Shown here piece after piece: positions 1 to 41,233 of a DNA stretch of 41,233 nt. The position numbers and the translations under genes were made by a program. The DNA lies in NCBI GenBank assembly GCA_012521215.1, contig JAAYMU010000157.1, positions 1 through 41,233 on the forward strand, given 5' to 3'. Position 1 is the first letter of the stretch; the number at the start of each line of letters is the position of its first letter. The notes beneath the pieces are model-generated. The model made no database searches. It worked only from the letters and a program-made list of their open reading frames with translations, and was not told the origin of the DNA. The DNA is from Peptococcaceae bacterium (GTDB taxonomy: Bacteria > Bacillota > Desulfitobacteriia > Desulfitobacteriales > Syntrophobotulaceae).

Positions 1-611
1 AACTGCCTTTTGAGGAAAACGTTGCGTTAACGAAGAAAGTCGTAGAATATGCCCATGCCAAAGGAGTTGTAGTGGAGGCGGAGTTAGGAAGACTGGCAGG
101 AGTAGAAGATGACATTAAGGTCAGTGCCCAAGACAGTAGTTATACTGATCCTGAACAAGCTGCTGAATTTGTGGAAAGAACAGGCTGTGATTCTTTGGCT
201 ATTGCGATTGGAACCAGCCATGGAGCTTATAAGTTCAAGGGCGAGCCAAAACTGGATTTTGAACGCCTGGCCAAGATTGCTTCGCTTCTCCCCGGATTTC
301 CTCTTGTATTACATGGCGCTTCAACTGTCTTGCCGGAGTTTGTGGCTAAATGCAACCAATATGGCGGTGAAATCAAAGGTGCTCAAGGGGTTCCTGAAGA
401 GATGCTTCGTAAGGCCGGGACTATGGGAGTATGTAAAATCAATATCGATACCGATCTTCGCCTCGCTATGACAGCTTCTATCCGGGAATACTTGGCCACT
501 AACCCTGCCGACTTTGATCCCCGCCAGTATCTTAAACCGGCCAGAGAAGCCATTAAGAACATGGTCAAACATAAAATCAGAGATGTTCTAAACTGCAGCA
601 ATACAATTTAG
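1..611 (+). CDS. fba: Class II fructose-bisphosphate aldolase family protein, 5' end missing
   Basis: The reading frame is open from base 3, so the window holds about 203 C-terminal residues of a family usually near 280-310. Family members (FbaA/GatY/KbaY) cleave a ketose 1,6- or 1-phosphate to dihydroxyacetone phosphate and an aldehyde, using Zn in a TIM barrel. Visible signatures are VVVEAELGRLAG, then GTSHGAYK with a metal/phosphate-binding His, then PLVLHGAS, and near the C terminus the NIDTDLR motif that binds DHAP. The true start lies before the window; the GTG at 72 is internal. The gene ends just before a perfect hairpin shared with the convergent SDR gene. Whether the substrate is fructose-1,6-bisphosphate or another ketose phosphate cannot be decided from this fragment. 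Confidence 0.93.
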   Translation, partial: LPFEENVALTKKVVEYAHAKGVVVEAELGRLAGVEDDIKVSAQDSSYTDPEQAAEFVERTGCDSLAIAIGTSHGAYKFKGEPKLDFERLAKIASLLPGFPLVLHGASTVLPEFVAKCNQYGGEIKGAQGVPEEMLRKAGTMGVCKINIDTDLRLAMTASIREYLATNPADFDPRQYLKPAREAIKNMVKHKIRDVLNCSNTI

Positions 612-665
612 CTGTTATGCTAATAATTTACCGCACATTTTAATGATTGTGTTCCTGAAATAAAA

Positions 666-704
666 ACAAAAGTTGGACCGGAAATTTTCCGGTCCAACTT
701 TTGT
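666..704. terminator. Bidirectional terminator between aldolase and SDR genes
   Basis: A perfect 16-bp inverted repeat (666-681 and 689-704) encloses a 7-base AT loop. The outer stem is A-rich on one side and T-rich on the other, so both strands would give a GC-rich stem followed by U residues. It sits exactly between the ends of two convergent genes (stops at 611 and 720). Confidence 0.88.
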
Positions 705-719
705 TAGAAAAAACATCAA

Positions 720-1544
720 TTATTTTCCGCCGCCCCAGTTCATTCCGGCACTGGCAACAGCTGCTCCGCAGGGATCAACGATACATGCTCCTCCGTCTAC
801 CATAAATACCGCTCCGGTAATAAAGGAAGCTTCATCGCCTGCCAAGAAGGCCACTAATCCCGAAACTTCATCCGGAGTAGCAAACCTGGGCAATGGAGAG
901 AATCTGGTCATTGCTCCTAACGCTCCGGCAATATCAGTATTAAGAGATTGGGCTAAAGGTGTCATAGCTTGCTCTAACATTTCTGTCCGGATAGGTCCGG
1001 GACAAACAACATTACAGCGAATATTTGATTTGCCATAATCAAGAGCGGTTGCTTGAGATAGGCCAATCAGACCGGATTTTGATGCCGAGTATGCGGGCAT
1101 AGCCGGAATGCAGCGTACCCCAGCCAAGGAACCGATATTGATGATAGAGCCGCCACCGTTTTTAATCATATTAGGAATAGCAGCCCTCATAGTCAAAAAC
1201 GGCCCCGTAAGGTTGGTATCTATAATTCTTTGCCATTGTTCTATGGGAATTTCAACTACAGTTCCCGGGGGATCAATACCGGCGTTATTTACCAGGATAT
1301 CAATCTTACCGCCAAATTCTAAAGTAGCCTCAACCATGGCCTGAGCATCCGTAGTTACATCACCGGCGAACACGGATATCGAGCCTTCAGGTAACTCGGC
1401 TGCGACTTTTTCCAGTACCCCTTTGCGTCGGCCTGTGATAACAACTTTAGCACCTTCGGCTACAAATCGTTTAGCAAAATCAGCCCCAAGCCCAGTTCCT
1501 CCGCCTGTAATAAGGGCGACCTTTCCTTTTAAACGACCATCCAT
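720..1544 (-). CDS. Short-chain dehydrogenase/reductase (SDR), classical type
   Basis: A 274-residue Rossmann-fold oxidoreductase that should interconvert an alcohol and a ketone with NAD(P). The cofactor motif TGGGTGLG is at about residues 13-20, NNAG at 86-89, and the catalytic tetrad Asn111, Ser139, Tyr152, Lys156 (YSASK) is complete. The start is set at the ATG at 1544 because AAAGGAGG at 1553-1560 has correct spacing to it; a TTG six bases upstream is too close. A Gly/Ala-rich C-terminal tail of about 20 residues ending in GGGK follows the usual end of the fold (VDGG), which is unusual. It is the last gene of the minus-strand run regulator-hydrolase-MFS-SDR, so it likely oxidises or reduces the compound the MFS protein carries. 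The substrate is unknown. Confidence 0.92.
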   Translation of the reverse strand: MDGRLKGKVALITGGGTGLGADFAKRFVAEGAKVVITGRRKGVLEKVAAELPEGSISVFAGDVTTDAQAMVEATLEFGGKIDILVNNAGIDPPGTVVEIPIEQWQRIIDTNLTGPFLTMRAAIPNMIKNGGGSIINIGSLAGVRCIPAMPAYSASKSGLIGLSQATALDYGKSNIRCNVVCPGPIRTEMLEQAMTPLAQSLNTDIAGALGAMTRFSPLPRFATPDEVSGLVAFLAGDEASFITGAVFMVDGGACIVDPCGAAVASAGMNWGGGK

Positions 1545-1631
1545 ATTCAAAGCCTCCTTTTGAAATAAAGTTTGGTATTTATTTGTAAAGTTTTTATAAG
1601 CATCTATAAAGTTAACGCTAAATTATGTTTA

Positions 1632-2885
1632 TTATTTTGCAGCAGTTTCTTTGGCTTTTCTCCTGGCTACTACCAGAGGAGCAGATTCTTTATAGAAAAA
1701 GCTGACAATTAAGCAAACACACATACAACCTGCTGTTGCCAGCATGACTGCTCCCAGACCGGCCTTGTCCGCCACTATACCAAGGAGGGTTGCTCCAAGA
1801 GTGGCACCTATTAATTCCCCGGTTAACTGGTTAGAGCCGATAATGGTGGATACAAAACGCGGGTCGCCGGACTCTGCAGGGATAGTAGATTGCATAAGGG
1901 CGCAAACGCCGGTGCCTCCCCAGCCTACGAAAGCAATAAACATGAGAAAACCTAGGTTGGCGGGTCCGTATAAGATACCTAAATTACCGATAATCCCCAT
2001 GGCAGCGGCGATAATAACCAGCGGTTTACGGCCGAATGAATCAGATAAGCGGGGAATTAAGACACCCCAAAGGATAGCTCCTACACCGAAACAGGACATT
2101 ACATAGCTCATTTGTACGTTGGTTAAGCCTTTGACTGTAGTCAGGAAACCAGGAGCAAAGGTAAGAGTACAAACATACCAGCAAAGTAAGAAGAGAGTCC
2201 CGATAATGGAAAGAACAACGTTTCTGTTTTTGAAGATAACTTCACCGTAATTAATTTTTTCTTTGGGTTTCTTTTCGGAAGTTTCTGCCTCGGCCCCGGT
2301 GGTAGGGTTAACTAGTATTTTCCATATTAAAAATGAAATTATAATACCTGGTATAATGGTGAGTACAAATGTCATTCTCCAGCCAATCGACTCGGCCAAA
2401 GCTACTTGAACAAGAGGTCCTAAAAGTGATGAAATTAATCCCACTGCTGACACCTGCATTAGGCCCATGTTCATACCTCGGCGGTGAGGGGATGATTGGG
2501 GGATGATGAAACCCTGAGATACAGGCATTACCGGTCCTTCAAAACAACCCATTAACGCGCGGACAATTAAAAGCATTATAAAACCGGTAACCAGACCTGT
2601 GAGCATGGAACAGATAGAAAAACATAAGACAAAGATCGCTAGCAAGTTTTTGCGAGAAACTTTTGTATCGGCAAAATAACTACCAAACAGTCCTATAACA
2701 GCCCAAGTGAGCGCAAAAACAGAAGTTGCTAAGCCTAGTTGTGTATAACTAATACCTAAGTCAGCCATGATGTAGTTCTGCAGGTTTGATAAAGCAAAGC
2801 GGTCAAACATAACAAAACCGAAGGCGAGACAAAGGATGAACACCATCCAGTTTTCATAACCTTTGATCATTTTCTGTTGTTCCAT
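1632..2885 (-). CDS. MFS transporter, 12 transmembrane segments
   Basis: A 417-residue hydrophobic protein with the two-times-six helix layout of the major facilitator superfamily. A short charged loop (ADTKVSRKN) follows TM2 where the MFS signature loop lies, a matching loop (LSDSFGRKP) lies in the second half, and a hydrophilic central loop is rich in Glu and Lys (about 195-215). The ATG at 2885 is preferred over the GTG at 2900 because GAGGGA lies about seven bases before it. It is followed 87 bases later by the SDR gene with no terminator between, and preceded by the hydrolase gene, which suggests one transcript. The layout resembles the anion:cation symporter/organic-acid uptake branches more than drug pumps, but the substrate is not readable. 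Confidence 0.9.
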   Translation of the reverse strand: MEQQKMIKGYENWMVFILCLAFGFVMFDRFALSNLQNYIMADLGISYTQLGLATSVFALTWAVIGLFGSYFADTKVSRKNLLAIFVLCFSICSMLTGLVTGFIMLLIVRALMGCFEGPVMPVSQGFIIPQSSPHRRGMNMGLMQVSAVGLISSLLGPLVQVALAESIGWRMTFVLTIIPGIIISFLIWKILVNPTTGAEAETSEKKPKEKINYGEVIFKNRNVVLSIIGTLFLLCWYVCTLTFAPGFLTTVKGLTNVQMSYVMSCFGVGAILWGVLIPRLSDSFGRKPLVIIAAAMGIIGNLGILYGPANLGFLMFIAFVGWGGTGVCALMQSTIPAESGDPRFVSTIIGSNQLTGELIGATLGATLLGIVADKAGLGAVMLATAGCMCVCLIVSFFYKESAPLVVARRKAKETAAK

Positions 2886-2991
2886 ATAAATATCCCTCAC
2901 TTTGTAAATAAATGGGAAAATTCACAAGCATAACCTCAAGCTGACCACTCACGAACCAGTTAATAAACAATTATTTATCCTTCCTAAATAG

Positions 2992-3008
2992 GTGCCCATT
3001 TAGGGCAC
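2992..3008 (-). other. Short hairpin between hydrolase and MFS genes
   Basis: GTGCCC and GGGCAC (2992-2997 and 3003-3008) form a perfect 6-bp stem with a 5-base loop directly after the hydrolase stop codon. No run of U follows on the minus strand, so it is more likely a transcript-stabilising or weak attenuating structure than a full terminator. Confidence 0.4.
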
Positions 3009-3013
3009 TTTCA

Positions 3014-3871
3014 TTATTCTTCGTCTTCTCTCCAATCCCATTCTCTTTGGCCTTTAAATACATTGGAGTTCATTTCATTGCTGATGAAAAGGTTAGCATC
3101 AGGGAAACGTTGGCACATGTTGTAGTAGAATTCGCCTACGGTCTTGGTTCTGGCGAGTTCTTCCTCTGTAGCTTTAATATATTCTTTAGTAAATTCAAAG
3201 GAACTGTTATCAAAAGGCATGCCAGGCTTGGCGTGACCCGGAATAACTACCTCGGCCCCCAGTTTTTCCAGTTTTTCAATATCTTCAATCCATTGTTGGC
3301 GTTCTTCGGCAGTTACTTCACAGGTAAACGGATGAGCCTGGTTGAAGAGAACGTCACTGCCGATTAAGGTCTTGATTGAAGGAATCCAAACCACAGTATT
3401 ATATTTCAGGTCTCCCATTATTTTTGGTATAATTTCAATTCTCTCGCCTTCAAGTTCGAAGTAGTTCTCCGTCATAGGCTCAATGGGAATAGGTTTGGTA
3501 GGATAGTTGAATTTACCTATTTGTTCTTCCCAATGCTCCATTTTGTCTATAAACTGTTTATTAATTACCTTAGCTACTTCCGGGAGAGCAATGACGCGGG
3601 CATTAGGGTAGGCTTCAACGATGGGCTGAAGACCGAAATAATGATCGGGGTGAGCGTGGGTAATGTAAATAGTCTTTAAATCTAAACCCGTCTCCAGAAT
3701 TTCAGCGGCTACACGGTGTCCATTAGCTAATGACCATTGGGTATCAATCAGGGCGCAATCCTTTTTCCCCATGATGATTACGGAAGAAACCTCAAAGCCT
3801 TGTTTCTCGTCGCTGAAAAAAACCTTGGTAGCAAGCTTATCTTTGCCATGGGTGTTAATTCTGACTTCCAT
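3014..3871 (-). CDS. Metallo-beta-lactamase-fold hydrolase
   Basis: About 285 residues with the zinc-binding signature THAHPDH (His at 72 and 74, Asp76-His77), a later D in IGSDVLF and a final His in IPGHAKPG, the usual order of metal ligands in the fold. Members hydrolyse thioesters, lactones, phosphodiesters or similar bonds in the cytoplasm; no secretion signal is seen here. The start is placed at the ATG at 3871, which has an AAGGAGAAGGTGAG ribosome site. The frame stays open to a TTG at 4000/ATG at 3994, but those lack a good ribosome site and add 41-43 residues outside the fold. It is the first gene after the sigma-54-type promoter and precedes MFS and SDR genes, so a hydrolytic step in the same pathway is the natural inference. 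Confidence 0.88.
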   Translation of the reverse strand: MEVRINTHGKDKLATKVFFSDEKQGFEVSSVIIMGKKDCALIDTQWSLANGHRVAAEILETGLDLKTIYITHAHPDHYFGLQPIVEAYPNARVIALPEVAKVINKQFIDKMEHWEEQIGKFNYPTKPIPIEPMTENYFELEGERIEIIPKIMGDLKYNTVVWIPSIKTLIGSDVLFNQAHPFTCEVTAEERQQWIEDIEKLEKLGAEVVIPGHAKPGMPFDNSSFEFTKEYIKATEEELARTKTVGEFYYNMCQRFPDANLFISNEMNSNVFKGQREWDWREDEE

Positions 3872-4040
3872 TAGACTCACCTTCTCCTTACTTAATAATT
3901 TTTGAAGTAATACTGGCTCAAGGGCTTGATCAATGGGTCGGCACTGAAAACCCTTAAGCTTATGCACCACCTTTCCGGGTTTGGCCCTTGCCATGATCAA
4001 AACTCACTTGAGGCCTTTTTTGCTTTCTAAAAAATAATAA

Positions 4041-4057
4041 TGCAATATACATGCCAA
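4041..4057 (-). promoter_or_regulatory. Sigma-54 (-24/-12) promoter of the hydrolase-MFS-SDR unit
   Basis: On the minus strand the sequence reads TTGGCAT-GTATA-TTGCA. GG (4055-4054) and GC (4043-4042) are 12 bases apart as required for RpoN, and the match to TGGCAC-N5-TTGC fails only at one weak position. Initiation is expected near 4031, about 160 bases before the preferred hydrolase start. A sigma-54 activator gene lies immediately upstream on the same strand, which supports function. Confidence 0.78.
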
Positions 4058-4115
4058 AGCTTGAATCAGCTTAAATCCAGGAAATAAGGACTGTCGAAAC
4101 TCCTGACAGAAACAA

Positions 4116-4145
4116 TTGTTACTTATTTCTAAAGCAATGTAACAA
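4116..4145. promoter_or_regulatory. Candidate upstream activator site, TTGTTAC-N16-GTAACAA
   Basis: A perfect 7-bp inverted repeat (4116-4122 and 4139-4145) is centred about 76 bases upstream of the -24 element. Enhancer sites of sigma-54 activators are often spaced dyads 70-200 bases upstream. It shares the GTTAC/GTAAC core with the second dyad at 4216-4253. Function is inferred from position and symmetry only. Confidence 0.45.
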
Positions 4146-4215
4146 AGGATCAAAAAAACTAAACATATACTAATAAACAGTGTATCAAATTTAAACACTC
4201 AAAAGAGGTATAGGC

Positions 4216-4253
4216 AGTTACATATAGGTGGCTGCTACTTATATGTAGTAACT
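4216..4253. promoter_or_regulatory. Second candidate activator dyad with GTTAC/GTAAC core
   Basis: AGTTACATATA (4216-4226) is mirrored by TATATGTAGTAACT (4240-4253), an inverted repeat with a three-base insertion. It lies about 180 bases upstream of the -24 element, between it and the regulator's stop codon. The shared half-site with the nearer dyad suggests two sites for one protein. Confidence 0.4.
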
Positions 4254-4290
4254 TATTATGGATATTACTGTTATACTTACTGAATATAAT

Positions 4291-6363
4291 TTAGCCGCGC
4301 AAATTATATTTTTTCATTTTTCGATAAAGAGTAGCTCTGCTAAAACCAAGGCTTTTTGCAGCATGGCTTATACAATAGTTCTTTTCCTCCAATACCTCTC
4401 TGATGATTTCTCTTTCCAATTCCTTCATAGATAGGTTTTGTTCCTGTACTGTCTCTTCCGTAATTAACTCCGATCCTATACTCTTTTCCGCAGCTGATTT
4501 ATTCATAAAGTCAACAATCAGCGGCGGAAGGTCTTGAGGTCTTATTATCCCATTGTTATGTACAGTCATGGCGTAAGAAATAGCGTTTTTCAATTGTCTA
4601 ACGTTTCCCGGCCAGTTATATTCTAATAGTAAATATTTGGTGGCGCTGCTTATGGATGGCGGGGTAATTTGCAGTTTCTCCGCTGCTTCGGTTACAAAAT
4701 ATTTTAGCAAGCTATTGATATCAGACTTTCTTTCCCGTAAGGGGGGTAACACTAAGGTGAAAACAGATAAACGAAAGTAGAGATCTTCTCGAAATTGGTT
4801 GTTTTGGACTAATGTCATTAAGTCTTTATTAGTGGCTACAATTAATCGGAAATCCACATCGATGTAGCGGTTTCCTCCTATGCGTAAAACCTGCTTTTCT
4901 TCTATTACCCTTAACAATGTAGATTGCAGTTCATAGGGAAAATCACCTATTTCATCTAAAAAAAGAGTCCCGCCGTGGGCCATTTCAATTTTCCCTGCCC
5001 GTCCTTGACGTTCTGCCCCTGTAAAAGAGCCTTTCTCATAACCGAAAAGTTCACTTTCGATTAAATTCCGAGCAAGAGCACCGCAATTAACAGCGATAAA
5101 CGGTCCGTTGGGGCGGCTAGCGTTATGTATGGCCTGAGCGAATACTTCTTTACCGGTACCGCTCTCCCCTTGAATCAGGATACATTCATCCTGGGGCGCA
5201 AACCTTTGGGCCAAGTGAACAGCTTTCCTTATTTGGGGAGAACTGCCGATTATTTTGGCAAAAGAATACTTTGCCCTGGCACTGCTTATATTTGTACTGC
5301 TCGTACAGGAAGATTCTTTCTTTAAGGTGTTTATTTTCCTTAGGGTCAGGACATAACCGTAATTAATTCCGCTATCAATTAGTGGTTTAATAGAACATAG
5401 AAGCTTTTGCTTAACAAATTCACTTTCGATTACGGTTTCGTAAACGGATTTACTGTTTTTTAGAGCTGATTTCACCAAAAATTGTTTTCCTAATATCTCT
5501 TCAATTGATTTGCCTAGCAGTTCTTTGTTATATTTCGCAAACAGTTTTCTTGTTATTTCATTGAAGTAGACAATATAACCGTCTTTATTTAAAGTAATCA
5601 CAGCCTCGTCAGCAATTTCGAATGATAATCCTAAAAGTTTGTTGTTTAATTTATAACGAAATTCATTCTGAATAGCTCCGGCCATATTTATAGCTAAAGC
5701 TAAGGTGTGGGAGTTTTGATGATAAAAAGTGGGAGTAACAATAGAAAGAGTTCCGGCCAGAACGTTGTTATTATCGAAAATGGGGGCCGTAGAACAAGCA
5801 ATTTTATCGTGCTTTTCACAGTAATGTTCCGGACCGCAAATCTGGATGGGTATCCCTAGAATCAGGCTTAAAGTATGGCCGCAAGTGCCGACCGTTTTTT
5901 CCGACCACACCGACCCTTCTATAATTTCAAATCTATTGTTTTGTTCCAGTAAAAGTTTGGAATTTCCGACAATTACCCGTAGAAAAACTCCTTGTTCATC
6001 AGTCAGATAGATAATACTTTCTGTATTGGTTAAAATGCTCTCCAACCGCCGAATATTGGGGTCCGCCGCTTTCAAAAAAATATCTTTTTCATGTAATAGT
6101 TCAGCAAAGTCAGATGAGTTTAAAACTGGGGCACGGTTATAATCAAAAATATTGAGACCGTAATTATAGGATCTTAACCATGATTCCACAATTACCGGGC
6201 GAACAAAATCAACCTGTGAGGAACTTTTGCGATGAATAAGCAAATCAATTTTATATTTGCGGATCCGATCCATAAGTGCAAATTCGTTATTGGTAAGGTT
6301 TTTGTCTATAGTATGGTTGGATTGAAGTATCATTGGGCTAAGCATATGTTCCAGCGAATTCAT
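4291..6363 (-). CDS. Sigma-54-dependent transcriptional activator (AcoR-like: GAF-PAS-AAA+-Fis)
   Basis: A 690-residue enhancer-binding protein. An N-terminal GAF-type sensor covers about 85-225 (with a Cys/His patch, CGPEHYCEKHDKIACS, as in AcoR/DhaR relatives). A PAS domain lies at about 245-340. The AAA+ domain has Walker A GESGTGKE near 396, the sigma-54 contact loop as GSFTGA near 445, Walker B GTLFLDEIGDF and LPPLRERKSDI. The Fis-type helix-turn-helix ends the protein (AAKSLGFSRATLYRKMKKY). ATP hydrolysis would open a sigma-54 promoter. The ATG at 6363 is chosen because GGAGGAA precedes it; the TTG at 6381 lies in that ribosome site. It lies upstream of the -24/-12 promoter it probably serves. 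The small-molecule signal is unknown. Confidence 0.95.
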   Translation of the reverse strand: MNSLEHMLSPMILQSNHTIDKNLTNNEFALMDRIRKYKIDLLIHRKSSSQVDFVRPVIVESWLRSYNYGLNIFDYNRAPVLNSSDFAELLHEKDIFLKAADPNIRRLESILTNTESIIYLTDEQGVFLRVIVGNSKLLLEQNNRFEIIEGSVWSEKTVGTCGHTLSLILGIPIQICGPEHYCEKHDKIACSTAPIFDNNNVLAGTLSIVTPTFYHQNSHTLALAINMAGAIQNEFRYKLNNKLLGLSFEIADEAVITLNKDGYIVYFNEITRKLFAKYNKELLGKSIEEILGKQFLVKSALKNSKSVYETVIESEFVKQKLLCSIKPLIDSGINYGYVLTLRKINTLKKESSCTSSTNISSARAKYSFAKIIGSSPQIRKAVHLAQRFAPQDECILIQGESGTGKEVFAQAIHNASRPNGPFIAVNCGALARNLIESELFGYEKGSFTGAERQGRAGKIEMAHGGTLFLDEIGDFPYELQSTLLRVIEEKQVLRIGGNRYIDVDFRLIVATNKDLMTLVQNNQFREDLYFRLSVFTLVLPPLRERKSDINSLLKYFVTEAAEKLQITPPSISSATKYLLLEYNWPGNVRQLKNAISYAMTVHNNGIIRPQDLPPLIVDFMNKSAAEKSIGSELITEETVQEQNLSMKELEREIIREVLEEKNYCISHAAKSLGFSRATLYRKMKKYNLRG

Positions 6364-6407
6364 GAAAAGTTCCTCCCTCAACCTTACACCTAATCCATAT
6401 TAATACA

Positions 6408-6437
6408 ATTATACAACCTTTGTGAATAAAAAAACAA
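6408..6437 (-). promoter_or_regulatory. Sigma-A promoter of the sigma-54 activator gene
   Basis: TATAAT (6413-6408) with TTGTTT (6437-6432) at 18-base spacing on the minus strand, about 45 bases before the start codon. It suggests that the activator itself is made by the housekeeping sigma factor. Confidence 0.5.
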
Positions 6438-6470
6438 GCTGAGTTAGGGTTCTAAAGGCAGAGAAATAAA

Positions 6471-6506
6471 AAGAACAGCATTGCTGGCAGCATAATAGCT
6501 GTTCTT
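6471..6506 (-). terminator. Terminator after the Rnk-like gene
   Basis: AAGAACAGC and GCTGTTCTT (6471-6479 and 6498-6506) form a 9-bp stem. On the minus strand the distal arm runs into TTTTATTT. It lies just downstream of the stop codon at 6524. Confidence 0.7.
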
Positions 6507-6523
6507 AGGATTAATGGCCTAGT

Positions 6524-6931
6524 TTATAAATCATATCTACCTGACGCTTCCGGTTGAAAAAGTATTTTTTTGACTGTAATTTTTACGGTTCCATCCGGCA
6601 CTTTCCATTCTATGACGCTGCCTTCCGGATAGCCAAGAATAGCTGTACCGATCGGGGATAATACAGAAATTCTATTTTGAGAGATATCTGCTTCGTCAGG
6701 ATAAACAAGTGTATACTCTTCCTCTTCGTCCCCAAATGCTAAAAGAACCTTGCTGTGCATGGAAATTACATCCCCCGGTAGTTGGTCAGGACTTTTGACG
6801 ACGGCTCTATTTATTTCTTCTTCAAGCTCGTTCAAAAATTCCTTGTTTTTTAATGAATCATATTTAGTTTGGCTAATAATTTTTAAAATTTTGTGTTTAT
6901 CCGATTCGGTGATAAAAATTTTGCGAGCCAT
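6524..6931 (-). CDS. Rnk / GreA-GreB C-terminal-domain family factor
   Basis: A 135-residue cytoplasmic protein, the usual size of Rnk (regulator of nucleoside diphosphate kinase). A short N-terminal helical part (SDKHKILKII...ELEEEINRA) is followed by the FKBP-like GreA/GreB C-terminal domain, with V(I)SMHSKV, YTLVYPDEAD and ISVLSPIGTAILGY-EGSVIEW, all family signatures. Such proteins bind RNA polymerase near the secondary channel. The start at 6931 is supported by GAGGAG eight bases upstream; the frame runs open to 7102 but the added part has no ribosome site and a low-complexity Lys/Phe-rich composition. It is a monocistronic minus-strand gene between the activator and DegV. Confidence 0.88.
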   Translation of the reverse strand: MARKIFITESDKHKILKIISQTKYDSLKNKEFLNELEEEINRAVVKSPDQLPGDVISMHSKVLLAFGDEEEEYTLVYPDEADISQNRISVLSPIGTAILGYPEGSVIEWKVPDGTVKITVKKILFQPEASGRYDL

Positions 6932-7134
6932 TATTTGTTCTCCTCTCGAATTACTTTCTATTTCTATATAATAAAGGCCTAAAACAGGAAGGCTAAATAA
7001 AAAAAGAGAAAAAGAAAAAAGTACAAAAGACACTTCCCAAACAGCAAGGGAAATGCCTGTAACTATTAATTCCAGCATAGATGATCTTACAGCCATTGTC
7101 AATACTGGATTGCATTAACAGTTTGAATATAGAA

Positions 7135-8016
7135 TTATAAAAACCTGGGTTTACCTAGGAAAAAGGCTGCAATAAGGCCCGGGCCACAATGGGAGCCTAT
7201 AGTAGGACCTATGTAGCTTATAAAAGAATCCTGAAAGCCACATAGGTCTATGAGAGTTTGCGAAAAAGTTTCAACTTCTTTAGCCTTACAATCAGAATGA
7301 CAGATATAAACCTTTTGCTCACTAGGATTCACTACCAGTTCCTGAACAATATCGTAAATGCGTTTTAAAGCTTTCTTACGTCCCCTTGCTTTTTCGCGGA
7401 CGATAAGGTGGCCTTCTTTATCAAGGTTGAGAATGGGGTTGATATTCAAGACCGTAGCCACAGTTGCCCCGGCCCTGCTTACCCGTCCACTGCGATAGAG
7501 ATACTTAAGGTCGTCACAAGTGTAATAGGTATTTACGAATATCTTATGCTCTTCTAACCATTTTACACAAGCTTCTGGCGTTTCGCCGGCGTCTCGCATA
7601 TCAGCGGCCCAGATACATAACATGCCGTATCCTATAGAAGCGAGGGTAGAGTCCACAACAAAAACCTGGGCTGCGGGTTGAGCATCCAGGAAGAGGTTTT
7701 GGGCAATTACAGCATTGGAAAATGTGCCTGAGATACCGCTGCCCATAGCAATATGGACTATGGGTAGCTCAAATTCCTTCCATAATTTTGTCCAATGATC
7801 TACAAACTCATATGGCGTCATCTGGCTGGTACGAGGTACGGCACCTTTTCTCATATGGTTATAGAATGCAATACAGTCTTCTGGGTTCATTTGGTCAGTA
7901 TATTGTTTTTCGTCTATAATATATTTCATATGGTAGGCGTAAATGCCCCTATCCTTGCAGAATACTGCAGGCAGGTCACAGCCCGAATCAGTAGAAACAC
8001 AAAATTTACCCATCAT
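7135..8016 (-). CDS. DegV family fatty-acid-binding protein
   Basis: A 293-residue protein of the DegV/FakB family, which binds a fatty acid and, where a FakA kinase is present, delivers it for phosphorylation. The N-terminal STDSGCDLP, the central MGSGISGTFSNA with the Ser that contacts the carboxylate, and the GRVSRAGA motif are present, and the length matches the family (about 280-290). It starts at the first of two adjacent ATG codons after a GGGGGAGGGG ribosome site. No fakA neighbour is seen here. The nearest minus-strand neighbour downstream is the Rnk-like gene after about 200 bases. Confidence 0.92.
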   Translation of the reverse strand: MMGKFCVSTDSGCDLPAVFCKDRGIYAYHMKYIIDEKQYTDQMNPEDCIAFYNHMRKGAVPRTSQMTPYEFVDHWTKLWKEFELPIVHIAMGSGISGTFSNAVIAQNLFLDAQPAAQVFVVDSTLASIGYGMLCIWAADMRDAGETPEACVKWLEEHKIFVNTYYTCDDLKYLYRSGRVSRAGATVATVLNINPILNLDKEGHLIVREKARGRKKALKRIYDIVQELVVNPSEQKVYICHSDCKAKEVETFSQTLIDLCGFQDSFISYIGPTIGSHCGPGLIAAFFLGKPRFL

Positions 8017-8052
8017 AAATAAACCCCTCCCCCTTCAGGCAGGGTTTTTCTA

Positions 8053-8104
8053 TATTTAGGATGTGCTGGTGAGATGTGTATTTAGGATGTGCTGGTGAGA
8101 TGTG
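8053..8104. repeat. Two exact tandem copies of a 26-bp unit
   Basis: The unit beginning TATTTAGGATGTG occurs at 8053-8078 and again, without any mismatch, at 8079-8104, upstream of the DegV gene. Only two copies are present and no coding frame runs through them. This looks like a recent slippage duplication. Confidence 0.9.
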
Positions 8105-8275
8105 TTGGCAGCATGTGCTATGCATGGGCACTGACATTCTATTTTCCTAGTAGTTTACCCTGCTCTGAGCAAATTTTAATAAAATAAATGGGCCTATTCT
8201 GATTATACAAAAAATGGGAGATGATTGTAAATAGGAAGAGCCGGTAAGGCAAAATTGCACATATTTTGTCTTATC

Positions 8276-8604
8276 TTAAGTTAAATAGTTTGCCAAGCGA
8301 GGCTGGCGGCAGGGAAAGGTTGAAGCGCCTAATTCGCTCGTATCATCTAGACTCGCGGTATCAATTAACACTACAGGCCCGAGCGAGCCAAGTTCCATAG
8401 CTTTGTTAACGGGGTCTGTTGTTGTTCCCGGCACCTCGGGGGTGAGCGCAATAGCTTGTTCCGTCAGGGTGTTGATCAGAGAGGATTTTCCGGCGTTGCG
8501 TCTGTCGAAAATCCCGTTGCATGTTCATGGAGGATGGCATTGACCTGTTCTGCGCAGGAAAGATCTTTGATAACAATACCGATAATTCCAATTCTTTGGT
8601 CCAT
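8276..8604 (-). pseudogene. Fused remnant of a TM1266-type hydrogenase regulator and HydF GTPase
   Basis: From the ATG at 8604 the first ~32 codons give MDQRIGIIGIVIKD...VNAILHEHA, which resembles the start of the small iron-only hydrogenase system regulator (TM1266 family, normally about 80 residues). The sequence then passes into another frame and reads RRNAGKSSLINTLTEQ, VPGTTTDPVNKAMELG-LGPVVLIDTA, the G1, G2 and G3 region of HydF, the [FeFe]-hydrogenase maturation GTPase. Both parts break: the first frame stops at TGA soon after the join, and the HydF part ends after about 70 residues, with no G4 motif or cluster-binding C terminus. A deletion joining two neighbouring genes of one operon explains this. 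It cannot encode a working HydF. Confidence 0.82.
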
Positions 8605-8633
8605 TTGCTTTTAGCCCCTTACTTAATCAAAAA

Positions 8634-8664
8634 CTCCCTTCCCGCCAATAAGGCGAAAAGGGAG
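8634..8664 (-). terminator. Terminator after the YmaF-like gene
   Basis: CTCCCTT..CGCC paired with GGCG..AAGGGAG (8634-8646 and 8651-8664) makes a strong stem with a small internal mismatch. On the minus strand a run of six T follows (8628-8633). It ends the 8728-9030 gene and insulates the hydrogenase remnant. Confidence 0.82.
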
Positions 8665-8727
8665 CAAAACGACAATAATTAACCACACATGCCGGATGCA
8701 CGCCTTTCCGCTCGGAAAACCTTGCGG

Positions 8728-9030
8728 TCAGGTGAAAAAACAAGTGGCTTTTTCCTTACCCGTCAGGGACTTGAAGTGATGACGGTGTCCCCGGTCAATT
8801 GTTGTAGGCCCCTGATATTCATGCGTATGACCTCCTCCGGCTAAAGGGATTGCCGGTCCCGTTACTCCGGAGTAATGATGAGCATGGGCAAGATCAACAG
8901 TGGTTACACCGTTATAAGAATGAACATGGGAATTTCCAGAAGGGATTTCATAGCTGGTTACACCGCGCATTTTATGAGTATGCCCCTGATCAAAAGTGGT
9001 TTTATTGTAATAATGGTGAACGTGATGCAT
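8728..9030 (-). CDS. YmaF-family histidine-rich repeat protein
   Basis: A 100-residue protein made of about six imperfect 15-18-residue units, each with an HxH pair and then an aromatic/Gly turn (HVHHYYN, HTHKMRG, HVHSYNG, HAHHYSG, HTHEYQG, HRHHFKS). This is the pattern of the YmaF family of spore-forming Firmicutes, whose role is not established. There is no signal peptide or membrane segment. A strong AAGGAGGTG lies about 15 bases before the ATG, longer than usual, but no nearer start in frame exists. The regular His pairs suggest metal binding, which is inference. The C terminus is KATCFFT. Confidence 0.82.
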   Translation of the reverse strand: MHHVHHYYNKTTFDQGHTHKMRGVTSYEIPSGNSHVHSYNGVTTVDLAHAHHYSGVTGPAIPLAGGGHTHEYQGPTTIDRGHRHHFKSLTGKEKATCFFT

Positions 9031-9303
9031 TTTTATTTTCTTCTACACCTCCTTGTACAATATAGTTAGTTTTCTAACGCACTTAAAAATCAACTTTAAG
9101 CTCAAAGAAATTGTGAAAAAACCTGTCAAATGCCAAAATTATCCAACAGTATAATATATGGAACTTATTGTATTAAGTATCATTTATTCATAATTAATTG
9201 ATGATTTTATATAAAATAGCCGGAGTTATGTCAAATTTACGGGGGAATAAGCTCAATAGTATTTCCTTTGGAATATATTTAATTCCAGAAGAGGGTGGAA
9301 CAT

Positions 9304-9483
9304 ATGTCAGAGGAAAAAATTATTAGGCTTTTAATGGAAATACTCACAGGGCTAAATGACATTAATAAAAAATTAGAAAAGATGGCGGAGCAGAATTATT
9401 GTATTGAGTCCAGTCCGAGGGAAAGACCTAGATACAATCAGATTTTAGAGTCCGTTAATAAGGAACCTATTAAAAATAAATAA
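9304..9483 (+). CDS. Small coiled-coil protein of unknown function
   Basis: A 59-residue polar protein starting MSEEKIIRLLMEILTGLNDINKKLEKM. Heptad-like Leu/Ile spacing over the first 30 residues suggests a short amphipathic helix or coiled coil, and the C terminus is basic and probably disordered. The start at 9304 follows AGAGGGTGG at good spacing; a GTG at 9295 lies inside that site. It stands alone between a divergent YmaF-like gene and the SMR leader. I do not recognise a family. The well-placed ribosome site and helical pattern are the only evidence that it is real. Confidence 0.5.
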   Translation: MSEEKIIRLLMEILTGLNDINKKLEKMAEQNYCIESSPRERPRYNQILESVNKEPIKNK

Positions 9484-9561
9484 TAAGAAAATTTAATACC
9501 GCCAGCTCTTCACATAAGGATCTAAGAATAATAAAGGAGGAGTAGGTTTTCATAATTTTCC

Positions 9562-9801
9562 AATTACTGGGTTCCGCCCTATATAAACAATTAGGGCTGA
9601 AATCCTAACTTCACAGCCCCTTACCTTAAATAAAAAGATTTGCCGCCAAGATAGATCCACCACGCTTGGAGGCATTTAATATATAATGGTACTCTCTTCC
9701 GGTTTTGCTTAAATTTTTATATAATAATATGATAATTGTTGCTGTCACGGAAGGACAAGATCCTGGGAGGTAATTTTATAACTTATCCTCTCAGTTTTTT
9801 T
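9562..9801 (+). ncRNA. ykkC/guanidine-I-like riboswitch leader with diverged centre
   Basis: The 5' part contains GGGTTCCG (9569-9576) and the 3' part CACGGAAGGACAAGATCC then TGGGAGG (9746-9770), close to the two most conserved blocks of the ykkC class. AATTAC (9562-9567) can pair with GTAATT (9770-9775), giving the P1 stem in the expected place, and CCCTA/TAGGG (9577-9581, 9592-9596) gives the first internal hairpin. The GGUCCGAGAG block expected after it is not recognisable, and the middle is long, with its own 10-bp hairpin (9641-9674, one mismatch). The leader precedes an SMR pair, the classic context of guanidine-I riboswitches. A PRPP/ppGpp-type variant or a decayed copy are alternatives. 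The rest of the 9484-9915 gap holds nothing else I can name. Confidence 0.6.
9763..9801 (+). terminator. Leader terminator overlapping the ykkC-like P1 stem
   Basis: CTGGGAGG (9763-9770) pairs with CCTCTCAG (9787-9794, one G-U pair) and seven T follow. The same GGGAGG bases close the putative aptamer, so ligand-stabilised P1 and terminator exclude each other: ligand would turn transcription of the exporters on. Confidence 0.8.
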
Positions 9802-9915
9802 AAAAGGAATTAATTAATAAGAAACCTGTTGATGAAGTAATTACTCTTATAAGGAAGCAGTTCAAAAGAAATAGCTCAAAAATAATTCAAAAAAATAATT
9901 TAGAGGTACTTTTGG

Positions 9916-10248
9916 ATGAGTCGTAATTGGTTAAAGGTATTTGTCGCAGCCGTCCTTGAGGTCTTGTGGGTTATTGGCTTAGCTCATGCCTATAATCTTT
10001 GGACCTGGATAGGAACAATAATTGCGCTTATTATCAGCAATTATTTAATGATAACAGCAGGACAAGTTCTTCCTGCCGGAACTGTCTATGCTGTTTTTGT
10101 AGGCTTAGGAACCGCAGGTACCGTAATTTCGGAGCTTCTCTTTTTTGGGGAGCCATTTAAATGGGAAAAAATTCTTTTAATCTTGTTAATATTGATTGGC
10201 ATTATTGGTTTGAAAGTAATCACAGATAACAAGCATGAAAGGAGCTGA
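9916..10248 (+). CDS. SMR-family exporter subunit, YkkC/Gdx-like
   Basis: A 110-residue small multidrug resistance protein with four membrane helices. The conserved membrane Glu is in helix 1 (LEVLWVIGLAHAY), the second helix has the GxxLPAGTVYAVFVGLG signature of the superfamily, and the C terminus is basic. In the family a proton-coupled dimer exports guanidinium or cationic drugs. It pairs with the next gene six bases downstream, as in two-component SMR pumps (ykkCD, ebrAB), and sits behind a ykkC-like leader, so guanidinium export is the best inference. An AGAGG ribosome site precedes the ATG. Confidence 0.92.
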   Translation: MSRNWLKVFVAAVLEVLWVIGLAHAYNLWTWIGTIIALIISNYLMITAGQVLPAGTVYAVFVGLGTAGTVISELLFFGEPFKWEKILLILLILIGIIGLKVITDNKHERS

Positions 10249-10254
10249 ATCCTG

Positions 10255-10569
10255 ATGGCTTGGTTTTCTTTAATTATTGCAGGAGTATTTGAAGCATTTG
10301 GGGTGGCGATGATTAGCCGCTTAAGAAGGAAGCGGAATTGGCAAACAGTAGTTTTATTAATATTTGGATTTGGTATAAGTCTCGCACTTTTAGGATATTC
10401 TTTGAGATTTGTGGCCATGGGGACAGGGTATGCAATTTGGACAGGAATTGGTGTAGTAGGCGGCACCTTAGTTGGAATGGTGTTTTATGGCGAATCGAGG
10501 GACTGGAGGAGACTGGCGTTTATAGCCCTGATTTTATTTTCAACAATTGGCTTAAAGCTTGTATCGTAA
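10255..10569 (+). CDS. SMR-family exporter subunit, YkkD-like partner
   Basis: A 104-residue four-helix SMR protein with the helix-1 Glu ([12 protein letters not shown]) and the [15 protein letters not shown] signature. Loop 1 carries a dense positive patch (SRLRRKRNW) absent from the partner subunit. By the positive-inside rule this would fix opposite orientations of the two subunits, as known for heterodimeric SMR pumps. The start follows GAAAGGAGC with close spacing. It likely works only as a heterodimer with the preceding gene product in the cytoplasmic membrane. Confidence 0.92.
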
Positions 10570-10663
10570 AATAATTTTGTTAAATAATAGCTTGCTTTGC
10601 ATACTAAATCCATATTTTCAAATACTAGGAATAAATATCGATGTGTCGAAAGGATGTATTGTT

Positions 10664-12814
10664 TTGAGCGAAAATAATAAGTATGCCAATAGACTGATTA
10701 ATGAAAAATCACCTTATCTTTTGCAGCATGCTTACAATCCAGTCAATTGGTTCCCTTGGGGCGATGAAGCACTAAAAAAAGCAAAAGACGAAGATAAGCC
10801 TATCTTCTTATCTATTGGATATTCAACTTGTCATTGGTGTCATGTCATGGAGCGGGAGTCTTTCGAGGATCAAGAAGTAGCTGAAGTATTGAATAATAGT
10901 TTTATCTCAATTAAAGTGGACAGGGAAGAAAGGCCCGATCTTGACCATATGTATATGACTTATTGTCAGGCCATGACTGGTTCGGGAGGATGGCCGCTCA
11001 CTGTAATTCTCACTCCGGATAAAAAGCCTTTTTTTGCCGGTACATATTTTCCGAAAGAGAGTAATTACGGTCGCCCGGGGTTAATTGATCTTTTGAATTC
11101 AGTGGCTATGCTTTGGCAGGAAGAAAAAGACAAGGTTAAAGAAAATGCCGATGATCTTTACCAGGCCGTGGCTGAACGCTATGTTTTAAATAAAGATAAT
11201 GTAACAGACGTAAACAATATTGCCCGCTGGGGTAAAGATGTTATCAGTAAAGGCTACGCTATCTTGGAGCAAAATTTTGACTCCCAATACGGTGGCTTTG
11301 GTAGGGAACCTAAATTCCCGACACCTCATAACCTGGGATTTTTGCTGCGTTATGCCCTCTTAGAACCTCAAAGCCGGGCCATGGAAATGGCTAAAAAGAC
11401 CTTGGACAGCATGGCCGATGGAGGAATTTGGGATCATATCGGCTATGGCTTTGCCCGTTACAGTACGGATCGCTACTGGCTGATTCCCCACTTTGAGAAA
11501 ATGCTTTATGATAATGCCGGGCTGGCCTTTGTTTATTTGGAAGCTTTTCAGCTTATGAAAGACGAAAGATATGCGCAGGTGGCTCGGGATATATTACATT
11601 ATGTTTTAAGAGATATGACTTCCCCTGAAGGAGGTTTTTACAGTGCGGAAGATGCTGATTCAGAGGGAATAGAGGGGAAGTTTTATGTCTGGAGCAAAGC
11701 CGAGATCGTAAAAATTCTCCAAAAAGGTTTGCCGGATGCGGTTTCGGTTTTAAGTAAGCTTGCCGGACCGGAAAAATTAGCGGATCTTTATTGTGAGGCT
11801 TATGGTATTAGCGCTAAAGGAAATTTTAAAGGCAAAAATATTCCTAGCAGAATTTTCAGCAATTGGGAACAAATCGCCGCCCGTTATAAGCTGACAATCG
11901 AGGAATTAGAACAACTGCTCAGGGCTTGTAATCGAGTTCTTTATGAAGAACGGGAAAAGCGAGTTAAGCCGGCTAAAGACGACAAAATCCTTACGGCCTG
12001 GAATGGTCTGATAATAGCGGCCCTGGCGAAAGTAGCCCAGGTCTTTATTAACCGAAATATAGTTCAAGAAGAAAGACAGGAATTTCTACAGGCTGCGGAA
12101 AAAGCCGTGGATTTTATCCGCTTTGCCTTATTCGATTCCTCAGGTAGGCTTCTGGCCCGTTACCGGGAAGGGGAAGCCGGCTACTTGGGATATTTGGACG
12201 ATTATGCCTTTTTTATCTATGGTTTGCTGGAACTTTATACGGCCTGTGGCCAACCGAAGTACTTGGAACTGGCCCTTAATCTTCAGCAGGAGCAAGAGAG
12301 ACTGTTTAGAGATAAGGAAGGAGGAGGTTATTTCTTTACCGGTAATGATGCCGAAGAATTACTGTTTAGGCCCAAGGAAGTATATGACGGGGCCATGCCC
12401 TCCGGTAATTCTATTAGCCTTTATAACCTGGCGAGACTATGGCGACTGACGGGTGAGCAAAAATGGCAAGAACTGGCCGAAAAGCAAGGAAATTTTCTTC
12501 GCGATAGCCTGGAAGATTACCCCGCCGGATATACTGCTGCGCTTCAGGGTATTCAGTTTTACCTCGGCACAATAGATGAATTGGTCTTAACCGGGCCCTT
12601 AACAACTCAAACGACTGCCATGCAAGCGGTGATTTTTGAAGACTTCCGACCTTTTTCCGTTATTTCTTATAATGAAGGTACTATAGCCCAATTTGTCCCT
12701 AAACTTGCTTCTTATCCTGTTAAGGAAAATGTAGCCGTTTATCTTTGCCGGGATTTTGCTTGTCAAGAACCGGTAGACAGTCCTCAGAAATTAAAAGATA
12801 TTCTCAACCAATAA
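10664..12814 (+). CDS. YyaL-like thioredoxin-domain protein (DUF255 plus six-hairpin glycosidase-like fold)
   Basis: About 716 residues. The N-terminal domain (about 1-170) is thioredoxin-like with CHWCH (Cys56, Cys59), followed by the family hallmark [13 protein letters not shown]...FFAGTYFP. The remainder (about 200-700) is an alpha/alpha-barrel-like region with [37 protein letters not shown] and [12 protein letters not shown]. The family (YyaL; human SPATA20) is widespread but lacks a firmly assigned reaction. The start is set at the TTG at 10664 with AAAGGA nine bases upstream; the frame is open to 10559 but the added residues are hydrophobic and unrelated to the family. It runs convergent with the next gene, with stops ten bases apart. 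Confidence 0.93.
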
Positions 12815-12823
12815 GTTTTTTTA

Positions 12824-13243
12824 TTATCTCCTATATCGATACCGAACAATCTCCAGACTGTCTAAAAAACGATGTATTTTTTCAAACAGTAGGCCGGCAG
12901 CAAACCAAAAGGGTGCAAAACGCAAGGTGATTAAGCCGTTGATAGCATAAACATCAGTATAATGCCAAGGATAAACACCAAGAATATTTACCAGCATAAA
13001 CCCGGTCACATACTCGATTCCCCAAAAAAGAAGCATCCACAATATTCCACGAAATGGCCATTTCCAGCCGGCGATATGGTCATGCACCGGTTCCAAAAAA
13101 ACAGCCAGACCATAAATGAAAAACATCCACAGGTTAGTAAAACCAATCAACCTTAGGTCTCCGCGAATCAGCGAGTCCATACCGGTAAACATAATTTCAA
13201 TTGTCCATCCTAAAAACCCGTAAAATATAAAACGTCTTAACAT
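12824..13243 (-). CDS. Membrane protein resembling the CmpB/DUF1113 putative ABC permease family
   Basis: A 139-residue protein with about four membrane helices (FIFYGFLGWTIEIMF, LWMFFIYGLAVFL, GILWMLLFWGIEYVTGFML, and a C-terminal one) and a basic tail RYRYRR. The FLGWTIE and IEYVTGFML-LG-YPWHY pattern matches my memory of the CmpB/PF06541 family. No ribosome site is evident before the ATG at 13243, so the start is uncertain. No ABC ATPase is nearby. The assignment is by motif memory and only moderately sure. Confidence 0.72.
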   Translation of the reverse strand: MLRRFIFYGFLGWTIEIMFTGMDSLIRGDLRLIGFTNLWMFFIYGLAVFLEPVHDHIAGWKWPFRGILWMLLFWGIEYVTGFMLVNILGVYPWHYTDVYAINGLITLRFAPFWFAAGLLFEKIHRFLDSLEIVRYRYRR

Positions 13244-13475
13244 GGTATGTTTAGTGTTTTACAGGTTAATATTTTTTACTATTGAAAGTTATGTTTTTGC
13301 AGTCTAATTCTGGATAAACCAGACCAAACAAAGGTTGAAAAATGAAGGATTGAGCGGATTTTTTTGATTTACTATCTTTTGATAAAGGGATTCTATATTC
13401 TGGTGTAGAATTATCATATATACCGTGCCCTAAATTGATATACTCTAATTTGCCTGCCGTGGAGGTTAATATAAA

Positions 13476-14039
13476 ATGAATAATGAAAATGAAAAAGAAA
13501 TTTTGCTAAACCCTGAGGAAATACAACAACTTCTGGAAGGTGGATTATACTGGAAAGATATTGAGCCTAAATTAGCACCTGAAAACTCCGTCACTATTAA
13601 TCGTCAATTGCCTGTTGATAATGAAGAAATCAATCCGGAACCGAAAGCCAAGCATGATCAAATCGAGCATGATCATGCTACTCAAGATATCGTCAACAAC
13701 TTTATAGACAGCGATGAAGATAAAAAGGTAAGGGCTATTCTTTTAGGCGAGAGTAAGATTATTAAAGACCGGCAGATTGATTTAAGTCATATCCAAGAGA
13801 TATCTGCCACTTCCGAGCCCGAAGCCATGCAGACTGAGGGAGATAAAAAACAAAACCAAGATGAGGTGCCCGAAAAGGAAAAGAATTTTTTTCTTGACGA
13901 TACGGAAAATGTTATGCTTTTCAGTAATGAAATTGATAATAATTCCGAACCGTTTTTTAAGGGCTGGAAGCTTATTCTGTTAATGATCGTGGTTGCAGCT
14001 CTTACTTTTGGTTTTTGGTTTTACTTTTTAGGAAGGTAA
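13476..14039 (+). CDS. Unknown acidic protein with one C-terminal membrane anchor
   Basis: A 187-residue protein. A long acidic, Gln/Asn/Glu-rich, probably disordered N-terminal part (1-160) is followed by a single hydrophobic helix (LILLMIVVAALTFGFWFYFLG) at the very end. This is the layout of a tail-anchored protein with its bulk in the cytoplasm. A GGAGG site lies 10 bases before the ATG and a terminator follows, so it is a single-gene unit directly upstream of the ctsR operon. I do not recognise the family. A regulatory or sporulation-related role is possible but not shown. Confidence 0.75.
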   Translation: MNNENEKEILLNPEEIQQLLEGGLYWKDIEPKLAPENSVTINRQLPVDNEEINPEPKAKHDQIEHDHATQDIVNNFIDSDEDKKVRAILLGESKIIKDRQIDLSHIQEISATSEPEAMQTEGDKKQNQDEVPEKEKNFFLDDTENVMLFSNEIDNNSEPFFKGWKLILLMIVVAALTFGFWFYFLGR

Positions 14040-14090
14040 GTATTTATTATTACTTTTTTTTACTTTCCTGGATAAATAAATTTTTTTTGT

Positions 14091-14119
14091 AAAAAATAGC
14101 TTAATGCTATTTTTTTTTT
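14091..14119 (+). terminator. Terminator before the ctsR promoter
   Basis: AAAAAATAGC (14091-14100) pairs with GCTATTTTTT (14106-14115) over a TTAAT loop, with T residues continuing to 14119. It separates the 13476-14039 gene from ctsR. Confidence 0.8.
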
Positions 14120-14129
14120 AAAATTTAGC

Positions 14130-14157
14130 TTGCAAAAAGGTCAAAAAAGGTTAGAAT
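14130..14157 (+). promoter_or_regulatory. Sigma-A promoter of the ctsR operon
   Basis: TTGCAA (14130-14135) and TAGAAT (14152-14157) at 16-base spacing, with initiation expected near 14165. The first CtsR box lies within the spacer and -10 region and the second at or just after the start, so repressor binding would block polymerase. Confidence 0.6.
14139..14155 (+). promoter_or_regulatory. CtsR operator 1 (tandem GGTCAAA-type heptads)
   Basis: GGTCAAAAAAGGTTAGA matches the CtsR consensus GGTCAAANANGGTCAAA except for two positions in the second heptad. It overlaps the promoter of the ctsR gene itself, giving autoregulation. Confidence 0.8.
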
Positions 14158-14166
14158 ATTAATTAA

Positions 14167-14183
14167 GGTCAGAGAAGGTCACA
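14167..14183 (+). promoter_or_regulatory. CtsR operator 2
   Basis: GGTCAGAGAAGGTCACA is a second tandem heptad pair starting 28 bases after the first. A lone half-site, GGTCAAC, follows at 14195-14201. The cluster is what is expected for a CtsR-repressed heat-shock operon. Confidence 0.82.
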
Positions 14184-14220
14184 ATATCAGTATTGGTCAA
14201 CGAAAAGTGAGGGATACATT

Positions 14221-14694
14221 TTGGGTAATTTGGCGGACAGAATTGAAGAATATTTGAAGATGATACTTGATGATGCCCAAGAAGGCTATGTTGTATTGCA
14301 AAGAGGTTTTCTCGCCGATTTTTTCTCCTGTGCACCTTCGCAAATAAACTATGTATTAACAACCAGATTTACCGCCGAAAAGGGTTATATTGTAGAAAGT
14401 AGAAGAGGCGGCGGGGGGTATTTACGGATAATAAAGCTGGGCTTAGATCCGGAGGGCAAATTTCAGCGCTTGATGGCAGAACTAATCGGGGAAGAGATGT
14501 CTCAGACAAGAGCCTACAATCTCATCGAAAGATTGTTAGAGGAAGAGATCTTAACCGAAAGAGAAGCGGTAATAATAAAAGGTATATTTGCAGATCGTTT
14601 GCTGGCTGATTTAACACCTAAGCCTAATAAGCTGCGGGCCAGATTGATGAAAAATATTCTGGCTAATATCTGCAGGGATGATGTTAATAAATAG
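14221..14694 (+). CDS. ctsR: CtsR, transcriptional repressor of class III heat-shock genes
   Basis: A 157-residue dimeric repressor (family about 150-155). The N-terminal winged helix-turn-helix spans about 1-75 with the GFLADFFSCAPSQINYVLTTRFT recognition region and the glycine-rich wing RRGGGGYLRI, which senses heat. The C-terminal helical domain (about 80-157) is the contact site for McsB/ClpC. It starts at TTG, with GTGAGGGA upstream. It is the first gene of the ctsR-mcsA-mcsB-clpC operon and has its own operators 40-80 bases upstream. Confidence 0.97.
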   Translation: MGNLADRIEEYLKMILDDAQEGYVVLQRGFLADFFSCAPSQINYVLTTRFTAEKGYIVESRRGGGGYLRIIKLGLDPEGKFQRLMAELIGEEMSQTRAYNLIERLLEEEILTEREAVIIKGIFADRLLADLTPKPNKLRARLMKNILANICRDDVNK

Positions 14695-14787
14695 AGAATT
14701 AATAACAAAAAAATGCATATATCATATATTCATATATTATTGGTGTTTAAATTTTCTATTAGAATTTATGAGCTCGGAGGGATAGCA

Positions 14788-15309
14788 ATGCTTTGTCAAA
14801 ATTGTCAACAGCGGCAAGCTTCTGTGCACTTTACAAAGATAGTAAACGGCCAAGGGGTGCAGATGCTTCTTTGCCAAGAATGTGCTCAAAAAGCGCAAGG
14901 CTTTAGCTTTAATTTTTATCCCGGAATGGCAACCCACTTTTTGCAAGCTCTTTTTGGTATGAATTCCCTAAATCAAACCGGTCAAACAGTAAGCCTTAAC
15001 AACCAGGCTAAATGTCCGGGCTGCGGCCGGACATTTAGCCAAATTCAGCAAGCAGGTCGCATGGGCTGTAGTCAATGTTATGATAAATTTGAATCCCTGA
15101 TTGAACCTCTTTTGCGCCAGATTCATGGTGGCGGTGCTCATGTGGGCAAAGTACCGTTGCGTTATGCAGCTTCAATTAGGAATAAACAGGAGCTTAGGCG
15201 TTTGCGCAGCAGGCTGCAGGAATTGATTCAAAAGGAAGAATTTGAGGAAGCAGCTCAGGTCAGGGACAGAATAAGAGATTTGGAAAAAATGGCTGGGGGT
15301 GAGGAATAA
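14788..15309 (+). CDS. mcsA: McsA, activator of the McsB arginine kinase
   Basis: A 173-residue protein. It has four CxxC motifs (CQNC, CQEC, CPGC, CSQC) binding zinc, and a C-terminal UVR-type coiled coil (RLRSRLQELIQKEEFEEAAQVRDRIRDLE) that contacts ClpC. The start at 14788 follows GGAGGG; the open frame continues upstream to 14713, but that part has no ribosome site and does not match the family. Its stop codon overlaps the mcsB start by one base, which suggests translational coupling with the kinase it activates. Confidence 0.96.
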   Translation: MLCQNCQQRQASVHFTKIVNGQGVQMLLCQECAQKAQGFSFNFYPGMATHFLQALFGMNSLNQTGQTVSLNNQAKCPGCGRTFSQIQQAGRMGCSQCYDKFESLIEPLLRQIHGGGAHVGKVPLRYAASIRNKQELRRLRSRLQELIQKEEFEEAAQVRDRIRDLEKMAGGEE

Positions 15310-16361
15310 TGCCTTACAGGGCCATGCTTTCCCGGGACAGCTATTGGATGCAAGATGTTGACCTTCCTATTGTGTTGAGTACCAGGGTCAGATTAGCGAG
15401 AAATCTTGCCGGGATAGCTTTTCCACATGCCTTAAGTGAAGAAGAGGCTAAGAAAGTAGAAAATAACGTAATGGAATGCCTTCAGAATTTGGAATTAGAG
15501 GGAGAAAAGATTGTTTATTTATCGCTGGCCAAACTTTCTCCAATAGAGAAAAAGGTATTGGTCGAAAAACACCTAATTAGTCCGATTTTTAGCGAAGCCG
15601 GGACTGCAAGGGGGGTTGCTCTTACTGAAAGTAACAAAATATCAATCATGGTTAACGAAGAAGACCATCTGCGTATTCAGGTACTGATGCCCGGAAATTG
15701 CTTGGAAAGGGCCCTTCAATTGGCCGGAGAGATAGATGATCATTTTGATCGCTGTTTGGACTTGGCTTATAAGGAAAAGTTCGGCTATTTAACTTCTTGT
15801 CCCACTAATGTAGGTACGGGCTTAAGGGTATCAGTAATGGTTCATTTGCCGGCTCTGGCCCTTACTAACCAGGTTCAACAAATTCTAGCGGCACTTCCGT
15901 CCTTGGGTTTGGCTGTGCGCGGTTTATATGGAGAAGGATCTAAAGCTTACGGTAACATATATCAGGTATCTAATCAAATAACTTTAGGGAAAAGGGAAGA
16001 GGATACCCTTACCCATCTTGAAGCTGTAATCAAACAGCTGGTAGAGCACGAGATGAATGCCAGGGAAGCCTTAAAAAAACAAACCCAGATACTTATTGAA
16101 GACAAAGTTTGGCGGGCACGTGGAACCTTGGAAAATGCTCGGTTGCTCACAACTGAAGAAACTTTTACCTTTCTTTCGGAAGACCGCTTGGGTATAGAGA
16201 TGCAAATACTACCCAAGGTATCCCCCGGTTTTGTTTCTTTGTTGATAAATTCTTTGCCGGGATGCTTGCAATATCATACTAAAAATACTCTTGACGGGCA
16301 GGCTCTAAATGTCGTCAGAGCAAATTTTCTTCGTCAATCCTATACAAGAAAGGATGGTTAA
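15309..16361 (+). CDS. mcsB: McsB, protein-arginine kinase
   Basis: A 350-residue phosphagen-kinase-fold enzyme that phosphorylates arginine residues and marks proteins for ClpCP. STRVRLARNLAGIAFP lies near the N terminus, the substrate/nucleotide Arg-rich loop follows, NEEDHLRIQ is present and the catalytic Cys is in LTSCPTNVGTGLR. The C-terminal phospho-arginine-binding domain is present. It is slightly shorter than the Bacillus enzyme (about 363). It overlaps mcsA by one base and is three bases from clpC, so a single operon is clear. Confidence 0.97.
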   Translation: MPYRAMLSRDSYWMQDVDLPIVLSTRVRLARNLAGIAFPHALSEEEAKKVENNVMECLQNLELEGEKIVYLSLAKLSPIEKKVLVEKHLISPIFSEAGTARGVALTESNKISIMVNEEDHLRIQVLMPGNCLERALQLAGEIDDHFDRCLDLAYKEKFGYLTSCPTNVGTGLRVSVMVHLPALALTNQVQQILAALPSLGLAVRGLYGEGSKAYGNIYQVSNQITLGKREEDTLTHLEAVIKQLVEHEMNAREALKKQTQILIEDKVWRARGTLENARLLTTEETFTFLSEDRLGIEMQILPKVSPGFVSLLINSLPGCLQYHTKNTLDGQALNVVRANFLRQSYTRKDG

Positions 16362-16364
16362 AAT

Positions 16365-18869
16365 ATGAATAGAAGATTTACCCAGAGAGCGGAGAGAGTT
16401 TTTTCCCTTTCGGAGAACATTGCTAGAAGTTTAGGTCATAAAGTTATCGGTACGGAGCATTTACTGCTTGCTCTTATTGAAGAGGGAGAAGGAATTGCGG
16501 CCAAAGCTTTGAAAGAATTAGGACTGGATTTTGAAAAAATAAAAAATAAAGTTATACAAATAACCGGTACTAATCCTGCCATTATCGGCGAAGTAGGTCT
16601 ATCCCCACGGGTGAAAAGAGTGATTCAGCTATCTATGGAAGAGGCTGCTCGCCAAGGGGTAAATTATGTAGGTACCGAGCATATTCTCTTAGGTTTAATT
16701 ATTGAAGGAGAAGGCATTGCCGCCCGAGTTTTGGCTGACCTAAAAGTAAAACCTGAAAAAGTCTGGGAGCAAGTCATTACTCTTTTGGGGGGCGAAGTGG
16801 AGGGAGTTCCGATGCCGGGTAGTGGGGCTGTTAGCCCTAAAACAGGACAAGCAAACAATACCCCAACTTTAAATGAATTTGGCCGGGACTTAACGGTCAT
16901 GGCGGTTGAGGGAAAACTGGATCCGGTTGTCGGCCGAGAAAATGAAATTGAGAGAGTTATTCAGGTATTAAGTCGCCGGACAAAGAATAACCCGGTTCTT
17001 ATTGGCGAACCCGGTGTTGGCAAAACAGCGATTGCCGAAGGTCTGGCCCAAAGAATAATTGACAATAAAGTCCCGGAAATTTTAGCTGATAAAAGAGTTT
17101 GTACCCTTGATCTGTCCTCTATGGTGGCAGGCACTAAATATCGTGGTGAATTCGAAGAAAGAATGAAAAAGGTCATGGAAGAGATCCGGGTAGCCGGTAA
17201 CGTTATCGTTTTTATAGACGAGCTTCACACTTTAATTGGTGCCGGAGCGGCGGAAGGTGCTATTGACGCGGCAAATATTTTGAAACCCGCCCTGGCTAGG
17301 GGTGAAATGCAATGTATTGGAGCCACGACTCTTGACGAGTATCGCAAACACATTGAACGCGATTCCGCTCTGGAAAGAAGGTTCCAGCCTATCCTGGTCG
17401 GAGAACCCACTACTGAGGAAGCTATGGCTATCCTTCAGGGCTTAAGGGACCGTTATGAAGCGCATCATCGGGTTAAAATCACCGATGAAGCCATTCAGGC
17501 TGCGGTCCGCCTTTCCGACAGATATATATCGGACAGATTTTTACCGGATAAAGCCATTGACCTAATCGATGAAGCTGCATCCAGAGTTCGTCTCCGCGGT
17601 TTCACAGCTCCTCCGGATATGAAAGAACTAGAGGAAATCATTGACAATCTCAAAAAGGAAAAAGAAGCAGCGGTTAAAAGGCAGGAGTTTGAAAAAGCGG
17701 CCCAAATCCGAGACGAAGAACAGAAAAAACAGCAAGAATTGGCCGAACTCCGTAATAATTGGGAGGAAGCCAGAGAGAAAGAAGTCATGGTAGTCGGTCC
17801 TGAGGATGTGGCCAATATTGTATCCAGTTGGACAGGGATTCCTGTAAACAAACTGGCCGAGGAAGAAAGCGAAAGGTTACTGCAATTAGAACAAATTCTC
17901 CATGAAAAAGTCATTGGTCAAAATGAAGCTGTGAGTGCCGTGGCTCGTTCGGTAAGGAGGGCCAGAGCCGGCCTAAAAGACCCCAAGAGGCCTATTGGTT
18001 CCTTTATCTTCCTAGGACCAACCGGTGTCGGTAAAACCCAGCTTGCCAGGACCTTGGCCGAAGCCTTATTCGGCGATGAAAATGCGCTGATCAGAATTGA
18101 TATGTCGGAGTACATGGAAAAACATGCTGTTTCCAGAATGGTGGGCTCACCTCCGGGGTATGTCGGTCATGATGAAGGCGGTCAATTGACAGAATTAGTG
18201 CGCAGGAAACCTTACAGTGTTATACTTTTTGACGAAATTGAAAAGGCCCATCCGGAAGTGTTTAATATTCTGCTCCAAGTACTTGAAGATGGTAGATTGA
18301 CTGATTCTAAAGGAAGAGTTGTTGATTTTCGCAACTGTGTAGTGATAATGACCTCTAACGTCGGAGCATCTTATCTAAAAAGGGAATCCCTGGGATTTGT
18401 CTCCAACCGCGATGAGGAAAGTGAACACAAAGCTATGAGTTCCAGAGTTATGGATGAATTGAAAAAAACTTTCCGGCCGGAGTTTCTGAACAGGGTGGAT
18501 GAAATGGTGGTCTTCCATCAGTTGAAGAAAGATGATCTGATTAAAATTACGGAAATATTAGTTAAGGATATTGGGCAGAGGCTTAAAGAACAAGAATACA
18601 GTCTGACTTTCACGCCTAAAGTACTGGAGTATATCGCTGAAGAAGGTAATGATCCCACCTTTGGAGCTCGTCCTCTGAGAAGGGCTATTCAAAAACTCAT
18701 CGAAGATCCGCTTTCCGAAAAGATTTTGGAAGGGAAGTTCAAGGCCGGTGACTCTATAAAAGTTGATTTCTCTAGAGGTAAGATCGTGTTTAAACTTCAA
18801 CAAACCGAAAAAGAAAAATCTTCTTCGACAGGCAGGAAAAAACAAGAAATCACTGAAGACAATCAATAA
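16365..18869 (+). CDS. clpC: ClpC, AAA+ unfoldase of the ClpCP protease
   Basis: An 834-residue Hsp100 protein. The Clp-N double repeat (about 1-143) binds adaptors and phospho-arginine. The first AAA+ domain has GEPGVGKT near 213 and [19 protein letters not shown]-containing middle domain lies at about 420-460. The second AAA+ domain has GPTGVGKT near 551 and [11 protein letters not shown], and a ClpB D2-small domain follows. It unfolds substrates for the ClpP peptidase, which is not in this window. It is cotranscribed with mcsB and ends with a polar, Lys/Ser-rich tail. Confidence 0.98.
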
Positions 18870-18913
18870 AGGTATGAACGATAAAGGAATTAAAGATACT
18901 AGGAGGATGTCTG

Positions 18914-20257
18914 TTGTCTAAGGCGAAAACGAAATTCTTCTGCTGTGAATGCGGCCAGGAGAGTGCCCGTTGGTTGGGACGTTGTCCCGGGTGCGGCGAA
19001 TGGAATACCTTAATCGAGGAACAGCTGACCAAGACAACCTCCGGAATTAGAATTAAGGGGGTCCCTGAAGCGACCCCCTTAACTCAAATTAATTCCCAGG
19101 AAGGTCAAAGAATAGATACTAAGAGTGTGGAATTAAACAGGGTGTTAGGTGGCGGAGTTGTAGCCGGGGCTTTTATTCTGTTAAGTGGCGAGCCCGGTAT
19201 AGGCAAATCCACGCTTTTTTTGCAAATGGCCGAATCTTTGTCCCATAGTACTGAGGTTTTATATGTTTCGGGAGAAGAGTCCGCCAGGCAAATTAAGCTC
19301 CGAGCCGACAGATTGAATATATGTTCTCCCCATGTACATATTCTGGCCGAAAACTCTTTGAACTCTGTACGTGAAGCAGTTCTAAGCCGGGACTATAAGA
19401 TTTTATTTATAGATTCCATCCAAACCATGGTACTTGATGAATTGCAGTCAGCACCGGGAAGCGTCAGCCAGATTAGAGAAGGTGCGGCTTATCTTTTGAG
19501 TCTGGCCAAGGAGAAAGAGATAACGGTCTTTTTAGCCGGTCATGTTACTAAAGACGGGTCTATTGCCGGACCCCGGGTTTTAGAACATATGGTGGATACT
19601 GTTTTATATTTCGAAGGGGATCAACACCATATTTTTAGGCTGCTTAGAACAGTTAAAAATCGTTTCGGTCCTGCCAACGAAATCGGGGTCTTCGAGATGA
19701 GAAACGACGGGTTAAAGGAAGTTGGCAACCCGTCTGCCTTGTTTGTAGGAGACGGTCTGCAGACAGCGCCGGGTTCGGCCGTAGCTGTTACCATGGAAGG
19801 GACAAGGCCTCTTTTGGTCGAAATCCAATCTTTGGTCACTTCCTCAGTCTATGCTCCGCCCCGCAGAACAGTAAATGGCATGGATTATCATCGGCTTTTG
19901 ATGTTACTGGCTGTCCTGGACAAAAAGACAAGCTGTTCCTTTGGAGCTAAGGATGTATTTATTAATATAGCCGGGGGGCTGGAAGTAAGTGAACCGGCAG
20001 CCGACTTAGCCGTGGTGGCGGCAATTATTTCCGGTTTAAAAGAAAAATCCCTGGCCGGGACTGCTTTTATCGGGGAATTGGGTTTAACAGGCGAGGTCAG
20101 AGGAGTATCTCAAATTGAGCAAAGACTAAAAGAAGCAGAAAAGTTCGGGTACAATCATGTCTTTATCCCGGAGGTAAATTTCAAGCGGCTGGGTGTAAAA
20201 AACAATAATATTTATGCCGTGCATACTATAGAACAAATTATAGAAATTTTTGACTAA
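18914..20257 (+). CDS. radA: RadA (Sms), DNA repair ATPase / branch-migration helicase
   Basis: A 447-residue protein. The N-terminal zinc finger has CCECG...CPGCG, the RecA-like ATPase has Walker A GEPGIGKS near 92, the RadA-specific KNRFG motif is near 248 (TVKNRFGPANEIGVFEM), and a C-terminal Lon-protease-like domain (about 290-447) completes the usual layout. It promotes branch migration of recombination intermediates. It starts at TTG seven bases after AGGAGG, 44 bases behind clpC. In many Firmicutes disA follows; here a minus-strand gene does. Confidence 0.97.
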   Translation: MSKAKTKFFCCECGQESARWLGRCPGCGEWNTLIEEQLTKTTSGIRIKGVPEATPLTQINSQEGQRIDTKSVELNRVLGGGVVAGAFILLSGEPGIGKSTLFLQMAESLSHSTEVLYVSGEESARQIKLRADRLNICSPHVHILAENSLNSVREAVLSRDYKILFIDSIQTMVLDELQSAPGSVSQIREGAAYLLSLAKEKEITVFLAGHVTKDGSIAGPRVLEHMVDTVLYFEGDQHHIFRLLRTVKNRFGPANEIGVFEMRNDGLKEVGNPSALFVGDGLQTAPGSAVAVTMEGTRPLLVEIQSLVTSSVYAPPRRTVNGMDYHRLLMLLAVLDKKTSCSFGAKDVFINIAGGLEVSEPAADLAVVAAIISGLKEKSLAGTAFIGELGLTGEVRGVSQIEQRLKEAEKFGYNHVFIPEVNFKRLGVKNNNIYAVHTIEQIIEIFD

Positions 20258-20372
20258 AAATAAAAGACTTGCTATAAGCAAGCCAACACATTCTGCATAA
20301 ATGCCGTTTACATTTAGTCAGCGGCAGTTAAGTAGAACTATTATAAAAATTCTAATTCATTTTTAAGGAATT

Positions 20373-20765
20373 TCATCTAAGATTATATACAGTAAGCGTT
20401 TTTAGTTTTTCTTCTTCTTTTTTCAGCACCTCACCAATGGAGATGCCCAAAGTGTTGGCTAAAGCGGCCAGATAAAAAAACTGTTTACCTAGCTCGGTTT
20501 CGACCATTTCTTTGCAATTTGGGCATAATACCCCTCTAAGATGGCTGTTCAAGATGAATTTTAGATCGGCTAAAGTAGCGTTTTCCGGGATAGTGCTTTT
20601 TTCGGCTTCAATAGCAATACAACCGCAGGAGGTAACGGCTTTGACCACAGCCCTATTCACTCTGGCGGAAGATTCCTGTATTTTCGAAATAATGTCGAGA
20701 ATACTTTGATGCCGGATAAGCATGGAATCAACGGTCTTCTGAAAATCATCATGGGTAGGAATCAT
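20373..20765 (-). CDS. Conserved-looking small protein with CxC and CxxC motifs, function unknown
   Basis: A 130-residue soluble protein, largely helical. RVNRAVVKAVTSCGCIAIEAEK lies near the middle and HLRGVLCPNCKEMVETELGK follows, so four Cys could bind zinc. The C-terminal half (LGKQFFYLAALANTLGISIGEVLKKEEEKLKTL) resembles a MazG-like helical stretch. I recall similar proteins near radA/disA in Clostridia but cannot give a family name safely. It has its own excellent promoter and a GGAAAGGAG ribosome site, and is transcribed against radA. It stands where disA is expected. Confidence 0.82.
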   Translation of the reverse strand: MIPTHDDFQKTVDSMLIRHQSILDIISKIQESSARVNRAVVKAVTSCGCIAIEAEKSTIPENATLADLKFILNSHLRGVLCPNCKEMVETELGKQFFYLAALANTLGISIGEVLKKEEEKLKTLTVYNLR

Positions 20766-20792
20766 TAACTAGCACTCCTTTCCGTCAATTCA

Positions 20793-20822
20793 ATTATAGA
20801 CAGCTTAATCAATTATTGTCAA
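20793..20822 (-). promoter_or_regulatory. Sigma-A promoter of the 20373-20765 gene
   Basis: TTGACA (20822-20817) and TATAAT (20798-20793), both perfect, at 18-base spacing on the minus strand. About 28 bases separate the -10 box from the start codon. Confidence 0.85.
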
Positions 20823-20906
20823 TTTAAGAGCATGAAGAAAACTTAACAATCGAAGATAATTATAGTACTTTTTTGTCGTTTGCTTTTCAGGCCTTAGGCT
20901 ACCTGT

Positions 20907-20912
20907 TATAAT
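20907..20912 (+). promoter_or_regulatory. Possible -10 element for the PIN/TRAM-ispD-ispF unit
   Basis: TATAAT at 20907-20912 lies about 105 bases before the PIN/TRAM gene. The -35 region is only a weak match (TTTTCA at 17-base spacing). It is the best candidate in the gap after the divergent gene. Confidence 0.4.
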
Positions 20913-21018
20913 TATTATTAGTAAGAAGCGAGTCATTAAATTAGCCTTACTCAAATTGTAACCAGCTCAAGTATAAGGACCGGTTTTTTTAGCCAGAATA
21001 TAGAAAGGAGGTGGTTTA

Positions 21019-22179
21019 ATGATTCATAGGATAGTTCATGCAATCATTACTTTGATCATTGCTTCCTTGGGAATATTCTTAGATAGTTTTCTTATGGACA
21101 TAATCAGCATTGAACAATTAAGTGCGAGTCTAGGGTTTCCTATTAAATTATTTTGGACTTATATCTTTTCCTTTATATTATTTGGGGTTATTGGTTTTCT
21201 GCTTGCCCCGTCTATCATGAAACTTTTTGTTGGACTTTTCAAATGGCTGGAAAGTAAGCTTACTAGAACTCCGGTTCATGACTTAATCGGTGGATCAATA
21301 GGTATAATCATCGGTTTGCTTATTGCCAGGCTATTAAGCGGTTCTTTAACAGATATACCCTATGTCGGACCTGCTCTTGCGGTAGCTATCAGTGTATTTT
21401 TGGGTTATGTGGGTTTAGTTATTGGAGTTAAACGCAAGGAAGACCTTTTTGCGTTTTTTAATTTTTTTCCTAAATTCAAAATGGAGAAAGGTGAAAAGCA
21501 AAAAGAATTCAAAACTCAAACTAAACAAAACAATCTTGGTTACAAAGTGCTTGATACCAGTGTAATTATAGACGGACGAATAGCCGACATTGTTAAAACC
21601 GGATTTCTGGAAGGAGTACTTCTTATACCTGGCTTTATTCTCGAAGAACTCCGACATATTGCCGATTCCTCAGATATGCTTAAACGTAACCGTGGCCGAA
21701 GGGGTCTTGATATTCTAAATCAAATTTCTAAAGAATCGGCCATAAAAGTGGAAATCTTCGAAGGAGATTTTGAAGATATTACGGAAGTAGACAGTAAACT
21801 TTTGAAACTGGCCAGTACCATGGGTATTCCTATTTTAACCAACGATTATAATCTTAATAAAGTAGCAGAGCTACAGGGCATAAAAGTTCTGAATATCAAC
21901 GAACTGGCTAATGCCGTGAAGCCTGTAGTTCTTCCGGGTGAAGAAATGAATGTTCAGGTTATGAAAGAAGGTAAAGAAGCGGGACAAGGGGTGGCCTATT
22001 TAGATGACGGCACCATGGTCGTTATTGACAGCGGACGCCGTTATATCGGGCAACATACCACTGTCCTGGTCACTACTGTATTGCAAACAGCTGCCGGCAG
22101 GATGATATTTGCGAAACCTAAAGGTATGATGGAAAAATCCCCGGAGGAGTATTCACATGAGTATAATGCGTTTGGCTAA
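21019..22179 (+). CDS. yacL: PIN/TRAM-domain membrane protein (YacL type)
   Basis: A 386-residue protein with four N-terminal membrane helices (about 1-140), then a PIN-type nuclease domain (VLDTSVIIDGRIADI, with acidic metal-binding residues, and PILTNDYNLNKVAEL), then a C-terminal TRAM domain (about 310-375) that binds RNA. The family sits next to disA/ispD in Firmicutes and its cellular substrate is not established. The ribosome site GAAAGGAGGTGG precedes the ATG. The 3' end overlaps ispD by 23 bases. Confidence 0.94.
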   Translation: MIHRIVHAIITLIIASLGIFLDSFLMDIISIEQLSASLGFPIKLFWTYIFSFILFGVIGFLLAPSIMKLFVGLFKWLESKLTRTPVHDLIGGSIGIIIGLLIARLLSGSLTDIPYVGPALAVAISVFLGYVGLVIGVKRKEDLFAFFNFFPKFKMEKGEKQKEFKTQTKQNNLGYKVLDTSVIIDGRIADIVKTGFLEGVLLIPGFILEELRHIADSSDMLKRNRGRRGLDILNQISKESAIKVEIFEGDFEDITEVDSKLLKLASTMGIPILTNDYNLNKVAELQGIKVLNINELANAVKPVVLPGEEMNVQVMKEGKEAGQGVAYLDDGTMVVIDSGRRYIGQHTTVLVTTVLQTAAGRMIFAKPKGMMEKSPEEYSHEYNAFG

Positions 22180-22894
22180 GATATGTGCTATAGTACCTGC
22201 CGCCGGACAGGGCCAAAGGATGGGGGGCCAAGGCAATAAGCTTTTGCTTAAACTTGCCGGGACCCCTGTTCTTCTTTACGTTTTAAGAACATTGGAGCAA
22301 TGTCCTTATATTTCGGACATTATTCTTCCGGCGACTGAGCATGATATTCCGAAAATAGCGGAAATTGTACACCAAAACGGTATCAGCAAAGTCAGAGCTA
22401 TTGTCCGGGGCGGCAAGGAAAGACAGGAATCCGTCTACCTTGCCCTTCAGGCTGTAGATTCTCAAACCGACAGGATTGTTATCCATGACGGAGCAAGACC
22501 CTTGTTGACTGTTCAAGAATTAAATAATTTTTTGGAACAAGCTGCCTTTTATGAGGCTGCGGTCATGGCGGTTAAACCAAAAGATACCATCAAGCTAGTC
22601 GATAAAGAGGCCTGGGCGGTAAAAACCCTTGTCCGAGACGAATTGTGCGCGGTTCAAACACCTCAGGTTTTTGACAGGGTACTTTTGGAAAAGGTGCACA
22701 AGCTGGCTCAAGAGTGCCAGTACTATACTACCGATGATTCCTCTTTGCTGGAATGGCGGGGCCACAGGGTAAAAGTATTAAGTGGCTCTTATGAAAATAT
22801 AAAAGTAACAACTCCTGAGGATATGCTGTTGGCTGAACTAATTCTCCGACAGCGATCCTCCTTGTCTGATAAGGGTGATGATGTTAAAGCATGA
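22157..22894 (+). CDS. ispD: IspD, 2-C-methyl-D-erythritol 4-phosphate cytidylyltransferase
   Basis: A 245-residue enzyme of the non-mevalonate (MEP) isoprenoid pathway that joins CTP and MEP. The N-terminal nucleotide loop VPAAGQGQRMGGQGNK, VRGGKERQESVYLAL, VIHDGARPL, and the C-terminal TDDSSLLEWRGHRVKVLSGSYENIKVTTPEDM are all diagnostic. The start codon lies inside the PIN/TRAM gene in another frame, with GGAGGAG before it, so translation is coupled. ispF follows after 27 bases. Confidence 0.97.
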   Translation: MSIMRLAKICAIVPAAGQGQRMGGQGNKLLLKLAGTPVLLYVLRTLEQCPYISDIILPATEHDIPKIAEIVHQNGISKVRAIVRGGKERQESVYLALQAVDSQTDRIVIHDGARPLLTVQELNNFLEQAAFYEAAVMAVKPKDTIKLVDKEAWAVKTLVRDELCAVQTPQVFDRVLLEKVHKLAQECQYYTTDDSSLLEWRGHRVKVLSGSYENIKVTTPEDMLLAELILRQRSSLSDKGDDVKA

Positions 22895-22921
22895 TGATGC
22901 TAAAAAGGATGATGTTCATTT

Positions 22922-23395
22922 ATGAGAATAGGAATAGGGTATGATGTTCATAAATTGGTGGAAGGACGGCCATTAATTCTGGGCGGGGTTGTCATCCCAC
23001 ATACCAAGGGCCTGCTTGGTCATTCCGACGCGGACGTACTTGTGCACGCTGTTATGGATGCGCTGCTCGGGGCCTGCGCCCTAGGGGACATTGGGCGTCA
23101 TTTTCCTGATTCCGCTCAACAATATAAGGGAATTTCCAGCCTAAAACTTTTGAGCGAGGTTAAGAATCTTGTTGAGGATCAGGGGTTTAAATTGGGTAAT
23201 CTGGACAGTATTATTATCGCTCAGCGCCCCAAGCTTAATCCTTATCTGGACGAGATGAGATTAAATATGGCCAAAGTATTGAATACTGACCTTAGAAACA
23301 TTTCAGTTAAAGCAACAACAACCGAACAATTAGGATTTGAAGGCAGGGAAGAAGGCATTTCAGCCCAGGCTGTTGTTTGTCTAATACCAACCTAA
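22922..23395 (+). CDS. ispF: IspF, 2-C-methyl-D-erythritol 2,4-cyclodiphosphate synthase
   Basis: A 157-residue trimeric Zn enzyme, two steps after IspD in the MEP pathway. The metal ligands are in GYDVHKL and [18 protein letters not shown], with GDIGRHFPD and the C-terminal [17 protein letters not shown] typical of the family. It is adjacent to ispD, as is usual. Confidence 0.97.
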
Positions 23396-23522
23396 ACTGC
23401 TATAATTGGAATCAGACTCCCACGTAGCCTTTGATGCCACCATCAGTATGGAAATTTAGTGAGTCTATGGCTAATGCTGGGCTTAAATATTGTTTAATAT
23501 TATAGAAGTGAGGTTAAAAGTA

Positions 23523-24992
23523 ATGTCCGTTAGAGTAAGATTTGCACCCAGTCCGACCGGACCTCTTCATATTGGAGGAGCCAGATCGGCTCTATTTAAT
23601 TATTTGTTTGCCGCCGGTAAGGACGGAACTTTTATTTTAAGGATAGAAGATACTGACCTGGAAAGGTCAAGCCGCGAATCGGAGATAGGCATTATCGATG
23701 CCTTGCGTCGCTTAGGAATCAACTGGGACGAAGGCATTGAGGTCGGAGGGGATAATGGCCCCTATCGGCAAACGGAAAGACTTAATATTTATAGACAATA
23801 TACGGAAAAGCTCCTGGCTGCAGGCCAGGCCTACTATTGCTACTGCACGGAAGAAGAGTTGGAACAAGAAAGGCAGGAGCTTATGGCCCGGGGGGAAACA
23901 CCGCGTTATTTGGGCAAATGTCGTGATTTGACTGCTGAACAGCGCCGGGAGCTTGAGGCTCAGGGACGCAAACCCGTGGTTAGATTTAAAGTCCCGGCAG
24001 GCCGTGAGATAGTCATTAATGACCTTGTGCGCGGTAAAGTTGTGTTTGAGAGCGATGGGATTGGGGATTATATTATTGTCAAATCCGACGGTATACCAAC
24101 CTATAATTATGCTGTAGTTATAGATGACCTTTTGATGAAGATAACTCATGTTATCCGGGGAGAAGAACACTTGTCCAATACGCCGCGCCAGGTGTTAATC
24201 TATGAAGCCCTAGGTATAAAGGTGCCGGATTTTGCCCATATCTCCCTCATTTTAAATAGCGAAGGACGCAAGATGAGCAAACGTGACGGCGACACGGCAA
24301 TTGTTGATTATTTCAACAAAGGCTATCTTCCCCAAGCGCTAGTTAACTTTATTGCCCTGCTGGGCTGGTCTCCGTCAGGAGAACAAGAATTTTTCTCTAT
24401 GGAAGAACTGATTAAAGAATTTTCCCTGGAGAAAGTCTCCAAAAGCCCTGCTGTCTTCGATCTTAATAAATTGAACCATATTAATTCTTACTATCTAAAG
24501 CAAACTCCGCTTGAGGATTTGATTGACTTAGCCCTGCCCTTTTTAAGAGCCGAAGGCCTTTTTAACGGGGGAGATATTCTTAGCGAGGAGCAGAGACAGT
24601 GGATAGCTACTTTCCTGAAAGCGGTCAGGGAGAAAATAAATAATCTCAGTGAAATCAGAGATTATATTAAGTTCTTTACCGGCGAGGAAGTGGATGTAAC
24701 AGATGAAGAGGCTAAACAAATTTTACAAGCACCGACCGTTCCGGCTGTACTTAAACTCCTTCGGGAAAAAGTGCATTCTACCTCGGAACTTGATTCGCCG
24801 GCGGCCAAAACCATCTTAAAACAAATTGGTAAAGAATTAAAACTTAAAGGCAGAGATGTCTTTATGCCGATACGTATTGCCCTTACAGGCCAAATGCACG
24901 GCCCTGATCTTGATGCCATACTTGCCCTTTTGGGCCCAAATAGTATAGAACAAAGATTAAATAAGACTGCCAAGTATTTAAAGCAAGATTAG
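23523..24992 (+). CDS. gltX: Glutamyl-tRNA synthetase (GltX)
   Basis: A 489-residue class Ib synthetase that charges tRNA-Glu (and possibly tRNA-Gln in the indirect route). The HIGH-type motif is PTGPLHIGGARSAL at the N terminus and the KMSKS-type motif is GRKMSKRDGDTAI. A helical anticodon-binding region covers the last third. The ATG at 23523 with GTGAGG upstream gives the standard N terminus MSVRVRFAPSPTG; the frame is open to 23490 but the extra residues are not family-like. No T-box leader is seen in the 127-base gap before it. Confidence 0.97.
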   Translation: MSVRVRFAPSPTGPLHIGGARSALFNYLFAAGKDGTFILRIEDTDLERSSRESEIGIIDALRRLGINWDEGIEVGGDNGPYRQTERLNIYRQYTEKLLAAGQAYYCYCTEEELEQERQELMARGETPRYLGKCRDLTAEQRRELEAQGRKPVVRFKVPAGREIVINDLVRGKVVFESDGIGDYIIVKSDGIPTYNYAVVIDDLLMKITHVIRGEEHLSNTPRQVLIYEALGIKVPDFAHISLILNSEGRKMSKRDGDTAIVDYFNKGYLPQALVNFIALLGWSPSGEQEFFSMEELIKEFSLEKVSKSPAVFDLNKLNHINSYYLKQTPLEDLIDLALPFLRAEGLFNGGDILSEEQRQWIATFLKAVREKINNLSEIRDYIKFFTGEEVDVTDEEAKQILQAPTVPAVLKLLREKVHSTSELDSPAAKTILKQIGKELKLKGRDVFMPIRIALTGQMHGPDLDAILALLGPNSIEQRLNKTAKYLKQD

Positions 24993-25077
24993 GCTAGACT
25001 CTAGAAGGACCGGTAGCATAGAGTTTGGATTAGGTTTATAGAAAAAAGCATTAAAAGACTAAGGAGGAAGTTGCGCG

Positions 25078-26526
25078 ATGGCCATCAGACTGTATAATAC
25101 CATGACCCGCCGCAAAGAAGACTTTATTCCTAGGGAACCCGGAAAAGTGGCCATTTATGCTTGCGGACCGACAACCTATAATTTTTTTCACTTAGGTAAT
25201 GCCCGCATGCTGGTTGTTTTTGATATGGTCAGGCGTTATTTGCAATACAGAGGATATCAGGTTACCTATGTTCAGAATTTTACCGATGTTGACGATAAGA
25301 TTATTAACAGAGCGGACGAAGAAGGCTGCAATCCCATGGAGCTGGCTCAAAGATATATCGATGAATATTATAAGGATGCCGCCTCTTTAAACATTCTCAA
25401 GGCTGATGTACATCCTAAAGCTACGGAACATATTCAGGACATGATCGCCCTTATCGAGAAATTAGAAAAAAAAGGACTGGCCTATAATGTTGATGGTGAT
25501 GTTTATTTTGCTGTAGAACGGTTCCCCGGTTACGGCAAGCTCTCCGGCAGGACCCTTGAAGATATGCAGGCTGGAGCCAGAGTGGAAGTTGATGAAAAAA
25601 AACAAAACCCTCTGGACTTTGCTCTGTGGAAAAAGGCTAAAGAAGGCGAGCCTTCCTGGGAGAGCCCCTGGGGAAAAGGCCGGCCGGGCTGGCATATCGA
25701 ATGTTCGGCTATGTCGCTCAAGTACCTGGGTCCGGGATTTGACATCCATGGCGGGGGCGGAGACTTAATCTTCCCGCACCATGAGAATGAAATTGCTCAG
25801 TCCGAGGGATGCCTGGACGGACAACAATTCGCCAAATATTGGGTACACAATGCCTTTATTACCGTTAACCAGGAAAAGATGTCCAAATCACTGGGAAACT
25901 TTTTCTTGGTCCGGGAAGTACTGGAAAAATTTCCCGGCGAAGTCATCCGTTTCTATCTTCTCGGTACTCATTATCGCAGTCCCTTGGATTTTGACCATGA
26001 TAAATTGGTTATGGCCTCCAAGGGTTTAGAAAGACTGAAAAACAGTGTTCGCCTGGCCAAAGAGGCTCTCGCCAAAGGGCTGCCCACACCTAACCGTCCC
26101 CTTGGCTCTTTGCCCCAGGTAGAGGACGAGTTGCTTAAAGCGGTCGCAGCAGCCAAAGAGGGTTTTATTGAGGCTATGGATGACGATTTTAATTCGGCTC
26201 AAGCTTATGCGGCTTTGTTCGAAATCGCTAAACATATCAATACCTATTTGGCCGGAGAAAACAATCAAGCCTATGCTTTGACTGAAGCGGTTGCTACCTT
26301 GGAAGAGCTGGCCGGAGTTCTTGGCTTTAACCTGGGAGCAGAGAATGAAGCTCAGTCGGAGACGGCGGAAAAACTGTCTCGGGTTATGGATCTGCTTTTG
26401 GAGATCAGAGTTAAGGCTCGCCAACAGAAGGATTGGGCGACTGCGGATTTGATTCGGGATAAAATGAAGGAAATCGGTATTACGATTGAAGATACTCCTG
26501 AAGGAAGCAGATGGTATTTTAAATAA
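25078..26526 (+). CDS. cysS: Cysteinyl-tRNA synthetase (CysS)
   Basis: A 482-residue class Ia synthetase. The first Zn Cys is in YACGPT, HFLGNARM-type HIGH appears as HLGNARM, the Zn-binding IECSAMS and [11 protein letters not shown] follow, and EKMSKSLGN is the KMSKS loop. The C-terminal helical DALR-type domain ends with the usual [10 protein letters not shown]. The ribosome site AAGGAGGAAG precedes the ATG. In many relatives cysE lies between gltX and cysS; here only 85 bases do. Confidence 0.97.
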
Positions 26527-26558
26527 ACAAGGAAAGGGAACATAAGGAAGGGAACAAA

Positions 26559-26987
26559 TTGACATATTATCCGCCCGCAAAAATTAATAAGAAATGGCAG
26601 GATATTAATATCTTGCTGCTTGCCTATCTGGGAGACGGAGTTTATGAACTTTGGGTAAGAAAGCACCTTATAGAACAGGGACTGGCCAAAGTTGATGAGC
26701 TACACAAAAAGACCACCTATTATGTTCAAGCCAAAACCCAGGCTGCCATCTTGAAAGAGCTTATGGCGGATTTGGATGAAACCGAAACCAGCGTAGTCTT
26801 AAGAGGACGCAATGCCAAAGGCCATTATCCTCGCAATGTAAGCGTTGTAACTTATCGTCATGCCACCGCTTTTGAAGCCCTGGTCGGCTATTGGTACCTA
26901 ACGGGCAATTTGGAGCGTATGACTGATATATTTAGCAGAATTGACGGTATCTTAGAGAAATTGCCGGCGGTTAATGTTGACTCCTGA
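26559..26987 (+). CDS. mrnC: Mini-ribonuclease III (MrnC)
   Basis: A 142-residue RNase III catalytic domain without a dsRNA-binding domain, which trims 23S rRNA precursor ends. LLAYLGDGVYELWVRKHL carries the catalytic Asp, RGRNAKGHYPRNVSVVTYRHATAFEALVGYWYL the second metal site. The start is TTG with AGGAAGGGA upstream. It follows cysS by 32 bases, the usual neighbour. Confidence 0.95.
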   Translation: MTYYPPAKINKKWQDINILLLAYLGDGVYELWVRKHLIEQGLAKVDELHKKTTYYVQAKTQAAILKELMADLDETETSVVLRGRNAKGHYPRNVSVVTYRHATAFEALVGYWYLTGNLERMTDIFSRIDGILEKLPAVNVDS

Positions 26988-27026
26988 TAGGACTTTTGCT
27001 TGATTATAGTGAAAGGAATAATCTTT

Positions 27027-27857
27027 ATGAGTAAAGCGGATGAAATATTCATTTCTATGTGTCGAGATATTATTGATAACGGGTATTCTTCGCAAGGGCA
27101 AAAAGTGAGAGCCAAATGGGCTGACGGTACTCCCGCCCATACTATTAAAAAATTCGCCATTGTCAGTAGGTATAACCTTGCAGAGGAATTTCCGATTCTT
27201 ACTTTGAGAAAAATTAATTGGAAAGCCGCTATTGACGAGTTACTTTGGATTTGGCAAAAAAAGTCTAATAATATTAAAGACCTCAACAGTCGTATCTGGG
27301 ACAGTTGGGCTGACGAAAACGGCTCTATCGGCAAGGCTTACGGTTATCAATTGGGTGTCAAACATAAGTACCCTGAAGGTGAGTTTGACCAGGTGGATCG
27401 GGTGCTGTATGATTTGAAGCATAATCCTTACAGCAGGCGAATCATTGTTAATATGTATAATCATAATGATCTGCATGCCATGAATCTGTATCCCTGTGCC
27501 TACAGCATGACTTTCAATGTTACCGGCAGAAAACTTAATGCTATCCTTAATCAGCGCTCTCAGGATATATTAGTGGCCAATAACTGGAATGTAATTCAAT
27601 ACTCGATTTTGGTTTATATGCTGGCTCAGGTAAGCAACCTTGAGGCCGGAGAACTTGTCCATGTCATAGCTGATGCGCATATTTATGACAGGCATATACC
27701 GTTAGTAACCGAACTGATACAAAGAAAACCTTATCCGGCTCCGAAGTTAATCATAAATCCGGACAAGAAAGACTTTTATGATTTTAAGGTGGAGGATTTT
27801 ATCCTGAAAAATTATCAATGCGGAGAACCGGTTAAGAATATCCCCGTGGCTATTTAA
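27027..27857 (+). CDS. thyA: Thymidylate synthase, folate-dependent (ThyA)
   Basis: A 276-residue enzyme methylating dUMP to dTMP with methylene-tetrahydrofolate, yielding dihydrofolate. The catalytic Cys is in NLYPCAYSMTFNV, dUMP-binding NQRSQDILVANNWNVIQYS follows, and HVIADAHIYDRHI completes the signature. After the nucleophile the usual His is replaced by Ala, a variant known in some Firmicute enzymes. The ATG at 27027 with AAAGGA is preferred over the TTG at 27000. The adjacent DHFR gene regenerates the cofactor that this reaction oxidises. Relatives often carry ThyX at this position instead. Confidence 0.95.
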   Translation: MSKADEIFISMCRDIIDNGYSSQGQKVRAKWADGTPAHTIKKFAIVSRYNLAEEFPILTLRKINWKAAIDELLWIWQKKSNNIKDLNSRIWDSWADENGSIGKAYGYQLGVKHKYPEGEFDQVDRVLYDLKHNPYSRRIIVNMYNHNDLHAMNLYPCAYSMTFNVTGRKLNAILNQRSQDILVANNWNVIQYSILVYMLAQVSNLEAGELVHVIADAHIYDRHIPLVTELIQRKPYPAPKLIINPDKKDFYDFKVEDFILKNYQCGEPVKNIPVAI

Positions 27858-27876
27858 TAAGAGGTAGGGTAAGATT

Positions 27877-28365
27877 ATGAAGATTATTTTATCTGCTGAC
27901 CGGAATTGGGGCATAGGCTATCAAGGACAATTATTACTCAGGATTCCGGAAGACATGAAGTTTTTTAAACAAATGACGGTGGGCAAAGTTGTCGTTATGG
28001 GCCGGGGAACCTTTGAATCACTACCGGGAAAACAACCTTTAAAGGACAGAACCAATATTGTTCTCAGCAGTAAAATGACGTCCCGGGACGATGGTTTAAT
28101 TATCTGCCGTACTTTGGAATTATTATTGCAAGAACTTAAAAAGTATAAACCCGAAGATATATTTGTTATTGGCGGCGAAAAAGTTTTCCACCAGTTATTG
28201 CCTTATTGCCGGAAAGCATATATCACTAAAATTGACCGCACTTTCCCGGCAGACAGATTTTTAATCAATTTGGATGAGAGTCAGGATTGGAAGTTAGTTT
28301 CGCAAAGCGAGTGGAAAATCTATAACGATACTCCATTCTGCTTTGTTAAGTACGAAAGAATTTGA
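27877..28365 (+). CDS. folA: Dihydrofolate reductase
   Basis: A 162-residue NADPH-dependent enzyme reducing dihydrofolate to tetrahydrofolate. The N-terminal SADRNWGIGYQGQLLLRIPEDMKFFK carries the Met20-type loop and the active-site Glu (PED, where many enzymes have Asp). VVVMGRGTFESLPGKQPLKDRTNIVLS and VIGGEKVFHQLLPYC are the cofactor motifs. It lies 19 bases after thyA and 11 before rlmB. Confidence 0.95.
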   Translation: MKIILSADRNWGIGYQGQLLLRIPEDMKFFKQMTVGKVVVMGRGTFESLPGKQPLKDRTNIVLSSKMTSRDDGLIICRTLELLLQELKKYKPEDIFVIGGEKVFHQLLPYCRKAYITKIDRTFPADRFLINLDESQDWKLVSQSEWKIYNDTPFCFVKYERI

Positions 28366-28376
28366 GGTAGACGAAA

Positions 28377-29129
28377 ATGGATGAGAATATTGTCTACGGG
28401 CGGAATTCTGTAATCGAACTAATAAAATCCGGCAACCCTGTCCATAAGGTTCTTCTTAGTAATCAGAAAGAGGGAAGGAACTCCGATATTCTATATTTGC
28501 TTAAGGTAAAAGGAATTCCTTATCAGTTTGTGGATAATGGTGTGTTGGCTAAATACAGTGCCGGCAAAAAACATCAGGGAGTGTTGGCCTTTACGGCGGC
28601 TAAAGAGTATGTAGAACCGGAAGATATTTTAGAATTAGCCCATACAAAAGGTGAAGACCCCCTTATCCTTATGCTGGATGGAGTTGAGGATCCGCATAAC
28701 TTGGGGGCGCTTCTGAGGTCAGCAGAGGCTACCGGTGTTCATGGTGTTATAATCCCCAAAAGGAGAAGTGTAGGGCTCACGCCTGCGGTAGCCAGAACAT
28801 CAGCCGGCGCTGTAGAATATGTTGCCGTGGCCAGGGTAAGCAATTTGGTTCAGACCATTAAATATTTGCAGGGGCAAGGCTGTTGGGTAACGGGGGCTGA
28901 AGCCGGCGGTAAGGATATATTCCAAACTGATCTGCGAGGGCCGAGAGTGATTGTGATCGGCGGTGAAGATAAAGGACTAAGCAGATTGGTTAGAGAAAGC
29001 TGTGATGAAATTATTTCTTTGCCCATGTTAGGGAAGATATCTTCTTTAAATGCAAGCGTTGCTGGCTCTATTATCCTTTATGAGGTTATAAGGCAGAGGA
29101 AACAAGGCTTGGCCGACATTTACCGCTAA
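28377..29129 (+). CDS. rlmB: 23S rRNA (guanosine-2'-O)-methyltransferase RlmB
   Basis: A 250-residue SPOUT/TrmH-family enzyme that methylates 23S rRNA G2251 (E. coli numbering) with S-adenosylmethionine. The N-terminal substrate-binding domain begins YGRNSVIELI. The trefoil-knot domain has LDGVEDPHNLGALLRSAEATGVHGVI, VIGGEDKGLSRLVRESCDE and ISLPMLGKISSLNASVAGSIILYE. It follows folA closely. Many relatives have a NYN-nuclease gene after it; here sigH is next. Confidence 0.96.
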   Translation: MDENIVYGRNSVIELIKSGNPVHKVLLSNQKEGRNSDILYLLKVKGIPYQFVDNGVLAKYSAGKKHQGVLAFTAAKEYVEPEDILELAHTKGEDPLILMLDGVEDPHNLGALLRSAEATGVHGVIIPKRRSVGLTPAVARTSAGAVEYVAVARVSNLVQTIKYLQGQGCWVTGAEAGGKDIFQTDLRGPRVIVIGGEDKGLSRLVRESCDEIISLPMLGKISSLNASVAGSIILYEVIRQRKQGLADIYR

Positions 29130-29137
29130 TCTTCGTC

Positions 29138-29167
29138 TTGACGCTATTTGAACACTTCAGTTATAAT
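29138..29167 (+). promoter_or_regulatory. Sigma-A promoter of sigH
   Basis: TTGACG (29138-29143) and TATAAT (29162-29167) at 18-base spacing, about 70 bases before the sigH start. It gives sigH a transcript separate from rlmB. Confidence 0.7.
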
Positions 29168-29238
29168 TATTTATGATTTGACAGAGATTCACGCGGCGCC
29201 ACCGTTTCCTTCGTGGATTGGTTTCGGGAGGGATGGAC

Positions 29239-29892
29239 TTGACTTTTACTCTCCAATCGGAGATGCCGGACGATTTTGAAGCAAATGATACCATAGTTGA
29301 TGAAGAGTTAGTTGAATTGGCTAAAAATGGTGACGCTGTAGCTCAAGAGTATTTGATTAATAAATATAAAAACTTTGTAAGAGCGAAAGCAAGATCTTAT
29401 TTCTTGATCGGTGCAGATCGAGAAGATATTATCCAAGAGGGAATGATTGGCCTATATAAAGCCATTCGTGATTTCCGGGGGGACAAGCTCTCTTCCTTTC
29501 GAGCTTTTGCCGAGCTGTGCATTAACAGGCAGATAATTACAGCTATAAAAACTGCTACCCGGCAAAAACATATACCACTTAATTCTTATGTATCTCTCAA
29601 TAAGCCTATTTATGATGAGGATTCAGACCGAACCTTGCTGGATATCATTTCCGGGACGAAGATCACAGATCCTGAAGAGCTTATTATCAGCAGGGAAGAA
29701 TTCGATGATATTGAAGAGAAAATGGGTGAGATACTGAGTTCCCTGGAATGGGAGGTATTAATGGCTTATCTTGAGGGTAAATCCTATCAGGAGATTGCAG
29801 TTGATCTACGTAGGCACGTTAAATCAATTGACAATGCTCTCCAGAGAGTAAAAAGAAAACTGGAAAGATATCTTGAACATAGAGTACCCTGA
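29239..29892 (+). CDS. sigH: RNA polymerase sigma-H factor (SigH/Spo0H)
   Basis: A 217-residue sigma factor of the sigma-30 type, directing transition-phase and early sporulation genes. Region 2 contains DREDIIQEGMIGLYKAIRDF and SFRAFAELCINRQIITAIK (-10 recognition); region 4 contains LSSLEWEVLMAYLEGKSYQEIAVDLRRHVKSIDNALQRVKRKLE (-35 recognition). The TTG at 29239 is chosen because GGGAGGG ends six bases before it; the ATG at 29233 directly abuts that site. Position after rlmB matches the Firmicute order. Confidence 0.95.
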   Translation: MTFTLQSEMPDDFEANDTIVDEELVELAKNGDAVAQEYLINKYKNFVRAKARSYFLIGADREDIIQEGMIGLYKAIRDFRGDKLSSFRAFAELCINRQIITAIKTATRQKHIPLNSYVSLNKPIYDEDSDRTLLDIISGTKITDPEELIISREEFDDIEEKMGEILSSLEWEVLMAYLEGKSYQEIAVDLRRHVKSIDNALQRVKRKLERYLEHRVP

Positions 29893-29953
29893 TAATCCTC
29901 AAAAAGCCGGACATCCATGACAGAATATTCCAAGCAAAAACTTTATTTTTAAG

Positions 29954-29983
29954 TTGACAAAAGCCAGGGGGATCTGTTACAAT
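29954..29983 (+). promoter_or_regulatory. Promoter of the tRNA cluster
   Basis: TTGACA (29954-29959) and TACAAT (29978-29983) at 18-base spacing, with initiation expected about 10 bases before tRNA-Thr. Confidence 0.82.
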
Positions 29984-29998
29984 ACATTGGTGTCTGAC

Positions 29999-30074
29999 GC
30001 CGTCGTAGCTCAATTGGCAGAGCAGCTGATTTGTAATCAGCAGGTTGCGGGTTCGAGTCCCATCGACGGCTCCA
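29999..30074 (+). tRNA. tRNA-Thr (anticodon TGT)
   Basis: A 76-base cloverleaf. Acceptor arms GCCGTCG and CGACGGC pair fully, the anticodon stem GCTGA/TCAGC encloses TTTGTAA with anticodon TGT, GGTTCGAGTCC forms the T loop, and CCA is encoded. Confidence 0.97.
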
Positions 30075-30083
30075 AAAGAATAT

Positions 30084-30167
30084 GGGTAGGTGGCCGAGTG
30101 GTTAAAGGCGGCAGACTGTAAATCTGTTCCGAGAGGTACGATGGTTCGAATCCATCCCTACCCACCA
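30084..30167 (+). tRNA. tRNA-Tyr (anticodon GTA)
   Basis: An 84-base class II tRNA with a long variable arm. Acceptor arms GGGTAGG and CCTACCC pair, the anticodon loop CTGTAAA holds GTA, the T loop is GGTTCGAATCC, and CCA is encoded. Confidence 0.97.
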
Positions 30168-30267
30168 CTAACATTTATTTAATCACTTGATCACAGGGAT
30201 CAGGATTATCTAACTAAATATTTTAGGGAATTGGGTATTCAAACAGAATATCAAATCTCGAACACGT

Positions 30268-30342
<75 letters not shown>

Positions 30343-30354
30343 AAGAAATCCACG

Positions 30355-30386
30355 ACTTCTGGGGTAACCTAGAAGTTTTATTTTTG
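30355..30386 (+). terminator. Terminator of the tRNA cluster
   Basis: ACTTCT and AGAAGT (30355-30360, 30371-30376) enclose a further GGT/ACC pairing and run into TTTTATTTTT. Confidence 0.8.
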
Positions 30387-30396
30387 TTCGATACAT

Positions 30397-30445
30397 AGCA
30401 AGACGGTCCGTGTTTGTCAGCAAAAACTTAAGGAACCGTCTTGCT
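30397..30445. repeat. Long inverted repeat without U-tract
   Basis: AGCAAGACGGTCC (30397-30409) pairs with GGAACCGTCTTGCT (30432-30445) across a 22-base loop, with one bulged base. No T run follows on either strand. It lies between the tRNA terminator and the end of the minus-strand tlp gene. Confidence 0.75.
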
Positions 30446-30481
30446 AATGAATAGCTATTTCAGCAAAAAATTTTAGCTTCA

Positions 30482-30712
30482 TTATTCTTGATAATCATTC
30501 TCTTTGGCCAGTGCCTCATCCCGAATTTCAGCCCTCATGCCCTTTAAAGCTTGGCGGCGGCGCTTGTTTTTTTCTTTGAGTTCACGCCGGGTTTGTTCGT
30601 TATCCGTTTTGGCGATCATTTCTTCAGCCAGTTCCATATTACGGATGGTATGGTTGATATTAAACTGAATTTTGTCTACATTGTCCCGGCGATCATCTGG
30701 ATTATGTTTCAT
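30482..30712 (-). CDS. tlp: Small acid-soluble spore protein Tlp
   Basis: A 76-residue, highly charged helical protein with the family signature PDDRRDNVDKIQFNINHTIRNMELAEEMI and ELKEKNKRRRQALKGMRAEIRDEA. Tlp is made in the forespore and packaged in the spore core. The ATG follows AGGAGGAAC at good spacing. A GCATA box (30784-30780) lies about 70 bases upstream in the area of a sigma-G -35 element, but the -10 match is weak. The gene marks the organism as a spore former. Confidence 0.93.
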   Translation of the reverse strand: MKHNPDDRRDNVDKIQFNINHTIRNMELAEEMIAKTDNEQTRRELKEKNKRRRQALKGMRAEIRDEALAKENDYQE

Positions 30713-30833
30713 GAAACTGTTCCTCCTTTAAAATAACTCCCAGTGTTTATGACTTATTGTTTGGAGAAGAAAACGGTCTTATGCAAAAAAAGTTTATATA
30801 ATATAAATATGTTCCCATCTTATTAGACGGGCA

Positions 30834-30842
30834 TGATATAAT
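30834..30842 (+). promoter_or_regulatory. Extended -10 promoter of the FUSC-like gene
   Basis: TGATATAAT (30834-30842) is an extended -10 (TGN-TATAAT), about 60 bases before the start codon. No good -35 is seen, as is common with this class. Confidence 0.55.
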
Positions 30843-30903
30843 CTCTCAATAGATAAATACTCTGTGTTATTATTACTAAGGTGAAAGGAAAAGGTGGTTA
30901 ATC

Positions 30904-31995
30904 TTGAATATCGGCGCCAGGACTATTAAAACTTCCATTGCCGTCGCTTTAAGTGTATATATCAGTGTGCTGTTTAATGTGGGACCGGCTATTTTTGCTG
31001 CTGCTTCTGCCGTAGTATGTATGCAGCAGTCTATTGGCAAAGGGTTTAGAAACGGTCTCGAACAAATAATTGTCAATTTGTCAGCTGTTGTTGTCGCGGT
31101 AATCCTTGGCCTGACTATACCGATAGATTATTTAAGTATGGCTTTGGCTACCGTGATTATGATTCTGTTGTGCACTAAAGTATTTAAGACCCCTAATCAG
31201 ATTGTTTTAGGCATCATGTCTGCAATATTCATTCTTTCCGCTCCCCATGAAGAATTCTCGCAACATGTTTTTACCAGGGTATTGGCTATTTTAATAGGTA
31301 TGGCTATTGCCAATATCATCAATTTTATTATATCTCCTCCGCATTATCGTGAAGCTCTGATCGCTAAATTTTTGGAACTCAATACCTTTGTAGTACAATG
31401 CTTTGTTGATTCTGTTAATAAATATTTATACCTGACTCCGGCAACGGAGGAAGAAATGAAAAGAAACCAAAACCACTATGCTACTTTGCTGGAAGAAACA
31501 GAAAAACTGTTTAATTTGTTACGCTATGAGTGGAATGTAGGTCTTTTTCCCAGCAAAAAGAAACATGCTAAGCATAAATCAGAACAACAGCTTTTCAGGG
31601 AATACCTGAATTATAACCGGGAACTTTGGCAGAGATCGCAGGATTTACTGTTTCTGGCTGAGGAGAGAAGGGTGCGTCGGGAACGGGCCAATGCCTCTTC
31701 CACTAGCAGTGAATTTCATAATATTTTTGAAATGCTGGTAAATGTGATTTTTAATGCTACCACCTATAATTCTGAACTGCAGAAGAAAATCAAAGGTGAG
31801 GAAGCGGTAATCTACCCTGCACCGCGTGTTTGGAGTAAGTTGAACGCCCTGCTTACGGAATGGTTGGAAAACACACCGAATTCCAACTTTTTTATGCATG
31901 CTTGGCTGGAAGTGTCTGTTGTAACTTATAACGTTCGCTGGTTTGCCAAAGAATCTACCAGGTTACTTAATTGGGGAAATGATGGCCAGAGCTGA
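30904..31995 (+). CDS. Aromatic-acid-exporter / FUSC-like membrane protein
   Basis: A 363-residue protein. The N-terminal half (about 1-150) holds four to six membrane helices beginning GARTIKTSIAVALSVYISVLFNVGPAIFAAASAVVCMQQSIGKGFRNG, the typical ArAE/YgaE-like start, in which the IGKGFRNGLEQI loop is conserved. The C-terminal half (about 155-363) is cytoplasmic, helical and charged. The family is thought to export aromatic acids or amphiphiles, but substrates are mostly untested. The start is TTG after AAAAGGTGG. It is divergent from tlp and precedes the PPDK-like gene in the same direction after 134 bases with a new promoter. Confidence 0.88.
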   Translation: MNIGARTIKTSIAVALSVYISVLFNVGPAIFAAASAVVCMQQSIGKGFRNGLEQIIVNLSAVVVAVILGLTIPIDYLSMALATVIMILLCTKVFKTPNQIVLGIMSAIFILSAPHEEFSQHVFTRVLAILIGMAIANIINFIISPPHYREALIAKFLELNTFVVQCFVDSVNKYLYLTPATEEEMKRNQNHYATLLEETEKLFNLLRYEWNVGLFPSKKKHAKHKSEQQLFREYLNYNRELWQRSQDLLFLAEERRVRRERANASSTSSEFHNIFEMLVNVIFNATTYNSELQKKIKGEEAVIYPAPRVWSKLNALLTEWLENTPNSNFFMHAWLEVSVVTYNVRWFAKESTRLLNWGNDGQS

Positions 31996-32056
31996 GCAGA
32001 ACTATAGGTAGGACTGTGAGCAAAACTAGATATTGAAGTTCATTTGGGAATAAGTA

Positions 32057-32065
32057 TGGTATAAT
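32057..32065 (+). promoter_or_regulatory. Extended -10 promoter of the PPDK-like/GAPDH-like unit
   Basis: TGGTATAAT (32057-32065) is an extended -10 element, 65 bases before the start codon. The -35 region is not recognisable. It would drive both genes of the pair. Confidence 0.6.
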
Positions 32066-32129
32066 AACGGGTGCCGAATATATTAGCTAAGGAATTAAGG
32101 ATAGACTTTATTTTACTTGAGGTGTTCAC

Positions 32130-35100
32130 ATGGAAAGGAATTTTAGATCTAAAGCCCTAGAGGCTAATTTAGTTGAAACCAGACACGAAGAAATTCAAAT
32201 TCCGGCTAAACACCAGTGGTTTATTGACCTTTCGGCAGAATGTTGGGGAATGAATAAGAGGACCGTTGAATTTATTAAGGAATATAACCATAAGTATATA
32301 AACTATGAGTATGTTTTAGAAGAACTTCACAATATATGCCTTACGGATTTGTGGTTTTATCTATCCATTCCAGAGTCCGAAGAGGCCTTATTTTTTTTAA
32401 CGGGGATTTTTGAAGAGCTTTCTCAGGCTAAGCTCAGTCTGAGAGAGACAGAACGGCTAATGACCACCTTATTTAAGTTTATTGACAAATTGATTAAAGT
32501 CGGACAACCTACTTCTAAGGTAATTGGGAGAATTGTAAACCTAATTGCTAAAGGTATGCAGGAACAGGAGGAAATATATGTTCGTAACGGGGGATATTTT
32601 AAAACATATTTAGGCCGGGTGGCCGCCATTCCGGAGTTCAGGGACGAAATAATAAATTTAACGAGAACTATTCTGCTTAAAGGAGTAGAGTATTGGGAAA
32701 ATACTACCAGGGCGGAAGAGTGGTTTGCCACTAAAAAAGATTTATTTCATAAAGATTATGAACCAAAACTGCGCTTAATTGGCAGAGACTTTTTCAAAGG
32801 CTTAAGAGAGCAAATCAAAAGTACTGAAACTTGGGAGGATATGGTTTCCAATTTCTTTTTTAATGATATAGCCAATCATTTTCGTCAATTTAGCGAAGAA
32901 TTCGAATTACCCTTGGAAAAAATTCATTACCTTTTTTATGCTATGCATTTACCGGGAATGAAGCAGATAGAAAGTCATTTGCTTTATGATATTAACCGTC
33001 TTTTGAAAGATGCTTTAACCTCTTTAACTCCTGAAGAAATCTATTGGTTTATAGATGAGATGTCGAGTCTTTTTAAGGAATTTAAGGACGAGCATGCCGG
33101 TACAATTCTGGAGTGCGTGTCTACTTTAGGTAAAGAGATAGCCCGTATCAATAATCCGGAGATAATTTCTTATTTTTGCAAAAGTTTAATTAATATTGGT
33201 TTTATTTATCCGGGAAAGCAGCAAATAACAAGTGATTGGCAGGTCAAAGTTAATCCTAATCATATTGTAAATATTAGGGTCTGGCTGGAACTAATTAAGA
33301 GCTCGCCCCAAAACTTCCGCGAACTGCTGGCTGCTCTAAATGTCAATCTCAAACTGGGAGGGATCTTTATTGCTGATACGGATCTTTTCCAAAGGGATAT
33401 AACCAAACTATTGAATTCGGATATCAGTGCGGTTTATAAACAAATTAAAGAGCTGGCTCGTTTGTTTCCGGTCTATTTTCGGGAAATCGGTGCTGAAGGT
33501 AAGCTTCGCGATGTTACTACCGCTATTGATGAGTTGGGGCATCGGAAAGACCGTCTTATACATTTTGTGAGGAAACAAATCCATTCCGAAAGTAACAATA
33601 CCCATATTTCCTTGATTAGAAGTGTGGCGGTTTTCTGGTTCAACGGAGATATTGAGCCTTTGCAAAGCATTCTACCTCCAGATGTATTGGAGGCCATTGA
33701 CCTTACCGGTCCCTATTTTGTTGAAGTTCACCGGCTAATGGTAGCTGCCTGTCAGCACTTTGGGGTAGATCCTCTGGGGCTCCTGGCTTTGCCGGAGCAA
33801 GAGGTAATTAACTTCATAGAGGACTATCCTTTAAATAACAAGAGAGAAAAGAAACGTTTCATTTATTTAATTCAATTGAATAGTCTTCTTTTGGAAAAGT
33901 ATTCTCTGGAAACTCCTGATTTGGCAGGGGTTCTGTCTAAAAGCGGGTTTAGCAGCCCTGAGCAAATAGCAACTCTTCAAAAACAACTGACTGAAGAGGA
34001 TTATTATGGGTCCTTAAAGACGGTCTATGCTATAATGGCCAAGCTTAAGGATATAATTTTAGACCCAAAAGAAAGTGTTGCTCAGGAAGATATATATTAC
34101 AAGAGACATATTGCCATCGGCATTCCTTCCATGTATGGCCAGTATAGAGAGCCAAAGTTTGAAGCCTTGGGACTAATGTATAGGTTGGAAAAAGTGGCTT
34201 CCAGAATAATGGAAAATATTTTGGCCGATTTTAAACTGGATTATATTACTGCCAAAACCTTAAAAAAAATTTATGAGGTATTAATTTTATTTAAGACCGG
34301 TTTGGCCTTGGACGGTATGGAAAACCAAAACTTTAATTCCAATTTGGAAATGTTTCGTTTTTGTTTAACTTCCCCCAGTTTTACCCTAGGCCAGTTTATT
34401 AATATTTTTGAGTTTATGGCCTTGGATATTAAAGAAATAATTAACGAGTATTTTATTCGATTTTATGATGATGCTCTAAATGTGGTTGTTCCCCAGCTTT
34501 TTGACAATTCTAAGGAGACTTTGTACAAAAAGTCCGAAACCTTTTATCGGGAAGTTTTATCTTCGGCTTTTTTGATCCAACTTTTGGATAATTTTATTGC
34601 TTATGCTATTAACAAATTAAGGAAGATTATGAATGACTACTCCGAGAAACAAATTAACAATATGATGACTTATGATCCTGATCTAACAGTCAGCACTTTT
34701 GAAACTTCCACCGAGGAGTTGGATAACAGGGCGTTTCTTGGAGCTAAGGCTTATTATTTAAAGAAACTGATTTCCTACAATTTCCCTGTACCGCCCGGAT
34801 TTATTTTAACCACAGAAGTTTTTCGTCATAAGGATACAGTTATGGAACATATGAATATGAATTTAGAATTCGAAGAGCTTCTGGCTAAACATGTGGCTGA
34901 AATTGAACGGGTGTCCGGACTCGAATTCGGTAATCCTGAGCGGCCGCTTTTACTTTCGGTGCGTTCCGGAACAGCTATTTCCTTGCCGGGAGCCATGAGT
35001 ACTTTTTTAAATGTCGGTCTTACAGACGAGATTGTAGAAATTTTGGCCCAAAAGCAGGAAAATGCCTGGATGACTTGGGACTCCTATCGCCGCCTTATCC

Positions 35101-36194
35101 AATGTTGGGGCATGTCCAAGGGCATACGGCGGACAATTTTTAATAACCTCATGGACGAGGCTAAACAAAAATATGGCATTGCCAAAAAGGCAGATTTCAC
35201 TGCACGCCAGATGAAGGAACTCGTTGCTGAGTATAAGGAAGTCTTGGCCGGCTATAAAGTGTATTTGGATCAGGAACCTTTCGGCCAACTAAAACAAGCT
35301 ATCTTTATGGTCTTGGATTCTTGGAATGCGGAAAGAGCCAAGGCTTATCGCAATCACTTGCAGATAGCGGAGGAGTGGGGAACCGCTGTCATAATTCAAA
35401 AGATGGTCATGGGTAATAGATCACATAAATCGGGCTCGGGGGTAGTTTTTACCCACAATCCTAAATTAAGCAAGCCTGGTATTAATCTTTATGGGGATTT
35501 TACCTTGTGTAGCCAAGGTGAAGATATTGTGGCCGGCCTGGTGCATACTTTACCTATTTCCGAAAATCAGCGCCTGGAGGACTATCCCGACTCTTCTATC
35601 TCCTTGCAAACTGCTTTCCCTAAAATATATAATCGCCTTAAGGAACTGGCTTCCAAATTAATCTATGAACTTGGTTTTAATAACCAAGAAATTGAATTTA
35701 CTTTTGAGTCCGAGAACCCGGAGGACCTCTACATTCTTCAAACCAGAGAACAAATAATCAGCCCTAAAGAAAAAATGCAGTTCTTTAGCACGCCTCTGGA
35801 GAAAATGAAACTTCTGGGACGAGGGATTGGTACGGGAGATAAATGTTTAAGCGGCATGGTCTGTTTCGATATGCAGGATCTGCTACGCTTTAGATTGGAG
35901 TATCCCGACGAAAAGTACATCTTAATCAGGCCGGATACAGTTCCGGACGATATTGACAAGATCTTTCTCTGTGACGGGCTAATTACGAGCCGTGGAGGGG
36001 TTACTTCTCATTCCTCGGTGACTGCAACTAAATTGGGCAAAACCTGTATCCTAAACTGTAAAGAATTAGTGGTGCATGATGACTTGAAACAATGTACTAT
36101 TAATGGTGTAGTATTGAAAGCAGGTGATTTTATTTCTATTGACGGCAAGGCAGGAAATATTTTTTTAGGAAAGTATCCTATTCATAGTGCTTAG
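32130..36194 (+). CDS. Large protein with PPDK/PEP-synthase-type ATP-grasp and phosphohistidine domains
   Basis: A 1354-residue soluble protein. About 860 N-terminal residues are helical and charged and match nothing I recognise. From about 863 a PEP/pyruvate-dikinase ATP-grasp domain begins (NRAFLGAKAYYLKKLISYNFPVPPGFILTT, later LLSVRSGTAISLPGAMSTFLNVGL, SGVVFTHNP, EIEFTFE...YILQTRE). The swivelling phosphohistidine domain near 1280-1354 has the TSRGGVTSHSS motif with His1294 as the phosphate carrier. The protein ends about 60 residues later, so the PEP/pyruvate-binding TIM barrel of true PPDK/PpsA is absent. It could phosphorylate its own His with ATP and pass the phosphate to an unknown acceptor. 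It is followed after 42 bases by a GAPDH-like gene. Clean ribosome site TTGAGGTG. Confidence 0.85.
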   Translation: MERNFRSKALEANLVETRHEEIQIPAKHQWFIDLSAECWGMNKRTVEFIKEYNHKYINYEYVLEELHNICLTDLWFYLSIPESEEALFFLTGIFEELSQAKLSLRETERLMTTLFKFIDKLIKVGQPTSKVIGRIVNLIAKGMQEQEEIYVRNGGYFKTYLGRVAAIPEFRDEIINLTRTILLKGVEYWENTTRAEEWFATKKDLFHKDYEPKLRLIGRDFFKGLREQIKSTETWEDMVSNFFFNDIANHFRQFSEEFELPLEKIHYLFYAMHLPGMKQIESHLLYDINRLLKDALTSLTPEEIYWFIDEMSSLFKEFKDEHAGTILECVSTLGKEIARINNPEIISYFCKSLINIGFIYPGKQQITSDWQVKVNPNHIVNIRVWLELIKSSPQNFRELLAALNVNLKLGGIFIADTDLFQRDITKLLNSDISAVYKQIKELARLFPVYFREIGAEGKLRDVTTAIDELGHRKDRLIHFVRKQIHSESNNTHISLIRSVAVFWFNGDIEPLQSILPPDVLEAIDLTGPYFVEVHRLMVAACQHFGVDPLGLLALPEQEVINFIEDYPLNNKREKKRFIYLIQLNSLLLEKYSLETPDLAGVLSKSGFSSPEQIATLQKQLTEEDYYGSLKTVYAIMAKLKDIILDPKESVAQEDIYYKRHIAIGIPSMYGQYREPKFEALGLMYRLEKVASRIMENILADFKLDYITAKTLKKIYEVLILFKTGLALDGMENQNFNSNLEMFRFCLTSPSFTLGQFINIFEFMALDIKEIINEYFIRFYDDALNVVVPQLFDNSKETLYKKSETFYREVLSSAFLIQLLDNFIAYAINKLRKIMNDYSEKQINNMMTYDPDLTVSTFETSTEELDNRAFLGAKAYYLKKLISYNFPVPPGFILTTEVFRHKDTVMEHMNMNLEFEELLAKHVAEIERVSGLEFGNPERPLLLSVRSGTAISLPGAMSTFLNVGLTDEIVEILAQKQENAWMTWDSYRRLIQCWGMSKGIRRTIFNNLMDEAKQKYGIAKKADFTARQMKELVAEYKEVLAGYKVYLDQEPFGQLKQAIFMVLDSWNAERAKAYRNHLQIAEEWGTAVIIQKMVMGNRSHKSGSGVVFTHNPKLSKPGINLYGDFTLCSQGEDIVAGLVHTLPISENQRLEDYPDSSISLQTAFPKIYNRLKELASKLIYELGFNNQEIEFTFESENPEDLYILQTREQIISPKEKMQFFSTPLEKMKLLGRGIGTGDKCLSGMVCFDMQDLLRFRLEYPDEKYILIRPDTVPDDIDKIFLCDGLITSRGGVTSHSSVTATKLGKTCILNCKELVVHDDLKQCTINGVVLKAGDFISIDGKAGNIFLGKYPIHSA

Positions 36195-36236
36195 TATGAA
36201 GTAAAATTTGAGTTCAATTAATGGGGGAGATAATTC

Positions 36237-37493
36237 ATGGATCTGCAATTTAGAAACAAGAAAATTCTGGGCATTAATGGCATAGGCCGAATTGGTAAAC
36301 TGACTTTCTGGAATCAACTAAGGTTGGGGCATTTTAGCGGATTTGTTCTCAATGCCGGTAGGAAAGTTGGCAAAAGCCTTGAGGATACGATAGATTATTT
36401 AATCAAAGATTCAACTTACGGTTCTTTGCATGTTTTCCTTTATGGTTATTCCGGCAAAACTTGTGAGGTTAAGATTATTGACCGGGAAGAGGGACTATTT
36501 ACTATTAACGGAGTTCAGGTTAAGTTTCTTAATCAGGCCAGAAATCCGCGGGATATTAACTGGGCTAAAGAAGGTGTGCAATTAGTTATTGATTGTACCG
36601 GCAAATATCTTGATCCCACAATTCCTGCCGATCATCCCAAGGGCAGTGTCCGCGGCCATTTGGAAGCCGGGGCGAAAAAGGTTATTGTCAGTGCCCCATT
36701 TAAAATTAAAGATAATTCTAAAAAAATGCCTGAAGATAGCGGTATGTTCGTTTATGGTGTAAACCATATGCGTTTCGACCCGACGGAACATCATATCATC
36801 TCTGCCGCCAGCTGTACCACTACCGGACTGGCTCATATGATTAAACCCCTTCTGGAAACCGAGGAAACGTCGGAAATAATTACAGCTTCGATGTCTACCG
36901 TTCATGCAGCTACTAATAACCAAAATATTCTCGATGCACCTCCTAAAGAGGGACAATCCGACCTAAGAAGAAATAGATCTGTTTTTAATAATATAATTCC
37001 TACAACTACAGGTGCTGCTATTGCTCTAGAGGAAATCTTGCCGGAAATCAAACAAATCGGTTTTATGGCCGATTCAGTACGAGTACCGGTCAGTACCTCT
37101 TCTTTGATCACTTTAAATGTTACTTTTCATTCTAAGCTGAATAAAGAAACCGGAATGCCGGTAATTAATCGCAAATTTTTGAACGATATTTATAAAAAAG
37201 CAGCCCAAGGCGCGCAAAAGGATTTATTGATCTTCAGTGAAAAACAAAATGTTTCTTCCGATATTATTGGTTTCCAAGGAGCTATTGTTATTGAGGGAGT
37301 AGAAACTCATACCCGAACGGGATTTATTCCGCTTTCGGCTAAAACTTTGAGAGATTATGGTCTAGAGAATATTTCAGACCTGAATATACCTGTAACTCAT
37401 GCTAAAATTTGTGGATGGTATGATAATGAGTTTGGCAGCTACGTTAACCTATTGGGAAAATTAACTGTTTATATTGATAAAAATATTGCCTAG
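36237..37493 (+). CDS. Divergent glyceraldehyde-3-phosphate-dehydrogenase-like protein
   Basis: A 418-residue GAPDH homologue, against about 335 for the glycolytic enzyme. The Rossmann start is NGIGRIGKL. The nucleophile region reads SAASCTTTGLAH with Cys193 (the canonical Asn after CTT is Thr), the base His223 is in MSTVHAATNNQNILDAP, then NIIPTTTGAAIALEEILPE and SVRVPVS, and WYDNEFGSYVN ends the motif series. The usual Asn-Asp after strand two, which favours NAD, reads Asn-Ala (VLNAGRKVGKS). Insertions account for the extra length, including one of about 30 residues before the Cys. It probably oxidises or reduces an aldehyde through a thioester, but the substrate and cofactor may differ from glycolysis. 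It is almost certainly cotranscribed with the PPDK-like gene. Confidence 0.88.
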   Translation: MDLQFRNKKILGINGIGRIGKLTFWNQLRLGHFSGFVLNAGRKVGKSLEDTIDYLIKDSTYGSLHVFLYGYSGKTCEVKIIDREEGLFTINGVQVKFLNQARNPRDINWAKEGVQLVIDCTGKYLDPTIPADHPKGSVRGHLEAGAKKVIVSAPFKIKDNSKKMPEDSGMFVYGVNHMRFDPTEHHIISAASCTTTGLAHMIKPLLETEETSEIITASMSTVHAATNNQNILDAPPKEGQSDLRRNRSVFNNIIPTTTGAAIALEEILPEIKQIGFMADSVRVPVSTSSLITLNVTFHSKLNKETGMPVINRKFLNDIYKKAAQGAQKDLLIFSEKQNVSSDIIGFQGAIVIEGVETHTRTGFIPLSAKTLRDYGLENISDLNIPVTHAKICGWYDNEFGSYVNLLGKLTVYIDKNIA

Positions 37494-37505
37494 GGGCAAT
37501 CTTTC

Positions 37506-37534
37506 TTGACAAAGAGTTTATTATTGTGTTAAAT
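37506..37534 (+). promoter_or_regulatory. Promoter of the rpmG-secE-nusG unit
   Basis: TTGACA (37506-37511, perfect) and TTAAAT (37529-37534) at 17-base spacing, just after the GAPDH-like stop codon. Confidence 0.82.
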
Positions 37535-37592
37535 TATTCTGTGCGACTGCGAAATTAAGAAGTAAAGCCACTGCTGGGGAGGTGTTTGGAAA

Positions 37593-37742
37593 ATGCGTGT
37601 TGCAATCACATTAGCTTGTACGGAATGTAAAAACAGGAATTATCAAACCAATAAAAATAGAAAAAATAATCCTGATCGTATAGAGATGAAAAAGTATTGC
37701 AAAACCTGCAAAACTCATACCGTTCATAAAGAAACAAAATAA
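37593..37742 (+). CDS. rpmG: Ribosomal protein L33 (zinc-binding form)
   Basis: A 49-residue large-subunit protein, [17 protein letters not shown]...[16 protein letters not shown]. Two CxxC pairs (CTEC, CKTC) bind zinc, so this is the C+ form. The length is exactly that of the family. It is preceded by GGGGAGGTG and followed 40 bases later by secE, the standard order. Confidence 0.96.
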
Positions 37743-37782
37743 TAAGGACAGAAGTGTATTATACCGCTAAGGATGTGATTGA

Positions 37783-38037
37783 ATGGCGCTGACCAAAAAA
37801 TCCGATCGCTCGAAAGGCGACGGTGGCTTTCTGAAAAGAGCTAAGCAGCAGCCCAGCAGAAGATCCAACTATTTCCGGGAGGTTTGGCTTGAACTAAAAA
37901 AGGTGCATTGGCCCAGCCGCAATCAGCTTTTGACTTATACGGGAGTGGTTTTGGTAGCAGTAGGTATTTGCGCTGTACTTATCTGGATAGTAGACAGTGC
38001 TCTGACTTATGGGATGACAGTTTTGCTTGGAAGCTGA
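37783..38037 (+). CDS. secE: SecE, preprotein translocase subunit
   Basis: An 84-residue single-span membrane protein. A basic N-terminal extension precedes the conserved amphipathic helix (FREVWLELKKVHWPSRNQLL) and one membrane helix (TGVVLVAVGICAVLIWIVDSAL). It clamps the SecY channel. It lies between rpmG and nusG, as is usual in bacteria. Confidence 0.96.
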   Translation: MALTKKSDRSKGDGGFLKRAKQQPSRRSNYFREVWLELKKVHWPSRNQLLTYTGVVLVAVGICAVLIWIVDSALTYGMTVLLGS

Positions 38038-38073
38038 TAGAGGGCTGATTCTTTAATAGGAGGCCTTTAGTTA

Positions 38074-38601
38074 ATGACTAGGAATTGGTATGTTATTCAC
38101 ACTTATTCCGGTTACGAGAACAAGGTGAAAACAAATCTGGAAAAACGCGTTGAGTCCATGAATATGGAAGACAAAATATTTCGTGTCTTGGTGCCCATGG
38201 AGGACGAGATAGAAATTAAAAACGGCAAAAAAAAGGTCACTAAACGCAAGGTTTTTCCCGGGTATGTGTTGGTTGAAATGGATATGACTGATGACTCTTG
38301 GTATGTGGTACGTAATACTCCTGGCGTAACCGGTTTTGTCGGTAGTGGTAGCAAGCCTATTCCACTGTTGGAACATGAAGTCTCCAGTATTCTTAGCCAG
38401 ATGGGTATAGAAAAAGTACGTGCTAAGATTGATGTTGATATCGGACGATCGGTCCGTGTTAATTCCGGCCCATTTAAAGATTTTATAGGGGTTGTCAAAG
38501 AAATAATGGAAGAAAAGCAAAAAGTAAGGGTTTCGGTATCTATGTTTGGCAGAGAAACTCCCGTAGAGTTGGAATTTGGGCAAATTGAAAGATTTGACTA
38601 A
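38074..38601 (+). CDS. nusG: NusG, transcription elongation/termination factor
   Basis: A 175-residue protein with the NGN domain (NWYVIHTYSGYENKVKTNLEKRVESMNMEDKIFRVLVPMEDE, and FPGYVLVEMDMTDDSWYVVRNTPGVTGFVGS) and the C-terminal KOW domain (SVRVNSGPFKDFIGVVKEIMEEKQKVRVSVSMFGRETPVELEFGQIE). It binds RNA polymerase and links it to Rho or the ribosome. AGGAGGCC precedes the ATG. Confidence 0.98.
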   Translation: MTRNWYVIHTYSGYENKVKTNLEKRVESMNMEDKIFRVLVPMEDEIEIKNGKKKVTKRKVFPGYVLVEMDMTDDSWYVVRNTPGVTGFVGSGSKPIPLLEHEVSSILSQMGIEKVRAKIDVDIGRSVRVNSGPFKDFIGVVKEIMEEKQKVRVSVSMFGRETPVELEFGQIERFD

Positions 38602-38635
38602 ATAGATATATTATATAATATAAGGAGGTGTGTTT

Positions 38636-39058
38636 ATGGCAAAAAAAGTTATAGGCTTGGTAAAATTAGCAATTCCCGCTGGTAAAGCGAATCCGGCGCC
38701 TCCTGTTGGTCCAGCCCTTGGCCAGCACGGTGTAAATATTATGGGTTTCTGCAAAGAATATAATGAAAAAACTAAAGATCAAGCCGGTTTAATTATCCCG
38801 GTAGAAATAACAATCTACGAAGATCGCTCCTTTTCTTTTATCTTAAAAACTCCGCCGGCATCAGTTTTACTTAAAAAAGCTGCTAAAATTGAGTCCGGCT
38901 CGGCTGTTCCTAATAAACAAAAGGTTGCTAAGGTGACAAAAGACCAGATCAAAGAAATCGCAGAGATCAAAATGAAGGATTTAAATGCCGCCAGTATTGA
39001 AGCCGCTATGCGTATGGTAGAAGGTACGGCGCGCAGTATGGGAATTGAAGTTGTATAA
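38636..39058 (+). CDS. rplK: Ribosomal protein L11
   Basis: A 140-residue protein, [43 protein letters not shown], the L11 N-terminal domain, then the rRNA-binding C-terminal domain ending ARSMGIEVV. The ATG at 38636 is used because AAGGAGGTG lies just before it; a GTG six bases upstream is inside the spacing. L11 forms the GTPase-associated centre with L10-L7/L12 encoded below. Confidence 0.98.
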
Positions 39059-39118
39059 TTTAGTTCCCTTATTTATGTGGGAGGGTTATTCCCGTCTACC
39101 ACAAGGAGGTAATATTTA

Positions 39119-39811
39119 ATGGCTAAGAGAGGTAAAAATTATCTTAATGCTCAAAAAGCATATGATACACATGCGCTTTATGAGCCTCAAGAGGCTATAG
39201 GTATTGTAAAAAGCAATGCTAAAGCCAAATTTGATGAAACAGTCGAAGTAGCTTTCAGACTGGGTATTGATACCCGTCATGCGGATCAACAAATCCGCGG
39301 GGCGGTTGTACTTCCCCATGGAACAGGCAAAACCCGTACAGTATTGGTTTTTGCCAAAGGTGATAAGGCTAAAGAAGCAGAAGCAGCAGGTGCTGATTTT
39401 GTTGGAGCCGAAGATATGGTTGAAAAAATCCAGCAGGGTTGGTTCGGTTTTGATGTAGTGGTAGCTACTCCGGATATGATGAGTATCGTCGGTAAACTTG
39501 GTAGATTGTTAGGGCCTAAAGGGTTAATGCCTAACCCCAAAACCGGTACGGTAACATTTGAAGTGGAGAAAGCAGTTAAAGAAATCAAAGCCGGTAAAGT
39601 TGAGTACAGAGCTGACAAGGCTGGTATTATTCATGTACCGATTGGTAAGGTTTCTTTTGATCAGCAAAAGCTGGAAGAAAACTATCGAATGATTGCTGAA
39701 ACCATATTGAAGGCTAGACCTGCAGCCGCTAAAGGACAGTACGTCAAGAGCGTAACCGTATCATCGACCATGGGACCGGGTGTGAAAATCAATCCCTTGA
39801 AAGTAGTCTAA
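39119..39811 (+). CDS. rplA: Ribosomal protein L1
   Basis: A 230-residue stalk protein with [30 protein letters not shown], and the family signature [34 protein letters not shown] precedes the ATG. It is 60 bases after rplK, in the universal L11-L1 order, and in many bacteria it represses its own operon. Confidence 0.98.
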
Positions 39812-39864
39812 AGATAATATCTGGATACTGTTCAGGGTTGCGATAAATAAAAGTTAATAACCAA

Positions 39865-39925
39865 AATGCCGCTGTAGACAGCAGGTGCTCTTAAGCTTAA
39901 TTTCCTGCCGAGGTGGAGGATAAGT
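39865..39925 (+). ncRNA. Ribosomal protein L10 leader
   Basis: The block GCCGCTGTAGACAGCAGGTG...GCTTAAT...CCTGCCGAGG follows the L10-leader consensus of Firmicutes, with GCAGG (39881-39885) pairing CCTGC (39904-39908). L10(L7/L12)4 is expected to bind here and control rplJ-rplL. Confidence 0.85.
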
Positions 39926-39960
39926 AAATATAAAAGTCGATAGAATGACTAGTATTTTAT

Positions 39961-39990
39961 AACCTCCGTGTCTTAGCGGAGGTTATTTAC
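39961..39990 (+). terminator. Attenuator hairpin before rplJ
   Basis: AACCTCCG (39961-39968) and CGGAGGTT (39977-39984) form a perfect 8-bp stem followed by the AT-rich ATTTACTTAT. TAAGTAAATA (39921-39930) can pair with TATTTACTTA (39984-39993), an outer or competing stem, so the leader can refold between states. Confidence 0.65.
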
Positions 39991-40055
39991 TTATACCCCA
40001 GTCTTACTTACTTTACTGGATAATTAACGTCGCATCGTCGAAAGGAGGTGCACCA

Positions 40056-40580
40056 ATGCCTAATTTTGAGGAAAAACAAAAAATAGTTGATGAAATCAAG
40101 CAAAAGTTTCAGGATGCCAGCGGGGTTGTACTTGCCGATTATAGAGGTCTAACCGTTTCCGAAGTTACGAGTCTTAGAGTGGACCTGCGTCAAGCCGGTG
40201 TGGAATACAGAGTTCTGAAAAACACAATGGTTCGCAGAGCAGCCGATGAAATTGGTCTGGAGGGACTGGATGAGTTCTTGAAAGGTCCTACGGCCCTAGC
40301 TTTTTCAGCTGACCCGGTTGCCCCGGCTAAGATTCTTTCAGAGTTTAGTAAGAAAAATAAGAACCTAAAAATCAAAGCCGGAGTTGTTGAGGGTAAAGTA
40401 ATCGATCCCGAAGGAGTGCAAGACCTTGCTAAACTTCCTTCACGAGAAGTACTTCTTGCTCAGGTACTTGCGGGAATGCAGGCTCCGCTCCAAGGTATGT
40501 TCAATGTATTGCAGGGACCAATCCGCAAGTTTGGTTATGCTTTAGAAGAGGTGCGGAAGCTCAAGGAGGCTCAAGCTTAG
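40056..40580 (+). CDS. rplJ: Ribosomal protein L10
   Basis: A 174-residue stalk base protein. The rRNA-binding N-terminal domain contains GVVLADYRGLTVSEVTSLRVDLRQAGVEYRVLKNTMVRRA and LKGPTALAFSADPVAPAKIL, and the C-terminal helix binds L7/L12 dimers. AAAGGAGGTG precedes the ATG. It sits behind its own regulatory leader and 120 bases before rplL. Confidence 0.98.
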   Translation: MPNFEEKQKIVDEIKQKFQDASGVVLADYRGLTVSEVTSLRVDLRQAGVEYRVLKNTMVRRAADEIGLEGLDEFLKGPTALAFSADPVAPAKILSEFSKKNKNLKIKAGVVEGKVIDPEGVQDLAKLPSREVLLAQVLAGMQAPLQGMFNVLQGPIRKFGYALEEVRKLKEAQA

Positions 40581-40700
40581 TCCTAAGCTCGAAGTAAGAG
40601 GCACAGTGTATCGTACATTACGGTAATCACTAAGAGTGCCGCAATTGTTACTGATTTAATGATTAATAAAGTATTATGAAAATTAAGGAGGATACCTATA

Positions 40701-41084
40701 ATGTCCAAAATTAATGAAATTCTGGAAGCCGTTAAAGGCATGACTGTTCTGGAGCTCGCCGAGCTCGTAAAAGCTTTCGAAGAAGAATTTGGTGTAAGCG
40801 CTGCTGCCCCTGCCGCAGTTGTTGCTGCACCCGCCGCAGATGCTGGCGCTGCCGCTCCTGCAGCTGATGAACAAACCGAGTTCGATGTTGTTTTGACCAG
40901 CGCAGGCCAGGCCAAAATTAATGTTATTAAAATTGTTCGCGAAATCACAGGCCTTGGCTTAAAAGATGCTAAAGAACTTGTTGATGGTGCACCGAAGCCC
41001 GTTAAAGAAAAAGTTTCTAAAGAAGATGCAGAAGCAATTAAGGCTAAACTTGAAGAAGCCGGTGCCAGCGTAGAAATAAAATAA
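40701..41084 (+). CDS. rplL: Ribosomal protein L7/L12
   Basis: A 127-residue acidic protein with the N-terminal dimerisation helix pair ([29 protein letters not shown]), an Ala-rich hinge, and the C-terminal factor-binding domain ([68 protein letters not shown]). AAGGAGG precedes the ATG. It recruits translation GTPases. Confidence 0.99.
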
Positions 41085-41100
41085 CAAACCAAATGATTTT

Positions 41101-41143
41101 AAGAAGATGTCTTCATGTTTGAAACTTGAAGGCATCTTCTTTA
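41101..41143 (+). terminator. Terminator after rplL
   Basis: AAGAAGATGTCTTCA (41101-41115) pairs with TGAAGGCATCTTCTT (41127-41141) with one mismatch and runs into TTTATT. It separates rplL from whatever follows; the last 90 bases of the window hold no gene I can support. Confidence 0.88.
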
Positions 41144-41233
41144 TTCACTCAGCTTGCCCAAATACTCCATTCGCCCGGTCACGTAGCTAAGAACAAAAAT
41201 ACTCGCTAACATGCCAAAACCTTTAGGCTATCT

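Follow-up and report, generated by a model that had tools for sequence, protein, structure and literature searches.

A PPDK-like dikinase without the PEP/pyruvate barrel and a divergent GAPDH-like protein as a candidate two-protein module of central carbon metabolism in anaerobic bacteria

Two neighbouring genes in the analysed window, 41,233 nucleotides from a Peptococcaceae bacterium, may encode a conserved module of two proteins in central carbon metabolism, in which a PPDK-type dikinase acts together with an NADP-type GAPDH at the node of glyceraldehyde-3-phosphate (GAP), 1,3-bisphosphoglycerate (1,3BPG) and 3-phosphoglycerate (3PG). This reading is held tentatively, at somewhat below an even chance. 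Gene context gives good support for the placement at this node, while the reaction is one that we infer. The first gene (32130..36194, + strand) encodes a PPDK-like dikinase of 1354 aa without the PEP/pyruvate barrel, termed PPDKL, which was delimited by its ORF, Pfam matches, a PDB match to PPDK and full-length relatives. Its partner of 418 aa, termed GAPL (36237..37493, + strand), is a divergent protein resembling phosphorylating GAPDH. As originally predicted, the two genes are adjacent on the same strand with 42 bases between the ORFs, both of which start with ATG. A canonical PPDK is also encoded elsewhere in the same genome.

The description of the larger protein as an ATP-grasp and phosphohistidine protein lacking the barrel was borne out by Pfam and PDB matches. 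PPDK_N was matched at residues 910-1139 (3.4e-26) and the PEP-utilizers mobile domain at 1260-1342 (4.4e-15), whereas the PEP-utilizers_C barrel is absent from the Pfam scan and the protein terminates after the swivel domain. The top PDB match is PPDK, with query residues 863-1349 covering PPDK 15-511, that is, the nucleotide and swivel domains only. The PPDK-type ATP-grasp (residues 863-1215, 34716..35774, + strand) contains K873, R945, E1189, Q1204 and R1206, the equivalents of PPDK Lys22, Arg92, Glu323, Gln335 and Arg337, each of which is found in at least 98% of 101 relatives. In the swivel domain (residues 1225-1349, 35802..36176, + strand), the predicted phosphorylated histidine His1294 (codon CAT, 36009..36011, + strand) lies within a PPDK-type GGVTSH motif and aligns with the PPDK TSH motif. 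This histidine is likewise conserved in at least 98% of the 101 relatives, across which the motif T1292 S1293 H1294 is retained. PPDKL scores 364.6 bits against the PPDK model TIGR01828 (cut-off 843) and 52.9 bits against the PEP synthase model TIGR01418 (cut-off 739.75), so that by profile comparison the nucleotide half is of the PPDK type and not of the PEP synthase type, although both scores are below the cut-offs. PPDKL therefore resembles PPDK (PDB 5jvj, 1kbl) in its ATP-grasp with all tested catalytic residues and in its TSH swivel histidine, but differs in the missing pyruvate/PEP barrel and in an unrelated N-terminal half of 860 aa.

This front half is mostly helical, and a Pfam search with E-values up to 10 gave no convincing family for it. 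Foldseek returned only low-scoring generic helical-repeat or bundle matches for residues 1-860 (best E 3.4e-3) and only generic helical matches for residues 342-854 (best E 3.7e-2), none of them significant in the PDB. A missing fold match is not proof of a new fold. Residues 20-341 (32187..33152, + strand) are predicted to form an all-helical, alpha-solenoid-like region (AlphaFold model, mean pLDDT 87.5; weak solenoid-type fold matches) and are the least conserved large part of the protein, with a mean identity of 37%. The following residues 342-854 (33153..34691, + strand), a putative acceptor domain, are helical with one beta-hairpin and contain many invariant charged residues. With the variable stretch 561-640 left out, the mean conservation of the domain 342-860 reaches 51-53%, compared to 55% for the ATP-grasp. 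About 40 polar residues of the N-terminal half are invariant across phyla, and the charged cluster in the domain 342-860 comprises R460, D467, R472, D474, R481, K482, H485, E487, K590, K658, R659, H660, K676, R685, R807 and D820. The hairpin itself (residues 652-676, 34083..34157, + strand; E653, K658, R659, H660, S667, Y669, Y672, E674, K676) is nearly invariant in the alignment and yet has a low pLDDT in the AlphaFold model, making it a candidate for a mobile active-site element.

The architecture of PPDKL also allows a regulatory explanation, which is the main rival and is considered possible but rather doubtful. Here, PPDKL would be a VadK-like histidine (di)kinase whose His1294 is charged depending on ATP, AMP, Pi and PPi, and whose solenoid-containing half switches the activity or assembly of GAPL, GAPDH or PGK by docking on them, with GAPL as a regulated NADP-type GAPDH. 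The usual role of alpha-solenoids is protein binding, which suits the first 340 residues in such a scheme. A precedent is the mycobacterial VadK (Rv1127c, NF004531/PRK05878 type), a PPDK without barrel that phosphorylates itself on His422 and has enzymes of the methylcitrate cycle as interaction partners (PMC13400623). Both proteins share the PPDK nucleotide and swivel domains and a metabolic context. However, VadK consists of just these two domains (~50 kDa), whereas PPDKL, a protein of anaerobes, has 860 additional conserved residues and a GAPDH-like enzyme as its partner. In addition, the invariance of the charged residues in the domain 342-860 across phyla is enzyme-like and exceeds what would be expected of a docking surface. 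The annotated recurrent neighbour families include neither a response regulator nor a phosphatase partner, which also speaks against regulation.

GAPL matches both Gp_dh_N and Gp_dh_C, but with 307.6 bits it stays below the TIGR01534 cut-off of 367.2. An alignment of 55 GAPL sequences with 8 canonical GAPDHs confirmed that it is a GAPDH paralogue with altered motifs. The equivalents of the catalytic Cys149 (Cys193 in SCTTTG, 36813..36815, + strand) and His176, both phosphate sites (Pi/Ps) and WYDNE are retained, as in type I GAPDHs including the NADP-type GapB. In contrast to these, GAPL has insertions, lacks Asp181 and has CTTT in place of CTTN, losing the Asn after the catalytic Cys, and it is only about 30% identical to the canonical GAPDHs encoded near PPDKL. 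Asp32, which binds the adenosine ribose in NAD-specific GAPDH, is also absent. The NAD-specific Asn-Asp is replaced by an N-x-G-R motif (residues 39-42, 36351..36362, + strand) with invariant N, G and R, and from this single motif a preference for NADP is predicted.

The changes in GAPL would also fit a different substrate. PPDKL could be a small-molecule dikinase whose acceptor is another compound of the same metabolic region, such as glycerate, dihydroxyacetone, a precursor of glycogen, or some acid or aldehyde other than 3PG, and the substrate of GAPL would then be the corresponding acyl phosphate or aldehyde instead of GAP. Swivel dikinases whose acceptor domain was swapped for very different substrates are known for rifampin (RPH, PMC4844700) and hydroxyphenylethanones (HpeHI, PMC12167813). 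They share the ATP-grasp, the swivel His and a non-pyruvate acceptor with PPDKL, but their acceptor domains are different, and the RPH model matches PPDKL with an E-value of only 9e-4 (17.7 bits). A sugar-phosphate isomerase or glgA near some loci points in the same direction. Nevertheless, this explanation is judged unlikely, since GAPL keeps the full set of GAPDH phosphate-site residues and the pair shares operons with gap, pgk and tpiA.

In several genomes of the Desulfobacterota sample (L219, L220, L225), the genes form a contiguous series gap-PPDKL-GAPL-pgk-tpiA. Canonical gap also adjoins PPDKL in Bacteroidales, Chloroflexi and further Desulfobacterota. Where GAPL is distant from PPDKL, it often lies directly before pgk (at least 6 of the 13 GAPL-pgk neighbours listed), and SerA, a 3-phosphoglycerate enzyme, is encoded downstream in seven loci. 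In L221 and L226, glgA lies in the vicinity, which is also counted in favour of the preferred reading. The description of the pair as stand-alone thus holds for this window and not for those other loci. These operons and the conserved GAPDH active site are consistent with the original suggestion of phosphate transfer to or from an acyl phosphate that the GAPDH-like enzyme would produce.

The view of the two genes as a dedicated pair is strongly supported by their distribution. Full-length relatives of PPDKL were found in at least six phyla, and the pair is so far known from anaerobic bacteria of several phyla. Among the 297 genomes of the Desulfobacterota sample, PPDKL occurs in 84, GAPL in 85 and both in 83, so that GAPL is present in 83 of 84 genomes with PPDKL compared to 2 of 213 without it (Fisher p 2e-70, without phylogenetic correction and inflated by related genomes). 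Of the 72 testable loci, which come from several phyla, 58 have the two genes side by side, while the outer neighbours differ. In 19 genomes they co-occur without being neighbours, on different contigs in 17 of these. Such strict co-occurrence would also suit a dedicated target of a regulator. Acetobacterium, however, has PPDKL without GAPL, so the pairing is not universal, which counts against both the regulatory explanation and the preferred reading. The proposed neighbourhood survey of Clostridia would have shown a rare and patchy pair: among 397 other Bacillota genomes sampled, it is present in only 5, each time with GAPL adjacent. Conservation throughout Clostridia is thereby ruled out. 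The distribution is also patchy in the Bacteroidota sample, where the pair is absent from all 295 other genomes.

These patterns make it highly improbable that an ordinary GAPDH isozyme (GAPL) and a degenerate PPDK or PEP synthase (PPDKL) are adjacent by chance or operon inertia. This would agree with the one published genome annotation found, which gives the names 'phosphoenolpyruvate synthase' and 'GAPDH' to successive genes of a locus that appears to be homologous (PMC8780430). Opposed to it are the absent barrel, the conserved N-terminal half with its invariant polar residues, the co-occurrence of unlinked genes and an adjacency kept across phyla amid changing outer neighbours. With names of this kind, metabolic models may include an incorrect pyruvate-PEP step and overlook a real function. 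In the open-licence literature searched, no prior study of the pair was found and no pathway is assigned to it.

The private promoter of the original prediction appears weak: a possible extended -10 (TGnTATAAT; TGGTATAAT, 32057..32065, + strand) lies in the 134-base gap before PPDKL without a -35 at standard spacing, and the promoter consensus scan found 16 where 15.3 are expected by chance. A weak terminator-like hairpin follows GAPL (37485..37500, + strand; 6 found, 5.0 expected in the scan). Riboswitch or leader control was rejected, as Rfam gave no match near the pair in the window or at five other loci.

According to the preferred reading, PPDKL would carry out the nucleotide half-reaction of PPDK (ATP + Pi <-> AMP + PPi), phosphorylating His1294, and the swivel domain would take the phosphoryl group to an acceptor bound by the domain 342-860 and not to pyruvate. 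The acceptor would most likely be 3PG, reversibly yielding 1,3BPG, which GAPL as an NADP(H)-type phosphorylating GAPDH would interconvert with GAP. NDP-forming acyl-CoA synthetases are a precedent for exchange between an acyl phosphate and a phosphohistidine with an ATP-grasp. PPDKL and GAPL would parallel GAPDH and PGK with other cofactors (NADP, AMP/PPi), and gluconeogenesis would be the more probable direction. The likeness to PGK would lie in the reaction and the operon neighbourhood; the two are unrelated in sequence, with no PF00162 match in the Pfam scan of PPDKL, and PGK uses direct transfer with ADP/ATP in place of AMP/PPi and a phosphohistidine. Genomes with the pair own canonical GAPDH and PGK, which counts against this reading and leaves room for control of these enzymes instead of a new step. 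The pair is therefore not needed as a replacement for them, and this role is ruled out because nearly all pair genomes retain both. PGK is missing in 2 of 84 PPDKL carriers compared to 12 of 213 others, showing no enrichment.

Few metabolic steps are as strongly conserved as that of GAPDH and PGK, for which, to our knowledge, there is only a small number of alternatives (GAPN, GAPOR). The pair may be an unrecognised variant of this textbook step of glycolysis and gluconeogenesis. It is conceivable, albeit with considerable doubt, that anaerobes of several phyla have, in addition to ordinary GAPDH and PGK, a further route between 3PG, 1,3BPG and GAP, made up of an NADP-type GAPDH dedicated to it and a phosphohistidine dikinase that has a new acceptor domain and works with ATP + Pi / AMP + PPi. 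As a speculation, this route could allow sulfate reducers to recover AMP and PPi from sulfate activation. Gene context ties a large enzyme family to the GAPDH/PGK step. Over a quarter of the Desulfobacterota genomes sampled have this family, which is also scattered over at least five further phyla, and under either reading its 860-aa half is a region without a Pfam family. If PPDKL is a regulator, it would represent a new control layer on GAPDH; if it is a 1,3BPG/3PG dikinase, it would add PPi/AMP-linked energy coupling to central metabolism.

The PPDK-like protein (PPDKL, 1354 aa) and its GAPDH-like partner (GAPL, 418 aa) are encoded at 32130-36194 and 36237-37493, both on the forward strand and 42 bases apart, matching the positions in the original prediction. 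The host genome is a 2.5 Mb MAG in 234 contigs that also encodes a separate canonical PPDK, a canonical GAPDH and PGK. Directly upstream of the pair (30904-31995), a 363-aa protein with no NCBIfam match was read as a FUSC-like putative aromatic acid exporter. A homologue also directly precedes the pair in another sampled genome (G062) and directly follows GAPL in G070. Elsewhere in the window, a 751-aa ORF (10559-12814) has only a weak match to the rhodanese/DsbD fusion-like model of the selenoprotein TsoB, and a ribosomal protein L10 leader (RF00557, 39854-40000) lies in a ribosomal-protein region after the pair.

PPDKL was found in 5 of 397 other genomes in the Bacillota sample, and the neighbourhood check confirmed co-occurrence, with GAPL adjoining it in all five. 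A contig scan of GTDB species yielded at least 390 PPDKL relatives. The best 80 of these, under the organism names given by the submitters, belong to Bacillota, Bacteroidota, Desulfobacterota (Geobacteraceae, NaphS2), Calditrichota, Cloacimonadota, Chloroflexota and Sumerlaeota, and the window protein falls in a Bacillota clade of the tree. GAPL lies directly downstream of PPDKL in 58 of the 72 loci with a continuing contig, and the outer neighbours of the pair vary between loci. The loci without a downstream GAPL comprise eight of Acetobacterium type and six from Bacteroidales. Full PPDKL is present in 16 of 40 genomes of the Acetobacterium family, and GAPL in none. Since Acetobacterium stands in the tree beside Alkalibacter, which carries GAPL, it most likely lost this gene. 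Across the PPDKL loci of Acetobacterium and relatives in which no GAPL was found in the genome (L080-L086, L097, L230-L235), several have an XRE/desulfoferrodoxin-like protein after PPDKL.

In a sample of 297 genomes from the phylum to which strain NaphS2 belongs (by its name, Desulfobacterota), 84 carry PPDKL, 85 GAPL and 83 both. GAPL occurs in two of the 213 genomes that lack PPDKL, in one of them as a fragment (Fisher p 2e-70, ignoring the kinship of the genomes, which are related and in many cases MAGs). In the 83, GAPL is directly downstream in 53, convergent in 11 and elsewhere in 19, of which 17 have it on another contig. The co-occurrence thus extends to genomes in which linkage of the two genes is not demonstrated.

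The neighbourhood points to the metabolic step of the pair, the node of GAP, 1,3-bisphosphoglycerate (1,3BPG) and 3-phosphoglycerate (3PG). By neighbour annotation, three loci have the order canonical gap, PPDKL, GAPL, pgk and tpiA on one strand; two have gap, PPDKL and GAPL (L228, L229), and one has PPDKL and GAPL (L227). Two loci, L223 and L226, have PPDKL straight after gap but GAPL elsewhere; in the genomes concerned (G955, G1005), it is pgk that GAPL precedes. PGK positions were listed for 40 genomes carrying PPDKL or GAPL, and in 13 of these, GAPL shares the strand of pgk at a distance of up to 1.2 kb. Seven Bacteroidales and Chloroflexi loci have a canonical GAPDH beside PPDKL or close to it, and SerA, a 3PG enzyme, is downstream in seven further loci, mostly from Syntrophomonadaceae. 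In five loci of Syntrophomonadaceae type (L053, L054, L056, L057, L067), the pair is followed by a DUF362-ferredoxin protein and SerA. The Dissulfurimicrobium hydrothermale genome lists PGK (LGS26_08510), GAPDH (08515), 'PEP synthase' (08520) and GAPDH (08525) (PMC8780430); going by the order of the locus tags, these genes resemble the operon above, annotated with generic names.

In an alignment of 55 GAPL sequences with eight canonical GAPDHs, GAPL keeps the catalytic Cys and His, the phosphate-site residues (SCTT, H..T, TG, R.P) and WYDNE. The altered motifs expected of this paralogue were borne out: CTTT replaces CTTN, D181 differs, several insertions are present, and the NAD-specifying Asn-Asp is Asn-x-Gly-Arg. 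In GAPDHs, loss of Asp32 followed by an invariant Arg is a sign of NADP use, and this pattern suggests NADP as the cofactor of GAPL.

The Pfam scan of PPDKL detected PPDK_N and the PEP-utilizers mobile domain and no PEP/pyruvate barrel, as had been predicted. Its closest PDB relatives are PPDKs, which match in the nucleotide and swivel domains only (PPDKL 863-1349 against PPDK 15-511). With 364.6 bits for TIGR01828 and 52.9 bits for TIGR01418, both far below the cut-offs, the nucleotide half is by sequence more PPDK-like than PEP-synthase-like, and all residues tested for the PPDK half-reaction are kept. In one relative (L109), the frame is broken exactly at the His1294 region into two overlapping ORFs, probably by a frameshift or assembly error.

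Pfam gave no match to residues 1-860. Their AlphaFold model (63 homologues) is confident (mean pLDDT 87.5) and nearly all helical, with a single beta-hairpin at 652-673. Foldseek (E <= 0.001) returned no match, either with 1-860 or with a separate model of 342-854, and VIA-align gave generic solenoid and bundle similarities. In the model, the first 340 residues look alpha-solenoid-like; they are the least conserved large part, with a mean identity to the window protein of 37 %, compared to 53 % for 342-560, 51 % for 641-860 and 55 % for the ATP-grasp. Between the two conserved segments, a variable stretch (561-640) reaches 31 %. Invariant charged or polar residues in 101 proteins are D416, T417, D418, R460, D467, R472, D474, R481, K482, H485, E487, K590, E653, K658, R659, H660, S667, Y669, Y672, E674, K676, R685, E687, R807 and D820. 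Within the interior of the model, confidence is lowest at the near-invariant hairpin (pLDDT <50 at 657-668). This pattern would suit a catalytic site with a moving element better than a docking surface. The main alternative is that PPDKL regulates instead of catalysing a step, like VadK (Rv1127c), a barrel-less mycobacterial PPDK that phosphorylates itself and interacts with enzymes of the methylcitrate cycle (PMC13400623). This reading, too, agrees with the alpha-solenoid and with the retention of GAPDH and PGK in genomes with the pair.

PPDK converts ATP and Pi to AMP and PPi while phosphorylating its swivel His, and the charged His then swings to the acceptor domain. As an enzyme, PPDKL would charge His1294 by this nucleotide half-reaction, and 342-860 is the candidate acceptor domain since the pyruvate barrel is gone and the domain is conserved. 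The neighbours gap, pgk, tpiA and SerA, together with the GAPDH-like partner, point to 3PG/1,3BPG as the acceptor. In NDP-forming acyl-CoA synthetases, an acyl phosphate exchanges with an ATP-grasp-linked phospho-His. Another small-molecule acceptor is possible, as rifampin phosphotransferase (PMC4844700) and the hydroxyphenylethanone dikinase HpeHI (PMC12167813) show that acceptor domains are exchangeable among swivel dikinases. For a 3PG/1,3BPG acceptor, a gluconeogenic direction is weakly favoured by the NADP-like motif in GAPL and by the presence of glgA upstream in L221 and L226.

Both the nucleotide half and the GAPDH fold belong to known kinds, and PPDKL is counted with the swivel-His dikinases. 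In the open-licence papers searched, no description of the combination, the N-terminal half or the metabolic position was found. The most novel, tentative proposal is that the pair carries out a step new to central metabolism. The contiguous gap-PPDKL-GAPL-pgk-tpiA operons (L219, L220 and L225; Desulfobacterota sample) can help to re-annotate 'PEP synthase' genes in that phylum.
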